A DNA stretch of 64,000 bases, taken from Actinomycetes bacterium. Its GTDB lineage: Bacteria; Actinomycetota; Acidimicrobiia; Acidimicrobiales; Ilumatobacteraceae. Below the pieces are notes generated by a model. It was not told the DNA's origin and made no database searches. It worked only from the letters and a program-made list of their open reading frames with translations. The translations under genes and the position numbers were made by a program. Of the stretch, positions 1 through 64,000 are shown piece by piece; position 1 is the stretch's first letter; every line of letters begins with the position of its first letter. The stretch spans positions 1 to 64,000 of the forward strand of contig JAKOUY010000017.1 in NCBI GenBank assembly GCA_029782355.1, written 5' to 3'.

Positions 1-16
1 TTCGCGACGTCGCGAA
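1..16. repeat. Perfect 16-bp palindrome at window edge
   Basis: TTCGCGACGTCGCGAA is identical to its reverse complement. A second perfect 16-bp palindrome, CGGCTCGATCGAGCCG, lies at 70-85. Neither has a T-run. They could be operators, or hairpins belonging to a gene that ends or starts left of the window. No gene is seen in 1-93. Confidence 0.5.
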
Positions 17-93
17 CTTGTCACGACGCGAATGGACGAAGTTGGGCTCGTGGTGTGCGTGGTGCTCGACGGCTCGATCGAGCCGGGAAACGT

Positions 94-120
94 CAGAGCC
101 CGCCACGACGGCGGGCTCTG
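94..120 (-). terminator. Hairpin terminator of the tRNA transcript
   Basis: An 11-bp perfect stem (CAGAGCCCGCC and its complement) with a 5-nt loop lies 6 nt beyond the 3' end of tRNA-Glu in the direction of minus-strand transcription. It is followed by only a short T stretch (GTTTCCC), so it is a GC-rich terminator with a weak U-tract, as is common in high-GC actinobacteria. Confidence 0.6.
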
Positions 121-126
121 TCGTTG

Positions 127-199
127 CAGCCCGTACGGGATTCGAACCCGTGCCGCCACCTTGAGAGGGTGGTGTCCTAGGCCACTAGACGAACGGGCC
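127..199 (-). tRNA. tRNA-Glu (anticodon CUC)
   Basis: The reverse strand folds as a complete cloverleaf. The acceptor GGCCCGT pairs with ACGGGCT (one G-U pair), the anticodon stem CCACC/GGTGG encloses the loop CTCTCAA with anticodon CTC, and the T-loop is GGTTCGAATCC. The 3' CCA is not encoded. It lies 54 nt downstream of tRNA-Gln on the same strand and shares its promoter and terminator. Both tRNAs lie just downstream of gltX, whose product charges tRNA-Glu. Confidence 0.95.
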
Positions 200-253
200 A
201 AGCTGCGGCGCCGGCGAACCGGCTATGTCACCGGTCGCGGACGGCCGGTGTGG

Positions 254-325
254 CTGGGGAGCAAGGAATCGAACCCTGAATAACAGAACCAGAATCTGCT
301 GTGTTGCCAGTTACACCACTCCCCA
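254..325 (-). tRNA. tRNA-Gln (anticodon CUG)
   Basis: The reverse strand gives acceptor TGGGGAG pairing with CTCCCCA, anticodon loop TTCTGGT (anticodon CTG), T-loop GGTTCGATTCC and discriminator G. CCA follows directly at 253-251, so for this tRNA the CCA end is encoded. In actinobacteria, which generally lack GlnRS, tRNA-Gln is first charged with glutamate by GluRS and then amidated by GatCAB; a GluRS gene lies just upstream on the same strand. Confidence 0.95.
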
Positions 326-355
326 TCAGGCATGCCTGAGGGCGCGTTGAGTGTA
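326..355 (-). promoter_or_regulatory. Putative tRNA-Gln/tRNA-Glu promoter and 5' leader palindrome
   Basis: On the minus strand a -10-like TACACT (355 to 350) precedes tRNA-Gln; a start near 343 would give a leader of about 18 nt. That leader contains the perfect palindrome TCAGGCATGCCTGA (326-339) directly against the mature 5' end, possibly an RNase P processing hairpin. No convincing -35 was seen, so part of the transcription could also come through from ydcF. Confidence 0.4.
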
Positions 356-375
356 GCAACGGGGTCGGCGCTCCC

Positions 376-1071
376 CTACCCGGTGAGGCCGGTCAGGCGG
401 CGGAACCCGATGATCCGCCCGATACTGATCCCGGCCGCCTCCTTGACCTCCTTCCACCGCGCCGTCCAGCCACGGACCGGGCTGGTCCGGGTGGGTGAGG
501 TGTAGGCGGTGAGCCCCAGTTCCTCGGCGATGAGCCGGATCCGCAGCGAGTGGTACGGGTCGCTGACCAGCAGGACCCGGGTCTTGCCCAGCGGCTTCAG
601 CAGTGCGGCGACGGTGCGCAGCGAGTCGTAGGAGTTGTGCGCCCGATCCTCGGACAGGAACGCCGACGCCGGGATGCCCCGCTGCTCCAGGTACCGGCGC
701 GACGAGGAGGCCTCGGTGAACCGGTCTCCCGGCTGGTTGCCCCCGGTGACCACGACCGTGTCGGCGAGACCTCGCTGCCACAGCTCGATGACGTGGTCGA
801 GGCGGGCGGCCAGCTGTGGAGACGGCCGGCCGTCGTACTGGGCGGCGCCCAGCACGACGATGGCATCGACGTGGCGGGCCTGGTCGCGGCGTCCCGTCGA
901 CCACACCGTGTACAGGTTCCACGCCCCGTAGCCGAGCACCACCGCGGCCACCAGCAGCACGGCGCGCCGCCACCGGCGCCACCGGCGGCGGGCCGGCACC
1001 GGGGTCCGGGGCATCGGTGGGGTTGGGTCGGGACCGGCCTGGACGTCGGACTGGGCTACGCCGTCGATCAC
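376..1071 (-). CDS. YdcF/SanA-like DUF218 membrane protein
   Basis: The 231-residue protein has a Pro/Arg-rich cytoplasmic N-terminus, one transmembrane segment at about residues 36-56 (AVLLVAAVVLGYGAWNLY) and an extracytoplasmic DUF218 domain. The family signature is visible: DAIVVLGAAQYDGRPSPQL near residue 70, VVVTGGNQPG, the E-A-x-S-S-R-R-YLEQ helix, and LVSDPYHSLR. Members such as SanA and ElyC/YdcF act in cell-envelope or peptidoglycan-precursor homeostasis, but the reaction is unknown. It starts 22 nt after the gltX stop, so it is probably co-transcribed with gltX. The DUF218 family call is secure; the function is not. Confidence 0.88.
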   Translation of the reverse strand: MIDGVAQSDVQAGPDPTPPMPRTPVPARRRWRRWRRAVLLVAAVVLGYGAWNLYTVWSTGRRDQARHVDAIVVLGAAQYDGRPSPQLAARLDHVIELWQRGLADTVVVTGGNQPGDRFTEASSSRRYLEQRGIPASAFLSEDRAHNSYDSLRTVAALLKPLGKTRVLLVSDPYHSLRIRLIAEELGLTAYTSPTRTSPVRGWTARWKEVKEAAGISIGRIIGFRRLTGLTG

Positions 1072-1093
1072 CCGCGACAGGGTACCGAGGCGC

Positions 1094-2509
1094 TCACCCG
1101 GGGGTGCCGCGGCCGGCGGCGTCGGTGAGCCGGCGCAGCGTCTCGTCCCGACCGAGCACCTCGAGGGCCTCGAACAGCGGCGGGCCGACGGTGCGGCCGG
1201 TGACGGCGACCCGGATCGGCGCCTGGGCCTTGCCCAGCTTCAGGCCGTGAGCCGTGCCGATCCGGTCGAGCGCGTCCTTCAGGGCCTCGGCCGACCACGG
1301 GTCCAGCGTCGCGTAGCACCTGGCCGTCTCGGCCAGCACCGCGGGGGCGCCGGCCACGCCCATCGCCTTGGTCCACGCCGCCGGGTCGACCACCGGGTCG
1401 GCCTGGAACAGGAAGTCGACCATCGCCGGCACCTCGGCCAAGGTCACCACCCGGGTCTGGACCAGCGGCGCCATCTGGGCGAACACTGCCGGGCGGTAGC
1501 GCTCGGGCGGCCACGGCACGCCGTCGTCGTGCAGGTACGGCTGGCAGGCGGCGACGAAGTCGTCCACCGGCAGCGCCCGGATGTACTCGCCGTTGAACGC
1601 CGCCAGCTTCTTCAGGTCGAAGAACGCCGGCGAGTGGTTGACGTCGGCCAGATCGAACTCGGCCTCGATCTGCGACCACGGGACGATCTCCCGGTCACCG
1701 CGCGGAGACCAACCGAGGGTCATCAGGTAGTTGACCATCGCCTCGGCCAGGTACCCCTCGGCCCGGTACTGCTCGAGGGCCACCTTGTCGCGACGCTTGG
1801 ACAGCTTCTTGCGTTGCTCGTTCACCAGCACCGGCACGTGGGCCCACGCCGGCGGCTCGGCGCCGAGCGCCCGCCACAGCAGCTGCTGCTTGGGCGTGTT
1901 CGGCAGGTGCTCCTCAGCGCGCAGCACATGGGTGATGCCCATGGCGATGTCGTCGACCACGTTGGCCAGGAGGAACATGGGAGTGCCGTTGCCGCGCAGC
2001 AGCACGAAGTCCTCCAACGTGTCGTTGGCGAACTCGACCTCGCCGCGCACGGCATCGCCCACCACGGTGGTGCCGGGCGGCACCCGGAAGCGCAGCACCC
2101 GTCCCGGCCCGGGTCCGAGTCCTCGATCCCGCGAGTAGCCGTCGTAGCCGGGCTTCCCGGCAGCCTTGGCCCGTTCCTGGACCTGCTCGGGCGTCAGGTC
2201 GCAGTAGTACGCCGAGCCGCGGTCGTACAGCCGCTGCGCCGCCGCGACGTGCTGATCGGCGAGGGCGCTCTGGAAGTAGGGCCCCTCGAAGGTCGGGTCG
2301 TCTCGATGGATGCCCAGCCAGGCGAGGGCGTCGATGATCCCCTCGGTCCACTCCGGGCGGTTGCGGGCCTCGTCGGTGTCCTCGATGCGCAGCACGAACG
2401 TCCCGCCCTGCTGCTTGGCCAGCGCCCAGTTGTACAGCGCGGTGCGCGCCCCACCGACGTGGAAGAAGCCGGTCGGGGACGGCGCGAAGCGATAGCGGGG
2501 ACCGGTCAT
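1094..2509 (-). CDS. gltX: Glutamate-tRNA ligase
   Basis: This 471-residue class I aminoacyl-tRNA synthetase attaches glutamate to tRNA-Glu and, in bacteria without GlnRS, also to tRNA-Gln. The N-terminus [23 protein letters not shown] carries the HIGH motif as HVGG (residues 17-20), and the KMSKS motif appears as KLSKR near residue 237. The region [17 protein letters not shown] is diagnostic for GluRS. Length is typical for the family. It lies 30 nt downstream of glutamate dehydrogenase and upstream of tRNA-Gln and tRNA-Glu on the same strand, which suggests a glutamate-centred transcription unit. Whether it is non-discriminating is inferred from the lineage and not read from the sequence. 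Confidence 0.97.
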
Positions 2510-2539
2510 GCGGGTGGCAGGCTACCCAGACGGCTCCAC

Positions 2540-5500
2540 TCAGGCGCTGGCTCGCCGGGCGCTGGGGGCGTTCGGCACATTGGTCACCAGGGCCAGGTTG
2601 TGCAGCTGGCGCAGGCCGACCGACAGCGTGGTCATGTCCTGGGCGTCCGCCCGGCGCAGCTCGGTGAACATCGTCATCGCCACCCGCACCGCGTCCTGGT
2701 TGGTATCGGCCCACTCCTGTGCCGTGCCGACGTACAGGGCATCGCCGGCCAGGTCTGCCAGGGCGGCCAGCATCTCGTCACGCAGCGCGGCGCGGGCCTG
2801 GGTCTGCCAGCGGTTCGACCGCGGCAGGGCGGCGACCGCGTCCCACAGCCATTGCAGGTCGAGCAGGTCGAACATCGACCAGTACTCGCGGGCGGCAACC
2901 TCCGGGGTGACGTGGTGGAACTCGGCCAGCTCGGTGACGTCGAAGCAGGTGTGCGCCAGCGGCCACTGCACGCTGCGCTGGGCCAGCGACTCGGGCACGC
3001 CCGCCGCCAGCCGGGACGCCTCGGCGCTGAACAGGCGATTGCGCATCTCGCCCACCACGGCGCCCTCCATCTGCAGCATCCGCCGCATCGGTTCGCCGAA
3101 CTGGCCGACGACCTTGGCGATGTCCAGCGGTGGATGGCGGTGGCGCAGCAGCCACAGGGTCGAGCGGTCGGCCATGCGGCGGATGTCCAGCAGCATCTCG
3201 AGCTGCACGTCGAGCTTGACGCTGGACCCGAGGGCGTCGACCTCGGCCCACAACTCGGCGACCCCGAGGATGTCCCGAGCGGCGATCCAGGCGCGGATCA
3301 CGTCGGCCACCCCGGCGCCGGTCTCCTCGTGCATCCGATGGTCGAAGCTGATGCCGGAGATGTTCGACATCTGATTGCTGAGCTGGGTGGTGACGATCTC
3401 CCGGCGCAGCCGGTGGGCGCGGATGTCCTCGGCGAACCGCTCCTGCAGCACCGTCGGGAAGTAGCGCATCAGGTCGGGCTCGAAGTACGGGTCGTCGGGC
3501 AGGTCGGTGCGCCCGATCTCGGTGGAGTTGGTCGTCTTGGTGTACGCCATGAGCACGGCGAACTCGGGGGTGGTCAAGCCACGGCCGGTCGATTGCCGCT
3601 CGGCGAGCTGCTTGTCGGTGGGCAGGAACTCCAGACCGCGGTTGAGCCACCCGTCGGACTCCAGCAGGTTCAGGTACCGGGCATGGACGTTGACCATCGG
3701 CAGCGACTGCACCCGGGCCACGGAGAGCGCCAGCGTCTGGGCCTGGTTGTCGTCGAGGACCAGCTCACCGACCTCGTCGGTCATCTGCACCAGCAACTCG
3801 TCCCGTTGGGCGACGGTCATCCGCCCGTCGGCCACCGCCGGCCCCAGCAGGATCTTGATGTTGACCTCGTGGTCGCTGCAGTCGACACCGGCGGAGTTGT
3901 CGATGGCGTCGGTGTTGATCAGGCCGCCGCCGCTGGCGAACTCGATCCGGCCCAGCTGGGTGAAGCCGAGGTTGCCGCCCTCGCCGACGATCTTGCACCG
4001 CAGCTCGCTGCCGTTGACCCGCAGCCCGTCGTTGGCCCGATCACCGACCTCGCTGTTCGACTCCGACAGCGCCTTGACGTACGTGCCGATCCCGCCGTTC
4101 CACAGCACGTCGACCGGGGCCCGCAGCACCGTGGCGACCAGTTCGTTGGGGGTGAACACCCGGCGGTCGGCGCCCAGCACCGCCTGGGCCTGTGGGCTGA
4201 TCTCGATCGACTTGAGCGTCCTCGGGTACACGCCACCCCCGGCAGACAGCAGCTTGGTGTCGTAGTCCGCCCAACTCGACCGGGGGAGGGCGAACAGCCG
4301 GGCTCGCTCGTCGAACGCGGCCTGCGGGTCGGGGTCCGGATCGAGGAAGACGTGGCGGTGGTCGAAGGCGGCCACCAGGCGGACGTGCGGCGAGCGCAGC
4401 AGGCCATTGCCGAACACATCGCCGGACATGTCACCGATGCCGACCATGGTCAGCGGGTCCTGATCGGCGTCCTTGCCGAGGACACGGGCGTGGCGGCGGA
4501 CGCTCTCCCAGGCCCCACGAGCGGTGATGCCCATGGCCTTGTGGTCGTAGCCGGCGCTGCCGCCGGAGGCGAAGGCGTCGCCCAGCCAGAACCCGTATGC
4601 CGCGGAGATCTCGTTGGCGATGTCGCTGAACGTCGCCGTCCCCTTGTCGGCCGCCACCACCAGGTAGGGATCGTCGCCGTCGCGACGCACCGTGGACGGC
4701 GGGGGGACGATGGCACCCTCGACGATGTTGTCGGTCAGGTCGAGCAGGCCGGCGATGTACTCCCGGTAGCAGGCCACGCCCTCGGCGCGGAACTCGTCGG
4801 GCGCGGTGGGCGGACGTTTGACGACGAAGCCGCCCTTGGCGCCGGTGGGCACGATGACGGCATTCTTGACGATCTGGGCCTTGACCAGCCCGAGCACCTC
4901 GGTCCGGAAGTCCTCCCGACGGTCGCTCCAGCGGATGCCGCCGCGGGCGATCCGCCCGTTGCGCAGGTGGACCCCCTCGACGCGCGGTGAGCACACCCAG
5001 ATCTCGAACATCGGCTTGGGCAGCGGCAGGTCGGGCACCTTCGAGGGGTCGAGCTTGATGGCCAGCACGGGGCGCGGCCCGCCGCCCTCAGCCGGGCGGT
5101 AGGCGTTGGTTCGCAGGGTGGCATCGATCAGCGCCAGCAGCGTCCGCAGCGTGCGGTCGTCGTCCAGTGCCGGCACGTCGTCGAGCGCGGCGAGGATCTC
5201 GGTGCGCAGCGCCTGGCCGTCGTCGCCGGGCGTGCCGACACCGGCCCGCGCCGGATCGAACCGTTGACCGAACAGCTCGCTCAGCTGCGCGGCGATCGAG
5301 CCGTAGCGCACCAGGACCGACTCGACGAACTGCTGGCTGAACGGGAACCCGATCTGGCGCAGGTACCGGACGTAGGCGCGTAGCACCTCCACCCGACGGG
5401 CGTCGATGCCCGCCCCGGCCACCAGCGTGTTCAGCCGGTCGGTCTCGATCTCGCCGCGGAACTGGGCGAGGAACGTCGACTGCACGGCCTGCTGGCGGTC

Positions 5501-5950
5501 GTCGTCCATGGGCACGCCCGACGGGGCGACCACCCCCACGTCGTGCAGCCAGACGGTGACGTCGTCGTCGATCTGGAAATCGAAGGAGCGCTCGTCGAGC
5601 GCCCGGAACCCCAGCTGATCGAGCAGGGGGAGCAGGTCGGCGAGGGCGATCTTCGTGCCCCGGCGGTACACCCGGAACCGCCAGACGTCGGCGGCCTCCT
5701 CGACGAACTGGATCATCGCCGTTGCCAGTTCGTCGGTGTCGCTCCGGGCCAGGCGGTCGACGATGGGCAGGTCGAGCGCAGCCGTGGCCGGCCAGTTGAG
5801 CTCGTCGTAGCCGGCGGGGATCACGGCCATCATCCGCCCGAAGAGCGACGTGGCCTGCTCGGCGCCCAATCGGGCGGTCAGTTCGTCGAGTGTGCCGCGG
5901 ATCCAGCCCTTGCCCACCTGGCCACGTGCGCCTGTGCTGCTGTCCACCAC
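2540..5950 (-). CDS. gdh: NAD-specific glutamate dehydrogenase, N-terminally short
   Basis: The product catalyses oxidative deamination of glutamate to 2-oxoglutarate with NAD. The catalytic signature of the large (L-GDH180) class is clear: PMFEIWVCSPRVEGVHLRNG, then GGIRWSDRREDFRTEV and KNAVIVPTGAKGGF at about residues 310-370, followed by the Rossmann region (GIGDMSGDVFGNG) and the long helical C-terminus. The protein has 1136 residues, whereas the family usually has about 1600; roughly the first 450-500 residues, the ACT-like regulatory region, are absent. The GTG start at 5950 has a good GGAGGG Shine-Dalgarno and only 80 bp separate it from the divergent transporter gene, so the short form looks genuine. 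It is the first gene of the gdh-gltX-ydcF-tRNA block. Confidence 0.93.
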   Translation of the reverse strand: MVDSSTGARGQVGKGWIRGTLDELTARLGAEQATSLFGRMMAVIPAGYDELNWPATAALDLPIVDRLARSDTDELATAMIQFVEEAADVWRFRVYRRGTKIALADLLPLLDQLGFRALDERSFDFQIDDDVTVWLHDVGVVAPSGVPMDDDRQQAVQSTFLAQFRGEIETDRLNTLVAGAGIDARRVEVLRAYVRYLRQIGFPFSQQFVESVLVRYGSIAAQLSELFGQRFDPARAGVGTPGDDGQALRTEILAALDDVPALDDDRTLRTLLALIDATLRTNAYRPAEGGGPRPVLAIKLDPSKVPDLPLPKPMFEIWVCSPRVEGVHLRNGRIARGGIRWSDRREDFRTEVLGLVKAQIVKNAVIVPTGAKGGFVVKRPPTAPDEFRAEGVACYREYIAGLLDLTDNIVEGAIVPPPSTVRRDGDDPYLVVAADKGTATFSDIANEISAAYGFWLGDAFASGGSAGYDHKAMGITARGAWESVRRHARVLGKDADQDPLTMVGIGDMSGDVFGNGLLRSPHVRLVAAFDHRHVFLDPDPDPQAAFDERARLFALPRSSWADYDTKLLSAGGGVYPRTLKSIEISPQAQAVLGADRRVFTPNELVATVLRAPVDVLWNGGIGTYVKALSESNSEVGDRANDGLRVNGSELRCKIVGEGGNLGFTQLGRIEFASGGGLINTDAIDNSAGVDCSDHEVNIKILLGPAVADGRMTVAQRDELLVQMTDEVGELVLDDNQAQTLALSVARVQSLPMVNVHARYLNLLESDGWLNRGLEFLPTDKQLAERQSTGRGLTTPEFAVLMAYTKTTNSTEIGRTDLPDDPYFEPDLMRYFPTVLQERFAEDIRAHRLRREIVTTQLSNQMSNISGISFDHRMHEETGAGVADVIRAWIAARDILGVAELWAEVDALGSSVKLDVQLEMLLDIRRMADRSTLWLLRHRHPPLDIAKVVGQFGEPMRRMLQMEGAVVGEMRNRLFSAEASRLAAGVPESLAQRSVQWPLAHTCFDVTELAEFHHVTPEVAAREYWSMFDLLDLQWLWDAVAALPRSNRWQTQARAALRDEMLAALADLAGDALYVGTAQEWADTNQDAVRVAMTMFTELRRADAQDMTTLSVGLRQLHNLALVTNVPNAPSARRASA

Positions 5951-6030
5951 GGTTCCCTCCGTCGACGGGCTCCGCGTCGTGTTCGTCGCCCAGCCGCAAG
6001 TGTGCCACCACCGGGGTAACGTCGAAGTCC

Positions 6031-6759
6031 ATGGCGCCGGTCAAGCCGTTCACGCCGCGCGATGCGCCCCATCACTCGCACCGCAGCGTGGCGGGTGGTC
6101 TCGCCCGGGTCTCGGTGTTCGGGGTGTCCGACGGGCTGACCAGCAACGTCTCGCTGATCCTCGGGTTCGCCGGCGCTGCGGCGGGGGCCTCCATGGTCCG
6201 CCTGGCAGGGCTCGCCGGAGCCATCGCCGGGGCGGCCAGCATGGCGGCCGGCGAATGGGTCAGCATCTCGGCGCAGAACGAGCTGATCGAACGCGAGGTG
6301 ATGATGGAGCGCCACGCGCTGTTGCACGAGCCCGCCGCCGAGACCGAGGAACTGGTCGCCATCTACCGCTCGCACGGCATGTCCCGGGAGCAGGCCCGCT
6401 CGGCCGCCACCGAGGTGATGGCCGAGCCGGAGATCGCCCTGATGGTCCACGCTCGCGAGGAGTTGGGAATCGACCCCGGCGAGCTGGCCTCCCCGTGGCA
6501 GGCGGCCGGCGTCTCCCTGATCTGCTTCATCGTCGGGGCGGTGCTGCCGGTCCTGCCGTGGTTCTGGGCCTCCGGCACCTCCGCCACGGTGGCATCCGTG
6601 GTCATCGGGGTGCTGGCCGCCGGGTTGGTGGGCTCGATGATCGGCCGCCTGGCCGAGCGCCCCTGGCCGCGAACCGCCATTCGCCAGGTCGTCATCCTGC
6701 TGCTCGCCTGCGCGGCGACCTACCTGGTCGGGCGGCTGCTCGGCGTGTCCACCAGCTGA
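6031..6759 (+). CDS. VIT1/CCC1-family Fe2+/Mn2+ transporter
   Basis: The 242-residue membrane protein begins MAPVKPFTPRDAPHHSHRS. The opening helix GLARVSVFGVSDGLTSNVSLI and the second helix with GAASMAAGEWVSISAQNE are the metal-pathway helices typical of VIT1/CCC1 proteins. A cytoplasmic metal-binding helical segment rich in E (EREVMMERHAL...EETEELVAIY) follows, then three C-terminal transmembrane helices. It would move Fe2+ or Mn2+ out of the cytosol. It lacks the rubrerythrin-like domain found in some relatives. A -10-like TAACGT (6017-6022) lies 8 nt before the ATG, consistent with a leaderless mRNA; that placement favours this ATG over upstream in-frame codons. Confidence 0.92.
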   Translation: MAPVKPFTPRDAPHHSHRSVAGGLARVSVFGVSDGLTSNVSLILGFAGAAAGASMVRLAGLAGAIAGAASMAAGEWVSISAQNELIEREVMMERHALLHEPAAETEELVAIYRSHGMSREQARSAATEVMAEPEIALMVHAREELGIDPGELASPWQAAGVSLICFIVGAVLPVLPWFWASGTSATVASVVIGVLAAGLVGSMIGRLAERPWPRTAIRQVVILLLACAATYLVGRLLGVSTS

Positions 6760-6773
6760 GCGGGAGACGAGCC

Positions 6774-7139
6774 GTGCGCCAGATCAACGTGCTCGGTGAG
6801 CCACTGCAGCCGTGCTCGTCGGACCCGCTGACCGGCTACTACCGCACCGGATGCTGCGAGAACCGAGGCGACGACCCCGGTCTTCACGTGGTCTGCGTCG
6901 TGGTCACCGATGACTTCCTGGCCTTCAGCCAGGCGGTGGGCAACGACTTGAGCACCCCCATGCCGAGATACGGCTTCCCCGGGTTGCGCCCCGGCGATCA
7001 GTGGTGCCTGTGTGCGTCCCGCTGGCAGGAGGCGCTGGAGGCGGGGATGGCACCCCGCGTCCGCCTGGCCGCCACGCACGTGTCGGCCTTGGAGTACTCC
7101 TCGCTGGCTGATCTCCGGGCCCACGCCGTCGACGGCTGA
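6774..7139 (+). CDS. DUF2237 family protein
   Basis: This small protein of 121 residues starts with GTG, 14 nt after the transporter stop, with AGACGAG upstream. The whole chain matches DUF2237: NVLGEPLQPCSSDPLTGYYR, TGCCENRGDDPGLHVVC, GNDLSTPMPRYGFPGLRPGD and WCLCASRWQEALEAG. It has conserved cysteines (PCS, GCCEN, WCLC) that could bind a metal or form a redox site, but no function is established for the family. The gene order suggests co-transcription with the transporter upstream, though no functional link is visible. Confidence 0.9.
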   Translation: MRQINVLGEPLQPCSSDPLTGYYRTGCCENRGDDPGLHVVCVVVTDDFLAFSQAVGNDLSTPMPRYGFPGLRPGDQWCLCASRWQEALEAGMAPRVRLAATHVSALEYSSLADLRAHAVDG

Positions 7140-7204
7140 TCGTCCACCGACGGCCACCACGGGTCGTGGGGGCTCGGCGTCCGGCCGACTAATCTGCCGC
7201 CGGG

Positions 7205-9607
7205 ATGGACACGGAGGCCAGGCAGCGACACCCGACCGCCCGGCCGGCCCCGGTCCGCTCCCCGATCCTGCGCGACCCCACCCGCCCGGGCCTTCTGCGC
7301 CCCGAGCCGCCCGCCGACACGCGTGGCCAGGCCCGCGGCCACCGCCCGAGCTTCGAACCGGACCGCCGGCGCCTCGTCCGCCGCGCCCTGCGCGACCACG
7401 TCAGCACCGACTTCCGACCCGACGTCGAAGGCTTGCGGGCCATCGCCGTCGGCGCCGTGCTCCTCTACCACGCCAACCTGCTCGGGATCACCGGCGGCTA
7501 CGTGGGCGTCGACGTGTTCTTCGTCCTGTCCGGGTTCCTGATCACCCGGCTGCTCGTCCGTGAGCTGGCCAGCACGGGCACCCTGTCGCTCAGCGAGTTC
7601 TGGGCCCGGCGGATGCGCCGTTTGCTGCCGGCCTCCGGGTTGATGATCGGCGCCACGGTGCTGGTCGGCCTCGCCGTGCTGTCCCCGCTGGCGCTGCGCT
7701 CCCTGGCCGCCGACACCGTGGCGTCCGGGACCTACACCGCCAACTTCCACTTCGCCCACTCGATGGGTGACTACTTCGGCGCCCAGCTCAGCGACACGGT
7801 GCCGTCGCCACTGCTGCACATGTGGTCGCTCGCCGTCGAAGAGCAGTTCTATGTGATCTGGCCGCTGCTGCTGCTCCTGCTGACCCGCCGGCCGCGCCAG
7901 CTGCACCGGCTGATCGTCACCGTGGTCGGCGGGCTGTTCGCCGTCGGGCTCGGGGTGAGCGTGTGGACCACCACGCACTCGCCGACCAACGCCTACTACC
8001 TGTTGCCATCGCGGATGAACGAGCTCCTGGCGGGTGCGGCCGTGGCGCTCGGAGCAGTCTGGATCTCCCGACTGCCGGCGAGCTGGCGGGCCGCCGGCGG
8101 GTGGGCCGGGCTGGCGGCCATCGGCGTCTCGCTCTATGCCTTCGACGGCACCACCGCCTTCCCCGGCATCGCCGCGCTGCTCCCGGTCCTGGGCACCGCG
8201 GCGGTCGTGATCTCGGGCGGTCAGGGAGCGGCACCGTGGTCGCCGGGCCGGCTGATGCTCGGCCATCCCGCCATGCAGTGGATCGGGGCCCGCTCCTACG
8301 CCTTGTACCTGTGGCACTGGCCAGTGCTCGTGCTCGCCGCAGCGCGCTGGGGCGACTTGGGCATCGTCGCCCGGATTGTGGCCCTGGCCGTCTCGGTGGG
8401 GCTGGCCGCCGTCTCGTTCCGCTTCGTCGAGGATCCAGCGCGTCACGCCCGGTGGCTCACCGACCATCGCGAGCGCAGCCTGGCCCTCGGCAGCGTCTTC
8501 TGCCTGGCGCTGACCGGCATCGGCTGGCAGGTCGCCCGAGCCAACAGCGGAACCCTGGCCGGCGGGGGCGCCGCCGCGGCTCCCCAGCTGACCGACGCCG
8601 GCCCGCTGACCAACGGGACGACCGGCCCGGCCGAGACCAGTCCTGTCGCAGCGGCCCCCGCCGAGGGCTCGGTGGCGTCGGCGCCGCACGCCGCCTCGAC
8701 GAACCCGCTGGCGTCGGTCACCGCAGCCGAGATCCTCACACCGACGGCGCCCACCGGGCAGCTGGCCCGACTGACCGCGTCGCTCCAACGCGTGCTCAGC
8801 ACCTCGCTCAGCCCGGCACCCGTCCCGTCGAACCTGTCGCCGTCGCTCCGCACGGCGAGGAACAAGTCGAAGGTCTACGCCGACGGCTGCGTCCTCGAGC
8901 CTGAGCAGTTCGTCCCCCGCGCCTGCCGCTACGGGCTGAAGAGCTCGGACAAGGTCATCGTCCTCACCGGCGACTCACATGCGGCGGCGTGGGTGGAAGG
9001 CGCCGACCTGATCGCCCGGAGCAAGGGCTACGCCCTCGTCGTGCTCCTCAAGCGCGGCTGCCCGTACGCCAACGTCAAGATGCCCACGCCCGTGCTGCGC
9101 TCCAGCTGTCCGGCATTCCACGACAAGGTTGCTGCGTGGGTCGCCAAGAACAAGCCGGCGCTGGTCATCGCCACCAGCAGCTACGAGATGCCGAAGAACG
9201 GACCCACCGTCTACGACCTGCCTGCGGACCAATGGGCTGCCGGTGTCGAGGAGAGCGTCGCCCAACTCAGCTCGGTCACTCCGAACCTGGTCATCGTCGG
9301 CGACAACCCGCGCAGCGACACGGACGTGCCGGACTGCCTGTCCCGCCACCTGCGAAACGCCGCCGCGTGTGCGATCCCGAGGGACAAGGCGCTCCGGCTG
9401 GACCGGCGCTCGGCGGAGATCGCCTCGGCCCGCGCCCACCACGCCGTGTTCGTGGACACCATCAACTGGTTCTGCGCCCCGGCCAGCTGTCCGGCCGTGG
9501 TCGGCAACATCCTCATGTTCCGCGACGCTTCTCACATGAGCACCTCGGCGTCGACGTTCCTGCGCCCGTTGCTGGAGGCCGCTCTCGCCCCGGCGCTGGC
9601 TCGGTGA
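7205..9607 (+). CDS. Acyltransferase-3/SGNH fusion (OafA-like O-acetyltransferase)
   Basis: The 800-residue protein has a Pro/Arg-rich cytoplasmic N-terminus (about 75 residues), an acyltransferase-3 membrane domain (about 78-440) and an extracytoplasmic SGNH esterase-like domain (about 540-800). Seen motifs are DFRPDVEGLRAIAVGAVLLYH with the catalytic H, GGYVGVDVFFVLSGFLITRLL, RRMRRLLPA and HMWSLAVEEQFY; the SGNH domain has VIVLTGDSHAAAW and a terminal DASHMS (catalytic D and H). A long Ala/Pro/Thr-rich linker joins the two. Such enzymes transfer acetyl groups from the cytoplasm to surface glycans. The gene is preceded by 65 nt of intergenic DNA with no clear promoter. Confidence 0.93.
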   Translation: MDTEARQRHPTARPAPVRSPILRDPTRPGLLRPEPPADTRGQARGHRPSFEPDRRRLVRRALRDHVSTDFRPDVEGLRAIAVGAVLLYHANLLGITGGYVGVDVFFVLSGFLITRLLVRELASTGTLSLSEFWARRMRRLLPASGLMIGATVLVGLAVLSPLALRSLAADTVASGTYTANFHFAHSMGDYFGAQLSDTVPSPLLHMWSLAVEEQFYVIWPLLLLLLTRRPRQLHRLIVTVVGGLFAVGLGVSVWTTTHSPTNAYYLLPSRMNELLAGAAVALGAVWISRLPASWRAAGGWAGLAAIGVSLYAFDGTTAFPGIAALLPVLGTAAVVISGGQGAAPWSPGRLMLGHPAMQWIGARSYALYLWHWPVLVLAAARWGDLGIVARIVALAVSVGLAAVSFRFVEDPARHARWLTDHRERSLALGSVFCLALTGIGWQVARANSGTLAGGGAAAAPQLTDAGPLTNGTTGPAETSPVAAAPAEGSVASAPHAASTNPLASVTAAEILTPTAPTGQLARLTASLQRVLSTSLSPAPVPSNLSPSLRTARNKSKVYADGCVLEPEQFVPRACRYGLKSSDKVIVLTGDSHAAAWVEGADLIARSKGYALVVLLKRGCPYANVKMPTPVLRSSCPAFHDKVAAWVAKNKPALVIATSSYEMPKNGPTVYDLPADQWAAGVEESVAQLSSVTPNLVIVGDNPRSDTDVPDCLSRHLRNAAACAIPRDKALRLDRRSAEIASARAHHAVFVDTINWFCAPASCPAVVGNILMFRDASHMSTSASTFLRPLLEAALAPALAR

Positions 9608-9622
9608 GCTAGACAGAGTTCC

Positions 9623-11008
9623 GTGACCGCCAAGATCGTCTCGCCCGTCGACGGCTCGGTCTACGCCGAACGGCATCCCATCGCCGACAGCGATCTGGCC
9701 CGCGCCGTCGCCGAGGCGCTGACCGCCCAGCGGCGCTGGCGTGATGTGGACGTCGCCGACCGTGCCGCCGTGTGCACGGCCGCCGTGGCAGCCATGAATG
9801 CCATGACCGAGCGGATCAGCGAGGAGCTGGCCTGGCAGATGGGCCGCCCGGTGCGCTTCGGGCCGGGCGAGTTGCGGGGCTTCACCGAGCGGGCCACGTA
9901 CATGATCGACGTCGCCGCCGAGGCCCTCGCCCCGGTCCGCCCGCCGGCCCGGCACGGGTTCGACCGGTTCATCCGCCGCGAGCCGCTCGGTCTGGTCCTG
10001 GTGGTCGCCCCGTGGAACTATCCGCTGTTGACCGCGGTCAACAGCATCGTCCCGGCGCTGATGGCCGGCAATGCGGTCCTGCTCAAGCACGCCACGCAGA
10101 CGATGCTGGTCGGCGAACGCTTCCAGGAGGCCTTCGACACCGCCGGTCTGCCGCGTGGTCTGTTCCGCAACGTCGTGCTGACCCACCGCCAGACTGCCGC
10201 GCTGCTCTCGTCCGGGCAGATTGACCAGGTCAACTTCACCGGCTCGGTCGACGGCGGCCGGCAGATGGAGCAGGCCGCAGCCGGCACCTTCACCGGCATC
10301 GGCCTGGAGTTGGGCGGCAAGGATCCGGCTTACGTGCGGGCCGACGCCGATCTGGATCACGCCGTCGAGCAGATCGTCGACGGTGCGTTCTTCAACTCCG
10401 GGCAGTCATGCTGTGGCATCGAGCGGGTCTACGTCCACCGCTCCCGGTTCGACGACTTCGTCGACGCCGCCGCGGCGGCCACCGCTCGGTACGTGCTGGG
10501 CAACCCGCTCGAGCCGGCGACGACGCTGGGCCCGATGGTCAACGGCAAGTCCGCCGATGCCGTGCGCAGCCAGATCAAGGCAGCGATCCACGCCGGCGCC
10601 CGCCAGGTGGTCGATCTCAGCGGCTTCGGACCGGATCGCCACGGCTCGCCGTACCTGGCCCCACAGATCCTGGTCGACGTCGACCACCGCATGAAGGTGA
10701 TGACCGAGGAGAGCTTCGGTCCCGTCGTCGGCATCATGCCCGTCGACGGCGACGACCAGGCCGTGGCGCTGATGAACGACAGCGCCTACGGGCTGTCGGC
10801 CTCGATCTGGACCGCCGACCACGACGCCGCCCTGGCCATCGGCGACCGGCTCGAGACCGGCACGGTCTTCATGAACCGGGCCGACTACCTCGATCCGGCT
10901 CTGGCCTGGACCGGCGTCAAGGACACCGGACGAGGCGTGACGCTGTCGACGGTGGGCTACGAGCACCTGACCCGGGCCAAGAGCTTCCACCTGCGCACGG
11001 AGTGGTAG
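9623..11008 (+). CDS. NAD(P)-dependent aldehyde dehydrogenase
   Basis: The 461-residue enzyme belongs to the aldehyde dehydrogenase superfamily and oxidises an aldehyde to its acid. Visible elements are PWNYPLLTAVNSIVPALMAGN, the NAD-binding NFTGSVDGGRQM, the general-base motif LELGGKDP, the nucleophile in GQSCCGIER near residue 261, and EESFGPVVGIMPV. The start is GTG at 9623, 15 nt after the acyltransferase stop. The substrate cannot be read from sequence; overall similarity is to succinate-semialdehyde and related dehydrogenases. The two genes are on the same strand but share no evident pathway. Confidence 0.93.
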   Translation: MTAKIVSPVDGSVYAERHPIADSDLARAVAEALTAQRRWRDVDVADRAAVCTAAVAAMNAMTERISEELAWQMGRPVRFGPGELRGFTERATYMIDVAAEALAPVRPPARHGFDRFIRREPLGLVLVVAPWNYPLLTAVNSIVPALMAGNAVLLKHATQTMLVGERFQEAFDTAGLPRGLFRNVVLTHRQTAALLSSGQIDQVNFTGSVDGGRQMEQAAAGTFTGIGLELGGKDPAYVRADADLDHAVEQIVDGAFFNSGQSCCGIERVYVHRSRFDDFVDAAAAATARYVLGNPLEPATTLGPMVNGKSADAVRSQIKAAIHAGARQVVDLSGFGPDRHGSPYLAPQILVDVDHRMKVMTEESFGPVVGIMPVDGDDQAVALMNDSAYGLSASIWTADHDAALAIGDRLETGTVFMNRADYLDPALAWTGVKDTGRGVTLSTVGYEHLTRAKSFHLRTEW

Positions 11009-11012
11009 CGGG

Positions 11013-11555
11013 CTACTCCTCGGCCAGCGTGGCGGCCCCGACCAGTTCGCGCCAGCGGCCCGGATAGGCGGCCGCGGCCTGCTGGGGTGTCATTCGCAGG
11101 GTGTCCGGCGGCACCGCGTCGACCAGCATCCGGGCGTCGTCGTAGCCGTGGGCCGGGTTGCCCAAACCCTCGAACACCGTGCGCCGTAGCGCCACCAGCT
11201 CGGCCGGCGCGGCTGGGTCGAGGTACCCCCAGATGGTGAAGGCCACGGTCAGGTCGTGGACCACCGGAGCCCGGCTGAACATCGAGGCCCGGCGCAGGGC
11301 GATGGCCAGGCAGCCGCGGATGGCGTCGGGGCGACGCTCGCCCTCGGTGAGCTGCAGGCGGTCGGCGAAGCCGTTGGCGATCTTCAGGGCGAATCCCTGA
11401 TCGGGTCCCTGGAAGCCGAGCCGCCCGCCCGCCGGCTGGAACCCGTGGATCTCGCCGGGCCGACCGGGCACCCAGGCAGTCGGGACGTGTTCGGGTGAGG
11501 TGTAGCCGCGCACCGGCGCGGTGACATCGACGGGGGCGAACTTCGGAGCGGCCAT
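11013..11555 (-). CDS. Conserved hypothetical protein downstream of cimA
   Basis: The 180-residue soluble protein starts at an ATG (MAAPKFAPVDVTAPVRGY) with a strong AAAGGGAG Shine-Dalgarno 14 nt after the cimA stop. It has no signal peptide, membrane segment or motif that I recognise. Features include a Trp/Gly-rich N-terminal third (VPGRPGEIHGFQPAGGRLGFQGPDQGF) and helical remainder with FTIWGYLDPAAPAEL and LRMTPQQAAAAYPGRWRELVG. The position makes it the second gene of the cimA transcript, so it would be subject to the same attenuator. Its end is 4 bp from the convergent aldehyde dehydrogenase gene. Confidence 0.75.
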   Translation of the reverse strand: MAAPKFAPVDVTAPVRGYTSPEHVPTAWVPGRPGEIHGFQPAGGRLGFQGPDQGFALKIANGFADRLQLTEGERRPDAIRGCLAIALRRASMFSRAPVVHDLTVAFTIWGYLDPAAPAELVALRRTVFEGLGNPAHGYDDARMLVDAVPPDTLRMTPQQAAAAYPGRWRELVGAATLAEE

Positions 11556-11568
11556 AGCGACTCCCTTT

Positions 11569-13158
11569 CTAGTTGGCGGTGTGCAGCAGGCCGTACACCA
11601 ACGACTCCTCCAGGGCCCGCCACGACGCCTCGATGATGTTCGGGCTGACCCCGATGGTGGTCCAGTCACGCTCCCCGTTGGTGGCGTTGATCAACACCCG
11701 GGTCACGGCCCCGGTGGCCGTCGAGCCGTCGAGGATCCGCACCTTGTAGTCGGTCAGGTGGATGCGGTCGAGTTGCGGGTAGGCGCTGCGCACCGTGGCG
11801 CGCAGGGCCGAGTCGATGGCGTTCACCGGTCCGTTGCCTTCACGGGTGCGCACGAAGCGCTGATCTCCCACCCACACCTTGACCGTGGCCTCGGTGGTGA
11901 ACTCCCCGGTGGCGGTCTCGTCGGTGATCACGCGCATGCTCTCCACCCGGAAGAACGGCTGCTCGAAGCCGGCAGCGCGGCGCATCAACAGCTCCAACGA
12001 GGCATCGGCCGCCTCGAAGTGGAACCCCTCGTGCTCCAACCGCTTCAAGTCGTCGATCACCTGGTTGACGGCTGGCCCGTCCATGGCCAGGCCCAACTCG
12101 GCGGCCTTCATCTGGATGGTGGCCCTGCCTGCCATCTCACTGACCACGAAGCGAGTGCCGTTGCCGACGGTGGCCGGATCGACGTGCTCGTAGGCGTCCT
12201 TGGCCCGGGCGATGGCGCTGACGTGCAGGCCGGCCTTGTGGGCGAAGGCACTCGACCCGACGTAGGGCGCCTGCGGGTTGAGCGGGCGGTTGAGGACCTC
12301 GGCGACGTGATGACTGACCGCCGTCAGCCGCTCCAGGCGACCCTCCGGCAGGCAGCGCATCCCGAGCTTCAGCTCCAGGTTGGGGATCACGGTGGTCAGG
12401 TTGCAGTTCCCGGTGCGCTCACCCAGTCCGTTCAGCGTTCCCTGGACGTGACGCCCGCCGGCGCGCACCGCGGCGATGCTGTTGGCCACCGCGCAGCCGG
12501 TGTCGTCGTGGCAGTGGATCCCCACCACCACGTCACCGCCGACGTGGGCGACCACGGCCGCGACGATGGCCTCGACCTCGTGCGGGAGCGATCCCCCGTT
12601 GGTGTCGCACAGCACCACGTGGCTGGCGCCGCGCACCACGGCCGCCTCCAGGGCACGCAGGCTGAACTCCGGGTTGCGCTTGAAGCCGTCGAAGAAGTGC
12701 TCCATGTCGACCATCACCCGCCGGCCGGCGCCGGCCAGGAACGCCACCGAGTCGGCGATCATCGCCTCGCCCTCGTCCAGGGTGGTCTGCAGGGCCTCGG
12801 TGACCTGGTAGTCCCAGCTCTTGGCGACGATGCACACCGTGCCCGTGCCGGCCTCGATCAGGTTGCGCAACGTGGCATCGTCGTCGACCCGGCCACGCGG
12901 CCGCCGGGTGGAGCCGAAGGCGACGAGGGCCGAGGCGTCGAGGCGCAGCTCGGTGGCGGCACGGGCGAAGAACTCGACGTCTTTCGGGTTGGCCCCGGGC
13001 CAGCCCCCTTCGATGTAGTGCACGCCGAGGCGGTCGAGCTGCTCGGCGATGCGCAGCTTGTCGTCCACCGTGGCGGACACGCCCTCGACCTGCATGCCGT
13101 CGCGCAACGTGGTGTCGAAGACCTCGACGACGGTGGCGGAGCTCGGTGGGGTTGGCAT
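11569..13158 (-). CDS. cimA: (R)-citramalate synthase
   Basis: The enzyme condenses pyruvate and acetyl-CoA to citramalate, the first step of the threonine-independent isoleucine route, continued by LeuCD and LeuB. It shows the DRE-TIM signature VFDTTLRDGMQVEGVS near the N-terminus, GWPGANPKD, the metal-binding HCHDDTGCAVANS and QGTLNGLGERTGNCNL. A C-terminal LeuA-type allosteric domain follows (about 400-529). The GWPG and GERTGNCNL patterns are those of citramalate synthase and not of 2-isopropylmalate synthase. The ATG at 13158 has a GAGGAA ribosome site. A further in-frame ATG at 13188 is less likely because it overlaps the leader hairpin. The gene is preceded by an Ile/Val-rich leader peptide. 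Confidence 0.93.
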   Translation of the reverse strand: MPTPPSSATVVEVFDTTLRDGMQVEGVSATVDDKLRIAEQLDRLGVHYIEGGWPGANPKDVEFFARAATELRLDASALVAFGSTRRPRGRVDDDATLRNLIEAGTGTVCIVAKSWDYQVTEALQTTLDEGEAMIADSVAFLAGAGRRVMVDMEHFFDGFKRNPEFSLRALEAAVVRGASHVVLCDTNGGSLPHEVEAIVAAVVAHVGGDVVVGIHCHDDTGCAVANSIAAVRAGGRHVQGTLNGLGERTGNCNLTTVIPNLELKLGMRCLPEGRLERLTAVSHHVAEVLNRPLNPQAPYVGSSAFAHKAGLHVSAIARAKDAYEHVDPATVGNGTRFVVSEMAGRATIQMKAAELGLAMDGPAVNQVIDDLKRLEHEGFHFEAADASLELLMRRAAGFEQPFFRVESMRVITDETATGEFTTEATVKVWVGDQRFVRTREGNGPVNAIDSALRATVRSAYPQLDRIHLTDYKVRILDGSTATGAVTRVLINATNGERDWTTIGVSPNIIEASWRALEESLVYGLLHTAN

Positions 13159-13188
13159 CGTTCCTCGGTTCTCAGGGCAGAAATGCAA

Positions 13189-13238
13189 CAGCCGCCCGAC
13201 CGGGCGGCTGCAAGCGCACGACGTGGGGCGTCGTGCGC
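13189..13238 (-). promoter_or_regulatory. Attenuator-like double hairpin in the cimA leader
   Basis: On the minus strand, a perfect 10-bp hairpin (GCGCACGACG, loop CCCCA; 13238-13214) begins at the last base of the leader-peptide stop codon. It is followed by a second 9-bp hairpin (CAGCCGCCC, loop GGTC; 13210-13189), then TTGCATTTCT. The second could act as a terminator with a weak U-tract. Its loop region CGGTCGG is complementary to CCGACCG inside the leader-peptide coding sequence, so an alternative fold is possible. The hairpins and stop position are seen; the switching mechanism is inferred. Confidence 0.6.
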
Positions 13239-13285
13239 TACGGAATGACGATGATCGCCGCGGTCGGAGCGAGGGCGTCGATCAC
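13238..13285 (-). CDS. Leader peptide of cimA (MIDALAPTAAIIVIP)
   Basis: A GTG-initiated 15-codon frame encodes MIDALAPTAAIIVIP, with four consecutive Ile/Val codons (ATC ATC GTC ATT) just before the final Pro and the TAG. It starts 7 nt after the putative -10 hexamer, so translation would begin at or within a base or two of the 5' end of the RNA. Ile/Val clusters placed immediately before a hairpin are the hallmark of branched-chain amino-acid attenuators, known upstream of ilv and leu genes in actinobacteria. Here the gene controlled is cimA, the entry step to isoleucine. The reading frame is too short for conventional gene calling. Confidence 0.65.
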   Translation of the reverse strand: MIDALAPTAAIIVIP

Positions 13286-13292
13286 CCGGCCT

Positions 13293-13321
13293 ATTCAATC
13301 GGTGCCACTCTCCGCCGTCAA
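13293..13321 (-). promoter_or_regulatory. Putative cimA promoter
   Basis: Reading the minus strand, TTGACG (13321 to 13316) and TTGAAT (13298 to 13293) are separated by exactly 17 bp, and the leader-peptide GTG follows 7 nt later. The -35 is a near match to TTGACA and the -10 fits T-N4-T. This places the transcript start at or next to the leader GTG. Confidence 0.6.
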
Positions 13322-13335
13322 CCGCGGCGATGAAC

Positions 13336-13419
13336 TGTGGGCAACCTGTGGGCGAACGGTGGACGCAGAAAAAAGTTCTGTGGATTCCCCGGCACTCCTG
13401 CGGATAACCCTGTGGACCC
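13336..13419 (+). repeat. Five phased TGTGG-type nonamers
   Basis: Five same-orientation nonamers, TGTGGGCAA (13336), TGTGGGCGA (13347), GGTGGACGC (13358), TGTGGATTC (13379) and TGTGGACCC (13411), lie between the cimA promoter and a plus-strand promoter candidate. Start-to-start distances are 11, 11, 21 and 32 bp, close to whole helical turns, with an A-rich tract (AAAAAA) between the third and fourth. They resemble divergent DnaA boxes (reverse complement TTNTCCACA) but could be the operator of another regulator. No dnaA or dnaN is present, so an origin is not claimed. Confidence 0.45.
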
Positions 13420-13431
13420 CGAAAATGCCCC

Positions 13432-13461
13432 TTGACCTGCGACGATGCCTCGACGCACACT
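13432..13461 (+). promoter_or_regulatory. Putative promoter of the plus-strand structured RNA
   Basis: TTGACC (13432-13437) followed after 18 bp by CACACT (13456-13461) is a plausible actinobacterial housekeeping promoter, matching TTGACN well and TANNNT at two of three positions. Transcription would begin near 13468 and read into the hairpin array. No protein-coding gene with good codon bias starts before 13861. Confidence 0.4.
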
Positions 13462-13467
13462 GTCGAC

Positions 13468-13840
13468 ACCGAGCAGCGCAACGCTTCGAGGAACCCGGTT
13501 CGCCGGGAACACCGGAGGCGACAGCGGGCGAGGTGCGAGGACGATCCGCCCGTCGGAGACCTCGATCCGGGTTCGCCCGGTGAGAGATCGATGACACCCG
13601 CGGCAACGTCCTGGGTTCGCCCAGGAGACGAGCAGCGGCCCCGCCGGAACCGAGTCCGGGCTTGCCCGGACACGACCGGAGGAAACGGAATCGCCCGCCA
13701 GAGCGTGCTCTGACGGGCGATGAATGTGATCGGCACGAAGGGTAATACCGGACGATCGATCAGTGGTGGATCCTCCTCATTGACCGCCCCGTGCGGTGCG
13801 CAGGTTCGCTTGCAGCGCCGCCGGGGCGGTTCGCCGTTTT
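13468..13840 (+). ncRNA. Candidate structured non-coding RNA (tetraloop hairpin array)
   Basis: This gene-free stretch holds regularly spaced hairpins: CCCGG-TTCG-CCGGG (13494-13507), CCGGG-TTCG-CCCGG (13567-13580), CCTGGG-TTCG-CCCAGG (13610-13625), GTCCGGG-CTTG-CCCGGAC (13654-13671) and a 13-bp stem with one mismatch (13691-13720). The last four are centred 43-45 nt apart, and the linkers repeat GCGGCAAC/GCCGGAAC/CCGGAGGAAAC patterns. GGAGGA (13678-13683) can pair with TCCTCC (13771-13776). A long GC hairpin (13783-13830) followed by TTTT ends the array. A promoter candidate precedes it. I do not recognise it as tmRNA, RNase P RNA, 6S or SRP RNA. The structures are seen; transcription is inferred. 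Confidence 0.5.
13783..13840 (+). terminator. Long hairpin with T-run ending the candidate RNA
   Basis: ACCGCCCCG (13783-13791) pairs perfectly with CGGGGCGGT (13822-13830). An inner 7-bp stem (GCGGTGC/GCGCCGC) extends it, and TTTT follows at 13837-13840 after a 6-nt gap. It fits a terminator for plus-strand transcription, just before the separate promoter of the agmatinase-like gene. Confidence 0.5.
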
Positions 13841-13860
13841 CGGCTCACTACCCTGTCGCC

Positions 13861-14874
13861 ATGACCGACGCCGCGCCGCGGCGGGAGCTCCCCGCCGGCT
13901 ATCAGGAGCAACTCGATCAGGGCTATGCGTTCGGCAGCGTGCTGACCTTCGCCCAACGCCCCCTGCTCACCAGCGTCGAGCAGCTCGCCGCCTGGCAGCC
14001 CGACGTCGCCGTCGTCGGCGCTCCGTTCGACCTCGGCACCACCAACCGGCCCGGTGCGCGGTTCGGTCCACGGGCACTGCGGACCCTGGTGTACAACTCG
14101 GGCACCTATCACCTCGGTTACGGCATCGAGATCTTCGAGCACATCGAGGTGGTCGACCACGGCGACGTGTTCTGCCCCCACGGCCAGGTCGACGCCAGCC
14201 TGGCGAACATCCGGTCCACCGTGCACGACATCGCCAGCCGCGGCATCGTCCCGTTCACCATCGGCGGCGACCACACGGTCACCTGGCCGGCGGCCACCGC
14301 CGTGGCCGACGTCCACGGCTTCGGCAACGTCGGCATCGTCCACTTCGACGCCCACGCCGACACGGCCGACCAGATCGACGGCAACCTGGCCAGTCACGGC
14401 ACCCCGATGCGCCGGCTGATCGAGTCCGGAGCGATCCCCGGGCGCAACTTCGTCCAGGTCGGACTGCGCAGCTACTGGCCCGGCCGGGACGTGTGGGATT
14501 GGATGGCGGCGCAGGGCATGCGCTGGCACCTGATGGACGAGATCTGGAGCGACGGGTTCCCGACCGTGCTGGACCGAGCCGTGGCCGAGGCGCTGGAGGG
14601 GCCGACGAAGCTGTACCTGTCGATCGACATCGACTCGCTCGACCCGGCCTATGCGCCCGGCACGGGGACGCCGGAACCGGGCGGGATCGTCGCTGCCGAC
14701 CTGCTGCGCGCCGTGCGCCGCCTTGCCGAGCGCTTCGACATCGTCGGGATGGACGTCGTCGAGGTCTCGCCCCCGTACGACCACGCCGACTGCACCGTCA
14801 ACGTGGCCAACCGGCTGTTCATGGAGTGCCTGGCCGGCTTGGCCGCCAAGCGGGCCGGGCTCACCGCTCGCTGA
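13861..14874 (+). CDS. speB: Agmatinase-family ureohydrolase
   Basis: The 337-residue enzyme belongs to the arginase/agmatinase superfamily with a binuclear Mn site. Metal-ligand motifs are all present: FTIGGDHTVTWP, VHFDAHADTAD and YLSIDIDSLDPAYAPGTGTPEPGG. It would hydrolyse agmatine or another guanidino compound to urea and an amine. Relatives with almost identical motifs include guanidinobutyrase, guanidinopropionase and Ni-dependent guanidine hydrolase, so the substrate is not fixed by what can be seen. The ATG at 13861 is preceded 6 nt upstream by a -10-like TACCCT, suggesting a leaderless transcript. The 3' end overlaps the convergent MFS gene by 14 bp. Confidence 0.88.
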   Translation: MTDAAPRRELPAGYQEQLDQGYAFGSVLTFAQRPLLTSVEQLAAWQPDVAVVGAPFDLGTTNRPGARFGPRALRTLVYNSGTYHLGYGIEIFEHIEVVDHGDVFCPHGQVDASLANIRSTVHDIASRGIVPFTIGGDHTVTWPAATAVADVHGFGNVGIVHFDAHADTADQIDGNLASHGTPMRRLIESGAIPGRNFVQVGLRSYWPGRDVWDWMAAQGMRWHLMDEIWSDGFPTVLDRAVAEALEGPTKLYLSIDIDSLDPAYAPGTGTPEPGGIVAADLLRAVRRLAERFDIVGMDVVEVSPPYDHADCTVNVANRLFMECLAGLAAKRAGLTAR

Positions 14875-16144
14875 CCGGGCGCTCAACCACCGGGGCCAGC
14901 ACCACCGCAACGGCGGCCAGGGCGCCGACGAACAGCAGGGCGTGCAGCACGCCGACGTGGTCGCCGAGGAATCCGAGCAGCGGCGGACCGCCGAGGAAGG
15001 CGAGGTAGCCGACCGTCGAGACCACACTCATCCGCGCCGCCGCACGGTGTGGATCGTCGGCGGCAGCCGACATCCCGACCGGGAAGCCGAGGCTGGCCCC
15101 CAGGCCCCACAGCGCCGCGCCGACGAACGCCAGCCAGCGGCCGCCGAAGACGACCAGCAGGGCGCCGACCAGGGCCAGGACGAACAGGGCCCGCAGCACG
15201 GTGACCCGGCCGTGGCGGTCGAGGAGATGGGTCCCGACCAACCGGCCGATGGTCATGCAGGCCAGGAAGGTGGCGAAGCCGAGCACGCCGGCCCAGGCCG
15301 GCAGGTGATGACCCTCGTGCATGGCCACCGACATCCAGTCGTTGGCCGTGCCCTCGGTGCACGCTGCGGTGAGCACGACGACGCCGATCAGGAGCGTCCG
15401 CCGCTCCCGCCAGGCCCGGCCGACCCCGAAGTGCTCCGGGTCCGCGTCGGGCACAGGCGCGGACGCAGCCGAATCCGTGGCAGCCGAGTGGCTGGGCAGG
15501 AACCCGCCCACGGCGAGCAGGCCGGCGATGCCGACGAGCGCGGCGGACCCAGCGACGTGGGCGATGACCGGCACCTCGAGGGCCGTCATCAGCGCCCCGA
15601 CCAGCGCGCCCACCACCGTGCCGGCGCTGAACGCAGCGTGGAACCGCGGCATGATCGACCGACCGCTGCGCTGCTCGACAGCGGCGCCCTCGAGGTTCAT
15701 GCCCACGTCCCACACCCCGATGCCGATTCCGGCGAACAGCAACCCGGCCATCACGATCCAGCGGCTGCCGACCACGTCGACGCCGAGGCCGGCCACCAGC
15801 AAGCCCACCAGCGAGCTGCCCAACCCGACACGTACGGCCTGCGCCGCGCCGTAGCGGTGGGTGAACCAGCCAGAGGCGGGCAGTCCGACCATCGCCCCGG
15901 CCGAGACGGCGAGCAGCACGGTGCCCAGCTGGCCGGGCGAGAGCGCCAGGATCCGCTTCACGTCCGCCAGGCGGGAGGCGAAGCTGAGGAACGACAGCCC
16001 GGCGAGGGCGAACACGGCGTAGACCGCCCGGCCGGCCGCGGCCGTGGCTGCTGCCGCGTCCTCGGGCGAACCGCGTCGGCTCGACTCGTCCACGACACTG
16101 CGGCCGTCCATCGCCACGTGCGGATCCTCCATCACCTCGATCAT
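14861..16144 (-). CDS. MFS transporter
   Basis: The 427-residue protein has a 40-residue cytoplasmic N-terminus and 12 predicted membrane helices, with the break between halves at about residues 205-230 (Asp/Ala/Pro-rich loop). The conserved loop motif of MFS proteins appears as GWFTHRYGAAQAVRVG after the second helix. MARRAD-like WDVGMNLEGAAVE lies in helix 4, as in the FucP/YbjJ-like branch of MFS. The substrate cannot be assigned. Several in-frame ATG codons cluster at the start (16144, 16132, 16111), so the exact N-terminus is uncertain. The nearest minus-strand gene upstream is soxR, 124 bp away. Confidence 0.88.
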   Translation of the reverse strand: MIEVMEDPHVAMDGRSVVDESSRRGSPEDAAAATAAAGRAVYAVFALAGLSFLSFASRLADVKRILALSPGQLGTVLLAVSAGAMVGLPASGWFTHRYGAAQAVRVGLGSSLVGLLVAGLGVDVVGSRWIVMAGLLFAGIGIGVWDVGMNLEGAAVEQRSGRSIMPRFHAAFSAGTVVGALVGALMTALEVPVIAHVAGSAALVGIAGLLAVGGFLPSHSAATDSAASAPVPDADPEHFGVGRAWRERRTLLIGVVVLTAACTEGTANDWMSVAMHEGHHLPAWAGVLGFATFLACMTIGRLVGTHLLDRHGRVTVLRALFVLALVGALLVVFGGRWLAFVGAALWGLGASLGFPVGMSAAADDPHRAAARMSVVSTVGYLAFLGGPPLLGFLGDHVGVLHALLFVGALAAVAVVLAPVVERPVSER

Positions 16145-16268
16145 CGCCGGATCCCGTTCGTCGCGGCCAATGCCATGCCCCCACGCACCGGCAGCCAGGA
16201 CCCGGGCGGCCAGGTCGGTGAGCGGATGACCGAGCGGCGCAGTGGACCGGTGTCGAGCAGCAGCCCGC

Positions 16269-16730
16269 TCACTCGACGGACGGGTAGTCGTCGCCCATCA
16301 GGAAGCGAGCGCCGTGACCGGCGGTGGCCACACGATCGCCCGGGTTGTACAGCTGGCAGCTCGACAGCGACAGGCATCCGCACCCGATGCAGCCGTCCAA
16401 GCGGTCGCGCAGCAGCTCCAACTCGGCGATCCTGGCATCGACGCGCTTCAGCCACAGCGCGGCCAGACGACTCCAGTCCTCGCGCGTCGGCGTGCGGTCC
16501 TCGGGCAGCGAACGCAAGGCACGGGTGACCTCGTTGAGCGACAGTCCCACCACCTGGGCGGCGCGGATGAAGGCCACCCGGCGGAGCATGTCGGCGGGGT
16601 ATCGACGATGGTTCGCGGCGCTGCGTTCGGAGTGGATCAGCCCCTGCTCCTCGTAGAAGCGCAACGCCGACGTGGCCACACCGGCCCGGCGGGCGAGCTG
16701 CCCGATGGACAGCAGACGGGTCTCGGTCAC
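16269..16730 (-). CDS. soxR: Redox-sensitive transcriptional activator SoxR
   Basis: This 153-residue MerR-family regulator has the winged-helix LSIGQLARRAGVATSALRFYEEQGLI, a dimerisation helix at about 85-112 and the C-terminal [2Fe-2S] motif with cysteines 114, 117, 119 and 125 (GCIGCGCLSLSSC). NPGDR follows, as in E. coli SoxR. Oxidation of the cluster by superoxide or redox-cycling compounds activates transcription by untwisting 19-bp-spaced promoters. The GTG start at 16730 lies 6 nt from a -10-like TAGGCT, so its mRNA is probably leaderless. It is divergent from the Rieske gene and shares with it an exact SoxR box. Confidence 0.96.
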   Translation of the reverse strand: MTETRLLSIGQLARRAGVATSALRFYEEQGLIHSERSAANHRRYPADMLRRVAFIRAAQVVGLSLNEVTRALRSLPEDRTPTREDWSRLAALWLKRVDARIAELELLRDRLDGCIGCGCLSLSSCQLYNPGDRVATAGHGARFLMGDDYPSVE

Positions 16731-16736
16731 CTCGGC

Positions 16737-16773
16737 AGCCTATTGACTTCAAGTCGACTTGAAGTCGTATGGT
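16737..16773 (+). promoter_or_regulatory. SoxR operator in divergent soxR/Rieske promoters
   Basis: TTGACT (16743-16748) and TATGGT (16768-16773) are separated by exactly 19 bp, the overlong spacer of MerR-family target promoters. The spacer region is a perfect 22-bp inverted repeat (16745-16766, half-site GACTTCAAGTC). Its core CTTCAAGTCGACTTGAAG matches the E. coli soxS box CCTCAAGTTAACTTGAGG at 14 of 18 positions. A start 7-9 nt after the -10 falls on or next to the Rieske ATG. On the other strand, TAGGCT (16742 to 16737) is the likely soxR -10, so SoxR would also control itself. Confidence 0.88.
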
Positions 16774-16781
16774 GCCGGGCC

Positions 16782-18395
16782 ATGTCCGACACCCTCACCC
16801 CCACCCTGCACCTCGACGACCTGCCCGTCGGCTCGACGCGCATGATCCACGTCGACGGCCGGCGGCTTTGCCTGGCCCACACCGCCGCCGGGATCTTCGC
16901 CGTCGATCACGCCTGCCCGCACATGGGCTACGGCATCAGCCAGGGCAGCCTGGACGGCAACCTGGTCACCTGCGCCTGGCACAACTGGAAGTTCGACGTC
17001 CGCACCGGTGAGTGTGTGCAGGGCGACGAGGACCTCGGCACGCACGAGGTCGACGTGAGCGAGGACGGAGCCATCGCCGTGCGGGTCCGCCGGCATGATC
17101 CGGCTGCCGGACGGGCCGAGCGGTTGGAGAGCCTACGCACCGGCATCGCCCGGGACCGTGTCGGCCAGATGAGCCGCGAGGTGGTCCGCCTGTTGCAGCT
17201 CGGAATGACGCCCGCCGAGTTGGTAGCCGAGGGTGTGGCGTACGGCTGCCCGCGCACCGAGTACGGCTGGGACCACGAGATCGCCAACGCTGCCGATTGC
17301 TTGGCGATGGCGATGGACTCCGCCACCGGCCCGGCACTGTTCGAGGGCTCTGGCCGTGCCCTGCCCGTGGTCCAAGCCCTGGCGGGCATCGCCGAAGCGG
17401 TGCGCGATCGTCCGGTGGTTCCACTGGCCCAGCCACTGGCGGTGCTGCCGGCGGACGCGTCGGCTCGCTTCGCCGCAGCGGTCGAGGCCGAACGCACCGC
17501 CGACGCACAGGCGCTACTGGGCGCGGCCCTGAGCGACGGGGCCGTTGCCGACGACGTGATGCCCTGGTTCGCCGAGGTGGTGTCCGCCCATCTGCTCGGG
17601 TACGGGCACGGTGCCATCTACGTGCAGAAGGGGTTCCAGCTGCTGGCGATGATCGGCTGGGAGCACGCCCCCGAGGTCCTCGGCCATCTGGTCACCGGCT
17701 TGGTGTCGTCGACCCGCATGGATGTCCTGCCGTACGTGCGGCCGTTCGTGCGCACGCTCGATACCGGCGGCGTGGCGCCGAGCGAGCCGTTGATCGACGT
17801 GCTCCTGGGACCGGATCGGCGGGCCGCCATCGGGCCGGCGGTGCGCGCCCAGCGCGACGCGGGCGCCACGGCGGGCAGCGTGCTCGACACCGTGGTGGAG
17901 ACCGCCGCCCGGCGGATGCTGCGCTACGACGTGGCCGGCGAGCGTGACCTGCTCGACGACTTCGGCTGGCTGGACATCACCCACGTGATCACCTACGCCA
18001 ACGCGGCGCGCTGGCTGGTCGATCAGGTCCCCGGTTGGGACCCGTGGCGGCTGGTCGCCTTCACCGCCTTCCTGGCCCACTGGTCGGGTCGCCACGAGTG
18101 GCATACGGCTGTTGGCACCGAGGCACCGGTCGATCTGCCAGCCGGGTCGCTCGCCGATGTCGGGGCGGAGATGCAGCGCGCCGCGTTGACCGACGGGGCC
18201 GGCTCGTTCATCGTGGCCGCCCACGCCGTCAAGCTCAGCCGGGCGGCCACCGAGGAGGCGGTGCGCACCCGCTCGCCACTCGCCCTCCAGGCCACCTGGC
18301 GCCTGATGCACAGCGACCGCATGGAGCGATTCGTCGCCGAGACGGTCGCCCAGTCGATCGAGTTCCTCAGCGGTCGGGCACCCCGCGACACCTGA
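16782..18395 (+). CDS. Rieske [2Fe-2S] protein with His-rich helical C-terminal domain
   Basis: Residues 1-110 form a Rieske ferredoxin-type domain with cluster ligands C45-x-H47 (ACPHMGYG) and C64-x2-H67 (CAWHNW). Residues about 120-537 form an all-helical domain with recurrent histidines (HLLGYGHGAIYV, WLDITHVITYANA, AHWSGRHEWH, IVAAHAVKLSR). These could ligate a metal or heme, and the layout is faintly reminiscent of questin-oxidase-like (DUF4243) proteins. I infer a redox enzyme in which the Rieske cluster feeds electrons to the second domain. The promoter is a textbook SoxR target. The reaction is unknown; quinone or redox-cycler detoxification is one possibility. Confidence 0.85.
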   Translation: MSDTLTPTLHLDDLPVGSTRMIHVDGRRLCLAHTAAGIFAVDHACPHMGYGISQGSLDGNLVTCAWHNWKFDVRTGECVQGDEDLGTHEVDVSEDGAIAVRVRRHDPAAGRAERLESLRTGIARDRVGQMSREVVRLLQLGMTPAELVAEGVAYGCPRTEYGWDHEIANAADCLAMAMDSATGPALFEGSGRALPVVQALAGIAEAVRDRPVVPLAQPLAVLPADASARFAAAVEAERTADAQALLGAALSDGAVADDVMPWFAEVVSAHLLGYGHGAIYVQKGFQLLAMIGWEHAPEVLGHLVTGLVSSTRMDVLPYVRPFVRTLDTGGVAPSEPLIDVLLGPDRRAAIGPAVRAQRDAGATAGSVLDTVVETAARRMLRYDVAGERDLLDDFGWLDITHVITYANAARWLVDQVPGWDPWRLVAFTAFLAHWSGRHEWHTAVGTEAPVDLPAGSLADVGAEMQRAALTDGAGSFIVAAHAVKLSRAATEEAVRTRSPLALQATWRLMHSDRMERFVAETVAQSIEFLSGRAPRDT

Positions 18396-18417
18396 ACCCG
18401 TCGAGCGACGACGGGTT
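18395..18417 (+). terminator. Hairpin after the Rieske gene
   Basis: AACCCGTCG-AGCGA-CGACGGGTT forms a perfect 9-bp stem starting at the last base of the Rieske stop codon. There is no T-run (CCGGGG follows), so termination would rely on the stem or on Rho; it could also stabilise the 3' end of the mRNA. Confidence 0.5.
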
Positions 18418-18463
18418 CCGGGGCCCGGGCATCCGCGTGACACCCCCTCGCCACACTGGTGGC

Positions 18464-19771
18464 ATGGGAACCGACCTGGAGCTGAGGTCCGACGAACAGC
18501 AGCCGATCGATCTGCTCGACGTCCTGTTCGTCGATCCATCATCGGTTTCGGACACTGCGTTGGCGGATCGGGTCCTGATGGCCGAGGCGGTGATCCGCCG
18601 GGCCGAGGCGGTGCTGGTGGCGCACGTGGCCGAGGCCGATCGCCGGCAGGTATGGGCGGCAGACGGCTATCGCGGCGTGCGCGCCTGGCTGACGGCGCAG
18701 ACCAACGGACCGGACCACGACGCCATCACCCGCACCCGGGTAGCCAGACTCGAACGGGACCTGCCGCAGGTCGCCGCCGTGTTTCACGGTGGGCTGGTCG
18801 GGGTCGCCCAGGTGCGAGAACTGGCTCGGGTGTACGCCAACCCACGCTGTGGCCATCGCCTGGCAGACGCCGTCGACGTGCTGTTGCACCATGCGCGAAC
18901 CCTGCCGTATCCGGATTTCGTGCGCGTCCTGCGCCGCTGGGAGCAACTCGCCGACGCCGACGGGGCGCATCAGCGTGCCGACGATGCCCACGCTGGGCGA
19001 GCGGCCACCGTGGCGACGGTGGGCGACGAGTTCCATCTGGTCGCCCATGGCGGCACGGCACAGGGGTCACTGATCCACGCCGTGTTCGAGGCCTACCTGG
19101 AGGCCGAGTTCCAGCGTGATTGGCAGATCTGTCGGGCTCGCTATGGCGACGACGCCGCACCTGATCTCTGCCCGCGGACCCCCGCGCAGCGCAGCTTCGA
19201 CGCCCTCCACGCGGTGTTCAGCGTCGCGTCCGGTACCGCCGCAGATCGTGCTCCGGTACCGGTGGTCAACGTGATCGTCGACCAGGCCACCTTCGAGACG
19301 GCGATGGTGGCCAAGGCCACCGGCCGCGCCATGGCCGAACTCACCGAGGACCTGCCCGGCCACGCCTTGCTCGGCCGATGCTGCGAGACCAACGACGGAG
19401 CTCCCATCGACCCGCTCGACGCCGCCGACGCAGCACTCATCGGACACGTGCGCAGGGTGGTGATGGACGGAGCCGGCGTGACCATCAACCTCGGGCGCCG
19501 ACGACGGCTGTTCCAGGGATCGGCGCGTGTGGCTGCGCTGTTGGGCCGCCACCGATGTTTGTGGCCGGGCTGCACGCAGCGCGCCCGGCAGGTGGACCAC
19601 ACCCAGCCCTACGGTCAGCAGGGCGATACCGACCAGGACAACTCCGGCCCGCTCTGCGGCTGGCACAACCGCTGGCGCACCCGCGGCTTCACGCCCGACC
19701 GTCAACCCGACGGCACGTGGGTCATCCGCCGACCCGACGGCACCGCGGTGTCCACCGACTGGCACAGGTGA
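18464..19771 (+). CDS. DUF222/13E12-type HNH endonuclease family protein
   Basis: The 435-residue protein has the N-terminal helical DUF222 region (VIRRAEAVLVAHVAEADRR...GYRGVRAWLTAQT) and a C-terminal HNH nuclease at about 345-395: RCLWPGCTQRARQVDHTQPY, then NSGPLCGWHNRWRTRGF, supplying the H, N and H residues and a CxxC/C-H zinc knuckle. Such proteins are multicopy and variable in actinobacterial genomes (13E12 repeat family in mycobacteria). Their role is not settled; mobile-element or DNA-processing functions have been suggested. Codon use is not visibly different from its neighbours. The ATG at 18464 is chosen because DUF222 starts soon after it. Confidence 0.88.
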   Translation: MGTDLELRSDEQQPIDLLDVLFVDPSSVSDTALADRVLMAEAVIRRAEAVLVAHVAEADRRQVWAADGYRGVRAWLTAQTNGPDHDAITRTRVARLERDLPQVAAVFHGGLVGVAQVRELARVYANPRCGHRLADAVDVLLHHARTLPYPDFVRVLRRWEQLADADGAHQRADDAHAGRAATVATVGDEFHLVAHGGTAQGSLIHAVFEAYLEAEFQRDWQICRARYGDDAAPDLCPRTPAQRSFDALHAVFSVASGTAADRAPVPVVNVIVDQATFETAMVAKATGRAMAELTEDLPGHALLGRCCETNDGAPIDPLDAADAALIGHVRRVVMDGAGVTINLGRRRRLFQGSARVAALLGRHRCLWPGCTQRARQVDHTQPYGQQGDTDQDNSGPLCGWHNRWRTRGFTPDRQPDGTWVIRRPDGTAVSTDWHR

Positions 19772-19900
19772 TGACCGCAGGTGAGTCAGGGCAGCACCTT
19801 CAGGGGACCGAGCGTCGACCGCAGGACCGTGACGTGACGGCGATCAAGTGTGGCGAGATGTCCAAGCCTCAACCGTTCGGAGGTGGCGATGACCGGACTC

Positions 19901-20818
19901 CTACACCGCCAGCTCGCACCAGTGGCGGTAGCGATCGTCCTTGCCGCGCACGGCAGCGGCGTAGACCTCGGCGATGGCCTGGGTCATCGGGCCGGGGCAC
20001 GGCACCTGGCGGTCGTCGATCGAGTTGACCGAGCTGATCTCGGCGGCGGTGCCGCAGACGAAGACCTCCTCGGCGACGTACAGATCGCTGCGCGCCAGGT
20101 TGTCGACGCGCACGTCGTAGCCCAGATCGCGGGCGATGGTCATGACCGAGTGCTGGGTGATGCCCTCCAGCGCTCCCGCCGACAGCGGCGGGGTGATGAT
20201 GATCCCGTTGCGCACGGCGAAGATGTTCTCGCCGGTGCACTCGGCCACCAGACCGTTGGGGGCCAGCATGATGGCTTCGTCGTAGCCGGCCTTCAATGCC
20301 TCCACCTTGGCCAGCGAGGAGTTGACGTAGTTGCCGGTGGTCTTCGCCGCGGGCGGCATGGTGTTGTGGTCGTGGCGGGTCCACGAGCTGACCTTCATTC
20401 GCACGCCCTTGGTCAGCGCGTCGTCGCCCAGATAGGCGCCCCACGGCCAGCAGGCCACCGCCACGTCGGTCTTGCACGGCAGCGTGTTCAAGCCCATCTC
20501 GCCGTAGCCGTAGTAGGCGATGGGCCGCACGTAGCAACCCGGTAGGCCGGTGGAGGCGACCGTCTCCTTGGTCGCCTGGACGATCTCGTCGACCGTGTAG
20601 GGGATCTCCATCCCCAGGATCTGGGCGCTGCGGAACAGCCGGACGATGTGATCGGTGAGCCGGAACACCGCCGGCCCCTCCGCCGTCTCGTAGGCCCGGA
20701 TGCCCTCGAACACCCCAGTGCCGTAGTGCAGGGTGTGGGTCAGCAGGTGGATCTGGGCCTTGTCCCAGTCGACCAGCTCACCATTCATCCAGATCTTCGG
20801 TGTCGGTTGGATGGGCAT
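19901..20818 (-). CDS. ilvE: Branched-chain amino acid aminotransferase
   Basis: The 305-residue class IV PLP aminotransferase catalyses the last step of Ile, Leu and Val synthesis. It begins MPIQPTPKIWMNGELVDW. Typical features are HTLHYGTGVFEGIRAY, CYVRPIAYYGYGEMGLN and the PLP-lysine region AAKTTGNYVNSSLAK. EAIMLAPNGLVAECTGENIFAV and VDNLARSDLYVAEEVFVCGTAAEI complete the family signature. It lies 37 nt downstream of leuB on the same strand, probably in one operon. Further upstream in-frame codons exist but run into the leuB stop region; the chosen ATG gives the standard length. Confidence 0.96.
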   Translation of the reverse strand: MPIQPTPKIWMNGELVDWDKAQIHLLTHTLHYGTGVFEGIRAYETAEGPAVFRLTDHIVRLFRSAQILGMEIPYTVDEIVQATKETVASTGLPGCYVRPIAYYGYGEMGLNTLPCKTDVAVACWPWGAYLGDDALTKGVRMKVSSWTRHDHNTMPPAAKTTGNYVNSSLAKVEALKAGYDEAIMLAPNGLVAECTGENIFAVRNGIIITPPLSAGALEGITQHSVMTIARDLGYDVRVDNLARSDLYVAEEVFVCGTAAEISSVNSIDDRQVPCPGPMTQAIAEVYAAAVRGKDDRYRHWCELAV

Positions 20819-20855
20819 CTCGAACGCTCGCTTTCGACGGTGTGTGACAGCCGGG

Positions 20856-21866
20856 TCAGCCTGCCACGGCGGCGGCCAGACGGCCACCGATCTGGCGAGT
20901 GGTACCGGTACCAGGGTCGGCGGCGCAGGCGGCGCGGATCCGCTCGGCGGCAGCGCCCTCCCCGAGGAAGTCCACCATCAGCGCGGCGCTCAGCACGGCC
21001 GCGGTGGGGTTGGCCTTGCCGGTGCCGACGATGTCGGGCGCCGACCCGTGCACCGGCTCGAACATCGACGGACCGGTGCGCGCCGGGTTGAGGTTCGCCG
21101 AGGAGGCCAGACCGATCCCTCCGGACACCGCCCCGCCCAGGTCGGTGAGGATGTCCCCGAACAGGTTGTCGGTGACGATCACGTCGTAGCGCTGCGGATC
21201 CTGGACGAAGTAGATGCAGGCCGCGTCGACGTGGTTGTAGGCCGTGGCCACCTGGGGGAACTCGGCGGCCACGGCGTGGAATGCCCGCTGCCACAGGTCG
21301 CCGGCGAAGGTCAGCACGTTCGTCTTGTGCACCAGGGTGACGTGGCGGCGGCGAGTCATGGCCAGCTCGAAGGCGTAGCGGCAGGCCCGCTCGGCGCCCA
21401 TCCAGGTGTTCACCGACCCCTGGGTGGCGACCTCGTGCACCGTGCCCTTGCGCAGCACCCCACCCTCGCCGACGTAGGGACCCTCGGTGTTCTCACGGAT
21501 GACGACGAAGTCGTGGGCCACCGTCGATCCGGGTGCAGTCCCGACGAAGGGTCGCTGGTTGACGTACAGGTCGAGCTCGAAGCGCATCTTCAGCAGCAGC
21601 CCACGCTCGATCACCCCGGGCGGGACCTCCGGCGTGCCGACGGCGCCCAGCAGGATGGCATCGAAGCCGCGCAGCCGCTCGAGGGTCTCGTCGGACAGGA
21701 TCTCCCCGTCGCGCAGGTAGCGGGACCCACCGAGGTCGAAGTCGGTCAGCTCCAGCTGCACGCCGGCGGCCTGCACGACCCGGATTGCCTCCGCCGTCAC
21801 CTCCGGGCCGATGCCGTCGCCACCGATGACGGCGATGCGGTGGGTCGGGGTGCTGGATGGGGCCAT
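20856..21866 (-). CDS. leuB: 3-isopropylmalate dehydrogenase
   Basis: The 336-residue NAD-dependent decarboxylating dehydrogenase converts 3-isopropylmalate to 2-oxoisocaproate, and also erythro-3-methylmalate to 2-oxobutyrate in the citramalate route. It shows [30 protein letters not shown], the metal-binding [20 protein letters not shown] and [18 protein letters not shown]. The ATG at 21866 is preferred to codons upstream because the catalytic fold starts at residue 9. It is divergent from greA across a 37-bp gap and precedes ilvE. Confidence 0.96.
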
Positions 21867-21888
21867 GGAGGCCGATGCTACGTGCCGG

Positions 21889-21894
21889 TAACCT
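21889..21894 (+). promoter_or_regulatory. -10 element of greA, leaderless start
   Basis: TAACCT lies 9 nt before the greA ATG at 21904 in the 37-bp gap between leuB and greA. No Shine-Dalgarno fits in the short space, so a leaderless transcript is likely. No clear -35 was found. Confidence 0.4.
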
Positions 21895-21903
21895 GTGCGC
21901 CCA

Positions 21904-22377
21904 ATGGCAGCGATGCACTTCACCCGGGCCGCCTACGAGCGCTTGCAGACCGAGTTGGGGGATCTGACCACCCGCGGCCGCATCGACATCGCCCGCAAGA
22001 TCGAGGCCGCCCGGCTGCTCGGCGACCTCAGCGAGAACGGCGACTATCACGCCGCCAAGGACGAGCAGGGCCACATGGAGGGCCGGATCCGCGAGCTCGA
22101 GCACCTGCTGGCCAATGGCGAGATCGTCGAGCACGGCGAGGCGGGCGTGGTGGCCGCCGGGAGCATCGTGACCATCGTCTACGAGGGCGACGACGACGCC
22201 GACGCCGAGCGCTACCTGCTCGGTCACCTGGAGGAGAAGACCCCCGGTCTCGACGTGATGAGCCCGAAGTCGCCGCTGGGTGAGGCGCTGATCGGCCACC
22301 AGGCCGGCGAATGGGTCGAGTACGACGCGCCCAACGGCACGCTGCGGGTCCGCTTGCTGGATGTCGAGCACCCCTAG
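21904..22377 (+). CDS. greA: Transcription elongation factor GreA
   Basis: The 157-residue factor inserts its N-terminal coiled coil into the RNA polymerase secondary channel and stimulates cleavage of backtracked RNA. The coiled coil spans about residues 8-75 with the acidic tip [15 protein letters not shown]; the tip Asp and Glu are intact. The C-terminal FKBP-like domain has [15 protein letters not shown] and [18 protein letters not shown]. Length matches the family. The last bases overlap the start of the downstream hydrolase gene, so the two are translationally coupled. Confidence 0.95.
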
Positions 22378-23248
22378 ACCCGACGCGGCGGACGAGCACC
22401 CTCAGGCTCCGCCCCTGCCGCCTGGCGAACCCCTGCACCTGCCCGGGCGGGGCACCACGTTCGTGCGCACGCTGCCGGGGCCCACCGATGCGCCCACCGT
22501 GCTGCTGCTCCACGGCTGGACGGCCACGGCCGACATCAACTGGTTCCGCTGCTTCGAGGCCCTCGGGCGCCACTACCGGGTGATCGCCCTCGACCACCGC
22601 GGCCATGGGCGCGGCATCCGCAGCCGCCGGCGGTTCCGCCTGGCCGACTGCGCCGACGACGCCATGGCCGTGTGCGAGGCGCTCGGCGTCCGCCGGGTGA
22701 TCCCGGTCGGCTACTCGATGGGCGGCCCGGTCGCCCAGCTGTGCTGGCAGCAGCACCGCGACCGGGTTCGTGGGCTCGTGCTGTGCGCCACCGCCGCCTA
22801 CTTCAGCGGATCGCGGACCGAGCGGCTCAACTTCCTCGGGCTCACCGGTCTGGCCGCCGTGGCCCGCCTGACCACGCCGCAGGCCCGAGCACGCATCACC
22901 GAGCAGCTGTACCTGTCGCGCAAGACCACCAACTGGGGCGATTGGGCGATCGGCGAAGCGGCCCGCCACGACTGGCGGCTGATCGCCGAGGCCGGCAGTG
23001 CCCTCGGGACGTACAACGCCCGCGACTGGATCGGCGACATCGATGTGCCGACGTCGGTCGTGATCACGATGCACGACCAGGTGGTGCCGGTGCGCCGCCA
23101 GGAGCGACTGTTCGAGGCCATCGCCCTGGCCGAAGCGTTCCGGGTCGACGGTGACCACGGCGCGGTCGCCGCGCCGGGCGAGCAGTTCACCACCGTGCTG
23201 CTGCGGGCGATCCGCTCGGTGGTCGAGCGCTCGGCCGTGCTGCTGTGA
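22361..23248 (+). CDS. Alpha/beta hydrolase
   Basis: The 295-residue protein has the catalytic triad elements of an alpha/beta hydrolase: nucleophile elbow VGYSMGGPVAQL (Ser near residue 118), acid MHDQVVP and base GDHGAV. The oxyanion region is LLLHGWTATADINW. No signal peptide is seen. The substrate is unknown; the family covers esterases, haloperoxidase-like and epoxide hydrolases. It overlaps greA at its start by 17 nt and the ABC1 kinase gene at its end by 4 nt (GTGA), which implies coordinated translation with the latter. A lipid or isoprenoid substrate would fit that neighbour, but this is inference. Confidence 0.9.
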   Translation: MSSTPRPDAADEHPQAPPLPPGEPLHLPGRGTTFVRTLPGPTDAPTVLLLHGWTATADINWFRCFEALGRHYRVIALDHRGHGRGIRSRRRFRLADCADDAMAVCEALGVRRVIPVGYSMGGPVAQLCWQQHRDRVRGLVLCATAAYFSGSRTERLNFLGLTGLAAVARLTTPQARARITEQLYLSRKTTNWGDWAIGEAARHDWRLIAEAGSALGTYNARDWIGDIDVPTSVVITMHDQVVPVRRQERLFEAIALAEAFRVDGDHGAVAAPGEQFTTVLLRAIRSVVERSAVLL

Positions 23249-24696
23249 GAACGCTGCGGCTCGCCGCCGTCGTGGTCGGCGTGGGCGCCGTCGCCGCCGC
23301 GCTGCGCGGGACCCGCCGACCGCGGGCCCAGCGCAACCTGGAGCTGGCGTCGCTCGGCGCCCGGGTGGGCACGCACTACGCCACGACGGCGGCGCGCAAG
23401 GTGTTCGCCTCGGCCGAGCGCCGCGTCGAGCTGGACGAGGCCCGCCAGCTGCGCACCGCCGAGGCCGTGGCCGAACGGTTGGGCAACATGAAGGGCGCGC
23501 TGATGAAGCTCGGCCAGATGGCCAGCTACCTGGACGAGGGCATGCCCGAGGCGCTGCGCACCTCTCTGGCGGCGCTGCAGTCCAACGCCCCACCGATGAG
23601 CGCCGAGCTGGCCGCCGACGTGGTGTGCGCCGAGCTCGGCGCATCGCCCGACGAGCTGTTCGTCGAATGGGATCCGCAGCCGATCGCCGCCGCCAGCATC
23701 GGTCAGGTCCACCGCGCCCTGTGGCGCGATCCGACCACGGGAGCGGAGCGAGCCGTCGCCGTCAAGCTGCAGTATCCGGGTGTCGACGCGGCGATCGAGG
23801 CCGACCTGCGCAACGCCGACCTGATCGGGATGCTGCTCAAGCAGGGATTCGGCGGCCTCGAACCGGACGAGATGGTCGCCGAGATCCGCGACCGGCTCCG
23901 CGAGGAGCTCGACTACCGGCGCGAGGCGGCCAACCAGCGGCAGTTCGCCGAGTTCTTCCGCGGCCACCCGACGATCCACGTCCCGGAGGTGGTCGAGGCG
24001 CTGTGCACCGCCCGGGTGTTCACCACCGAACTGGTCGACGGGGCCTCGTGGTCGACGGTGCTGTCCTGGGACCAGGAGCAGCGCGACCGGATCGGCGAGA
24101 CCCTGTTCCGCTTCGTGTTCCGCAGCCTCTACGGCATGCACGCCTTCAACGGCGACCCGCATCCCGGGAACTACCTGTTCCACGGTGACGGCCGGGTGAG
24201 CTTCCTCGACTTCGGACTGGTCAAGCACTTCACCGCCGCGGAGATGGACACCTTCGTGGCCATGGTCCGCAGCGCGGCGTACGACCATGACGCCACCCGC
24301 TTCCGCGCCGTGGTCGAGCACGCCGGACTGCTGCGGCCGGGGGCGCCGGCATCCGACGCGGAGATCGGCGAGTACTTCGGGCAGTTCTACGAAGCGGTCG
24401 GCGAGGACCGCCCGGTCACCTGGTCGCCGGAGTACGCCAGCCGGATCGTCCGCCATACCTTCGACCGCGCCAGCCCGATCTCGCAGTACGCCACCGTGCC
24501 GCGCCCCTTCGTGTTCATCCAGCGGATCAACCTCGGGCTGTACGCCCTGCTCGGCCAGCTGCGCGCCACCGGCAACTACCGGCGGATCGCCGAGGAGCTG
24601 TGGCCGTTCGTGGCCGCTCCACCCAGCACCCCGATGGCCGAGGCCGAGGCACCCTGGCTGGCCGGGCGCGAGCCGTGGCGGGCGCAGTGCCGGTAG
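23245..24696 (+). CDS. ABC1/ADCK (UbiB-like) atypical kinase
   Basis: The 483-residue protein begins with a hydrophobic N-terminal helix and carries the ABC1 family hallmarks: KGALMKLGQMASY (KxGQ motif, about residues 85-97), AAASIGQVHRA (A-rich loop), VAVKLQYPG (ATP-binding Lys), FNGDPHPGN (catalytic loop with Asp and Asn) and FLDFGLVK (metal-binding DFG). All catalytic residues are intact. UbiB-like proteins act as ATPases supporting quinone biosynthesis or isoprenoid lipid handling in other bacteria. In an actinobacterium using menaquinone the exact role is not known. It starts with GTG within the stop of the hydrolase gene. Confidence 0.92.
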   Translation: MRTLRLAAVVVGVGAVAAALRGTRRPRAQRNLELASLGARVGTHYATTAARKVFASAERRVELDEARQLRTAEAVAERLGNMKGALMKLGQMASYLDEGMPEALRTSLAALQSNAPPMSAELAADVVCAELGASPDELFVEWDPQPIAAASIGQVHRALWRDPTTGAERAVAVKLQYPGVDAAIEADLRNADLIGMLLKQGFGGLEPDEMVAEIRDRLREELDYRREAANQRQFAEFFRGHPTIHVPEVVEALCTARVFTTELVDGASWSTVLSWDQEQRDRIGETLFRFVFRSLYGMHAFNGDPHPGNYLFHGDGRVSFLDFGLVKHFTAAEMDTFVAMVRSAAYDHDATRFRAVVEHAGLLRPGAPASDAEIGEYFGQFYEAVGEDRPVTWSPEYASRIVRHTFDRASPISQYATVPRPFVFIQRINLGLYALLGQLRATGNYRRIAEELWPFVAAPPSTPMAEAEAPWLAGREPWRAQCR

Positions 24697-24707
24697 CGTC
24701 GGCGGCC

Positions 24708-25655
24708 GTGTTGCGAACTGGTCGATCACACCGTCACCTGATCGCCGCGGCCGCCAGCGTGGCGGTGCTCGCCGCCGGACTGGCGGCCTGTGGCAGTGAG
24801 CGGCCGGTCACGCCCACCACCGCCCCGACCGGGAGCGCCCCGTCCGGGAGCGGACCGACCGGCACCGTGCCTGATGGCACCGTGCCCGACCTGCCGTCCA
24901 ATCCCAGCCAGTCGATCGGCAAGCCGAAGGTGTCCCTGCCCACCAGCACCCCGTTGAAGCTGGCCGTCACCGACCTGCGGCCGGGAACCGGCGCCACCGC
25001 GGTCAAGGGCTCGACGGTGGTCCTCTACTACGTGGGCGTGCGCTCGGCCACCGGCCAGGAGTTCGACAGCAACTACGGACAGGACCCGCTCACGGTCACC
25101 CTCGGGACCCAGAGCGTCATCGAGGGGTGGGAGCAGGGCCTGCTCGGCGCGCAGGCCGGCATGCGCCGCCAACTCGACATCCCCAACGAGCTGGCCTACG
25201 GCAAGTCCGATCGGGGCGACGTGATCAAGTCCGGGGACGCCCTGAGCTTCGTGGTCGACGTGCTGGCGGTCATCCCGCCCACGACGGCCGGCGACGCCCC
25301 GACGATCTCGCCGGCCAAGACGGCCAACGTGACCGCCGTGCGAACCACCGACCTGGTCCCCGGCCGGGGGGCGGCGTGGACCCGTGGTGCCTACGGGATC
25401 GCCCATATCGTGGCCATCAGTGCCGCCGACGGCAAGGTGCTCGACTCCTCGTGGGAGAAGTCGGCGCCGGAGACACTGCGCCTCGGCGAACTGCTCCCCG
25501 GCATGGACCGGGGGCTGGCCGGGATGAAGGTGGGTGGCCGGCGTCAGCTGCAGATCCCCTTCGCCGAGGCCTTCGGCGCGGCGGGCAACCCCAACCTCGG
25601 CCTGCCGGCCTCCACCGACCTGATCCTGGTCGTCGATCTCCTCGCCGTCTACTGA
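24708..25655 (+). CDS. Lipoprotein with two FKBP-type prolyl isomerase domains
   Basis: Starting at GTG 24708 gives a basic n-region (LRTGRSHRH), a hydrophobic core and the lipobox LAAC, so the protein should be a membrane-anchored extracytoplasmic lipoprotein. After a Thr/Pro/Gly-rich linker, two FKBP domains follow: residues about 85-190 (STVVLYYVGV...EFDSNYGQDPLTVTLG, VIEGWEQGLLGAQAGMRR) and about 210-315 (YGIAHIVAISAADGKVLDSS, LLPGMDRGLAGMKVGGRR). The first conserves most of the active-site pattern; the second is shorter and may be structural. It presumably assists folding of secreted proteins. It ends 9 bp from the convergent putA. An alternative in-frame GTG lies at 24687. Confidence 0.88.
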   Translation: MLRTGRSHRHLIAAAASVAVLAAGLAACGSERPVTPTTAPTGSAPSGSGPTGTVPDGTVPDLPSNPSQSIGKPKVSLPTSTPLKLAVTDLRPGTGATAVKGSTVVLYYVGVRSATGQEFDSNYGQDPLTVTLGTQSVIEGWEQGLLGAQAGMRRQLDIPNELAYGKSDRGDVIKSGDALSFVVDVLAVIPPTTAGDAPTISPAKTANVTAVRTTDLVPGRGAAWTRGAYGIAHIVAISAADGKVLDSSWEKSAPETLRLGELLPGMDRGLAGMKVGGRRQLQIPFAEAFGAAGNPNLGLPASTDLILVVDLLAVY

Positions 25656-25664
25656 CCGCCGAGG

Positions 25665-28600
25665 TCAGGTGCCCACGCCCGGCACCCGTCCGTAGCGGTG
25701 GCGGGTGACGCTGACCGATTGCTCGTGCAGCCAGTGGGGCAGCTCGGTCTCCGGCCGAGCCGACACGGGTCGGTCGACCACGGCGATGTCGGCAGCATGG
25801 CACTGACGGCGGACCGCCTCGCCCACCGGGACCAGCGCCCGCAGCCGGGCGACGCCGGACCCCAGTCGGCCGATCAGCGCGGCCTCGTCCTCGACCGACG
25901 CATCGGACACCACCAGCGGCGTGGCGCACACCGTGGCCGCGGCCCGGGCGGCCTCCACGGCTCCCGCCGGCACACCGGTGCCGGTGCGCAGCACCACCTG
26001 GCTGACCGGGCGGTAACGGTGAACGTTGGCCTCGCTGACCAGCCCGCTGGGATCGAGCTCGCGTCCGAAGCGGGTCGACCACGCGGCACGGTACGCGGCC
26101 GCCGCGGCGGTGGCATCGACCGGTGTCGCCGGTGGAACCGTGAACGCCGCCACGTAGTCCGGTCCGCCCGCCTTCGGGCCGCCGCCGACCGACGAGCGCT
26201 TCCAGCCGCCGAACGGCTGGCGGCGGACGACCGCCCCGGTGATGTGCCGGTTGACGTAGAGGTTGCCGGCCTCGACCTCGGCCAGCCAGCGGTCGATCTC
26301 CACCCGATCCAGCGAGTGCAACCCGGCGGTGAGCCCGTAGGCCGTCCCGTTCTGCACGGCGATGGCCTCGTCGAGGTCGGCCACCCGGATCACGCCCAGC
26401 ACCGGCCCGAAGCACTCGGTCTGGTGGAACCAGCAGCCCGGCCGCACCCCGGTGCGCACCCCCGGCGACCACAGTCGCCCGGTGTCGTCCAGCTGGCGAG
26501 GCTCGACCAGCCACGACTCGCCGGCGTCGAGCGTGGTCAGGGCCCGTCGCAATGCCTCGCCCGGTGCGCCGATCAACGGTCCCATGATCGTCGCCGGATC
26601 CGGCCCCCAGCCGACCCGTACCGTGCGCACCGCCGCCGCCAGGCGAGCCAGGAACGTCGGGTCGTCGTACACCGCGGCCTCGACGATGGCCAGGCTGGCC
26701 GCCGAGCACTTCTGCCCGGCGTGGCCGAAGGCCGAGCGAACGAGGTCCTTGATCGCCGCGTCCTGATCGGCGGCCTCGGTGATCACCAGGGCGTTCTTGC
26801 CGCTGGTCTCGGCCAGCAGGCGCATGCTCGGCTTCCAGCCGAGGAACAGCTGGGCGGTGGCGTACGCCCCGGTCAGCACGACGGTGCCGACCTCCGGGTG
26901 GGTGACCAGGTGGCGGCCGACCTCGTCGTCCGGGCAGGCCACGTACTGCAGCACGTCGTCGGGGACGCCGGCCGCCCAGCACTGCTCGGCCAGGTGGCGG
27001 GCGATCCGCCGGGTCTCCGGCGGCGGCTTGAGGATCACCGTGTTGCCGGCCATCAGCCCGGCGAACACCCCACCGCCCGGGATGGCATAGGGGAAGTTCC
27101 ATGGCGAGGTGACCAGCACCGTCCCCACCGGGCTCGCCGCCGGGTCCAGCTCCGAGGCGGCGTAGTAGCGGGCGAAGTCGATCGCCTCGCTGACCTCCGG
27201 GTCGGCCTCGCGCACGGTCTTGCCGGCCTCGTGGGCCATCAGCGCCACAGTGGCGTGGCGCTCGGCCTCCATCCGGGCCGCCACGTCGCCCAGCAGGGAC
27301 GCCCGCTGCACTGCCGGCCGGGCCGCCCAGGCCGCTCGGGCGCGGACGGCGCGCTCGACCACCGCCTCGATCTCGGCGACCGTGGTCAGGACCTCGACGT
27401 GCGGGTCCGGCGGGGCGGCCAGCGCCGCGGCGAACGCGTCGCGCACGGTGGCGCTGGTGAGGTCGGCGTCGGCCTGGTTCACGAACTCGCCGGGCACGTG
27501 GCCATCGGCAGGAGCCGGGCGTCGCGGCACGGTGGACACCGTGTGCCGCGACGCCACCGCCGCCCGGAACCGATCGGCCTCCTCCCGGAAGCTGGCCGAT
27601 CCCGGCTCCATGGCGAACATCGCCCGCAGGAAGTTGTCCCGCCCGGTGTTCTCGTCGAATCGGCGGGCCAGGTAGGCCAGGCTGGCCTCGATCTCGTCAT
27701 GGCGGACGATCGGGCAGTAGAGCAGCAACGATCCGGCCGCCGCCAGGGTGGCCCGGGCCTGCGCCGGGACCATCCCTTCGAGCATCTCGATCTCCATCGC
27801 GACGCGGCGCTCGGGCGCCAGCTCGTCGCGCCGGCCCAGCGCCCAGGCCACGTCGAACAGGTTGTGGCTGGCCACCCCGAGGCGCATCGTCCCGCCGGCC
27901 ACCTCGGTCAGGGCCCGGTCGAGCAGCCGCTTGAAGCTGGCGTCGACCTCCGCCTTGGTGGCGTACGGAGCCTGGACCCAACCGTGCTGCTCAGCGTCGA
28001 CCCGCTCCATCGCCAGGTTGGCGCCCTTGACCAACCGGACCTTGATCGGCGCCCCGCCCGCCGCCGCCCGCTGCGCCGCCCAGCCGGCCAGTCCGTCGAG
28101 CGCGGCGTGCGAGTCGGGGAGGTAGGCCTGCAGGACGATGCCGGCGGGGAGATCGTGGAACTCCGGGCGTTCGAGCACCCGGCAGAACGCCTCGACGGTC
28201 AGGTGCAGGTCGGCGTACTCCTCCATGTCGAGGTTGACGAAGACCCGCGGCGAGGCGCCGGCCGCGGCCCGCAGCACGGTCTCCAGCGCCGCCTCGATGC
28301 GGGCCAGGCTGTGCTCGAAGGCGTAGACGTCGAGCTGGGCGCACAGGGCCGAGATCTTCACGCTGATGTAGTTGACATCGGCTCGCTGGATCAGCCGGCA
28401 CACCCGATCGATCCGCTGGGCGGCCTCGTCGTCGGACAGGATCGCCTCGCCCAGCAGGTTCATGTTCAGGTCGACCCCGGCGCGCCGGCGGCCGGCGATG
28501 TGCTCGGCCAGCGCCGGGTCCTCGGCGGGGATCACCAACCCGTGGGTCTCGGCGATGATCCGCCGGTTGGCCAGTGGCATGACCACGCCTGGCAGGCGAG

Positions 28601-28901
28601 TGGCGAGCCGGGCGCCGACGGCCATCATCGCCCGGTCGAGCGGTCCGAGCGATCGCGGCACACCATGCTCGTCGACCAGCCGGGCGAAGCGCTGCGCGGC
28701 GCGCTGAGGCCGCTCCAGGCGGAGCACCTCGTCGGTGAGCTGCTGGACCAGCTCGCGCCCGACCGGATCGGCGACGATGCGCGCCAGGCGGCGCTGCCGG
28801 CGACGCTCGCTGCGGGTGATGCCGCTCCGGGCGTCGGTCAGCAGTTGCTCGGCCAGGGCGACGGCCCGCTCCACCGCAGCACCCTCGTCGCCCCCGGCCA
28901 C
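25665..28901 (-). CDS. putA: Bifunctional proline dehydrogenase / pyrroline-5-carboxylate dehydrogenase
   Basis: The 1078-residue enzyme oxidises proline to glutamate. The FAD-dependent proline dehydrogenase barrel occupies about residues 60-430 (NYISVKISALCAQLD, NLDMEEYADLHLT, IVLQAYLPDS, IKVRLVKGANL, ASHNLFDVAWA). The NAD-dependent aldehyde dehydrogenase half is at about 500-960, with SPWNFPYAIPGGG, ETSGKNALVI near 695 and the catalytic Cys in FGHAGQKCSAASL near 730. There is no N-terminal ribbon-helix-helix DNA-binding domain, so it is not an autoregulating PutA. The final 100 residues resemble the C-terminal extension of class B/C PutA. It is divergent from the Hsp70-dynamin gene across 47 bp. 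Confidence 0.95.
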   Translation of the reverse strand: MAGGDEGAAVERAVALAEQLLTDARSGITRSERRRQRRLARIVADPVGRELVQQLTDEVLRLERPQRAAQRFARLVDEHGVPRSLGPLDRAMMAVGARLATRLPGVVMPLANRRIIAETHGLVIPAEDPALAEHIAGRRRAGVDLNMNLLGEAILSDDEAAQRIDRVCRLIQRADVNYISVKISALCAQLDVYAFEHSLARIEAALETVLRAAAGASPRVFVNLDMEEYADLHLTVEAFCRVLERPEFHDLPAGIVLQAYLPDSHAALDGLAGWAAQRAAAGGAPIKVRLVKGANLAMERVDAEQHGWVQAPYATKAEVDASFKRLLDRALTEVAGGTMRLGVASHNLFDVAWALGRRDELAPERRVAMEIEMLEGMVPAQARATLAAAGSLLLYCPIVRHDEIEASLAYLARRFDENTGRDNFLRAMFAMEPGSASFREEADRFRAAVASRHTVSTVPRRPAPADGHVPGEFVNQADADLTSATVRDAFAAALAAPPDPHVEVLTTVAEIEAVVERAVRARAAWAARPAVQRASLLGDVAARMEAERHATVALMAHEAGKTVREADPEVSEAIDFARYYAASELDPAASPVGTVLVTSPWNFPYAIPGGGVFAGLMAGNTVILKPPPETRRIARHLAEQCWAAGVPDDVLQYVACPDDEVGRHLVTHPEVGTVVLTGAYATAQLFLGWKPSMRLLAETSGKNALVITEAADQDAAIKDLVRSAFGHAGQKCSAASLAIVEAAVYDDPTFLARLAAAVRTVRVGWGPDPATIMGPLIGAPGEALRRALTTLDAGESWLVEPRQLDDTGRLWSPGVRTGVRPGCWFHQTECFGPVLGVIRVADLDEAIAVQNGTAYGLTAGLHSLDRVEIDRWLAEVEAGNLYVNRHITGAVVRRQPFGGWKRSSVGGGPKAGGPDYVAAFTVPPATPVDATAAAAAYRAAWSTRFGRELDPSGLVSEANVHRYRPVSQVVLRTGTGVPAGAVEAARAAATVCATPLVVSDASVEDEAALIGRLGSGVARLRALVPVGEAVRRQCHAADIAVVDRPVSARPETELPHWLHEQSVSVTRHRYGRVPGVGT

Positions 28902-28948
28902 GCGGCCACGTTACAACGGACCCGCGGCGGATGAACTAGAAAGCATCC

Positions 28949-31915
28949 GTGTCGTACGTGCTTGCCGTCGACCTGGGCACCACCTTCACGGCTGCGGCGA
29001 TCCTGCGCGACGGCGGCCAGCCCAGCGTGGTGACCCTCGAGCACCACGGCACCTCCGTGCCGTCGGTGCTGTGGATCGGCTCGGACGGCTCCACCCTGGT
29101 CGGCACGGCTGCGGCCCGGCGGGCCAGCACCGACGGAGCGCGAGTCGTGCGCGAGTTCAAACGGCGCATCGGCGACACCACCCCGATCCTGGTCGGCGGC
29201 ACGCCGTTCTCCGCCGAGCAGCTCAGCGCTCGACTGTTGCGCTGGGTGTACGACACCGTCACCGCCCAGGAAGGCTCGCCGCCCGTGGGCATGGCGGTCA
29301 CCCACCCGGCCAACTGGGGTCCGTACAAGCTCGAGCTGCTCAACCAGATGCTCCGCCTGGCCGAGGTCGGCCCGACCGTGACGATCACCGAGCCGGAGGC
29401 CGCGGCCATCCAGTACGCCGCTTCCGAGCGCCTGGACGTCGGCCAGGTGGTCACCGTCTACGACCTCGGCGGCGGCACCTTCGACGTGGCCATCCTGCGG
29501 ACCACCGACGGCGGGTTCGACATGCTCGGCGAGCCGGAGGGCGTGGAGCGCCTCGGCGGCATCGACTTCGACGCGGCGATCTACGGCGACGTGGTCGAAC
29601 AGCTCGGCTCGGCGCTCGACGACGTCCCCCCGGACGACCCGGACTGGATCGCCGCCCTCACCCGGCTGCGCGACGAGTGCACGCAGGCCAAAGAGACGCT
29701 GTCCGTGGCGCCCGACGCGGTGATCGAGGTGTGGCTGCCGAACGGCCGCCGCCAGGTCACGGTCAGCGCCGAGCGGTTCTCCGAACTGATCCAGCTGCCC
29801 ATCGTCGAGACCATCAAGGCCGTTCGCCGGGCTCTGCAGGGCGCCCACGTCAACGCCGCCGACGTCAGCCGCCTGCTGCTGGTCGGCGGATCGAGCCGGA
29901 TCCCGTCGATCCGCTCCACGCTGGACGAGGAGCTGGGCATCCCGACTGCGGTCGACACCCACCCGAAGCACGCCGTCGCCCTCGGGGCGGCGCGCTTCGC
30001 CGCCAGCGCGGCCTTCCGCCAGGAATTGCCCACCAGCCGGATCGCCGAGGTCTCGGCGCCGATCGACCAGCGCGCCGACCAGCAGCGCGACGAGGAGCGC
30101 ACCAACCGCCGCGAGGCGATGCGGGCCCTGGCCGGGCAGGTCGGCCAGGTGGCTGCAGCCCACGATCGTGCCGACCTGCAGGCCCGGATGGCCGAGCGGA
30201 TGGACCGCCTGCGGCACCACACGGTGCGCGTCCTCGTCGCCGGCGACTTCAAGCAGGGCAAGAGCACGCTGGTGAACGCCCTGGTCGACCACGAGGTCTG
30301 CCCGGCACACCCCGACTTCGCCACCGCCGTTCCCACCACCATCTCCCACGGCGCCGAGCCCGACGCCAAGATCTACCGCGACCTCGAGCAGGAGGAACCG
30401 TCGGTCGAGCGCATCGAGCTCAGCCAGGTCGGCCGCTTCGTCAGCGAGACCGAGGGAGCCGACCCCGAGCGCGACCGGGTGCGCAGCTGCGAGGTCTCGC
30501 TGCCCGTCGACTGGCTGTCGGCCGGGTTCGAGCTCGTCGACATGCCCGGCTACGGCGGCCTCGACGCCACCGCCGGAGCCCGGATCCTGGCCGAGCTGCG
30601 CAGCGCCCAGGCGGTGCTGTTCGTCTCCGACGCCAGCCAGGAGCTGACCGCCCCGGAGCTCGACTTCCTGCGCCTGGCCACGGAGAACTGCTCCAACGTG
30701 ACCTGCGTACTGTCGAAGATCGACAACTACGTGGACTGGCGCCTGATCCGAGACCTGGACACCCGCCACCTGCAGCGCGCCGGCCTGGACGTGCCGATCG
30801 TGCCGGTGTCGGCGCTGCTGCATCTCACCGCGACGCGCCGGGCACGGGTCGAGTACGACGAGGAGAGCGGCATCGCCGATCTCGTGCGGCTGGTGTCGAC
30901 CAGCATCGCCGACAAGATCGAGCGCGACCAGATCCTGGAGAGCGCCATCGACATCGAGGGCACGCTGAGCCAGCTGCGCGGCGTGCTCCTGGCCGAGACG
31001 GGGGCGCTCGATCCACGACGCCACGCCGAGGTCATGGCGGAGCTGCGCTCGGCGCTGCGCAACGTGGCCGGGCTGCGCCTGGACAGCGCCGGCTGGCACC
31101 GCTTCCTGCGCGACGGCGTCGACGACCTGCGAGTCAGCACGCTGGACGACCTCGAGGCGCAGATGCACGAGCTGACGACCGAGGCCGAGAGCGTGATCGC
31201 AGCCAACGATCCGGCGGTGATCTGGGACGAGTTCCAGACCTGGCTGCGAGCTCGGGCCACCAAGACGGTGAGCGACCTCTACGTCGGGGTGGCCAACGAC
31301 GTCAAGTCGCTGGAGCAGCGCCTGCTCGACCAGCTGGCCCACGCCGAGGACGAGGCCCTGCAGTTCGAGTCCGGGCTGAGCTCGCCGTTCGTCGGTTCGC
31401 TGCGCCTCGACGTGGTCGACGCCAACAACTTCGAGGAGCGAGCCTCGACGGTGGTGATCGAGAGCACCTGGTCCGCGGCCGAGCCGCTGCTGGGCGTCGC
31501 CGGGTTCATCCCCGGGCTGGGCCCGGTCAGCCTGGCGGTGGCCGCCGTGGCCGGGTTGGTGTTCGGTCGCCGGGCGCTGCGCGAGCGCAAGGTCCGGGCC
31601 CTCGAGGGCCGCCGCGACCAGGCTCGCGAGTACCTGCGCGAGTACGTCGAGGAGGTCCAGCGGCTGGTCGTGCGCTCCGTGGAGCGCTACAGCAGCCACC
31701 TGTACCGCGGCATCCGCGACCACGTCTTGTCGCGCACCGACCAGTTGGAGCGATCGATCGAGGACGCCCTGAAGTCGGCCGGCGATGCCGCCGGGCGCTC
31801 CGACGCCGACCGAGCCAACCGCCTCGCCGAGCTGCGCGAGGAGATCGCCCAAACCGACCAGATCAGCGCCGAGCTCACCGGCCTACGCAGCGAGGTGGTC
31901 CCCAGTCATGGCTGA
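28949..31915 (+). CDS. Hsp70 ATPase-dynamin GTPase fusion protein
   Basis: The 988-residue protein joins two nucleotide-binding machines. Residues 1-370 are an Hsp70/actin-fold ATPase with intact phosphate-1 (VDLGTTFTAA), EPEAAAIQYA, phosphate-2 (VYDLGGGTFDVAIL) and adenosine (LLVGGSSRIPSIR) motifs. No Hsp70 substrate-binding domain follows. After a helical linker, residues about 425-988 form a dynamin-like GTPase: P-loop AGDFKQGKSTLVNAL near 438, switch Thr in AVPTTIS, G3 VDMPGYGG, G4 LSKID. Helices and a hydrophobic paddle-like segment (GVAGFIPGLGPVSLAVAAVAGLVFG, about 849-875) follow, suiting membrane insertion, then coiled coil. It overlaps the next gene by 8 nt. I know of no studied protein with this architecture. 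Confidence 0.9.
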   Translation: MSYVLAVDLGTTFTAAAILRDGGQPSVVTLEHHGTSVPSVLWIGSDGSTLVGTAAARRASTDGARVVREFKRRIGDTTPILVGGTPFSAEQLSARLLRWVYDTVTAQEGSPPVGMAVTHPANWGPYKLELLNQMLRLAEVGPTVTITEPEAAAIQYAASERLDVGQVVTVYDLGGGTFDVAILRTTDGGFDMLGEPEGVERLGGIDFDAAIYGDVVEQLGSALDDVPPDDPDWIAALTRLRDECTQAKETLSVAPDAVIEVWLPNGRRQVTVSAERFSELIQLPIVETIKAVRRALQGAHVNAADVSRLLLVGGSSRIPSIRSTLDEELGIPTAVDTHPKHAVALGAARFAASAAFRQELPTSRIAEVSAPIDQRADQQRDEERTNRREAMRALAGQVGQVAAAHDRADLQARMAERMDRLRHHTVRVLVAGDFKQGKSTLVNALVDHEVCPAHPDFATAVPTTISHGAEPDAKIYRDLEQEEPSVERIELSQVGRFVSETEGADPERDRVRSCEVSLPVDWLSAGFELVDMPGYGGLDATAGARILAELRSAQAVLFVSDASQELTAPELDFLRLATENCSNVTCVLSKIDNYVDWRLIRDLDTRHLQRAGLDVPIVPVSALLHLTATRRARVEYDEESGIADLVRLVSTSIADKIERDQILESAIDIEGTLSQLRGVLLAETGALDPRRHAEVMAELRSALRNVAGLRLDSAGWHRFLRDGVDDLRVSTLDDLEAQMHELTTEAESVIAANDPAVIWDEFQTWLRARATKTVSDLYVGVANDVKSLEQRLLDQLAHAEDEALQFESGLSSPFVGSLRLDVVDANNFEERASTVVIESTWSAAEPLLGVAGFIPGLGPVSLAVAAVAGLVFGRRALRERKVRALEGRRDQAREYLREYVEEVQRLVVRSVERYSSHLYRGIRDHVLSRTDQLERSIEDALKSAGDAAGRSDADRANRLAELREEIAQTDQISAELTGLRSEVVPSHG

Positions 31916-34859
31916 CCCGGCCAACGTCGAGCTGAAGATCGATGGCCTGAGCCAGGCCCGGCTGGTTCGCCGCGGCGACCAGACCGAGCTGTATCAAGCG
32001 GTGCAGAAGCAGTTCGGCCGGCGGGTGGCGGTGAAGGTGTACACCACCGACGGCATGCGCGACACCGCACTGGCCCGCTTCGAGCGTGAGTGCCAGCTGA
32101 TGGGCGAGCTCTCCAGCCACCCCAACGTGGTCACCTACTTCGGTTCGGGCGTCCGCAAGCGTCGCCCGTACGTGGTCAGCGAGTGGCTCGAGGAGGGCAC
32201 CTACTCCTCGATCCTCAAGCGCGGCATGCGCCTCGACTGGATGGAGGCGGCCAACGTCGGGATCAAGGTCTGCGGGGCGCTCGAGTCTGCCCACCGCATG
32301 GGCCTGGTGCATCGCAAGCTGAAGCCGGAGGACCTGTTCGTCAGCGCCTTCGGCGAGCCACTGGTGGGGGACTTCCAGCTCGACCCGGGCGAGGGGTCGC
32401 GCAGCGGCGACATGTTCGACATCATGGTCCACGCCGCGCCGGAGCTGTTCCGCGGCGGCGAGGCCACCCCGGCCGTCGACGTCTACGCCCTGTCGTCGGT
32501 GTTGTTCACCCTGATCCTCGGCCGCCCGCCGTTCCTGGTGGAGGCCGACGAGCCGCTGGTGCGGATCAAGGGCCGAGCGCTGGCCAGCCCGCCGCCCGAC
32601 CTGCGCGCTCTCGGCGTGCCCGACCCGCTGTTCGCCGTGCTGTGGTGGGGTGTGCTGCCCCACCCCGACCAGCGCCCGCAGAGCGCCCAGATCTTCGGGC
32701 GGGCGCTGCAGGCCGCGCTGTCGGCCGCCGGCCGTGGACCGGCGCGCATGCTGGTCCGCCCGACGACCGACGCCGATCGGGCCCTGCCCGAGCCGACCCT
32801 GCCGGCCGTGGCGCTCTCGCTGCTGCTCGGGGCGACCGACTTCACCCCGGCGCCGGAGACCGCCGCAGCACCCAAGCCGGCACCGGCACCGTTGGCCCCA
32901 CCCGTGGCCCCGCCCGCCGCGCCGGCCCCACCGGCGGCCACCGGCCTTCCCGAGCCGGCGCTGCCAGAGCCGGCGCTGCCAGAACCGGTGCTGCCCGAAC
33001 CGATGTCGCCTGCCCCGCCGCCGCTGGCAGCCGAGCCGGTGACCGCCCAGCCCGCGCCAGCCGCGCCGGCCACGACCGAGCCGGCCACGACCGAGCCGGC
33101 GGCGACCAAGCCGGCCGCGGTGCCCCCGCCAGCGCCGCCGGCACCCGCCGCCGAGCCGGCGGCGACCGAGCCCGCCGGCGCCCCGGTACCGCCGCCGGCG
33201 GTCGCCCCTGTGCCCGCCGGGCCGGCCTTCGCCCCACCGTCGATGCCGACCCCACCGCCCGCCGCCCCGGCTCCGTCGGTGCCGGCAGAACCGGTCCCGA
33301 TGCCGATCCCCGAGCCGGTCGAACCCGTGGCCCCGGCTGCCGCCGTGGCCGCCGGCGCAGCGGCCGCCCTGGCGCCCACGGCCGTGGTCGAGGACGTCCG
33401 CTCGCTGCTGCGCCTGGCGCGCACCTTGTACACCGACCCACTCGATCGGCACCACATCGACGACCTCGAGGCTCGCCTCGACGAGCCGCTGCGCGTCGCC
33501 ATCGCCGGCAAGGTCAAGGCCGGCAAGAGCACGCTGCTGAACGGGCTGATCGGCGAGGAGCTGGCCCCCACCGACGCCAGCGAGTGCACCAAGATCGTCA
33601 CCTGGTACATCGACGGGGCCACCTACAAGGCCACGCTCAAGCTCAACGACGGCCGTGAGGTGGTCACCCCGTTCAGCCGGCAGTCCGGGGCCATCGACGT
33701 CGACCTGCAGGGCCATCCGGCCGAGCGGGTCGAGAACATCGTCGTCGAGTGGCCGTCCTCGGCGCTCACCGAGCTGTCGCTCATCGACACGCCGGGCATC
33801 GCCTCGATCTCGGCCGACCTGTCGGCGCGCACCCATCGCTTCGTGCTCGCCGAGTCGAGCCACGAGAGCCACGCCGACGCCGTCGTCTACCTGATGCGCC
33901 ACCTCCACCCGACCGACATCCGCTTCCTGGAGGCGTTCCAGGACACCCAGGTCGGGCGGACCAACCCGATCAACGCCATCGGGGTGCTGTCCCGAGCCGA
34001 CGAGCTGGCCGGCAGCCAGTCCGACGCTCTGCGCAGCGCGGCGCAGGTGGCCGCCCGATACCGCAGCTCGCCGCAGGTCCGCCGGTTGTGCCAGACGGTC
34101 GTCCCGGTTGCCGGCCTCCTGGCCCAGGCCGCGGCGAACATCCGCCAGTCGGAGTACAACCTGCTGGCTCGCATCGGCACGCTGTCCGACGAGCAGCTCG
34201 ACCTGCTGCTCGCCTCGGCCGATCGCTTCGTCGACCAGGACCTGGTGGCCAACGTGGTCCCCGCCGATCGCGAAGCGCTGATCCGCAAGCTCGGTCTGTT
34301 CGGCGTGCGCCAGTCGGTCCAGGCCATCCGCCAGCACCTGGTCGACGACGCCGCCTCGCTCGGTCAGTACCTGTTCGAGCAGAGCGGGCTCAGCGAGCTG
34401 CGCCGCATCCTGATGAGTCAGTTCGCCTCACGGCGTGACGTGCTGAAGGCCCAGGCGGCCATGCAGGCCCTCGCCGTGCGGCTGCGGGTCAGTCCGCCGC
34501 CCACCGGCGCCGAGCAGCTGCAGTTCGAGCTGGAGAAGCTGCGCAGCACCGCCCACGTGTTCTCCGAGATCCAGCTGTTCGCAGCCATCCGCGCCGGCGC
34601 CGTCCCGTTCTCGGCCACCGAGGTCGACGGCGTCGAGCGACTGTTGGGCGCCGAGGGATACGCCCCGAGCGTTCGCCTCGGCCTGGCCGATTCGGCGACC
34701 GCCGACGAGATCCGCACGGTGCTGAACGAGCGCATCGCCACCTGGCGGGCCCGGGCGGAGAACCCGCTGAGCACTCGCGAGCTGTCCGACGCCGCCCAGG
34801 TGCTGGTGCGCACCTGCGAGGGCATGCTGCGGGCGATGCACGTCGACGCCGCGGCCTGA
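31908..34859 (+). CDS. Pseudokinase-dynamin GTPase fusion protein
   Basis: The 983-residue protein starts with a Ser/Thr-kinase-like domain (about 1-285). The ATP-anchoring Lys (K43, RRVAVKVY) and the DFG Asp (D155, as DFQ) remain, but the catalytic HRD Asp is Lys (HRK, residues 135-137), the catalytic-loop Asn is Asp142, and the glycine-rich loop is poorly formed. It is therefore probably a pseudokinase. A 180-residue Ala/Pro/Glu-rich linker with LPEPA and ATTEP repeats follows. A dynamin-like GTPase fills about 495-983: GKVKAGKSTLLNG near 539, TKIVTWY, LIDTPG, and a G4 variant LSRAD. No strong membrane paddle is seen, unlike the partner. The start ATG lies inside the end of the Hsp70-dynamin gene, indicating stoichiometric synthesis. 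Confidence 0.9.
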   Translation: MADPANVELKIDGLSQARLVRRGDQTELYQAVQKQFGRRVAVKVYTTDGMRDTALARFERECQLMGELSSHPNVVTYFGSGVRKRRPYVVSEWLEEGTYSSILKRGMRLDWMEAANVGIKVCGALESAHRMGLVHRKLKPEDLFVSAFGEPLVGDFQLDPGEGSRSGDMFDIMVHAAPELFRGGEATPAVDVYALSSVLFTLILGRPPFLVEADEPLVRIKGRALASPPPDLRALGVPDPLFAVLWWGVLPHPDQRPQSAQIFGRALQAALSAAGRGPARMLVRPTTDADRALPEPTLPAVALSLLLGATDFTPAPETAAAPKPAPAPLAPPVAPPAAPAPPAATGLPEPALPEPALPEPVLPEPMSPAPPPLAAEPVTAQPAPAAPATTEPATTEPAATKPAAVPPPAPPAPAAEPAATEPAGAPVPPPAVAPVPAGPAFAPPSMPTPPPAAPAPSVPAEPVPMPIPEPVEPVAPAAAVAAGAAAALAPTAVVEDVRSLLRLARTLYTDPLDRHHIDDLEARLDEPLRVAIAGKVKAGKSTLLNGLIGEELAPTDASECTKIVTWYIDGATYKATLKLNDGREVVTPFSRQSGAIDVDLQGHPAERVENIVVEWPSSALTELSLIDTPGIASISADLSARTHRFVLAESSHESHADAVVYLMRHLHPTDIRFLEAFQDTQVGRTNPINAIGVLSRADELAGSQSDALRSAAQVAARYRSSPQVRRLCQTVVPVAGLLAQAAANIRQSEYNLLARIGTLSDEQLDLLLASADRFVDQDLVANVVPADREALIRKLGLFGVRQSVQAIRQHLVDDAASLGQYLFEQSGLSELRRILMSQFASRRDVLKAQAAMQALAVRLRVSPPPTGAEQLQFELEKLRSTAHVFSEIQLFAAIRAGAVPFSATEVDGVERLLGAEGYAPSVRLGLADSATADEIRTVLNERIATWRARAENPLSTRELSDAAQVLVRTCEGMLRAMHVDAAA

Positions 34860-34881
34860 GGCGCCGGGCGATCCCCGGGCG

Positions 34882-35409
34882 TTACGTGTAGACCCGGCGG
34901 CCCATGTCGATGACGCTGTCGACCATGGCCGTGATCCGCCCGGCGGCCCGTTCGTCGAGCCCGGCGCGAACCTCGTTGCTGTTCACGGCGCACATCTCCG
35001 GCGCCACCCAGGCACCGAGCGAGCGGGCCACCACCGACATGCCGTTCAGGGTGTTGAGGGCGGCCATGCCGCCACCAGCCAGGGCGACCAGTCCGACGAT
35101 GTCGCAAGCCATCGGCTCCTTCGGGAGGAAGTCGAACAGGTTCTTCATCCCGCCGGTCATCCCGCTGTGGTACTCCGGCGAGACCCAGATGTGGCAGTGG
35201 ACCGCGTCGACACGGGCCTGCCAGGCGCGGGCGGCGGGCAGGTCGTCGGGGATCGTGCCGTCGTTGACCGGCAGCCCGACGTCACCTGGGGTGACGAAGT
35301 CGACCTCGACGTCGCGCTGGGCGCACAGGTCGGCGATGTGCCGGGCCAGGACGTAACAGGTCGAGGACTCCCGGCTGATGGCCGAGACCACCATCACGCG
35401 CACGATCAC
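34882..35409 (-). CDS. NADPH-dependent FMN reductase-like flavoprotein
   Basis: The 175-residue protein has a flavodoxin-like fold of the NADPH-dependent FMN reductase (SsuE/ArsH-like) family. Visible parts are the first strand MVVSAISRESSTCYVLA (FMN phosphate loop), the central HIWVSPEYHSGMTGGMKNLFDFLP, which is diagnostic (PEYHxGxxGxxKNxxD), and VGLVALAGGGMAALN. It should bind FMN and reduce quinones, flavins or metals with NAD(P)H. The GTG start at 35409 overlaps the TGA of the cNMP/SH3 gene by 4 nt (GTGA), so the two are translationally coupled. It is convergent with the dynamin pair. Confidence 0.88.
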   Translation of the reverse strand: MIVRVMVVSAISRESSTCYVLARHIADLCAQRDVEVDFVTPGDVGLPVNDGTIPDDLPAARAWQARVDAVHCHIWVSPEYHSGMTGGMKNLFDFLPKEPMACDIVGLVALAGGGMAALNTLNGMSVVARSLGAWVAPEMCAVNSNEVRAGLDERAAGRITAMVDSVIDMGRRVYT

Positions 35410-36392
35410 CCGCCGCGCAGTCCGCTGGCGGTGACCCAGCCGTGCCAGCCGTCGGCCGTGCGGACGTGCGACCAACCGGGCAGGGACTCGACCACGGCCA
35501 CCTGATCACCACGGCGCAGGACACGGGTCGGCGTGTCCCCGGCGGGCAGGACGAACCCGGGCAGCTCGTCGATCGTCACCTCGTGGGTCGCCTCGCTCCA
35601 CCGCGGCGGGGCCGGCGCAGCAAACGCCGGTGCGGGCCCAGCCGGCGGGGCGGGGGCCGGGGGTGGGGCGGGGGCCGGGGGTGGGGCGGGGGCCGGGGGT
35701 CGGGCGGTCGCCGACGGTGCGCTCGGGGCCGGCGGCGCTGCAGCCGGCGCCGGCGGTGCCGCCGGGGCTTGCGACGCCGGCGGGCGGGCCGGTGCCTCGG
35801 CGGCCGGATCGAGGTACCCGCCGAGGACGTTGAGCACGAAGTCGTCGTCGTCGTCGCTCATGCCCAACGCCACGGCAGCCAAGTAGTCCTCGGCCTCCAG
35901 ACTGACCACCTCGCTCGGCGCGGTGGTGGTCACGTTGACGTCGTAGGGCGTGCGCCGGAGGATGTTGTCGGCGCCGAACGACGCGCCCGCCTTGGCGGTG
36001 GTGGCTCCCTGCGGCCCGCTGACCTCCGCCGCTCCGCTCTTCAGCAGCACGAAGTGGGTGGGCAGCTCACCGGCCTCGACGATCACCGTGCCCGGCCCGA
36101 CCTTCCGGGTGCGGACGTACTGGGTGAGGTCGCGGGCCATGTTCGGATCGAGCCCGGGGAAGGTCTTGGCGACGTGCGAGCCCGACTCGGCCCACAGCAC
36201 CTCGCTGGGGGTCAGCGGCTCGTTGGCCGGCCACCGCTGGTCGACCAGCTTGCCGCCGATCTGCGACCCGGCGAGCAGCACCAGCAGGAGCACGGCCCCG
36301 ACCACGAGAACCGCCAGGAGGATGGCCAGCGGCGTCGGCCCGACACCGATCGGACCGAGATCGAACCCGGCGACGACTGATCCATGCCCCAC
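35406..36392 (-). CDS. Membrane protein with cNMP-binding and SH3 domains
   Basis: The 328-residue protein has one N-terminal membrane helix (about 18-42, PLAILLAVLVVGAVLLLVLLAG), a cyclic-nucleotide-binding-like domain (about 85-175: VGPGTVIVEAGELPTHFVLLKSGAAEVS, ASFGADNILRRTPYDV), a Pro/Ala-rich spacer of 70 residues, and a C-terminal SH3 domain (RVLRRGDQVAVVESLPGWSHVRTADGWHGWVTASGL). The phosphate-binding cassette lacks an evident Arg-Ala core, so cNMP binding is uncertain. SH3b domains often bind cell-wall peptides or mediate protein contacts. The GTG start at 36392 faces the divergent cytochrome gene across 66 bp. Its role is unknown; being coupled to a flavin reductase suggests redox sensing. 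Confidence 0.78.
   Translation of the reverse strand: MGHGSVVAGFDLGPIGVGPTPLAILLAVLVVGAVLLLVLLAGSQIGGKLVDQRWPANEPLTPSEVLWAESGSHVAKTFPGLDPNMARDLTQYVRTRKVGPGTVIVEAGELPTHFVLLKSGAAEVSGPQGATTAKAGASFGADNILRRTPYDVNVTTTAPSEVVSLEAEDYLAAVALGMSDDDDDFVLNVLGGYLDPAAEAPARPPASQAPAAPPAPAAAPPAPSAPSATARPPAPAPPPAPAPPPAPAPPAGPAPAFAAPAPPRWSEATHEVTIDELPGFVLPAGDTPTRVLRRGDQVAVVESLPGWSHVRTADGWHGWVTASGLRGG
35651..35704. repeat. Three 18-bp G-rich tandem repeats
   Basis: Three adjacent copies of an 18-bp unit (CGGGGGCCGGGGGTGGGG; the third differs near its end) encode Pro-Ala repeats of the spacer of the cNMP/SH3 protein on the minus strand. The plus strand has many runs of four or five G and could form a G-quadruplex. 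Copy number may vary between strains. Confidence 0.75.
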
Positions 36393-36458
36393 GGCGGCGA
36401 TGGTAGCGTGCCGACGGCAAGGGGGTCGTCGTGTCCGAGGCAAGGGGTTGCTGAACGC

Positions 36459-39236
36459 GTGAAGATCAAATCGCGGGCCTGGAACCTGATCGTCATCATC
36501 GGCTCGATCGCCCTGCTGGCCGTCGGCTTCGGCGGGCTCTTCCTCCTGCAGAGCGCCTCGGCCAGCGCCACGCTCACCTCCTGGTTCATCATCGTCCTCG
36601 GCATCCTGACGTTCCTGTTCTTCGCCGGCCCGGGCATCGCCTTCGCCGCTCGCAAGCGGATCCCGTGGCTCAAGGCCAAGCTGCCGGGCGGCACGCTGGC
36701 CTGGGTACGCGCCCACCTCTACCTGCCGATCCTGGCGCTGGTGGCGGCCTACGTGCACGCCACGTCGGCGCCGTTCCGGGCCACGCTCTCGTCGGGCAAG
36801 GTGCTGCTGGGCATCGCCATCGTCGTCTCCCTGGCCGGCGTCGCCCGCCATCACCTGATCGGGGTCACCAAGGCGGCGGTCAACGCCGACGCCCAGATCA
36901 GCCGGATCGCCGCCGGCCAGTCGCGCGCCTTCCGCCAGCTGGTGATCGACTACAAGCAGCTGCGCCGGCCCCTGGCCGACATCCAGGCCGACGTCAACCT
37001 GCTCAACGACGGCGAGCGGGCGGCGTGGAACAAGGTGGTCGAGGTCCAGCAGGCCATCGATCACGACTTCCCCCGGGGCGGTGGCCAGTCGCGCAACGTC
37101 CGCGCCCTCAAGCTGCTGCGCGCCGTGCACGCCCCGCTGACCATCGTGCTGTTCGCCACGCTCGGCTTCCACATCGCCGACGTGCTGGGCGTGGCCAACA
37201 ACGTCGTGCGCAACAAGGTCGAGTCGATCGCCTCCAACGCCGACTGCGCCGGCTGCCATCGCGACATCGTCAAGGACTTCGAGCACTCGACCATGGACCA
37301 TGGCCAGACCGGCACGATCATGCAGGCCCAGCTGCCGGTGACCCTGGCCAAGAACGAGCTGCTCGCCAAGCAGCTCGGCAGTGCCCAGCAGACGCTGCTC
37401 GACGCCGCTGCCAAGGTGTGCATCAACTGCCACCTGCCCATCGCCGCCGGGTTGGCCAAGGACAACACCGCCGTCCTGCCGGTGAACCAGGGCACCGACA
37501 CCAAGGGCGCCGCCGTGGCCGACGGCAGCCTGGCGGTGACCCGCGACGGCATCAGCTGCACGTTCTGCCACACCCTGTCGCGCCCGCCCGGTGAGCTGGC
37601 CGGCGCCGGCGGCATCCCGGTGGACGGCGGGACCCCCAACCACTTCACGACGATGTACGGGCCGCTGTTCCGGGATCCCAACCCGCTGCCGGTGCGCGTC
37701 CACGACATCGGCCAGGGCGAGCAGACCGACCTCGGCCAGTTCTGGAACGACCCGGTGGCCACCTCGCTGGCCTGCGGGGCATGCCACAACGTCAAGCTCG
37801 ACCTCAACGGCAACGGCCTGTCACCCTTCAACGAGAACGACACCGCCGACGCCAACGGCAACCGGCAGATGAACGGCAACGAGCTCGACGTCGTCAACGG
37901 CAAGGTCCAGGACCTGGTCCTGCAGACCACCTTCGACGAGTGGCAGGACTACGTCCACTTCTACGACCAGGCGATTGCCCCGAAGACCACGGTGAACCAC
38001 CCGCTCGGCTGCATCGAGTGCCACATGCCGAGCCTGCCCGACGGTGCCCAGAAGCCGGTCGTCGACAAGGCCCCCGGCCTGCTGACGACGCCGGACCGCC
38101 CGTTCCGCAAGCACAGCTTCGTCGGCGTCGAGTACGACCTCGACCCGTCGGTGTACACCGACGACGGCTTGCCGGCCAGCACGGTCAACGAGATCCTCAC
38201 CGAGCGGGCCGCGCTGCTGAAGTCGGCCGTCACCCTCGAGGTGCAGAACCCGGTGGCCTCCGCCGATGGCACGGGCGAGACGGCCAACGTCGTGATCACC
38301 AACAACCTGATGGGTCACACCTTCCCCACCGGGTTCGCCTTCGCCCGCCAGTTCTGGCTGGAGGTCCACGCCATCGGTGCCGACGGCAAGGAGGTCTGCC
38401 TGGTCAACCCGTTCGCCGCCCAGGGCGTCCAGGGGCCGTGCGGATCCGGGGTGCTGAAGGGTCGTGGCGGGCGGGTGCCGCAGTGCGATCCGGCCAGCGT
38501 GGCGGCCACGGTGGGAGCGGCCAGTCCGCTCGCCGCGGCCAACGCCAACATCCGGTTCGCCGACGCCGCACCGGTCGGCGAATGCGACCCGTGGCTCGCC
38601 AACTTCCAGAAGATCCTGACCGACGGTGACCCCGGTGGCAGCGGGGCCTTCACCGAAGTCGCCTACCAGAGCTTCCTGCCGGACATCGTCAAGGTCCGCA
38701 CCCGAGTGATCGACGGGTTGAAGATGGCCCCGCTGCAGTCGGTGCGTCTGGTCCCCGACGCCAGCGGGGCACTGCAGGACGCCACGTCGATGACCATCCC
38801 GTACACCTTCCAGGCCGCCCCGGGAACCCCGCTGACGATCACCGCCACGCTGCGCTTCCGCCATCTCCCGCCCGAGTTCATCCGCGGTCTGGCGAAGGAG
38901 CAGCAGAGCCTGAGCAACGTCACCGCCTCGGCACGGATCGACGACCCGGAGGCACTGGTCAAGAACCTGGTCGTCACCGACGTGGTCAGCGCAACCTCCG
39001 GCCAAGGTGCGGTGCTGGCCTGCAAGGGCCCGCAGAACGCCGACGGCGCCACGATCCTGTCCTGCGAGCAGCCGGTCACGGGAGACGGGGCCGTGGATGC
39101 CAGTGGCGTCGACCCGCACGCCCGGCTGGCCACCGGGACCGCCCATCCGGTCGCCACCGCCTCCGTGGTCGGGGGGTTCACGCTGCTCGGCGGGTTGGTC
39201 GTCGCCGGGCGGCGGCCCCGTCGCCGCTCGAACTGA
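36459..39236 (+). CDS. Membrane-anchored pentaheme cytochrome c with heme-b-like N-terminal domain
   Basis: The 925-residue protein has five CxxCH heme-c sites (CAGCH, CINCH, CTFCH, CGACH, CIECH, residues about 262-520). The N-terminal 250 residues contain five hydrophobic helices with paired histidines (HLYLPILALVAAYVHA, GVARHHLIGV, AVHAPLTIVLFATLGFH), which could hold b hemes and pass electrons across the membrane. A beta-rich region with extra cysteines (about 600-880) and a C-terminal membrane anchor followed by RRPRRRSN close the protein. The GTG start gives MKIKSRAWN before the first helix. It heads a cluster with ccmF, ccmH and ccmG, so heme c attachment is local. The electron donor and acceptor are unknown; c554-like or tetrathionate/nitrite-type multiheme proteins are the nearest analogies. 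Confidence 0.88.
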   Translation: MKIKSRAWNLIVIIGSIALLAVGFGGLFLLQSASASATLTSWFIIVLGILTFLFFAGPGIAFAARKRIPWLKAKLPGGTLAWVRAHLYLPILALVAAYVHATSAPFRATLSSGKVLLGIAIVVSLAGVARHHLIGVTKAAVNADAQISRIAAGQSRAFRQLVIDYKQLRRPLADIQADVNLLNDGERAAWNKVVEVQQAIDHDFPRGGGQSRNVRALKLLRAVHAPLTIVLFATLGFHIADVLGVANNVVRNKVESIASNADCAGCHRDIVKDFEHSTMDHGQTGTIMQAQLPVTLAKNELLAKQLGSAQQTLLDAAAKVCINCHLPIAAGLAKDNTAVLPVNQGTDTKGAAVADGSLAVTRDGISCTFCHTLSRPPGELAGAGGIPVDGGTPNHFTTMYGPLFRDPNPLPVRVHDIGQGEQTDLGQFWNDPVATSLACGACHNVKLDLNGNGLSPFNENDTADANGNRQMNGNELDVVNGKVQDLVLQTTFDEWQDYVHFYDQAIAPKTTVNHPLGCIECHMPSLPDGAQKPVVDKAPGLLTTPDRPFRKHSFVGVEYDLDPSVYTDDGLPASTVNEILTERAALLKSAVTLEVQNPVASADGTGETANVVITNNLMGHTFPTGFAFARQFWLEVHAIGADGKEVCLVNPFAAQGVQGPCGSGVLKGRGGRVPQCDPASVAATVGAASPLAAANANIRFADAAPVGECDPWLANFQKILTDGDPGGSGAFTEVAYQSFLPDIVKVRTRVIDGLKMAPLQSVRLVPDASGALQDATSMTIPYTFQAAPGTPLTITATLRFRHLPPEFIRGLAKEQQSLSNVTASARIDDPEALVKNLVVTDVVSATSGQGAVLACKGPQNADGATILSCEQPVTGDGAVDASGVDPHARLATGTAHPVATASVVGGFTLLGGLVVAGRRPRRRSN

Positions 39237-39257
39237 GCGGGCGACGATGATCGAACG

Positions 39258-41249
39258 ATGACCGTCCTGGCCGGTCGGGTCCTGCTCGGCCTGGCCCTCC
39301 TCGGTGCCGCGTGCGGAGCGTGGGGCGGGGTCGAACGTGACGAACGGCGCCGGATGCGGTTGCTGCGCAGCGGACCGCTGCTGGCTGTCAGCGGCCTGCT
39401 TGGCGCGTTCGCCCTGCTGGAAGTGGCGCTGTTCACCGACAACTTCGGCGTGCAGTTCGTCGCCACCCACCACAGCAGGTCGACCGGCGCGCTGTTCACC
39501 TTCACCTCGGCGTGGGCCGGGCTCGAGGGAAGCCTGCTGCTGTGGGCGACGTTCATCGCCGGCTACCTCGTGGTCGTCTCCCGGACGGTGACGGTCCGTG
39601 ATCGCCAGGCGTGCACGGCGACCGCGGTGATGTCCGGGATTGCCACGTTCTTCGTCGGCCTGGTGCTGTTCGTCGCCCCGACCTTTGCCGCCACGCCGGG
39701 CCACGTGGCCGACGGCTTCGGCGCCAACCCACTGCTGCAGGACAACCTGCTGATGGCCGTGCACCCGCCGCTGCTGTACCTCGGCTACGTCGGCATGCTG
39801 GTGCCCTACGCCTTCGCCGTCGCCGCGCTGATCCATCGCGAGCGCGGCCCGCGGTGGGTCCTGCGCACCCAGCGCTGGGCGGTGGTGGCCTGGGGGTTCC
39901 TCACGGCCGGCATCGTCATCGGCGGCTGGTGGAGCTACGAGGTGCTCGGATGGGGCGGGTACTGGGCCTGGGACCCGGTCGAGAACGCCAGCTTCCTGCC
40001 GTGGTTGGTGGCCACCGCCTACCTGCACTCGGCGGTCATGCAGGCCCGCCGCGGCATGCTGCCCGCCTGGAGCGTCGGCCTCGTGGTGTCGACGTTCCTG
40101 TTCACCCTGCTCGGCACGTTCCTGGCGCGCAGCGGGGTGATCGCCTCGGTCCACGCCTTCTCCGGGAGCTCGCTCGGGCCGGTGCTGCTGGTGTTCCTGC
40201 TGATCGTGGCGTCGGCCACCGGGTGGCTGTTCGTCAGCCGGCTGGGCGACGTCATCACCGGCCCACGCCTCGAGCGCCTGGGCAGCCGAGAGGGACTATT
40301 CCTGCTGAACAACCTGCTGCTCGGCACCTTCGCCGCGGTGGTGGCGGTCGGCACCATCTACCCGATCGTCCACGAGGCGATCAGCGGCGAGCGTCTCACC
40401 GTCGGGCGACCGTTCTTCGACGTCTTCGCCGTGTGGATCACCCTGGCGTTGATGCTCGTCATGCTGGCCGGCGTGGTCGCCCCGTACCGCCGGGCGACGT
40501 GGTCGGCACTGTGGTCGGCACAGCGGACCGCAGTCACCATGGGGTTGGCCGTCAGTGCCGCGCTGGTGCTCGTGGCCGGACTGCGGGCCCCGTACGTCAT
40601 CGCCGTCGTGGCCATCAGCACGTCGATCGTCACCGCGGCGCTGGTCGAGTTGTGGCGGGCTGCCCAGGCCCGCCTCGACGAGCGCGGCCGGCGGGTCGCC
40701 GTCGGGGCGGCGCTGCGCGCCCGTCCGGGCTTCTGGGGCGGGCAGCTGGCCCACGTCGGGCTGGCGGTGGCCGCCATCGGCATCGCCGCCTCGTCGAACC
40801 TGGCCCAGCGTTCGACGGTCACCCTGGCACCCGGTCAGACCACGGTGGCGTCCGGTTTCACCGTCACCTACGAGCGGCCGACGGCGGTGACGACGCCGAG
40901 CTACGTGGCTCGCGGGGCACGGATCACCCTGCAGCGCGGCGGTACCGTGCGGACTCTCGGACCGCAGCTGCGCACCTACCCCAACCAGCGCGAGGCGCTG
41001 ACCAGTCCGGCGGTGTGGACCCGCTGGCAGGGCGATGACGCCTACGTGGCGATCCTGGCCCTCGACGACGCCTCGGTGACCATGCACGTCTCCCGCTACC
41101 CGTGGGTCTGGCTGGTGTGGGCCGGCGGGTTGACGATGGCGGCCGGAGCGGCAGCCGGGCTGGTGCTGCGCGCCTGGCGGCGACGAACCGACGAGGCGAT
41201 GCTGGCGGCGTTGGGTGGGACGGAGGAACCGGTCGAGGTGCTGGCGTGA
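39258..41249 (+). CDS. ccmF: Cytochrome c heme lyase subunit CcmF
   Basis: The 663-residue polytopic protein belongs to the CcmF/NrfE family, which ligates heme to apocytochrome c in system I. The WWD heme-handling loop is at about 231-247 (GWGGYWAWDPVENASFLPW). Conserved His-bearing periplasmic loops are present (QFVATHH, LMAVHPPLLYLGYVG, SVHAFSGSSLG). The chain has about 15 membrane helices and a periplasmic C-terminal domain before a last helix. It follows the cytochrome gene by 21 nt and its stop is overlapped by the GTG of ccmH. Confidence 0.95.
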   Translation: MTVLAGRVLLGLALLGAACGAWGGVERDERRRMRLLRSGPLLAVSGLLGAFALLEVALFTDNFGVQFVATHHSRSTGALFTFTSAWAGLEGSLLLWATFIAGYLVVVSRTVTVRDRQACTATAVMSGIATFFVGLVLFVAPTFAATPGHVADGFGANPLLQDNLLMAVHPPLLYLGYVGMLVPYAFAVAALIHRERGPRWVLRTQRWAVVAWGFLTAGIVIGGWWSYEVLGWGGYWAWDPVENASFLPWLVATAYLHSAVMQARRGMLPAWSVGLVVSTFLFTLLGTFLARSGVIASVHAFSGSSLGPVLLVFLLIVASATGWLFVSRLGDVITGPRLERLGSREGLFLLNNLLLGTFAAVVAVGTIYPIVHEAISGERLTVGRPFFDVFAVWITLALMLVMLAGVVAPYRRATWSALWSAQRTAVTMGLAVSAALVLVAGLRAPYVIAVVAISTSIVTAALVELWRAAQARLDERGRRVAVGAALRARPGFWGGQLAHVGLAVAAIGIAASSNLAQRSTVTLAPGQTTVASGFTVTYERPTAVTTPSYVARGARITLQRGGTVRTLGPQLRTYPNQREALTSPAVWTRWQGDDAYVAILALDDASVTMHVSRYPWVWLVWAGGLTMAAGAAAGLVLRAWRRRTDEAMLAALGGTEEPVEVLA

Positions 41250-42256
41250 CCGGGCGGTGGCGACCGACGCTGCGCGCCGCGCTGATCGTGATCCTGGCCG
41301 GGGTGGTGATCTGGGGCATCGTCGACGGGGCGGCCCGCGGGCCCTCGCCGGACCGGGTCGGGAGGCTGACCCGCCAGTTGCGCTGCCCGGTGTGCCGTGG
41401 GGAGGCGGTGGCCGATTCGCCGTCGTCCAGCGCCCGGACGATCGAGAACGAGATCCGCCAGCAGGTGGCCGCCGGGTGGACCGACCAGCAGATCCGTGAC
41501 TACTACGTCAGCCGGTTCGGGCGTTCGATCCTGCTCGACCCGCCGCGGACCGGATCGACGTTGGTGCTGTGGGTCCTGCCGCTCGTGGTCCTCACCGGCG
41601 GGGCCATCGCCGTGCTGGGCATGCTGCCCGACGGGCGCCGGCGGGTCGCCTGGCGCTGGACCACCGCCGGGCTGGGGGCCGCAGCCACGGCTGCCCTGGT
41701 GGTGGCCGGCGCCACGCAGGCCGGGGCCCGGCCGCCGGCCGCGCTGCCGCTCGACTCGGTGGTCCAACCCGCCGGCACGGCTCCGACTCGCGACCTGTCC
41801 ACAGTGACCAACGCCGAGATGGAGGCGGTGATCGCCAAGAACCCGTCGGTCATCGGCATGCGCCTGGCGCTGGCCACCCGGTACCTCGATGCCGGCGACG
41901 TCGCCGACGCGCTGCGACACACCGCGGTGGCCATCGACCTGCCGGCCACGGACCAGGAGTACGAGCGGGCCCTGCGACTCCACGGCTGGGCATCGGCACT
42001 GAACGGGGCGCCGACGCTGGGCGCCGACTACCTGCGCGCCGCCATCGCCCTCAGCCCGACGGACCGCGACGCCCTGTTCTTCCTCGCCAAGGTCGAGTTC
42101 GAAGCCCTGCACGACCCGCACGCCGCCAAGCTGGCGCTCGATCGCCTGGCCAAGCTGACGATGGACGACACCCAGGTCCAGGTGGTCGGTCAGTTGCGCG
42201 CCGCCGTGGACGCCGCCCTGGCCACGGCGGGGACATCCGCCGGGAGCGCGCCGTGA
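41246..42256 (+). CDS. ccmH: Cytochrome c biogenesis protein CcmH with TPR-like C-terminus
   Basis: The 336-residue protein starts with a membrane helix, followed by the CcmH redox domain with the LRCPVCRGEAVADS motif (CxxC, reduces apocytochrome cysteines) and the three-helix bundle ENEIRQQVAAGWTDQQIRDYYVSRFG. Two further membrane helices (about 105-150) and a C-terminal helical region with TPR-like repeats (about 195-320) follow, corresponding to the CcmI/CycH function in other bacteria. CcmH and CcmI are thus fused here, or combined as in NrfF/NrfG. It overlaps ccmF by 4 nt and ccmG by 4 nt. Confidence 0.9.
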   Translation: MTGRWRPTLRAALIVILAGVVIWGIVDGAARGPSPDRVGRLTRQLRCPVCRGEAVADSPSSSARTIENEIRQQVAAGWTDQQIRDYYVSRFGRSILLDPPRTGSTLVLWVLPLVVLTGGAIAVLGMLPDGRRRVAWRWTTAGLGAAATAALVVAGATQAGARPPAALPLDSVVQPAGTAPTRDLSTVTNAEMEAVIAKNPSVIGMRLALATRYLDAGDVADALRHTAVAIDLPATDQEYERALRLHGWASALNGAPTLGADYLRAAIALSPTDRDALFFLAKVEFEALHDPHAAKLALDRLAKLTMDDTQVQVVGQLRAAVDAALATAGTSAGSAP

Positions 42257-42861
42257 CCCGCCGCCGGGTGGGCATCCTCGTGGCCGTGGCCGTCCTGGTG
42301 GGGCTCGGCCTGGCCGCCTGGACGGTGTTCGGCACCGAGGCCAGCCGGTTCGCCGACTCGCCGTTGATCGGCCGGCCGATGCCGGTGTTCACCCTGCCCG
42401 ACGTCGACACCGGCCAGGCCACCGCCGTGGGCCCAGACGGCCAGGTTCTCGTGGTCAACTTCTGGGCGCCGTGGTGCGTGCCGTGCCAGACCGAGCACCC
42501 GCTCTTGAACCGCCTGGCGCAGGCCTACGCCGGACAACCGGTTCGCTTCGTCGGGGTCACCTACGACAGCCGGCTGGCGGACAGCACGGCCTTCCTCGAC
42601 CAGGCCGGTCGGGGGATCCACAACCTGAACGACGCCGACGGCCGGGTCAGCGTCGACTACGGCGTGGTGGGTGTGCCGGAGACGTTCTTCATCGGGGCCG
42701 ACGGCCGGGTGGCCGCCCGGGTGATCGGCCCGGTGGACGAGGCGCTGGTCCGCCAGCAGCTCGATCGGCTGCTGGCGGCCACGACTCAGAAGGTCTCGCG
42801 CACCCAGTTGACGCCCAGCGGCTCGAACTCCTCGTCGCCGTCCGGGGCGTTGTGGATGTAG
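42253..42861 (+). CDS. ccmG: Thiol:disulfide interchange protein CcmG/DsbE
   Basis: The 202-residue protein has an N-terminal signal anchor (about 6-26) and a periplasmic thioredoxin fold with active site NFWAPWCVPCQTE (WCVPC) and the cis-Pro loop VGVPETFFIGADG typical of CcmG/ResA. It keeps apocytochrome cysteines reduced for heme attachment. The last about 25 residues (TTQKVSRTQLTPSGSNSSSPSGALWM) are low-complexity and are encoded across the end of the convergent PPOX-like gene, a 76-bp overlap; they look like a recently extended tail after loss of an earlier stop. The other system I genes (ccmA, B, C, E) are not in the window. Confidence 0.93.
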   Translation: MTRRRVGILVAVAVLVGLGLAAWTVFGTEASRFADSPLIGRPMPVFTLPDVDTGQATAVGPDGQVLVVNFWAPWCVPCQTEHPLLNRLAQAYAGQPVRFVGVTYDSRLADSTAFLDQAGRGIHNLNDADGRVSVDYGVVGVPETFFIGADGRVAARVIGPVDEALVRQQLDRLLAATTQKVSRTQLTPSGSNSSSPSGALWM

Positions 42862-43241
42862 GTCACCGAGCTGGGTTCGAAGCGGAACATGTGCGACTGC
42901 TTGATCGACTCGCCGAGGTGGGAGTAGGCAGCCATCAGCTTCTCGGCGGCGGCGTCGGCCTCGGCGCCCTCCAGCAGCACGACGCGACCCTGCAGCTGGA
43001 TGCCGCGAGCGTCGTCCCAGGTCTGGCCAGGATCCGGAGCGTCGCCCTCGCCGAACGCGGCCAACGGGTTGCTCAGGACGTTCCGCCCCGTGGTGGTCCG
43101 ATCCGACGTGGTGAACAGGATGTTGCGGCCGTCGAACGCGTAGAACGTCGGAGCGCAGTGTGGGACACCGTCCTTCGACGCCGTGGCGAGCGACAACAGC
43201 TCGTAGGTGCCGAGGAACTCGTAGGCGGCTTCGATGGACAT
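42786..43241 (-). CDS. Pyridoxamine 5'-phosphate oxidase-like FMN-binding protein
   Basis: The 151-residue protein has the split-barrel FMN-binding fold: YELLSLATASKDGVPHCAPTFYAFDGRNILFTTS, then NVLSNPLAAF and IQLQGRVVLLEGAEADAA, as in PPOX-family and HugZ-like proteins. The C-terminus MFRFEPSSVTYIHNA closes the barrel. A flavin, heme or F420 ligand is plausible but cannot be told apart. AGGAGG lies 12 nt before the ATG at 43241; another ATG at 43253 sits directly on that Shine-Dalgarno and is less likely. It is convergent with ccmG and overlaps it by 76 bp. Confidence 0.82.
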   Translation of the reverse strand: MSIEAAYEFLGTYELLSLATASKDGVPHCAPTFYAFDGRNILFTTSDRTTTGRNVLSNPLAAFGEGDAPDPGQTWDDARGIQLQGRVVLLEGAEADAAAEKLMAAYSHLGESIKQSHMFRFEPSSVTYIHNAPDGDEEFEPLGVNWVRETF

Positions 43242-43304
43242 GGTGCGTGGCATCCTCCTGGGTGAGCGGGGACCATCATGCCTCATTCGCAAGCGGGCCG
43301 GTGG

Positions 43305-43973
43305 TCATTGCACAGATGGCTGGCCGGGAGCCCAGATACGCGCCGCCAATTCGGCCGAGATGGCGGCGGCCGTCGCCGCGACGATCGAGCCGAAGCGCCG
43401 CCGGGGCGATCGGCTGAGTCGCTCGACCGGTCCGCTGATCCCCACCGCGCCGACCAGCCGATCACCGACTCGCACCGCGGCACTGACCGAGGCGACGCCG
43501 GGCTCGCGCTCCTCGACGCTGTCGGCCAGGTCGGACCGACCGGACAGGACCTTGCCGGCTGAACCGCGGTCCATGGTCAGCAGCGATCCCTCGGCCACCG
43601 TCCAGCGCAGGGCGTGCGGCGAGGGCAGCGACGCCACGCAGCGGCGCTGTCCCCCCTCGGGCACGTACAGCTGGGCGCTCTCGCCGGTGGCGTCGCGCAA
43701 CCGCTCCAGCAGCGGGCGGGCCACCTCGGCCAGCGGGAAGGCGGCTGCCGCGGCCTGGCCGAGGCGGACGAGGTCGAGGCCGAGGCAGAAGCGGCCGCCA
43801 GCGTCGCGTCGCACCAGGCCGTGGACCTCGAGGGCCACCAGCAGGCGGTGGGCGGTCGCCCGGGGCATGGCCGTGCGGGCTTGGACCTCGGCCAGATCGG
43901 CCGGCCCGGCAGCGAGCGCGGCGAGCAGCGTGGCACTCTTGTCGATCACCCCGACGCCGGATAGTCTGTTCAC
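43305..43973 (-). CDS. ndgR: IclR-family regulator, NdgR/LtbR-like
   Basis: The 222-residue regulator has an N-terminal winged helix ([41 protein letters not shown]) and an IclR effector domain (about 75-222) with [20 protein letters not shown] and [12 protein letters not shown]. Its position divergent from leuCD is the conserved arrangement of NdgR (Streptomyces) and LtbR (Corynebacterium), which regulate leucine genes. The family regulator usually represses leuCD in response to branched-chain amino acid supply. The start is GTG at 43973, 9 nt from a -10-like TAGCAT, so the mRNA is likely leaderless and the palindrome upstream would allow autoregulation. Confidence 0.88.
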
Positions 43974-44003
43974 AACGAGAGAATGCTATCTCAGAAAGTG
44001 AGA
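43939..44003 (+). promoter_or_regulatory. leuCD promoter and divergent NdgR-type operator
   Basis: For leuC, TTGTCG (43939-43944) and TAGTCT (43962-43967) are 17 bp apart, giving a start near 43974 and a leader of about 36 nt. The inverted repeat TCTCA-GAAAG-TGAGA (43989-44003) lies inside that leader, where a bound repressor would block elongation and mask the ribosome site. For the regulator on the minus strand, the same repeat abuts its -10 TAGCAT (43988 to 43983). One site could thus control both genes. Confidence 0.6.
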
Positions 44004-44009
44004 CACGCC

Positions 44010-45440
44010 ATGGCGACCTCGGAGCGCCCGACCACGCTGCCCGAGAAGGTGTGGAACGCCCACGTCGTCCACGCCGCTCCCGGCCAGGCCGACCTGCTGT
44101 ACATCGACCTGCACCTGGTCCACGAGGTGACCAGCCCGCAAGCGTTCGACGGGCTGCGGCTCAACGGTCGCACGGTGCGCCGCCCCGACCTGACCGTGGC
44201 GACCGAGGATCACAACGTGCCCACCGCGCACATCGACCGCCCGATCGAGGACCCGATCTCGGCCCGCCAGGTCGAGGTCCTGCGGACCAACGCCGCCGAG
44301 TTCGGCATCACCCACTTCCCGATGGGCGACGCCCGCCAGGGCATCGTCCACGTCATCGCCCCGGAGCAGGGCCGCACCCTGCCGGGCATGACCGTGGTGT
44401 GCGGCGACAGCCACACCGCCACCCACGGGGCCTTCGGGGCCCTGGCCTTCGGCATCGGCACCAGCGAGGTCGAGCACGTCCTGGCCACCCAGACCCTCCC
44501 CCAGGTCCGCCCGAAGTGGATGAGCGTCACCGTCGACGGCCAGCTCCCGGAGGGCAGCACCGCCAAGGACATCGTCCTGGCCATCATCGGCCGGATCGGC
44601 ACGGGCGGCGGCATCGGCCACGTGATCGAGTACCGGGGCTCGGCCATTCGCGCCCTGTCGATGGAGGGGCGGATGACCGTGTGCAACATGTCGATCGAAG
44701 CCGGCGCCAAGGCCGGGCTGATCGCCCCGGACGAGACCGCCTTCGAGTACCTCCGCGGCCGGGATCACGCCCCGTCGGGCGACCAGTGGGACGCGGCGAT
44801 CGCCCACTGGCGGACGCTGGTCAGCGACGACGGCGCGGCGTGGGATCGCCAGGTCGAGATCGACGCCGCGACGATCACCCCCCAGGTCACGTGGGGGACC
44901 AACCCGGCACAGGTCACCACGGTCGATGGTGTCGTCCCGCACGCCGAGGACTTCGCCGACCCGACGACCCGGGAGACGGTGTCCAGAGCACTGGAGTACA
45001 TGGGGCTGACCGGCGGGACGGCCATGCGGGACGTGGCCGTCGACACCGTGTTCATCGGCAGCTGCACGAACAGCCGGATCGAGGACCTGCGCGCCGCAGC
45101 CGACGTGCTGCGCGGCCGGACGGTCCGCGCCACCCGGGTGATGGTCGTCCCCGGGAGCCACGCGGTGAAGTCCCAAGCCGAGGCCGAAGGGCTGCCCGAG
45201 GTGTTCCGGGCGGCCGGGGCCGACTGGCGTGAGCCGGGATGCAGCATGTGCCTGGCCATGAACCCGGACAAGCTGGCCCCCACCGAGCGCTGCGCCAGCA
45301 CCAGCAACCGCAACTTCGAAGGACGCCAGGGGCGGGGTGGGCGAACCCACCTGGTCTCCCCCGCCGTCGCCGCCGCCACGGCGGTGGCCGGGCACTTCGC
45401 CACTCCCGCCGACCTGGCACCTGCCGGACAAGGAGCCTGA
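44010..45440 (+). CDS. leuC: 3-isopropylmalate/(R)-2-methylmalate dehydratase large subunit
   Basis: The 476-residue subunit carries the catalytic [4Fe-4S] cluster. Cluster ligands are visible in [14 protein letters not shown] (Cys near 350) and [11 protein letters not shown] (Cys near 410 and 413). Other signatures are [28 protein letters not shown] and [21 protein letters not shown]. With LeuD it isomerises 2- to 3-isopropylmalate, and citramalate to methylmalate in the isoleucine branch opened by CimA. The ATG at 44010 gives the normal N-terminus; GTGAG of the operator may serve as the ribosome site. leuD follows after 1 nt. Confidence 0.97.
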
Positions 45441-45441
45441 C

Positions 45442-46032
45442 ATGAGAGCCGTCCACGTCATCACCGGGCGCGGCGTGCCCCTGAAGCGCAGCGACGTCGA
45501 CACGGACCAGATCATCCCGGCCGAGTGGCTGAAGCGCGTCGAGCGCACCGGGTTCGAGAAGGGCCTGTTCTCCACCTGGCGGGACGACCGCGACTTCGTG
45601 CTGAACGACGAGCGCTACGCCGGCGCCAGCATCCTGGTGGCCGGGCCGAGCTTCGGCGTCGGCTCGTCCCGCGAGCACGCCGTGTGGGCGATCCAGCAGG
45701 GTGGGTTCGATGCGGTGATCGCCCCCAGCTTCAGCGACATCTTCCGCAACAACTGCACGAAGAACGGGTTGGTGCCGGTGGTGGTCGCGCAGGCCACGGT
45801 CGAGGCGTTGTGGGCGGCGATCGAGGCCGACCCGACGACCGAGATCACGGTCGACGTCGAGCGGCTCACGATCGAGGCTCCCGCGGCAGGCATCGAGGCG
45901 GCATTCCCGCTGGATCCCCAGACCCAGGAGCGGTTCCTCGGCGGGCTCGACGACATCGGTCTGACGATGGCCCACGCCCGACAGATCGACGACTTCGAAG
46001 CCACCCGCCCCGCCTGGTTGCCGACCGCCTGA
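45442..46032 (+). CDS. leuD: 3-isopropylmalate dehydratase small subunit
   Basis: The 196-residue subunit completes the LeuCD isomerase. It shows LKRSDVDTDQIIPAEWLKR, the swivel-domain signature GPSFGVGSSREHAVWAIQQGGFDAVIAPSFSDIFRNNC and TKNGLVPVVV. An AAGGAG ribosome site lies 6 nt before the ATG. The C-terminal 23 codons have a decayed second copy at 49430-49507, about 83% identical in nucleotides. Confidence 0.97.
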   Translation: MRAVHVITGRGVPLKRSDVDTDQIIPAEWLKRVERTGFEKGLFSTWRDDRDFVLNDERYAGASILVAGPSFGVGSSREHAVWAIQQGGFDAVIAPSFSDIFRNNCTKNGLVPVVVAQATVEALWAAIEADPTTEITVDVERLTIEAPAAGIEAAFPLDPQTQERFLGGLDDIGLTMAHARQIDDFEATRPAWLPTA

Positions 46033-46043
46033 ACCGCCCCTCC

Positions 46044-48440
46044 ATGGTTCACCCGCTGATCGGTCGGGACGAGGACCTCGCTCGAGTGCGCCGGTTGCTC
46101 GACGAGCGGCGGGCCGTCGTGCTGGTCGGTACCGGCGGAGTCGGCAAGACGGCGCTGGCACGAGCAGTGGTCGGCGCCCACCACGGGCCGGTGGCCTGGG
46201 TCGACGCCGAGTCGGCGGACACGGTTGACTCGCTGAGCGAGGCGCTCGGTTCGGCGCTCGGCGTCGCCGCCCTCCCCGGCGAGGTGTTCGGTGACGTCCT
46301 GGCAGCTGTGTTGGCCGAGCTGCCCACCGCCCTGATCGCCGTCGACGGCGTCGAGCGGTTGGCCGGGTCGATCCCGGCGTGGGTCGCTCATCTCGGCTCG
46401 ACCGTCATGTGGCTGTTCACCAGCCGCGAGCCGCTGGCGGGCACGGCGATGCCCACCGTGCGACTCGCTCCGTTGCCGCTCGGCGATGGGCCAGGCGGTG
46501 GTTCCGCCGGCGAGCTGCTGGCGCGCCTGGTCGCAGAACGCGGCGGTGACGTCGATCCTCGGGCCGGCGCGCCACCGGTGGTCGACGAGTTGCTGCGCCG
46601 CACCGGTGGTCTGCCGCTGGCCATCGAACTCACCGCGGCCGCGATCGCCCGCTTCGGTGCCACCGTCGTGGCCGGAGCCGGCCGGTTGGCCGGCGCGGCA
46701 GAGGTCGAGGCGGTGGTCGAGCGCAGTCTGGCGCTGATCGGCGGCGATGCCCCGCAGGTCCTCGAGGCATGCGCCATCACGGTCGACGGCGCATCGCTGG
46801 AGGTCATCGCCGGGTACCGCCAGGGAGACCTCGACGCCGTCGCCGAGACGGTGGGACGGTTGTTGGATCACGGGCTGGTCGGCGCATCGGCATCGGGCAT
46901 CGACGTCCTGCCACCGGTGCGCCGTGCCGCCCTGCGTCGAGTGCACGATCGTGGCGGCCTCCAGCCGGCGATTGCCCAGGCCGCGTCGTGGATGATCGAG
47001 GCGCTGCCGGCGGGCGTGGGAGATGTCGACCAGGCCGTGCACCTGGTGCACCTGGCGGCGGACAGCGCCGTCGATGCGCGCCTGGTGTTCCGGCTGGCCC
47101 AGGCCTGCTTCACCCCGCTGCGCGACGGGATGCGCAACCGTGAGGCGCTGGCCGTCCTGCGGCGAGCCGACGAGCTGGCGGGCGACCTGGTCGGCGCAGA
47201 CGAGGCCGTCGACAACTGCCTGCGGGCCGCGGTGAGCGCCTCGGAGTGCGACACCATCGCCGCCGCCCACCACTGGCTGGAGCGCGCCGATCGGTGCGCT
47301 CGGCAGCTCGACGGCGCGGACGCCGTGCGCTGCCGGATCCAATCGGTCGCAGCCGAGTTGGAGCTGGATCGGGGTCGTCTGGCAGAGGCCGAACGGTCGG
47401 CGGGCGAAGCAATCCGCCTCGGCGGGCGCGCCGGCGAGGCGTTCTACGGTCACCAGGCTCGTCAGACCGTGGCCATGGTGGAGCTTCGCCGTGGCCGCCT
47501 GAACGCCTGCGAAGCCATCGTCGATGCCGAGCTGGCCTGGGCGCAGACGGCCAGCCCGTTTCTGGAGATCTGGCTGCGATTGATCGCCGCCGAGGTGCTG
47601 GCGGAGCGGGGCAACGCACGCGCCGCAGGCTCGATGGCCGACGACGTGGCTGCTCGCTGCGAGCACGGTCCGGACGAGATCCGCGGCTTGGCCATCGTGG
47701 CACGCCTCGTGGCCGCCGAGTCGGACCCCACCGTGGCCCGCCCGCTCGGCCGAGTCCCACCGGAGCACTGGACGGTGGCACTGCGCGCCGACCTGCTGCA
47801 CGCCCGAGCTCTCGCTGCGACCGACGCCGACGCTGCCGTGCACCTGGCCACCGACGTCGCCGTGCGCGCCGATCTGGTGCCACTGCCGTTCGAGCTCGTC
47901 GGAGCCCACGTGCTGCTGGGGGAACTGGCGCTGGACGCGGACGAGCACGAGCAGGCCGCGGCCGACTTCGCCAGAGCGGCCCGGGTGGCGGCGACGGTCG
48001 GGTACCACCTGCGCCTCGCAGATGCGCTCGACGGGTTCGCCGCCGCCACCGCCTCGCCGGACGCGGCCGGGTTCGCTGCGGCGCTGCGTCGAGAGAGCGG
48101 CGCCCAGCGCCGGGTGCACGTGCCCACCGCCGATGTCACCCTCACCCGGACGCCGGCGGCCTGGCTGTCAACGCCCCAGGCGGTCTCGGATGCCGTCGCC
48201 ATGATTCTCGGCGCCACCCGTCGCCGATCGACCGGTGGATCGCCAGCGGAGCGGCTCACGGGTGCGGAACGACAGGTTGCCGCCCTGGCCGCCGACGGGT
48301 GGTCCGCCAGCGAGATCGCCCGGAGGCTGTTCGTCTCCCGCCGCACCATCGAGTCCCACCTGGCGAGCATCTACCGCAAGTACTCGGTCAGCTCCCGGGA
48401 GCAGTGGCGCCGCAGGATCGCCGGCGAGGACGATCCGTAA
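46044..48440 (+). CDS. LAL-type LuxR-family ATPase regulator
   Basis: The 798-residue regulator has an N-terminal P-loop NTPase (GTGGVGKTAL near 31-39; Walker B ALIAVDGVERL; sensor-like MWLFTSREPLAG), a helical arm, a long TPR-like middle (about 330-680) and a C-terminal LuxR helix-turn-helix (about 735-790: LTGAERQVAALAADGWSASEIARRLFVSRRTIESHLASIYRKY). This is the MalT/LAL architecture: ligand binding and ATP drive oligomerisation and DNA binding. It lies 11 nt after leuD but within a block that appears inserted between leuD and the helicase. Its likely target is the adjacent cupredoxin-like gene, because a perfect inverted repeat separates them. The signal is unknown. Confidence 0.9.
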   Translation: MVHPLIGRDEDLARVRRLLDERRAVVLVGTGGVGKTALARAVVGAHHGPVAWVDAESADTVDSLSEALGSALGVAALPGEVFGDVLAAVLAELPTALIAVDGVERLAGSIPAWVAHLGSTVMWLFTSREPLAGTAMPTVRLAPLPLGDGPGGGSAGELLARLVAERGGDVDPRAGAPPVVDELLRRTGGLPLAIELTAAAIARFGATVVAGAGRLAGAAEVEAVVERSLALIGGDAPQVLEACAITVDGASLEVIAGYRQGDLDAVAETVGRLLDHGLVGASASGIDVLPPVRRAALRRVHDRGGLQPAIAQAASWMIEALPAGVGDVDQAVHLVHLAADSAVDARLVFRLAQACFTPLRDGMRNREALAVLRRADELAGDLVGADEAVDNCLRAAVSASECDTIAAAHHWLERADRCARQLDGADAVRCRIQSVAAELELDRGRLAEAERSAGEAIRLGGRAGEAFYGHQARQTVAMVELRRGRLNACEAIVDAELAWAQTASPFLEIWLRLIAAEVLAERGNARAAGSMADDVAARCEHGPDEIRGLAIVARLVAAESDPTVARPLGRVPPEHWTVALRADLLHARALAATDADAAVHLATDVAVRADLVPLPFELVGAHVLLGELALDADEHEQAAADFARAARVAATVGYHLRLADALDGFAAATASPDAAGFAAALRRESGAQRRVHVPTADVTLTRTPAAWLSTPQAVSDAVAMILGATRRRSTGGSPAERLTGAERQVAALAADGWSASEIARRLFVSRRTIESHLASIYRKYSVSSREQWRRRIAGEDDP

Positions 48441-48451
48441 TTCTTACGGAT
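48433..48451. promoter_or_regulatory. Perfect inverted repeat, likely operator of the LAL regulator
   Basis: ATCCGTAA-TTC-TTACGGAT is a perfect 8-bp inverted repeat with a 3-bp spacer. It overlaps the stop codon of the regulator gene (TAA is part of the left arm) and lies 71 nt before the cupredoxin-like ATG. Its AT-rich centre in very GC-rich DNA and its symmetry suit a dimeric LuxR-type helix-turn-helix. It has no T-run, so a terminator is less likely. Confidence 0.5.
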
Positions 48452-48521
48452 GCTGGTGGGCGCCGGGGAGCTCACCGTGCAGCGCACCGGCATCATCGCC
48501 GGCTCTGCTCAAGGAGACCCC

Positions 48522-49271
48522 ATGAACCGCAGCTACCGCACGGTTGCGATCCTGGCCGGAGTGGCCGGGTTCGGCCTGCTCCCCGCACCACCCGCGTCGG
48601 CCACCACCCCGGAACCATCGTTCTGCAACGCCTACCGCGAGATCCAACGGGTCTTCGGCAGCAGCGATCAGCCGGATCCCCAGGCGCTCGCCGCGGCGAT
48701 GGATGCTGCCGATGCCAGCGCGCCGTCGGACATCGCCGCCACGATCCATCGCGCCACCGCCACCGTGCGCACCGTGCTGGCCAACAACTTCCAGGACTTC
48801 GCCCCGATGGAGGCCTTCGACTTCACCAAGGCGACGTCGGACATCGACGGCTGGGCGTTCGACCACTGCACCTGGCCGAACAAGCTCTCGGTGGAGGCTC
48901 ACGACTACCACTTCGTCGGCATGCCGACCCAGCTGACAGCCGGGGACTACACGATCCTGCTGACCAACCACGCCGAGGACGCCCACGAGTTGACCATCGC
49001 CCGCATGAAGGCGGGCGAGACGATGTCGTGGGCCGACCTGCTCAAGCTGCCAGGCGACCAAGCCCGCGAACACCTCGAGATCGTCGCCCACGCCAGTTCC
49101 AGTGCCAGCGGGCTGTTCGGGTTCGCCTCGGCGACCCTGACCCCTGGCGAGTACCTGGTCGTCTGCGGGATCCCCTTCGGCACCGTCACCGGGCCGAACG
49201 GCAGCCACGTCGGCAACGGGCCGCCGCACTACAGCGAGGGCATGTCCCAGATGTTGACCGTCGTCCCTTGA
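48522..49271 (+). CDS. Secreted cupredoxin-like protein
   Basis: The 249-residue protein has a Sec signal peptide (NRSYRTVAILAGVAGFGLLPAPPASA, cleavage near residue 28). A helical domain follows (about 35-110, FCNAYREIQRVFGSS...TATVRTVLANNFQDFAPMEAFDF), then a beta-sandwich (about 130-249). HYSEGM at the end, with LLTNHAEDAHELTIARM and GEYLVVCGIPFG, gives the His...Cys...His...Met order of a type-1 copper site, though the spacing between Cys and the final His is long. It may bind copper or have lost it. The ATG has an AAGGAG ribosome site. It follows the LAL regulator and its palindrome. Confidence 0.75.
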   Translation: MNRSYRTVAILAGVAGFGLLPAPPASATTPEPSFCNAYREIQRVFGSSDQPDPQALAAAMDAADASAPSDIAATIHRATATVRTVLANNFQDFAPMEAFDFTKATSDIDGWAFDHCTWPNKLSVEAHDYHFVGMPTQLTAGDYTILLTNHAEDAHELTIARMKAGETMSWADLLKLPGDQAREHLEIVAHASSSASGLFGFASATLTPGEYLVVCGIPFGTVTGPNGSHVGNGPPHYSEGMSQMLTVVP

Positions 49272-49328
49272 GCCGACGGCAACCCGCCACGGGGTCCGGC
49301 CGGGCGCCGGGCCCCAGCGGCGCGTCGC

Positions 49329-49425
49329 CGAGAAGTCGGCCAGGCTGGCCGGCTTGACCGCCCCTCCGTCGCGTCCGGCCAGGGCAGTGCGCCCGATGCC
49401 GTGCAGATCGTCCTCGGCGTCGGCG
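49329..49425 (-). pseudogene. Remnant of DEAD-box helicase 3' end
   Basis: The segment 49331-49355 matches the last codons of the intact helicase at 50649-50673 (23 of 25 nt). The segment 49356-49425 matches 50774-50843 (about 83% identical), with the intervening 100 bp deleted. The stop codon is lost (the TAG corresponds to TCG). In the remnant, residues matching DYLHRSGRTARAGRDGWAV are still recognisable. It directly abuts the leuD remnant, broken end to broken end. Confidence 0.75.
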
Positions 49426-49429
49426 TCCG

Positions 49430-49507
49430 ATGACGCTGGCCCACGCCGCACAGATCGACGACGTCGAGGCCACCGGGCACCCCTGGCTGCCGACGGCCAC
49501 CACGTGA
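49430..49507 (+). pseudogene. Remnant of leuD 3' end
   Basis: The frame MTLAHAAQIDDVEATGHPWL, ending PTATT, aligns over 23 codons with the leuD C-terminus LTMAHARQIDDFEATRPAWL, ending PTA. Identity is 57 of 69 nt and 16 of 23 residues, with several silent third-base changes. It begins exactly where the helicase remnant ends. Confidence 0.8.
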
Positions 49508-49538
49508 CCACCGGGGACCAGCGCTACCGTGTCGGCTC

Positions 49539-50651
49539 GTGTCCTTGCCCGTCGCGACCGCCGACCGACACGGTGTCATCGACGGACTTCGCGGCTATGC
49601 CATCTTGTTGGTCCTCCTCTCGCATCTCTGGATCGTGAGCCCGACGTCCGATCTGCGAGCAACCGGTTGGCGGGTCCTCTTCGGCAGCGGCAACTATGCG
49701 GTCACAGTCCTCTTGGTGATCAGCGGCTGCCTCGCCACGCACGTGGCGATGACCCGCCAGCGGTCATCGCCACCGATGCGGATCGTCGCCCGCTGGGTGC
49801 GCCTGTCGGCACCGGTCTACGCCGTGCTCGTCGTCGTTGCCGTCGTCAGCTGGCTCGATCCCGGGAACTCGCAACACTTTCCGGGAGCGGACATCGATGC
49901 ATCGGTTTCCCACATCGTCACCTACACCTGGACGGGGTTTCTCGCCCACGAACCCCTCCGAGCTCGCCCCGATCTGGGACACTTCTGGTACGTGTCCGCT
50001 GATCTCGGCGGATTCGTGATCTTGACCGTCCTCCTGGTGCTCACCAGGTGCCACCGACTGTTGCTCCCGCTGCTGCTCGGGTTGTGCACCATCGCGGTCA
50101 CCCAGTATCGGATCCGAACCTTTCATCGGTCGGGTGACTTCGTCGCGTTGGTGCGTTGGCAAACTCGCTTCGGCGGAATGCTCGTCGGCGCACTCGTCGT
50201 GACGCTGTTGGCCGGGTCGGACCGAGTGCGGCGATCCGCCCAGCGGGTGGAACCGCTCGCCGTCCTCGGGTTGATCGCGGCCGCCTGGGCCGTGGTGGAA
50301 ACCGAGGCGTACGTCGGATTCCGCGAGGTCGGACTGGGAGTCTGCGCGGCCGTCATCGTCGGCCTGGCGCTGACGACGCCAGCGGGCGACGTGACCCGAC
50401 GACCACCGGCCCTGTCACGGGCATTCGATCGGCGGGTCCTGCGGAATCTCGGGCAACTCTCGTTCGTGCTCTACATCTGGCACTACCCGGTGTTCTGGTT
50501 CGCGAGCAGGCACTTCCAATCGATCCCGTGGGCTGTGTCGATGGCGCTGTCGCTGATCGTGTCGTTCAGCGCCGCGCTCCTCACCCGGAGGTGGATCGAA
50601 CTCCCGGCGGCAGCCGTTGCGAGGCGACTGGTCGCGCCGGGCGTCGCCTAG
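49539..50651 (+). CDS. Acyltransferase-3 family membrane protein
   Basis: The 370-residue protein has about ten membrane helices and acyltransferase-3 motifs: VIDGLRGYAILLVLLSHLW with the catalytic His, VLLVISGCLATHVAM, RWVRLSAPVYAVLV, LGHFWYVSADLGGF (variant of the HxWSLxxE motif) and LSFVLYIWHYPVFWF. It would O-acylate a surface sugar or lipid. There is no SGNH domain. The start is GTG at 49539, 31 nt after the leuD remnant, and its stop overlaps the convergent helicase by 4 nt. A and T at third positions appear somewhat more frequent than in neighbours, fitting acquisition. Confidence 0.88.
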   Translation: MSLPVATADRHGVIDGLRGYAILLVLLSHLWIVSPTSDLRATGWRVLFGSGNYAVTVLLVISGCLATHVAMTRQRSSPPMRIVARWVRLSAPVYAVLVVVAVVSWLDPGNSQHFPGADIDASVSHIVTYTWTGFLAHEPLRARPDLGHFWYVSADLGGFVILTVLLVLTRCHRLLLPLLLGLCTIAVTQYRIRTFHRSGDFVALVRWQTRFGGMLVGALVVTLLAGSDRVRRSAQRVEPLAVLGLIAAAWAVVETEAYVGFREVGLGVCAAVIVGLALTTPAGDVTRRPPALSRAFDRRVLRNLGQLSFVLYIWHYPVFWFASRHFQSIPWAVSMALSLIVSFSAALLTRRWIELPAAAVARRLVAPGVA

Positions 50652-51922
50652 AAGTCGGCCAGGTTGGCCAGCTTCGGATTGTTGCTGAACACCTCGACGG
50701 GCGGGGCGACGTCGAGGCGCAGGGCACGCTGCAGGAAGCGGACCTGGGTGTGCTGGTTGTACTCGGCCAGCGTCACCGCCCATCCGTCGCGTCCGGCCCG
50801 GGCGGTCCGCCCGCTGCGGTGCAGGTAGTCCTTGGCATCGGCGGCCGGCTCGTAGTGGATCACGACGCCGATGTCGTCGATGTCGATCCCGCGGGCGGCG
50901 ACATCGGTGGCCACCAGCACGGCCAGCTCGCCGTCGGTGAAGCGTCGCAGGGCGCGCTCGCGCGCCGCCTGGTTGAGGTCGCCGTGGATCGCCGAGGCAC
51001 GCACGCCGAGGTCGATCAGCGACCGTTCCAGCCGATCGCACGATCGCTTGGTCTGGCAGAAGACGATGGTCTTGGCGACTCCGGCGGCGATGGCAGCCAC
51101 GACCCGGTCCTTGTCCATGTGATGGACGGCGAGGAACAGGTGGTGCATGGTGCCCACCACGTCCGTAGGGGCGTCGATGGCCACTTCCACCGGATCGTTC
51201 ATGTAGCGGGTGACCAGGTGACCGACGTCGCCGTCCAGCGTGGCGCTGAACAGCATCGTCTGATGGGGCCCGGTCAGTTTGCGGAGGATCCACTCGACCT
51301 GCGGGGTGAACCCGTCGTCGGCCATCCGGTCGGCCTCGTCGAGCACGGCGATCTGCACACCGGAGAGGTCCAGCTCGTTGTCCTTCAGCAGGTCGATCAG
51401 CCGCAGCGGGGTGGCCACGACCACGTCGACGCCGGCATCGAGGCCGGCGATCTGCTGGTCGCGTGAGGCCCCGCCGTACACGGCCAGGACCGAGCGACCG
51501 CAGGCCAGGGCGACCGGCGCCAGCACCTCGGCCACCTGCAGGGCCAGCTCACGGGTGGGGACCAGGACCAGACCGGTCGGCCGGCGGGTCTCCGTGTCGC
51601 CGTTCAACCGGGCGAGCATCGGCACGCCGAAGGCGAGGGTCTTGCCCGAGCCGGTCTTGGCCCGGCCGCACACATCGCGGCCGGTCAGTGCGACCGGGAT
51701 GGCCTTGGTCTGGATGGCGAACGGGGCGGTGAACCCTCCGGCGTGGAGGCCGAGATCGACGTCGGCGGGGACGCCGAGATCGCGGAATGCGGTGGGGACG
51801 TAGGTGTCGGGGGAGAGTTGGAGGGCGACTGGTGGACTGGCCAGGTGGGTGGACTGGCTGGGCGATCGTCGTGGGCGTCGGCGTCGACGCGGTGCCCCCT
51901 GCGTGCGGGCGTTGTCGTTCAT
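50648..51922 (-). CDS. DEAD-box RNA helicase
   Basis: The 424-residue helicase has an Arg-rich N-terminal tail, then motifs Q (FAIQTKAIPVAL), I (AKTGSGKT), Ia (PTRELALQV), Ib (VATPLRL), II (LDEADRM), III (FSATL), IV (IVFCQTKRSCDRL), V (VATDVAARGIDID) and VI (HRSGRTARAG). It should unwind RNA duplexes with ATP, for example in ribosome assembly or mRNA turnover. There is no long C-terminal extension. A broken duplicate of its 3' end lies at 49329-49425. Confidence 0.95.
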   Translation of the reverse strand: MNDNARTQGAPRRRRRPRRSPSQSTHLASPPVALQLSPDTYVPTAFRDLGVPADVDLGLHAGGFTAPFAIQTKAIPVALTGRDVCGRAKTGSGKTLAFGVPMLARLNGDTETRRPTGLVLVPTRELALQVAEVLAPVALACGRSVLAVYGGASRDQQIAGLDAGVDVVVATPLRLIDLLKDNELDLSGVQIAVLDEADRMADDGFTPQVEWILRKLTGPHQTMLFSATLDGDVGHLVTRYMNDPVEVAIDAPTDVVGTMHHLFLAVHHMDKDRVVAAIAAGVAKTIVFCQTKRSCDRLERSLIDLGVRASAIHGDLNQAARERALRRFTDGELAVLVATDVAARGIDIDDIGVVIHYEPAADAKDYLHRSGRTARAGRDGWAVTLAEYNQHTQVRFLQRALRLDVAPPVEVFSNNPKLANLADF

Positions 51923-51956
51923 GTCAGCGTGTCACGCTACCTGGCATGATGCCCGC

Positions 51957-53516
51957 ATGAAGGTTGCGCTGACCGTCAACGACTTCCTGCGCCGCGCCGA
52001 GCAGCTGTATCCGCACCGGGTCGGGCTGATCGACGAACCCGATCAGCCGGCCGATTCGTGGGGTTCGATCACCTATGCCCAGATGGCCGTGCGGGCTCGG
52101 GCGATGGCTGCCGGCCTGGACCGCATCGGGATCGGTGTCGGTGAGCGGGTAGCCATCGTCAGCCACAACTCGGCCCGGCTGGTCACGGCGCTGTTCGGGG
52201 TCAGCGGGTCGGGGCGGATCCTCGTGCCGATCAACTTCCGGTTGCACCAGGCCGAGGTGCAGTACATCGTCGAGCACTGCGGTGCACGAGTCCTCCTGGT
52301 CGATCCCGAGCTGGAGGAGGCGCTGGCCGGGGTGCCGTGCGAGTTCAAGCACACCATCGGCGCAGAGACCGATGCGTGGCTGATGCACTACGGGGACGAG
52401 CCCCGCCGGTGGGCTCCGGACGAGGATGCCACCGCCACCATCAACTACACCAGCGGGACCACGGCTCGACCCAAGGGCGTGCAGCTGACCCACCGCAACA
52501 TCTGGCTGAACGCCACCACGTTCGGATGGCAACTGGGGATCAACGACCGTGACGTGTACTTGCACACCCTCCCCCAGTTCCACTGCAACGGGTGGGGTGT
52601 GCTGTACGCCGTCACCGGGATGGGCGGCCCACAGGTCATGCTGCGCAAGGTGGACGGCGGCGAGATCCTCCGCCGCATCGACCACCACGGGGTGACCCTG
52701 CTCTGCGCTGCGCCGGCGGTGGCCAACATGGTGCTCGACGCTGCCGCCGGATGGAGCGGCCCGATTCCCGGGCGCGACCAGGTCCGGATGGTCATCGCCG
52801 GGGCCCCGCCACCGACGAGGACGATCGAGCGGATCGAGACCGAGCTCGGCTGGGAGTTCATCCAGATCTATGGTCTGACCGAGACCACCCCGCTGCTGAC
52901 GATGAACCGCCGCCGGGCGGAGACCGACGAGCTCCCACCGGCCGCCCGTGCCGCCCGGCTGAGCCGTGCCGGCGGGCCGGCCATCGGCGTCGAGGTGCGC
53001 ATCTCGACCAGTGGCGAGGTGCTTGCCCGGGGCAACCACATCATGGAGGGCTACTGGGCACAGCCGGAAGCAACGGCCGCGGCAATCCATTCGGCCAGCG
53101 ACGACCCGATGGGTCCGGAGTGGTTCCACACCGGCGACGGGGGCTCGATCGACGACGAGTTCTACGTGACGATCAGCGACCGCAAGAAGGACGTGATCAT
53201 CTCCGGTGGTGAGAACGTCTCGTCGATCGAGGTCGAGGACGCCATCTTCAGCCACCCGGAGGTGACCGAGGTGGCCGTCATCGGCGTGCCGGACGAGAAG
53301 TGGGGCGAGTTGGTCATGGCGCTGGTGGTCAGGGCCCCAGGCTCCACCCTGACCGAGGACGACGTCATCGCCTACGCCAAGTCCCGACTGGCCGGCTACA
53401 AGTGCCCCAAGCGCGTCGAGTTCCGCGACGAGCTGGCCCGCACCGCCACCGGCAAGCTGCAGAAGTTCAAGCTGCGTGAGCAGTACTGGGGTGACCGCCA
53501 GCGCCAGGTGAACTGA
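51957..53516 (+). CDS. Acyl-CoA synthetase (AMP-forming)
   Basis: The 519-residue enzyme belongs to the ANL superfamily and forms acyl-CoA from a carboxylic acid, ATP and CoA. It shows the P-loop INYTSGTTARPKGVQLTHRN, QIYGLTETTPLL, WFHTGDGGSIDDEFYVTISDRKKD, GGENVSSIEVEDAI and the catalytic Lys in TATGKLQKFKLR. Chain-length preference cannot be read; the closest look is to medium-chain or aryl acyl-CoA ligases (FadD3/FadK-like). The ATG at 51957 starts the normal N-terminus. It may supply acyl groups to the acyltransferase fusion that follows after no gap. Confidence 0.92.
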   Translation: MKVALTVNDFLRRAEQLYPHRVGLIDEPDQPADSWGSITYAQMAVRARAMAAGLDRIGIGVGERVAIVSHNSARLVTALFGVSGSGRILVPINFRLHQAEVQYIVEHCGARVLLVDPELEEALAGVPCEFKHTIGAETDAWLMHYGDEPRRWAPDEDATATINYTSGTTARPKGVQLTHRNIWLNATTFGWQLGINDRDVYLHTLPQFHCNGWGVLYAVTGMGGPQVMLRKVDGGEILRRIDHHGVTLLCAAPAVANMVLDAAAGWSGPIPGRDQVRMVIAGAPPPTRTIERIETELGWEFIQIYGLTETTPLLTMNRRRAETDELPPAARAARLSRAGGPAIGVEVRISTSGEVLARGNHIMEGYWAQPEATAAAIHSASDDPMGPEWFHTGDGGSIDDEFYVTISDRKKDVIISGGENVSSIEVEDAIFSHPEVTEVAVIGVPDEKWGELVMALVVRAPGSTLTEDDVIAYAKSRLAGYKCPKRVEFRDELARTATGKLQKFKLREQYWGDRQRQVN

Positions 53517-56500
53517 GTGGTGCCGAAACGCGGGCCCACGCCGGGCCGGACAACCGGATACATCCCGGCGCTCGATGGCGTTCGCGCCGTTGCCGTGGGT
53601 CTGGTCATCATGGCCCACTCGTTCATCGTCGTGCCCGGAGTCGACCACGTTCCGGTGCTGTCGCAGCTGCGCCAGTCCGGCTTCCTGGGTGTCGACGTCT
53701 TCTTCGTGCTCAGCGGGTTTTTGATCACCTCGCTCCTGCTCACAGAACACTCGAGCTCCGGGTCGGTGTCACTCGGCCGGTTCTATCTCAGGCGGGCCGT
53801 CCGGTTGCTCCCGGCGCTATACCTCTTGCTCGCCGTCTCGTGGATCTACGCCGTTGCTGCGGACTACCCCAACGGTTCGAACGACTCCACCGTCCGGACA
53901 ATCGGGAGCGCGTTGGTCTACGCGACCAACTACCTGCACGCGTACCACCCCGACGTGGTCGGCGATCTGGGCCATCTCTGGTCACTGGCGATCGAGGAGC
54001 AGTTCTACCTGGTCTGGCCCGCCGTGCTGATCGGGCTGTGCGCGTGGCGGTGGGCCCGGCGCCATCTCGTCGTCCTCCTGACGCTCGGGACGATCGCCGT
54101 GAGTGTCCACCGATACCTGGTGTATCGCCACAGCGGTTGGCTCGTGGCCTACAGCTGGACCACGACTCGGATGGACGGGCTGTTGATCGGCGCGCTGGCC
54201 GCCGTGATCCGGCATCAGCATCCCCAGTCCCGCCCGGCACTCGGCCGACTCGGCGTTGTCGCCCTGGTTCCCATCGTCGCCGGGCTGGCCGTCTTCCGCG
54301 GAGACTCGGCCCTGACGTACGGGGGCGGGCTGACGGTGTTCAACGCTGCGGTGGCAATCGTGGTGCTGGCCATCGCCACCGGATCGTGGACGCTCCTCGG
54401 ACCGTTGACCTCGACACCGCTGCGAGGGATCGGTCGGGTGTCGTATGGGATCTATCTCTGGCACCTTCCGATCTTCTGGTTCACCCGGCGTTCAATCCGG
54501 TTCACCAACGGCCTGACCAAGTTCGGTATCGCCGGTGTCCTGACTGCGGCCGCGGTCGCCATCTCGTGGTACGCCGTCGAGCGTCCCGCGGCGCGGTGGC
54601 GCCGTTCGTTCGAGGCGGAGGCCCCGCAGCGTTCGGCTCGACGGGCCGCCCGCCGAGCGATGCTCGATCCCGACGACCGGATCAGGCGACGGCGATTCGT
54701 GACTTGGACGGGTTCCGCGGCTGGGGCATCCACGCTGGCCTTCTCGGCGATGTTGTTCGACTTCGGCTGGAATCCGTTGCGCACCGCGGTCCCCGAGCGA
54801 TTCTTCGGGAACTTCTACGAGTACCAGGCCCGAGCGATGTTCGACGGGCGGTTCAACGTCCCGAAAGGGTCGCTCAGCCTGGAGGGATTCCTGGTCGGAG
54901 GCAAGGAATACACCTACTTCCCGCCATGGCCCTCGATCGTGCGAATGCCGATACTGATGCTGACGCGGTCGCTCGACGGACGGCTCACCGCGCTGTCGAT
55001 GTGGGTCGCCTTCGCGGTCGCGATGACGTTCACCGTCGCCCTGTTCTGGCGGATGCGGGTCATGGTCGTGGGCAGTCGACCGTTGCACACGCTCGAGGTT
55101 TCGGGGTGGGCGCTGCTCACCGTGTCGATCGGCGCCGGGTCGACGTGGTCGTACCTGGCGTCCATGCCCTGGGTGTACCACGAGGCGTTCGCCTGGGGCA
55201 TTGCCGGTTCGCTCGGTGCGCTCTGGTTCATCCTGGGCATCCTCGAGTCCCCGTCCGCCCGGCGGATCCTCGGTGCTGCGTCGTTCACCCTGGTGGCGGT
55301 CTGGAGCCGCACGACGGTCGGATGGGGCTGTGCGGCGGCCCTCGTCGGTGCTGCGGTCGCACTGAGCTATCGACAGGTCGGCCGGCGGCTCGTCGGCGGC
55401 GTGCTGACGGCCGCGCTGGTGCCGGTCGCAGCGGGAGCGTGGGTGACGTACGCAAAGTTCGGCACCTGGTTCATGCATCCGCTGGTGGACCAACGATTTT
55501 CGACCATGAGCGCCCAGCGCCGAGCGGCCCTGGCCTCCAACGGCGGGGGGTTGACCAGCCTGAAGTACCTTCGCCCCACACTCGCCGCGTACCTCGACCC
55601 GACCGGGATCCGGCTGACCAAGGATCTGCCGTTCGTCGACGTCCCGGCTCTCCCGCCGCCGCTGCGCCAATCCGGGGTGGTGTTCGACCAGACGTACCGC
55701 ACCGCCAGCGTGACGGCAACGATGCCCCTCCTCGTCGCCCTGACCATCGTCGGCACGCTGTGGACCATGAGCAGATGGCGAGATTGGCGTGTCGGGCGCC
55801 TGACCATTCCCCTCGGTGGCGCGGTGGTCGGTTGCGCCGGCGTGCTCATGTACGGCTATATCGCCCCGCGCTATCTCGCCGACTTCCTCCCGCTGCTGAT
55901 CATCGGCGGAGCGATCGGCCTGATCGCCGTGTCCGAACTGCGACTCCGACCCCCCACCGGCGTGGTCGTGGCAGGCATCGCCACCGTCCTAACCGTCTTC
56001 GGAGTGGTCGCCAACAACGCCATCGCCTATCGGACCGTGCGGCTGGCATCCGGAGGCCGCCAGCTCGCCGACCTCGTCACCGATCGGCTGACCTGGGCAC
56101 AACGCCTCGGTGCCCACCCGAGCATCCGCAACGAGTCGACGCCGCCGTTGTTCAGCCGCCCTGACGAGTTGTTGTCGATCGACTCGTGCCGAGCACTGTA
56201 CGTCGGGACGGCCGAGACCTTCGACCCGTGGGTTCCCGTGGAGATCCGGCCGCTGACCGTCGATGTGACCGTTCCGTCGGGCGCTCGCTCGATGCCACGG
56301 CAACCGGTCGTCTCGCTCAACCGGATCATGGGCTACGCCGTGGACGTAGAGGTCGACCACGACGGCCACGTTCGATTCGGCCTCAGCGAGCCGTGGTTCT
56401 ACACCGCCGGACATTGGCACGCCCAGACTGGCCGACCGTTCACGGTTCGAGTCGAAGGGGACACCCGTCTGCACCTCCTGAGGGTCTACGTCGACGGCAC

Positions 56501-56663
56501 GTTGACGGCCGTCGCGCCGAGCGGTGTCTTCGACGGCGAGGTCTACCGCCATCAGTCATGGCCCGCGCCTGTCGGGCAGCTGAAGTACGGAATCCGAGCC
56601 AGCGAGCGACCGAGCCCGCCGTCGCGGTGTTCGGAGCTGGTGCGGCAGTCGATCAGCGGGTGA
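53517..56663 (+). CDS. Acyltransferase-3 / GT-C-like polytopic fusion protein
   Basis: The 1048-residue protein has three parts. Residues 1-370 are an acyltransferase-3 domain (IPALDGVRAVAVGLVIMAHS with catalytic His, GFLGVDVFFVLSGFLITSLL, RRAVRLLPALYLLL, HLWSLAIEEQFYLVWP). After an Arg-rich loop (RRAARRAMLDPDDRIRRRR), residues about 400-840 hold a second membrane region with ten or so helices and large loops, similar in layout to GT-C/ArnT-type glycosyltransferases. The last about 190 residues form an extracytoplasmic beta-rich domain, possibly carbohydrate-binding. It starts with GTG one base after the ligase TGA. Combining acylation and glycosyl transfer in one chain is unusual. The acyltransferase call is secure; the second domain is inferred. 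Confidence 0.8.
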   Translation: MVPKRGPTPGRTTGYIPALDGVRAVAVGLVIMAHSFIVVPGVDHVPVLSQLRQSGFLGVDVFFVLSGFLITSLLLTEHSSSGSVSLGRFYLRRAVRLLPALYLLLAVSWIYAVAADYPNGSNDSTVRTIGSALVYATNYLHAYHPDVVGDLGHLWSLAIEEQFYLVWPAVLIGLCAWRWARRHLVVLLTLGTIAVSVHRYLVYRHSGWLVAYSWTTTRMDGLLIGALAAVIRHQHPQSRPALGRLGVVALVPIVAGLAVFRGDSALTYGGGLTVFNAAVAIVVLAIATGSWTLLGPLTSTPLRGIGRVSYGIYLWHLPIFWFTRRSIRFTNGLTKFGIAGVLTAAAVAISWYAVERPAARWRRSFEAEAPQRSARRAARRAMLDPDDRIRRRRFVTWTGSAAGASTLAFSAMLFDFGWNPLRTAVPERFFGNFYEYQARAMFDGRFNVPKGSLSLEGFLVGGKEYTYFPPWPSIVRMPILMLTRSLDGRLTALSMWVAFAVAMTFTVALFWRMRVMVVGSRPLHTLEVSGWALLTVSIGAGSTWSYLASMPWVYHEAFAWGIAGSLGALWFILGILESPSARRILGAASFTLVAVWSRTTVGWGCAAALVGAAVALSYRQVGRRLVGGVLTAALVPVAAGAWVTYAKFGTWFMHPLVDQRFSTMSAQRRAALASNGGGLTSLKYLRPTLAAYLDPTGIRLTKDLPFVDVPALPPPLRQSGVVFDQTYRTASVTATMPLLVALTIVGTLWTMSRWRDWRVGRLTIPLGGAVVGCAGVLMYGYIAPRYLADFLPLLIIGGAIGLIAVSELRLRPPTGVVVAGIATVLTVFGVVANNAIAYRTVRLASGGRQLADLVTDRLTWAQRLGAHPSIRNESTPPLFSRPDELLSIDSCRALYVGTAETFDPWVPVEIRPLTVDVTVPSGARSMPRQPVVSLNRIMGYAVDVEVDHDGHVRFGLSEPWFYTAGHWHAQTGRPFTVRVEGDTRLHLLRVYVDGTLTAVAPSGVFDGEVYRHQSWPAPVGQLKYGIRASERPSPPSRCSELVRQSISG

Positions 56664-57345
56664 CGGATGCCGGTCGGGCGACCACGAGCATCTGCTTGCC
56701 CAGGACACGGTGAAGGACGGGCAAGGCCAGGTAGGCGCGAACCATCCAGCCCCACTGGGGCAGGCGGCTCTTCGTGGTGTAGGGGAGGAATCCGGCCCGG
56801 CTGTCTTCGATCGAGAAACCGCTTATGGTCAGCGCTTCGGCCATTCCCCGTTCGGACAGCGGGAGCCGGTGATCGACGAAGTCCCAGAACGCGCCGCCGA
56901 CCAGCCGGACGTTTGGTTGCAGGATGACCAGCCGGCCCCGTGGCGACAACACCTCGCACACCGCGCCCAGCGTGTCGAGGAGTTCCTCCGGCGAACGAAG
57001 GTGCTCGAACACGTTGCTGGCGAAGGCCAGGTCGACCTCGCCTGCGCCGACCACGCGACGAAGCTGGTGAAGCGGTACCGAATGGACCTCGACCCCCTCG
57101 ACGGCCGCACGAGCAGTCTCGGGATTGAGATCGATGGCGATCCGACGCCGAGCCTCGACCACGTTGATGAAGTCGCAGAATCCTGCGCCGAGATCGACCA
57201 CCGTTGCGTCCGGCGGAACGTAGCGGGCGAAGAAGTGGCGGTAGAGCGTCGCCCACAGCGCCTGACGTTGGGATCGCTCAGCGGCGGAGAACCTCGCGTC
57301 GTACAGCCGGTCCAATCCGCGGTCGAGCTGGTCAGGGTCGGACAC
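56653..57345 (-). CDS. SAM-dependent methyltransferase
   Basis: The 230-residue class I methyltransferase has motif I VVDLGAGFCDFINVV, an acidic strand IAIDLNPET, FASNVFEHLRSPEELLDTL (motif typical of Methyltransf_11/23) and LSPRGRLVILQPN. The substrate is unknown; its place in a glycan cluster suggests a sugar or lipid carrier. It is on the opposite strand to its neighbours and overlaps the 3' end of the fusion gene by 11 bp. Upstream it faces the nucleotide-sugar dehydrogenase across 108 bp. Confidence 0.9.
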   Translation of the reverse strand: MSDPDQLDRGLDRLYDARFSAAERSQRQALWATLYRHFFARYVPPDATVVDLGAGFCDFINVVEARRRIAIDLNPETARAAVEGVEVHSVPLHQLRRVVGAGEVDLAFASNVFEHLRSPEELLDTLGAVCEVLSPRGRLVILQPNVRLVGGAFWDFVDHRLPLSERGMAEALTISGFSIEDSRAGFLPYTTKSRLPQWGWMVRAYLALPVLHRVLGKQMLVVARPASVTR

Positions 57346-57391
57346 CGCGGCAGACTACCCGTCACACCTGCCCGGAACCCACCGGCTCCGC

Positions 57392-57397
57392 TACAGT
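57392..57397 (+). promoter_or_regulatory. Putative -10 element of the polysaccharide operon
   Basis: TACAGT lies in the 108-bp gap before the nucleotide-sugar dehydrogenase and would give a leader of about 50 nt. No convincing -35 sits at the correct distance. It is the only good TANNNT hexamer I see in this gap for the plus strand. Confidence 0.35.
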
Positions 57398-57453
57398 CCT
57401 CGCCACCACGCATCGGGGCGGGAGCCACCAACGAGAACCGGTCGTAGAGGCAC

Positions 57454-58644
57454 ATGGGGTACGAGCGAGACATCGCCATCATCGGAGGCTGCGGCCACGT
57501 CGGGCTACCGCTCGGCCTCGCGTTCGCCGATGTGGGGCTCCGCGTCGGGCTCTTCGACCACAATGCTGCGGCGGTCGAGGCGGTCAACGCCGGCAAGATG
57601 CCGTTCATGGAGGACGGTGCCGACTCCATCCTCGGGGCGATGGTGAGCATCGGCCGGCTCGAGGCGGGCATGGACCGATCGATGCTCACTGAGGCCGAGC
57701 ACGTGATCGTCGTCATCGGCACCCCGGTCGATGATCACCTCCACCCGGAACCCGACACGGTGCCCAACGCCCTCGTCGACCTGGTGTCGAGCCTGCGCAG
57801 CGGGCAGCACATCGTCCTTCGCAGCACGGTGTTCCCGGGCGTCACCCGCCAGGTCGAGCGCCTGCTCGCGGCGGCCGGCCTGGGCGTCGATGTCTCCTTC
57901 TGCCCCGAACGCATCGCCGAGGGTCGGGCGATGACCGAGCTCCGAACGCTGCCGCAGATCGTCGCGTCCCGAACACCGGAGGGACGCCGGCGGGCGACGG
58001 CCCTCTTCGCCAAGCTGACCGACACCATCGTCGACCTCGACATCGAAGAGGCAGAGCTCGCCAAGCTCTTCACCAACACGTGGCGCTACGTCAAGTTCGC
58101 CACCGCCAACCAGCTGTACATGATTGCCAACGATCTGAACCTCGACTACGAGCGGATCCGCGCCGCGGTGCGCCACGACTATCCGCGAGCGGCCGATCTG
58201 CCGGGTGCCGGGTTTGCCGCGGGACCCTGTCTGCTCAAGGACACCATGCAGTTGGCGGCGCTCCACAACAACAACTTCTCGCTGGGCCATGCCAGCATGG
58301 TGATCAACGAAGGCTTCCCTCGCTACCTCGCCGGCCGCTTGGAGCGCCGATTCGACCTGGAGTCGATGACCGTGGGGATCCTCGGCATGGCCTTCAAGGC
58401 GGAGAGTGATGACGCCCGATCGAGCCTGAGCTACCAACTCAAGCGGGAGATGCGATATCGGGCGGCGAGAGTTCTGTGTACCGACCCGTACGTCGCCGAC
58501 GACACGCTGTCGCCGCTCGACGAGGTGGTCGATCAGTCGGATCTGTTGATCGTCGGGGCACCGCACCGCCGGTACGCGTCGATCGTCACCTCAACTCCCG
58601 TCGTCGACGTCTGGAACCTCCGTGGCGACGGGGTGCGCGTGTGA
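57454..58644 (+). CDS. UDP-glucose/UDP-ManNAc-type nucleotide-sugar dehydrogenase
   Basis: The 396-residue enzyme oxidises a nucleotide hexose twice to a uronic acid with NAD. It shows the Rossmann motif IAIIGGCGHVGLPLGLAFA, IGTPVDDHLHPEPD, the FCPERIAEGRAMTELRTLPQIV region, LAKLFTNTWRYVKFATANQ and the catalytic Cys in GAGFAAGPCLLKDT. The C-terminal nucleotide-binding domain has GILGMAFKAESDDARSSLSYQ. SFCPERIAEG resembles WecC/WbpA-type (UDP-N-acetylmannosamine dehydrogenase) more than UDP-glucose dehydrogenase, but the substrate is not proven. It is the first gene of the coupled operon; its stop overlaps the next GTG. Confidence 0.92.
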   Translation: MGYERDIAIIGGCGHVGLPLGLAFADVGLRVGLFDHNAAAVEAVNAGKMPFMEDGADSILGAMVSIGRLEAGMDRSMLTEAEHVIVVIGTPVDDHLHPEPDTVPNALVDLVSSLRSGQHIVLRSTVFPGVTRQVERLLAAAGLGVDVSFCPERIAEGRAMTELRTLPQIVASRTPEGRRRATALFAKLTDTIVDLDIEEAELAKLFTNTWRYVKFATANQLYMIANDLNLDYERIRAAVRHDYPRAADLPGAGFAAGPCLLKDTMQLAALHNNNFSLGHASMVINEGFPRYLAGRLERRFDLESMTVGILGMAFKAESDDARSSLSYQLKREMRYRAARVLCTDPYVADDTLSPLDEVVDQSDLLIVGAPHRRYASIVTSTPVVDVWNLRGDGVRV

Positions 58645-59384
58645 CGCCCCGCGTGTCCATCGTCATCCCCGTGTTCAACGAGGGTGATCTCGTCGTCCCG
58701 CTCCTGGAGCGGATCCTCGATCGCGTGAAGATGCCATGCGAGGTCCTGGCCGTGTACGACCACGTCGAGGACACCACCCGGCCGCACCTCGAGCGCTTGG
58801 CGATCGACGACCCGCGACTGATCCCCACGCTCAACGACAGCCGTCCGGGACCCGCCTATGCTTTGCGGTTCGGCGTCGAACAGGCCAGTGCACCGGTCGT
58901 CGTGATCACGATGGCGGACGGGAGCGACGACCCCGATCAGATCGAGGACCTGGTCAAACTGGTCGAACGTGGCGTGGTCGTCGCCGCCGCATCGCGGTAC
59001 ATGAAAGGTGGCCAGCAGGTCGGCGGCCCGTTCATCAAGGGTCGGATGTCCAGGCTCGCCGGGCTGACGCTGTGTTGGTTCGGTCGCGTCGGGACCCACG
59101 ACGCAACGAACTCGTTCAAGGCCTACCAACGCGACTTTCTCCGCCGTGTCGGCATCGACTCGACGGCGGGCTTCGAGATGGGGCTGGAGATGGTGGCCAA
59201 AGCTCGGAGGTACCGCCTGCCGGTCGCCGAGCTCCCGACGATCTGGCTGGATCGCGGCGGCGGCCAGTCGAACTTCCGGATCCTGGAGTGGGTCCGCCAC
59301 TACTTGAAGTGGTACCGGTTCGCCTTCGGGCCACAGCTGCACCCGTCTGCGGAGCTCGAAGCGCCGCCCGAAGGAGCGACATGA
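58641..59384 (+). CDS. Family 2 glycosyltransferase
   Basis: The 247-residue GT-A enzyme begins TPRVSIVIPVFNEGD and has the donor-binding DHVEDTTRPHL, the DxD-like ITMADGSDDPDQI and RVGTHDATNSFKAYQRDFL with GFEMGLEMVAKAR, as in dolichyl-phosphate-mannose-synthase-like transferases. It lacks membrane helices. It probably transfers a sugar to a polyprenyl phosphate or a lipid-linked glycan. The GTG start gives a 4-nt overlap with the dehydrogenase, and its own end overlaps the epimerase ATG by 4 nt. Confidence 0.9.
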   Translation: MTPRVSIVIPVFNEGDLVVPLLERILDRVKMPCEVLAVYDHVEDTTRPHLERLAIDDPRLIPTLNDSRPGPAYALRFGVEQASAPVVVITMADGSDDPDQIEDLVKLVERGVVVAAASRYMKGGQQVGGPFIKGRMSRLAGLTLCWFGRVGTHDATNSFKAYQRDFLRRVGIDSTAGFEMGLEMVAKARRYRLPVAELPTIWLDRGGGQSNFRILEWVRHYLKWYRFAFGPQLHPSAELEAPPEGAT

Positions 59385-60400
59385 CGACCGTGCTGGTGAC
59401 CGGCTCCGCCGGCTTCATCGGTGGATATCTCGTGCAGGAACTGCTCGAGCGCGGCTACGAGGTCGTCGGCCTGGACAACCTCTCGAAGTACGGCCCGGTC
59501 CACCGAAGCTACGACGACCACCCGCGCTTCCGTGCGATCACCGGCGACGCTCGCGATGTCGATCTCCTCAGCGAGCTGTTGAGCGGATGCCAGCATCTCA
59601 TCGCCGGCGCGGCGATGATCGGGGGGATCTCCTACTTCCACACCTACGCCTACGATCTGTTGGCGACCAACGAGCGGATCATGGCTGCAACGTGCGACGC
59701 CGCCATCCACGCCCACGCCCATGGCAGCCTGGAGAAGGTCACCTATCTCAGCTCGTCGATGGTGTTCGAGTCGACGACCACGTGGCCGTCATGCGAGGGC
59801 CAGGAGCGGGAGGTCCCGCCGCCTCGGTCCTCGTACGGATTCCAGAAGCTGGCCGTCGAGTACTTCGCACGTGCTGCGTGGGACCAGTACTTGCTCCCGT
59901 ACACGATCGTCCGCCCGTTCAACTGCGTCGGCATCGGTGAAGCGAGGGCGCGCGGCGACGTCGAGGTGGTGAGCGGCAACGTCAAGCTGGCGATGAGTCA
60001 CGTGGTGCCGGATCTGGTGCAGAAAGTCCTCAAGGGCCAGCGTCCGCTGCACATCCTGGGCGACGGGAGCCAAGTTCGGCACTACACCTATGGCGGCGAC
60101 TTGGCCCGAGGGATCGTGGACGCGATGGAGCACCCCGGCGCCCGCAACGAGGACTTCAACCTGTCCACCAGCACGAGCACCACGGTTCTCGAGCTGGCAC
60201 AGCTGATCTGGTCGAAACTGCGGACCGACGAGATGACCGTGGTACACGACGATCCGTTCGATCACGACGTGCAGCGGCGCGTACCCGAGGTGAGCAAAGC
60301 GCGGCGGATCCTCGGGTTCGAGGCGACGACGAGCCTGAGTGAGATGTTGGACGAAGTGATCCCGTGGATCCGCGATGCCATGGCCGAAGGTCGGATGTGA
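59381..60400 (+). CDS. NAD-dependent epimerase/dehydratase
   Basis: The 339-residue extended SDR enzyme has the NAD-binding motif VLVTGSAGFIGGYL, LDNLSKYGPVHRSY, the Ser in VTYLSSSMVFES and the YxxxK pair in SYGFQKLAVEYFA. IVRPFNCVGIGEARARGD and HILGDGSQVRHYTYGGDLA follow, as in nucleotide-sugar 4-epimerases. It acts on a UDP- or GDP-sugar, possibly the uronic acid product of the dehydrogenase two genes upstream. AAGGAG precedes the ATG. Confidence 0.93.
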   Translation: MTTVLVTGSAGFIGGYLVQELLERGYEVVGLDNLSKYGPVHRSYDDHPRFRAITGDARDVDLLSELLSGCQHLIAGAAMIGGISYFHTYAYDLLATNERIMAATCDAAIHAHAHGSLEKVTYLSSSMVFESTTTWPSCEGQEREVPPPRSSYGFQKLAVEYFARAAWDQYLLPYTIVRPFNCVGIGEARARGDVEVVSGNVKLAMSHVVPDLVQKVLKGQRPLHILGDGSQVRHYTYGGDLARGIVDAMEHPGARNEDFNLSTSTSTTVLELAQLIWSKLRTDEMTVVHDDPFDHDVQRRVPEVSKARRILGFEATTSLSEMLDEVIPWIRDAMAEGRM

Positions 60401-62025
60401 TCGAGCGTGTGACATCCGAGCGAACCGCGACCCGCGTGTTTGCGGTGGCCGCAGTCGCCGCCTGGCTGCTGCTCCTGCTGCACTGGGGTCGCGGCCGGTG
60501 GTTCAGCCGAGACGACTGGATCCTGCTGACCAGCCGAGACGGCGGCAGCTTCTGGAGCGTCGTCGCTCCCTACGGCGAACACTTCATCGCCGTTCCCACG
60601 CTGATCTACCGAGTGCTGTACAACCTGGTCGGGGTGCGCTTCGGCGCCTACCTGATGGTCGTGGTCTCGATGCACCTGGCGGTCTGTGTGCTTCTTCGGA
60701 CGATCATGCGACGCGCCGGAGTCGGGGCGTGGACGGCGACATTCGTCGCCGGCGCGTTCTTGCTCTTCGGAAGCGGCGAGGAGAACATCCTGTGGGCGTT
60801 TCAGGCGGGATTCGTCGGTTCGCTGATGTTCGGCCTCCTGCAGTTCACCCTGGCCGACCACCGGGGGCCGATCGGGCGTCGCGACGTGGTCGGAGCACTC
60901 GCCGGGGTGCTGGCAGTGGCCTCGCCGGGGATCGGTCTGGTCCTCGTGGCGGCCACGGCATTCGTCACCTGGATCCGCCGTGGCGAGCGGGCCGCGCTGG
61001 TCCAGTTGGTGCCGCCAGCGGTCGTGTACCTGACCTGGTACGTCGTCGCCAGCCCCACCACGGACAACTTCTTCGGCAAGCCGACGCTTCCGACGACTCT
61101 GGCCTGGGCCTGGCGAGGCGTGCTCGAACCGGCCCGCGCTCTGAGCGGAAATCGGTGGGTGACGATCGCACTCGGAACGATGGCGCTCGTCGGGCTGGCA
61201 CTCGCCGCCTGGACGGCGCGCGGCCGCGCTCGCCTCGCGGCCCTCGCCGGGCCGGTCGTGCTCGCCGCCTGTGCCCCGGCCTTCTTCGCCTTGGTGGCTC
61301 AGGGACGGTGGGGTTGGGGAATGGCGATGAGCCGCAGCGGCCGATACCTCTACAACGGTGCTGCAGTCCTCCTGCCGCTGGGCGGGGTGGCGATCTGCTC
61401 GATCACCCGGCGATGGCGTGGTGCGTGGCCCGTGGCGATCGCGCTCGTCATGTTCGGTGTCCCCTACAACGTCGGTCGGTTCGACAGCAGTCCGATCTTC
61501 AACTCGACCTTCTACCTCAAGCAGCGCGACACGATCCTCGGAATCGCCAGCTCTCCCCTGCTGGATGAGGCCCTGCCGTGGGTCAGACCCGAGCCGGACC
61601 GATTCAAAGGCACCGGTCTCACCGTTGCGTGGCTGCGTCACGCCGTGGCCAGCGGCAAGCTTCCCCTGCTGAGCTCGGTGCCAACGAACGTCAGCGACGG
61701 CTTCAAGGTGCGACTTGGTCTCGTCCAACACCTCCCTGCTCCTCCGTCGCCACTCGTCGATTGCCCGCAGCGGACGACTCCATTCGATGTCGTGCTGCAT
61801 CGAGGAGATCGGGTCCGATTCAGTTCACCGCTCTATGTCGTGGAGCTCCGTGAGGGTCAGCCGGTCGGCGAGCCGGTCACGTTCTTGCCGGACGATGGCG
61901 ATGGCGTCCTCTCGGTCGAGTGGCCAAGCCTCGACGTCCGGATCGGAGGTCCATGGAATCGAGAGCCGTACACTGCTTGTCTGATGCCCCGCAGTGCCCC
62001 GACGAGCGAGCACACCAGTGGTTGA
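60397..62025 (+). CDS. Polytopic membrane protein of the glycan cluster
   Basis: The 542-residue protein has about ten to eleven membrane helices (first at about 13-30, VFAVAAVAAWLLLLLHW) and an early RWFSRDDWILLTSRDG loop with adjacent Asp residues, which fits the catalytic loop of GT-C glycosyltransferases. The C-terminal 150 residues (from about 385) are extracytoplasmic and beta-rich. I recognise no precise family. In the operon it is likely a lipid-linked-sugar glycosyltransferase or a polymer assembly protein. It starts with GTG in the stop of the epimerase gene. Confidence 0.75.
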   Translation: MIERVTSERTATRVFAVAAVAAWLLLLLHWGRGRWFSRDDWILLTSRDGGSFWSVVAPYGEHFIAVPTLIYRVLYNLVGVRFGAYLMVVVSMHLAVCVLLRTIMRRAGVGAWTATFVAGAFLLFGSGEENILWAFQAGFVGSLMFGLLQFTLADHRGPIGRRDVVGALAGVLAVASPGIGLVLVAATAFVTWIRRGERAALVQLVPPAVVYLTWYVVASPTTDNFFGKPTLPTTLAWAWRGVLEPARALSGNRWVTIALGTMALVGLALAAWTARGRARLAALAGPVVLAACAPAFFALVAQGRWGWGMAMSRSGRYLYNGAAVLLPLGGVAICSITRRWRGAWPVAIALVMFGVPYNVGRFDSSPIFNSTFYLKQRDTILGIASSPLLDEALPWVRPEPDRFKGTGLTVAWLRHAVASGKLPLLSSVPTNVSDGFKVRLGLVQHLPAPPSPLVDCPQRTTPFDVVLHRGDRVRFSSPLYVVELREGQPVGEPVTFLPDDGDGVLSVEWPSLDVRIGGPWNREPYTACLMPRSAPTSEHTSG

Positions 62026-62863
62026 GGTGCTCAGCGACTCGTTCGCCGCACTCCCGGTCGCAGAGTTGGCGGCACAGTACGCAGCCGCCGCACCGTTTCC
62101 CCACGCCGTGCTCGACGGGGTGATCGACGACTCGGCACTTCGCGCCGCGATCGCGGCCTTCCCGGAGGTGGACGGCCCCGGCTGGACCCACTACCTGCAC
62201 GTCAACGAGCGCAAACACGGGGCGACACACCTCGAAGACTGGCCGAAGCCGCTCCGCGACCTCGCCACCGCGCTGATGAGCCAGGAGTTCATCCGATTCC
62301 TGGAGGACCTCTCCGGTATCGATGGTCTGCTGGCCGACCCCAGCCTGGACGGCGGGGGTTTGCATCGTTCCGAGCCGGGTGGCTTCCTGAACATCCACAC
62401 CGACTACACCAAGCATCACACCCACCCGGACTGGAAGCGGCGAGTCAACGTCCTGCTGTACCTCAACGACGACTGGCGCGAGGAGTGGGGCGGCCACCTC
62501 GAGCTGTGGACGCCGGACATGACTCGGTGTGTCGAACGAGTCCAGCCTCGTGCCAACCGGATGGTGATCTTCTCAACGAGTGACACCTCGTACCACGGTC
62601 ATCCCGTCCCACTCACGTGCCCACCCGATCAGGCGCGCAAGTCGCTCGCGCTGTACTACTTCACGGCCGGCTCGGACGAGCCCGCCAGGACGACCCACTA
62701 CCGTGCCCGCCCGGAAGACGGCGCCCGGCGGGTGCTGATCTACGTCGACGGCAAGGTGTTGCGGCTGTACGACATGATCAAGCGACGGACCGGCGTCTCC
62801 GACGCGACCGTGAGCCGATGGCTGGCGCGGCTGCAGCGGCTGCGCACGCGGGGGACGAGGTGA
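62018..62863 (+). CDS. 2-oxoglutarate/Fe(II)-dependent oxygenase (prolyl 4-hydroxylase-like)
   Basis: The protein (281 residues from GTG 62018; a GTG at 61994 would add eight) has a double-stranded beta-helix with iron ligands HTDYTKH (HxD near residue 127) and a distal His in SYHGHPVPL near 193. The 2OG-binding basic residue probably lies in PDQARKSLALYYF. RRVNVLLYLNDDWREEWGGHLELW is typical of the 2OG-FeII_Oxy_3 group. Homologues occur in polysaccharide and glycan clusters. It likely hydroxylates a sugar, lipid or peptide; the substrate is unknown. The start overlaps the preceding gene by 8 nt. Confidence 0.88.
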   Translation: MVEVLSDSFAALPVAELAAQYAAAAPFPHAVLDGVIDDSALRAAIAAFPEVDGPGWTHYLHVNERKHGATHLEDWPKPLRDLATALMSQEFIRFLEDLSGIDGLLADPSLDGGGLHRSEPGGFLNIHTDYTKHHTHPDWKRRVNVLLYLNDDWREEWGGHLELWTPDMTRCVERVQPRANRMVIFSTSDTSYHGHPVPLTCPPDQARKSLALYYFTAGSDEPARTTHYRARPEDGARRVLIYVDGKVLRLYDMIKRRTGVSDATVSRWLARLQRLRTRGTR

Positions 62864-64000
62864 GTGCCCGAACCGCGCGCATCGGCGTATTGGTGGTCGC
62901 GTACAACGCTGCCTCGACGCTCTCGCAGGTGCTCGACCGGCTCCCCCCCGACTTCCGTCGGCGCGTCGACCACGTCCTGGTCTGCGACGATGCCAGTTCG
63001 GACGCCACCCATCTGGTGGCGCTGGGCTACCAGACGCTGACCGACCTCCCCCTCACCGTGATCCGCCATCCGAAGAACCTCGGCTACGGCGGCAACCAGA
63101 AGGCCGGCTACCGCTGGGCGATCGAGCACGACCTGGACGTCATCGTGCTGCTGCACGGCGACGGCCAATACAAGCCAGAGGTCATCGAATCGCTGGTCGG
63201 GCCGCTGGAGTCGGGGCAGTGCGATGCCGTGTTCGGCTCACGGATGATGACCAAGGGTGGTGCCCGTCAGGGGGGCATGCCCCGGTACAAGTTCGTGGGG
63301 AACAAGATCCTGACACGCGGCGAGAACTGGCTGGCGGGGATGGAGCTCACCGAGTGGCACAGCGGGTACCGGGCGTACCGGCTCGATGCGCTGCAGGACA
63401 TCCCGTTCGAGTCCTACAGCGACGGGTTCGACTTCGACACGCAGATCATCCTCGGGCTCCACGAGGCCGGCAAGGTGATCCACGAGGTCGCCATCCCGAC
63501 CTACTACGGCGACGAGATCTGTCACGTCAACGGGATGAAGTACGCCAAGGACGTCATGGCCCATGCCACGGCGTTCCGCCTGCGGTCGATGGGATTCGGT
63601 GGGGGCTTGCGCGCCACCGACCACCACTACGAGCTAAAGATCGACCGCCAGTCGTCGCACGGGCACCTGCTCGACTGGTTCTCCCGCCGCCCGGCCGGAC
63701 GAGTCCTCGATCTCGGCTGCTCGTCGGGTCGGCTGTCCTCGGCGATCCGCGCCTACGGCCACCACGTCACCGGCGTCGACCTGGTCAAGCTCGACGAGGT
63801 GGGGACCAACGTCGACGATTTCGTCGAGGCCGACCTGAACCACGGCTTGCCCGACACCATCGACGAGACCTACGACGTGATCCTCGCCGCCGACGTGCTC
63901 GAACACCTCACCAGCCCCCACGTCCTGCTGGAATCCCTGCACCGTTGCCTCGGTCCGAAGAGTTCGGTGTTCGTCAGCCTGCCGAACTTCAGTCACTGGT
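62860..64000 (+). CDS. GT2 glycosyltransferase-methyltransferase fusion, cut by window end
   Basis: A GTG start in the stop of the oxygenase gene opens a frame with no stop up to 64000 (380 codons seen). Residues 1-240 form a GT2 domain (IGVLVVAYNAASTLSQVLDRL, VLVCDDASSDAT, VLLHGDGQYKPEVI, VFGSRMMTKGGARQGGMP, WHSGYRAYRLDAL). From about residue 265 a SAM methyltransferase begins: RVLDLGCSSGRLSSAI, VTGVDLVKL, VILAADVLEHLTSPHVLLESL and SSVFVSLPNFSHW. Fusing a sugar transferase to a methyltransferase suggests addition and methylation of the same residue. It is the last member of the coupled operon visible here. Confidence 0.88.
   Translation, partial: MSARTARIGVLVVAYNAASTLSQVLDRLPPDFRRRVDHVLVCDDASSDATHLVALGYQTLTDLPLTVIRHPKNLGYGGNQKAGYRWAIEHDLDVIVLLHGDGQYKPEVIESLVGPLESGQCDAVFGSRMMTKGGARQGGMPRYKFVGNKILTRGENWLAGMELTEWHSGYRAYRLDALQDIPFESYSDGFDFDTQIILGLHEAGKVIHEVAIPTYYGDEICHVNGMKYAKDVMAHATAFRLRSMGFGGGLRATDHHYELKIDRQSSHGHLLDWFSRRPAGRVLDLGCSSGRLSSAIRAYGHHVTGVDLVKLDEVGTNVDDFVEADLNHGLPDTIDETYDVILAADVLEHLTSPHVLLESLHRCLGPKSSVFVSLPNFSHW

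Follow-up and report, generated by a model that had tools for sequence, protein, structure and literature searches.

Directly upstream of cimA, the citramalate synthase gene, the 64,000-nucleotide stretch of Ilumatobacteraceae DNA analysed here (the window) very probably carries an isoleucine-responsive, ribosome-mediated transcription attenuator that would sense charged tRNA-Ile. The basis for this reading is the sequence itself, that is, the parts of the element, their conservation and covariation, the choice of codons in the leader and the geometry of its two hairpins, and from these we infer the transcript start, termination and ribosome stalling at the cimA leader. The attenuator had already been recognised in a preliminary description of this DNA and stands, supported by the Ile codons, the covariation and the gene association found in relatives, but two things had gone unnoticed: the element belongs to a wider set found before leuB, ilvB and cimA, and it has no antiterminator that overlaps the terminator.

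The cimA leader and its parts

The promoter, the leaderless 15-codon peptide, the hairpin at its stop codon and the second hairpin before the cimA ribosome site, all named in the preliminary description, were found, and every one of them lies on the minus strand, which had been left unstated (Table 1). The first base of hairpin 1 is the A of the leader stop codon UAG, and a single base (13212) separates hairpin 1 from the predicted terminator. The two hairpins are exact inverted repeats of 11 nt (hairpin 1) and 10 nt (terminator), and both are contained in the fold of the leader RNA (z = -5.06, equalled by 0 of 200 shuffles). The T-run TGCATTTCT is poorer in the window than in most relatives. 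The product of the downstream gene scores 663.8 bits against the citramalate synthase model, which has a cut-off of 450. Judged by the spacing between the -10 hexamer and the start codon, the transcript of the cimA leader is predicted to be leaderless.

Table 1. Parts of the cimA leader region, in the order of transcription
Feature	Positions	Strand	Remarks
-35 hexamer, TTGACG	13316..13321	-	read from sequence
-10 hexamer, TTGAAT	13293..13298	-	17-nt spacer from -35; 7 nt to start codon
Leader ORF, GTG start, 15 codons MIDALAPTAAIIVIP	13238..13285	-	stop UAG at 13240-13238
Control codons ATC ATC GTC ATT	13255-13244	-	within leader ORF, which ends A-I-I-V-I-P-UAG
Hairpin 1, perfect 11 bp, arms AGCGCACGACG/CGTCGTGCGCT	13213..13239	-	proposed antiterminator
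Intrinsic terminator stem-loop (predicted), 10 bp	13188..13211	-	inverted repeat and fold
T-rich terminator tail, TGCATTTCT	13179..13187	-	TTTCATTT or similar kept in relatives
Shine-Dalgarno-like GAGGAA of cimA	13161..13166	-	sequence
cimA, citramalate synthase, putative regulated gene	11569..13158	-	ATG at 13158; TIGR00977

A simple promoter scan of the window did not list the cimA leader promoter, because the second base of TTGAAT is not the A expected of a -10 hexamer. The terminator-like site of the leader was listed by the same scan, which found 2 such sites where shuffles led to an expected 1.2, roughly the same rate. The promoter is also flanked by a perfect 11-nt inverted repeat, ATCGCCGCGGT/ACCGCGGCGAT (13254-13264 and 13321-13331), one arm of which lies inside the leader ORF while the other touches the -35 box; it may be a DNA-level dyad spanning the promoter, or it may be due to chance.

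Conservation and codon choice before cimA

A search for CimA across 200 genomes from the window's family gave a match in 196. All 29 loci fetched from relatives, like the window, have an ORF with a run of branched-chain amino acid (BCAA) codons, mostly Ile, followed by UAG, a hairpin and a terminator, and the covariance model R1 was built from those 30 sequences. Of 80 named cimA loci, 58 carry the element according to R1 (57 whole and one cut by a contig end); several of the 80 are apparently the same contigs as in the first set (L003-L031). At the other 22 loci cimA follows directly on the end of an ilvE-like gene, inside an operon; these ends were recognised by eye from a common C-terminal coding sequence, and an NCBIfam check of ilvE was run on one ilvE of the same kind, in relative L103. 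The element is thus present where cimA has an upstream region of its own and absent where cimA is internal to an operon, and relatives that lack the leader and its hairpins, which the preliminary description would have taken as evidence against an attenuator, are confined to these 22 loci behind ilvE. Desertimonas flava (L188) carries the element and keeps the stem with other bases.

Compensatory changes, a check that had been proposed, were found in both hairpins. In A3, a model-fitted alignment of 55 distinct rows that include two weak minus-strand matches, 90.3% of cells pair and 13 of the 20 stem pairs are altered on both sides (9/11 in hairpin 1, 4/9 in the terminator), with the proviso that these counts, like all others given here, ignore common ancestry. 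The covariation score of A3 is 0.231 vs 0.098 in shuffles, none of 500 of which reaches it, and slid versions of the alignment score at most 0.055; these values are to be read in the knowledge that model-fitted alignments lean towards the model and that related rows are counted many times. In the MAFFT alignment A2 the score is 0.146 vs 0.067 in shuffles, and five pairs change on both sides, a number that 51 of 500 shuffles also reach.

The leader peptides tell the same story at the level of codons. Among 62 cimA-class leaders (a set that includes duplicates, with 43 distinct arm sets, and excludes two minus-strand L150 matches and the cut L210), isoleucine stands at codon -2, counted from the stop, in all 62, at -4 in 60, at -3 in 56 and at -5 in 55, and over the final six codons of these leaders 233 of 372 residues are isoleucine, so the Ile codons that the preliminary description had wished to see conserved are indeed kept. 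The stop is UAG in 62/62 cimA leaders and in 121 of 125 leaders overall, vs only 6 of the 27 cimA genes for which a stop was found. ATT accounts for 110 of the 233 leader Ile codons vs 41/662 in 28 cimA genes, and for 2/101 in six genes of the window; among Val codons, GTA has a share of 25/1400 in those 28 cimA genes, vs 25/45 in leuB leaders and 41/56 in ilvB leaders. The control codons of the leaders are therefore codons that these genomes avoid. The N-termini of the leaders are unconserved, the control codons alone being kept; the amino-acid codon run is present in 62/62 cimA leaders, and its translation is predicted. Upstream, TTGAC is found at -35 in 46/62 cimA-class elements, whose promoters score 7.95 on average vs 5.33 with shuffled upstream bases, and the start codon follows 6-9 nt after the -10 hexamer in most elements (61/62 in the cimA class), a spacing that points to leaderless transcripts.

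Hairpin geometry and the proposed switch

How might translation of so short a peptide decide whether cimA is transcribed? Footprinting places the downstream edge of a ribosome 12 nt past the A-site codon's first base, and this edge was used as a footprint model. The 5' arm of hairpin 1 ends at most 12 nt from the first base of the stop codon in 54/61 cimA, 33/34 leuB and 22/28 ilvB elements (L156 and L086, with one hairpin each, are excluded from the footprint and spacing counts). A ribosome would leave free 98-100% of the hairpin 1 pairs when at codon -5 or -4, 47-49% at -2 and 0-6% at the stop; in this model a stall at the most invariant position, codon -2, would cost hairpin 1 about half of its pairs, which speaks against the attenuator reading. 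The footprint geometry of hairpin 1 is that of a classical antiterminator. The second hairpin has the features of an intrinsic terminator, with a GC stem, covariation and a T-rich tail between the leader ORF and the gene, and termination there is predicted; the downstream genes cimA, leuB and ilvB make the amino acids that would be sensed.

We propose that transcription would start at the leader GTG and that a ribosome would immediately translate the leaderless transcript. When isoleucine is plentiful, this ribosome would reach UAG, where its footprint would cover the entire 5' arm of hairpin 1; with hairpin 1 blocked, the terminator would fold and RNA polymerase would halt before cimA. With isoleucine scarce, the ribosome would stall on the Ile codons, hairpin 1 would fold directly ahead of it and, placed 0-6 nt from the terminator, would hinder the terminator so that cimA is transcribed.

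What the element does not have is a base-sharing antiterminator formed on stalling, and it is not a three-way switch of the classical kind. In the predicted folds hairpin 1 and the terminator have no common bases; hairpin 1 merely abuts, at a distance of 0-6 nt in 123/123 two-hairpin elements (61 cimA, 34 leuB and 28 ilvB). An antiterminator overlapping the terminator was not found by folding, pairing, arm energies or stem extension. When the first 16 nt after the stop were removed and the rest refolded, the terminator still formed in 30/30 A2 sequences, and contiguous extension takes hairpin 1 into the terminator in 1/123 elements and the terminator into hairpin 1 in 7/123. Pairing between the 3' arm of hairpin 1 and the 5' arm of the terminator has a mean energy of -3.0 (cimA), -4.4 (leuB) and -2.0 (ilvB) kcal/mol, terminator energies being -16.5 to -17.8 kcal/mol; this pairing is weaker than with shuffled 3' arms, and native arms do better than swapped ones in 21/43 cimA, 7/30 leuB and 7/27 ilvB elements. 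It is weak and not selected. In the E. coli controls the terminator 5' arm is sequestered at best to 0.71 (trp), 0.89 (thr) and 0.67 (leu) when the ribosome is stalled and to 0.0 when it is at the stop; in the elements here the values are 0.01-0.10 for a stall at -5/-4, and 0.49 (cimA and leuB) or 0.23 (ilvB) at the stop, so that the polarity is opposite. In equilibrium folding the terminator wins nearly regardless of ribosome position, a limit of the method, in which it wins in the E. coli controls too. Two further ideas were dropped: loop 1 as a copy of the terminator 5' arm was seen, by eye, in one or two sequences only, and a second pairing role for GCGCACG in hairpin 1 was given up because L159 and L188 keep the stem with other bases and because terminators differ among the cimA, leuB and ilvB classes.

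Since there is no overlap, and the pairing is weak and unselected, hairpin 1 is proposed to hinder the terminator by closeness. That it opposes the terminator by abutting, rather than through common bases, is plausible, if a little short of probable. The corresponding general statement, that an order-wide family of BCAA attenuators (cimA, leuB-ilvE-cimA and ilvB) has a terminator that the ribosome switches through a neighbouring hairpin with no bases in common, one that sterically crowds the terminator at the polymerase exit and does not act by alternative base pairing, is put forward as a tentative possibility. Side-by-side hairpins without overlap would cast doubt on the requirement for mutually exclusive folds in switches of this type, an issue open to simple reporter constructs.

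Hairpin 1 has also to be considered as an anti-antiterminator, for which the ilvBNC leader of C. glutamicum, described with such a hairpin in the accessible part of PMC11857589, offers a model: a ribosome on its 5' arm would free the 3' arm to pair with the terminator 5' arm and block termination, and when the ribosome leaves quickly hairpin 1 would re-form and the terminator would work. In keeping with this scheme, a stall at codon -2, the most invariant Ile, brings the predicted pairing of the cimA-class terminator 5' arm up to 0.44. The pairing on which it depends is nevertheless weak, no better than with swapped arms and worse than with shuffled ones, and a ribosome at the stop would yield the same state as a stalled ribosome; we consider the scheme quite unlikely. 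Pause hairpins belong to classical attenuators, and hairpin 1 could be a mere pausing or synchronising hairpin for RNA polymerase, with the switch elsewhere (Rho, a protein or ribosome-polymerase contact). An arriving ribosome would melt hairpin 1, which does not compete with the terminator for base pairs, as would be expected of a pause signal; but neither the 0-6 nt spacing in the 61, 34 and 28 elements nor the agreement between the 5' arm and the stretch that a ribosome at the stop would cover would then be explained, and this reading seems unlikely.

Leaderless short ORFs that work in other modes are reportedly present in mycobacteria, as described by Canestrari in 2020, and by analogy the translated leader might act on cimA translation or RNA stability, or the peptide might be functional in itself, the second hairpin being no terminator. 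It would then be surprising that the second hairpin is GC-rich, covaries, has a T-rich stretch behind it in almost every relative and lies upstream of the cimA ribosome site rather than over it, and a functional peptide is hard to square with unconserved N-termini; such a role is highly improbable. There is, finally, a vanishingly small chance that inverted repeats and an ORF came together by accident: high-GC sequence often folds and terminator-like sites occur near the shuffle rate, but conservation in relatives, covariation, codon choice and gene association refute it.

Known attenuators and the wider set of leaders

The nearest precedent, as far as the available portion of PMC11857589 describes it, is the C. 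glutamicum ilvBNC leader. It is likewise actinobacterial: its transcript begins at the start codon or immediately beside it, GUA is among its BCAA control codons, it has a premature terminator, and it places antiterminator and terminator hairpins side by side. There, however, the hairpins overlap by a GCC trinucleotide, whereas no common boundary bases were found when tested here, and here the targets are cimA (and leuB), with cimA leaders reading mainly Ile. The M. tuberculosis ilvB1 leader (accessible text of PMC13236596) resembles the element in having a uORF with LVVI regulatory codons before the ilv operon, a Rho-independent terminator and a fold decided by what a ribosome at the stop codon covers, but its antiterminator and terminator are mutually exclusive and its target is ilvB. 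The E. coli trp, thr and leu attenuators share control codons before the stop of a leader peptide, a structure set by ribosome position and an intrinsic terminator, but their antiterminator overlaps the terminator 5' arm, as none does here. The ilvB-II and ilvB-OMG motifs of Corynebacterium, in the part of PMC10272879 consulted, also have uORFs with BCAA codons before ilvB, but concern other genes and taxa.

The accessible part of Seliverstov 2005 (PMC1262725) describes actinobacterial leaders for trp, cys, ilvB, leuS, trpS and leuA, with attenuator components missing in many cases, and those for cimA and leuB are not among them; the available portions of PMC2965389 and PMC8632094 mention no cimA element. 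The openly licensed literature yielded no leader-peptide attenuator for cimA or leuB and none of this kind in Acidimicrobi- or Ilumatobacter-. Rfam 15 at gathering thresholds matched nothing in the window except two tRNAs, and Rfam up to E = 1 matched nothing in L032, T-box domains being absent; the only row among the elements searched was L046 to Hrs13 (E = 0.82, 18.3 bits vs a gathering threshold of 52), which is at chance level. If the present reading is true, citramalate synthase would here have its first described leader-peptide attenuator, as far as the openly licensed literature searched shows, charged tRNA-Ile would directly control the route into isoleucine through cimA, and related attenuators with pathway-matched codons would exist in an order whose regulation is little studied.

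Sampling of the order gave R1 matches at E <= 0.1 in 90/148 genomes; outside the order but within the class, 1/8 genomes has one, and beyond the class nothing convincing was found phylum-wide. Matches there occur in 8/31 genomes (E 5e-4 to 1e-2); seven (L128, L130-L135) were taken as chance, with no cimA, leuB or ilvB adjoining, and the eighth, G488, has no locus. By downstream gene, 69 elements divide into cimA (5), leuB (35), ilvB (28) and none (1), with the gene confirmed for 34/35 of the leuB class (33 by blastp and L081 separately, L073 being unconfirmed) and 27/28 of the ilvB class (L075 runs off its contig), and NCBIfam run on 10 of the 69 downstream proteins; L087 (E = 0.067), with no downstream family match, is excluded from the classes. 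The leaders read mainly Ile in the cimA class, Val/Ile in the leuB class and Leu/Val/Ile in the ilvB class, where many end LVVIT-UAG with an adjacent hairpin. In many elements of the leuB class (L039-L101) the terminator stem ACCGTCCAC...GTGGGCGGT has a central U-G wobble.

In 7/8 larger stretches fetched, leuB is followed by cimA within about 1 kb, with ilvE between them in L103, and the leuB element heads leuB-ilvE-cimA; from this order, the cimA leader of the window's family occupies the place of the leuB leader of other families. Unlike leuB in the order's remaining families, that of the window (20874-21845, minus strand) has no leader or attenuator upstream; it has a TAGCAT box resembling a -10 hexamer, and its ATG is probably leaderless. 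Elsewhere in the same genome, a threonine ammonia-lyase-like gene (C7:572624-573742) scores 348.8 bits, below the cut-off of 378.75, and with such a gene present cimA may not be the sole entry to isoleucine. The LeuA of L104 as query found nothing in the window's genome at 1e-60. The genome's ilvB, on another contig (L111 1345-1450), is preceded by MRAPTPISALLVVIV-UAG, reading LLVVIV, then a hairpin and a terminator. In L104 itself, leuA (NF002086) is preceded at about 10015-10135 by the leader MTRSPITTSLLLT, ending LLLT, with a hairpin at the stop codon and then a terminator, and this arrangement of stop-codon hairpin plus terminator may extend to the order's amino acid genes in general.

Follow-up and report, generated by a model that had tools for sequence, protein, structure and literature searches.

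An Hsp70 ATPase domain fused to an IniA-type dynamin beside a pseudokinase–IniC fusion, and recurrent Hsp70-like genes at ini-type loci of Actinomycetota

In a 64,000-nucleotide stretch of an Ilumatobacteraceae genome (contig JAKOUY010000017.1; hereafter the window), we identify two overlapping genes encoding an adjacent pair of dynamins related to IniA and IniC, the drug-induced membrane dynamins of mycobacteria, with an Hsp70 ATPase domain fused to the IniA-type protein and a pseudokinase fused to the IniC-type protein (Table 1). The Hsp70 link recurs in ini-type loci of Actinomycetota, where the Hsp70-like protein is usually separate and anchored in the membrane, a connection that an earlier note on this DNA had missed. 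We lean slightly towards reading the pair as an ATP-timed machine for membrane fission or repair; in this reading IniA has gained, by fusion, the Hsp70-like ATPase encoded near most of the sampled dynamin pairs of actinobacteria, and IniC has gained a pseudokinase. The main value of the finding is as a pointer to an Hsp70–dynamin partnership across Actinomycetota that seems to be unstudied.

Table 1. Features of the fused gene pair, in window coordinates
Feature	Coordinates	Strand	Support
Gene 1, Hsp70-NBD / IniA-type dynamin fusion, 988 aa	28949..31915	+	
Hsp70 (DnaK-like) NBD, residues 1-355	28949..30013	+	Pfam HSP70, model match
Connector, NBD to dynamin; without transmembrane segment; mainly helical in model	30014..30127	+	
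IniA-type bacterial dynamin-like protein	30128..31912	+	PDB 6j72, Foldseek
GTPase G1/P-loop, GDFKQGKS	30242..30265	+	
IniA-type hydrophobic paddle, AEPLLGVAGFIPGLGPVSLAVAAVAGLVFG region	31484..31576	+	
8-nt gene overlap, ATGGCTGA	31908..31915	+	
Gene 2, pseudokinase / IniC-type dynamin fusion, 983 aa	31908..34859	+	
Protein-kinase fold by sequence (PknA/PknB-like), catalytically degenerate	31908..32762	+	Pfam, PDB 6b2q
Catalytic loop HRKLKPED (HRD Asp to Lys; Asn to Asp)	32310..32333	+	
DFQ replacing DFG	32370..32378	+	
Pro/Ala-rich linker, ~200 aa, mostly pLDDT <50	32763..33389	+	
IniC-type dynamin, without paddle	33390..34856	+	
C-terminal IniC module, also on an intact kinase of a related genome (L125:15074-16732)	34530..34856	+	

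Gene 1 couples a complete Hsp70 nucleotide-binding domain (NBD) to a full-length IniA-type dynamin. Residues 5–352 match Pfam HSP70 (E 6.9e-46), and the protein has no substrate-binding domain, since the match ends at profile position 373 of 599 and residues 395–988 are dynamin; the LLLDV interdomain linker of Hsp70 chaperones was not found in the connector. The NBD has the actin fold and the ATPase motifs DLGTTFT, DLGGGTFD and VGGSSRIP, and DLGTTFT, DLGGGTFD and VGGSSR are unchanged across all four fused proteins recovered. An AlphaFold2 model (mean pLDDT 86) contains two folded modules, whose relative placement is not to be read at a pTM of 0.62, and its NBD superposes on Hsp70 NBDs with Z ~40 and an rmsd of 2.3–2.7 over ~348 residues. 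The remainder matches Pfam Dynamin_N (3.2e-18) and, over residues 397–965, its closest solved relative, Mycobacterium smegmatis IniA (PDB 6j72, 4.8e-57); the isolated 595-aa dynamin part returns the same structure at 2.3e-57 over its residues 5–572, a similarity that spans both GTPase domain and stalk. Foldseek likewise places IniA in the top three positions for the dynamin model, 6j72 being the best (E 3.2e-30, TMt 0.83). Motifs G1, G3 and G4 are present, with GTP hydrolysis and tubule cutting as predicted activities, and a hydrophobic stretch at the stalk tip (hydropathy 1.97 at about residues 854–872) aligns with the paddle of unfused IniA proteins.

Gene 2 joins a degenerate kinase to an IniC-type dynamin, with Pfam matches to Pkinase (1.3e-25) and Dynamin_N (2.5e-10). 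By sequence, the kinase fold is closest among solved structures to PknA and PknB (PknA 6b2q, 6.4e-24), but the HRD Asp, the catalytic-loop Asn and the DFG Gly are replaced and the glycine loop is lost, making it a pseudokinase; the VAVK lysine (Lys43) and the αC glutamate are retained. HRK, KPED or KPQD, and DFQ stand in for HRD, KPxN and DFG in all four fused proteins, with HRKLKP and the Asp that replaces the loop Asn identical, and none of the four has the residues of an active Ser/Thr kinase. The kinase fold shows a dN/dS of 0.20–0.25 between the window and two relatives, resembling the Hsp70 NBD (~0.2–0.24). The conserved substitutions and low dN/dS argue against a decaying domain, and we infer that the fold is probably kept for something other than catalysis. 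In the structure model of gene 2 the kinase domain is poor, and Foldseek matches to the model are mitofusins, IniA and BDLP. IniC searches used the dynamin half of the protein (33390–34856), the linker being of low complexity, and recovered the IniC-type genes of unfused pairs at 40–53% identity for the better matches. The domain calls of the earlier note, which had described an Hsp70 ATPase domain without its substrate-binding domain and a kinase with HRD Asp changed to Lys and loop Asn to Asp, are borne out by Pfam and PDB matches for both genes and by structure matches for gene 1, which also rule out spurious domain matches; both reading frames lie at the coordinates that it gave.

A different kinase–IniC combination occurs in another genome of the family (G624), where L125:15074-16732 (minus strand) encodes an intact kinase with HRD and DFG that carries the IniC C-terminal module but no GTPase domain. 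It adjoins further kinase genes and lies ~5.7 kb from an Hsp70-NBD membrane protein. Kinases and IniC have therefore probably been joined more than once.

Both fusions co-occur in four of 221 family genomes, representing four genera. Outside the window, full-length gene 1 is found in three further genera at 72, 66 and 56% identity, all in metagenome-derived genomes, and wherever it is found a kinase–IniC gene adjoins and overlaps it (4/4), so that the linkage of the two fusions proposed earlier survived a co-occurrence survey. In one of these genomes (G674), gene 2 is interrupted by a contig end past the kinase and is split across contigs C672 and C694. The same two fusions in three other genera exclude chance, and their identical junctions rule out a frameshift or assembly artefact. 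No fused frame was found outside the family among 396 phylum genomes (22 with IniA; judged by open-frame length) or in a sample of 198 class genomes, which rules out a fusion common in the phylum. Two of the fused relatives have neighbours in common with the window (FKBP; also ABC1 or PutA), and the third has other neighbours, with a separate membrane Hsp70 gene next to its pair. That gene (L117:7302-9434, minus strand; equivalent to L137:6481-8613) encodes an Hsp70 NBD with a membrane helix, is divergent and adjoins the fused genes; one genome thus contains both a fused and an unfused form.

We examined unfused loci in an IniA-alignment scan of one genome per species across 84,980 species, which yielded 80 best loci from Pseudonocardia, Lentzea, Actinoplanes, Saccharothrix, Microbacterium, Agromyces, Arthrobacter and many Acidimicrobiia. 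IniC is present in 79 of these 80 loci and an Hsp70-like gene in 58 (fused ones counted). When only loci with 7.5 kb or more on each side are counted (38, two of them fused), 36 have an Hsp70-like gene within 10 kb, against a chance expectation of ~3% estimated from ~6 such genes in the 3.8-Mb window genome. An IniC-type gene also occurs in 17 of the 198 class genomes, and in most of the surroundings fetched from that sample an IniA-type gene lies next to it, accompanied by an Hsp70-like gene if the contig extends far enough. Gene arrangement varies among loci: iniC and hsp70 overlap on one strand in four; in Saccharothrix and Actinophytocola the overlapping genes lie downstream of iniA; iniC, iniA and hsp70 all overlap on one strand at L046; and the linked hsp70 is often on the other strand or 2–6 kb away, with spacing and strand varying by clade.

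The linked Hsp70-like proteins differ from DnaK. A hydropathy scan predicts a transmembrane segment after the ATPase domain in 48 of 52 linked proteins of at least 450 aa, and those sent to Pfam match HSP70 over the NBD only; the C-terminal parts of the unfused proteins differ, with BON or Septum_form matches among them. Four true DnaKs have no such segment after the NBD and all keep the LLLDV linker. In an NBD tree, the four fused NBDs form one clade (100/100) nested within the ini-linked Hsp70s and far from DnaK, showing that the fused NBD has a single origin; the deeper forks are open, so the donor among the linked genes is not fixed. This nesting means that the fusion unites proteins whose genes lie close together in other loci. 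Fusion of genes that neighbour each other elsewhere is classic evidence for direct cooperation, and the conservation of this one speaks for a direct action of the Hsp70-like protein on IniA. A kinase gene near unfused pairs was considered as the source of the pseudokinase, and none was found in the 80 loci except in the fused ones.

Several unfused loci carry an AAA-TPR(MalT)-LuxR gene resembling iniR and a low-complexity IniB-like gene just upstream of iniA. The IniB-like proteins at L035 (10583-12070), L037 (3677-5452), L039 (3521-4255), L053 (1-1299) and L054 (6108-7082) are rich in Gly/Ala, Asp/Lys/Tyr or Pro/Glu, and hold the same position with little sequence conservation. At Mycobacterium-like loci, IniA matches the crystallised M. 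smegmatis protein with 1014 bits and an NBD-like membrane protein is also present. In Mycobacteriaceae-like genomes, two Hsp70-like membrane proteins encoded near iniA/iniC (L132:4969-7377 and L133:13118-14935) have Thr-rich tails and are perhaps pseudo-Hsp70s; in the L132 protein the ATP-site motif DLGGGTFD seems degenerate (LCDFGGSGANI), which would mean that ATP hydrolysis is not essential everywhere.

The 8-nt overlap of the window pair is as the earlier note described it, and the equal synthesis drawn from it does not follow; the overlap suggests translational coupling instead. It is also not special among relatives: in 71 of 77 relatives with both genes on one strand, the IniC frame likewise begins no later than the IniA stop codon, an upper bound because starts were taken from the longest open frame. 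The paddle is confined to the Hsp70–dynamin, as had been noticed, but the same contrast between IniA and IniC holds in the relatives checked. The earlier comparison with paired dynamins and IniA/IniC gains support from the 6j72 match and from adjacent IniC-type genes in relatives. Neighbours of the window pair are PutA, FKBP, ABC1, FMN reductase and cytochrome genes. Beside the pair we saw neither an IniB-like gene, for which low complexity weakens the test, nor an IniR-like regulator, and its own genome gave LuxR C-terminal matches only and no full-length IniR match; the locus thus differs from an iniBAC operon, which has both. Further downstream, the window encodes a 950-aa protein (36384-39236, plus strand) in which CxxCH haem motifs are numerous and for which Pfam gives no match, followed by apparent cytochrome c maturation genes recognised by eye alone.

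Published work gives the pair a functional setting. M. smegmatis IniA cuts membrane tubules in vitro in a GTP-dependent manner, and IniC is unstable after purification and hence was not studied (PMC6715688); the mycobacterial iniR-iniBAC locus is stress-induced, and Boot et al. mention in one sentence a dnaK-like gene beside M. smegmatis iniR (PMC5760070). In the open literature we found no further treatment of this ini-linked gene and nothing specific on an Hsp70 or pseudokinase with bacterial dynamins. By homology to IniA, a role of the window pair at the stressed membrane is plausible (PMC6715688; PMC5760070). The window pair resembles iniBAC in its side-by-side IniA and IniC homologues, its paddle in IniA alone and its unfused relatives with IniR-like and IniB-like genes, and differs in the two fused domains and in the IniB-like neighbour not seen. 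Compared with DnaK, its NBD is complete, with phosphate and adenosine motifs, but has no interdomain linker or substrate-binding domain and groups with ini-linked Hsp70s. Bacterial dynamins commonly occur as pairs (PMC6104087), and Cj-DLP1/2, Streptomyces DynA/DynB and cyanobacterial BDLP1 are likewise side-by-side heterotypic pairs with accessory domains proposed to govern assembly. The protein encoded next to BDLP1 has a DnaJ-like domain for which binding to DnaK has been proposed (PMC6104087), which makes an independent Hsp70–dynamin link. In contrast to IniA, Cj-DLP and BDLP are similar to the window dynamins in the GTPase region only, and no publication that we found describes an Hsp70 ATPase or a pseudokinase attached to Cj-DLP1/2, DynA/DynB or BDLP1.

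In the mechanism that we slightly favour, IniA and IniC would assemble into a heteromer, with the IniA paddle entering the membrane and GTP powering the constriction, cutting or resealing of damaged plasma membrane. Without a substrate domain, the Hsp70 NBD would fold no clients and would be a switch whose ATP cycle times the opening, clustering or disassembly of the dynamin; most simply, ATP binding or hydrolysis by the NBD would set the assembly state of IniA/IniC. The pseudokinase on its long flexible arm may be a docking or sensing module that brings IniC to a site or signal and phosphorylates nothing; the intact kinase with an IniC module at L125 is one hint of such a role. We infer the coupling to ATP, which way the signal travels, the heteromer of the window proteins and the docking role of the pseudokinase. 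In unfused systems, the membrane-anchored Hsp70-like protein would do the same job as a separate partner, probably sitting in the membrane with part on the other side, and the fused NBD, having no membrane helix of its own, would rely on the dynamin paddle for membrane contact. More broadly, and with the balance lying evenly for and against, ini systems may be machines of at least three parts in which a dedicated, usually membrane-anchored Hsp70-like ATPase drives or gates IniA/IniC, the window fusion hard-wiring that contact and adding a pseudokinase arm. The far end of such an ATPase might sense conditions outside the cell. If the three-part reading is true, bacterial dynamins would have a regulator fuelled by ATP, with a loose parallel in Hsc70 around clathrin coats.

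The same domains might serve as docking modules for localisation or oligomerisation only, with ATP turnover irrelevant and the dynamin working as IniA/IniC do alone. The seemingly degenerate ATP site of the linked Mycobacteriaceae protein is in keeping with this, as are the membrane helices and varied C-terminal parts of the unfused Hsp70s, which fit anchoring, and the extra domains of Cj-DLP1/2 and the BDLP1 partner, which are thought to serve assembly (PMC6104087). However, invariant ATPase motifs in all four fused proteins and the low dN/dS of the NBD exceed what a tether needs, and we consider pure docking unlikely. That the Hsp70-like protein and the dynamins instead share only an envelope signal, as an IniR regulon without contact, is conceivable given how far and on which strand the linked hsp70 often lies, and IniR-like regulators do occur in several loci. 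On that account the fusion would be a rare accident of gene order; its retention in four genera argues against an unselected accident, persisting as it does across 56–72% identity and even beside a separate membrane Hsp70 gene, and we regard this explanation as improbable.

The earlier note had also linked such pairs to phage stress and suggested a survey of nearby defence islands. In a defence system of this kind the NBD and pseudokinase would sense infection and the dynamins would damage the membrane. The patchy distribution and PADLOC similarity to LeoA/LeoBC and PD-T4-6 kinases point that way, but these matches are generic, being what any dynamin or kinase gives; the flanks examined hold no defence genes, and several unfused loci carry an iniBAC-type regulator and IniB-like genes. 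We therefore hold an anti-phage or conflict role to be very improbable.

For the ATP-timed reading, gene 1 offers a covalently joined protein in which to study the effect of ATP on fission. The linkage further indicates a large group of Hsp70-like proteins that lack substrate domains, are in most cases anchored in the membrane, and would here gain a known partner. The window genome (G000) encodes four more Hsp70-NBD proteins, at C4:17425, C35:255641 and C7:494899 with a neighbour (L048, L049, L051), each with one predicted membrane helix; none adjoins a dynamin and two are in tandem. Typical actinobacterial IniA/IniC loci also occur under other phylum labels, at L157 (QEUP01000017.1, 'Acidobacteria bacterium ATN2') and L180 (PKRH01000003.1, 'Thermoanaerobacterales'), reflecting either mislabelled or contaminated bins or transfer.
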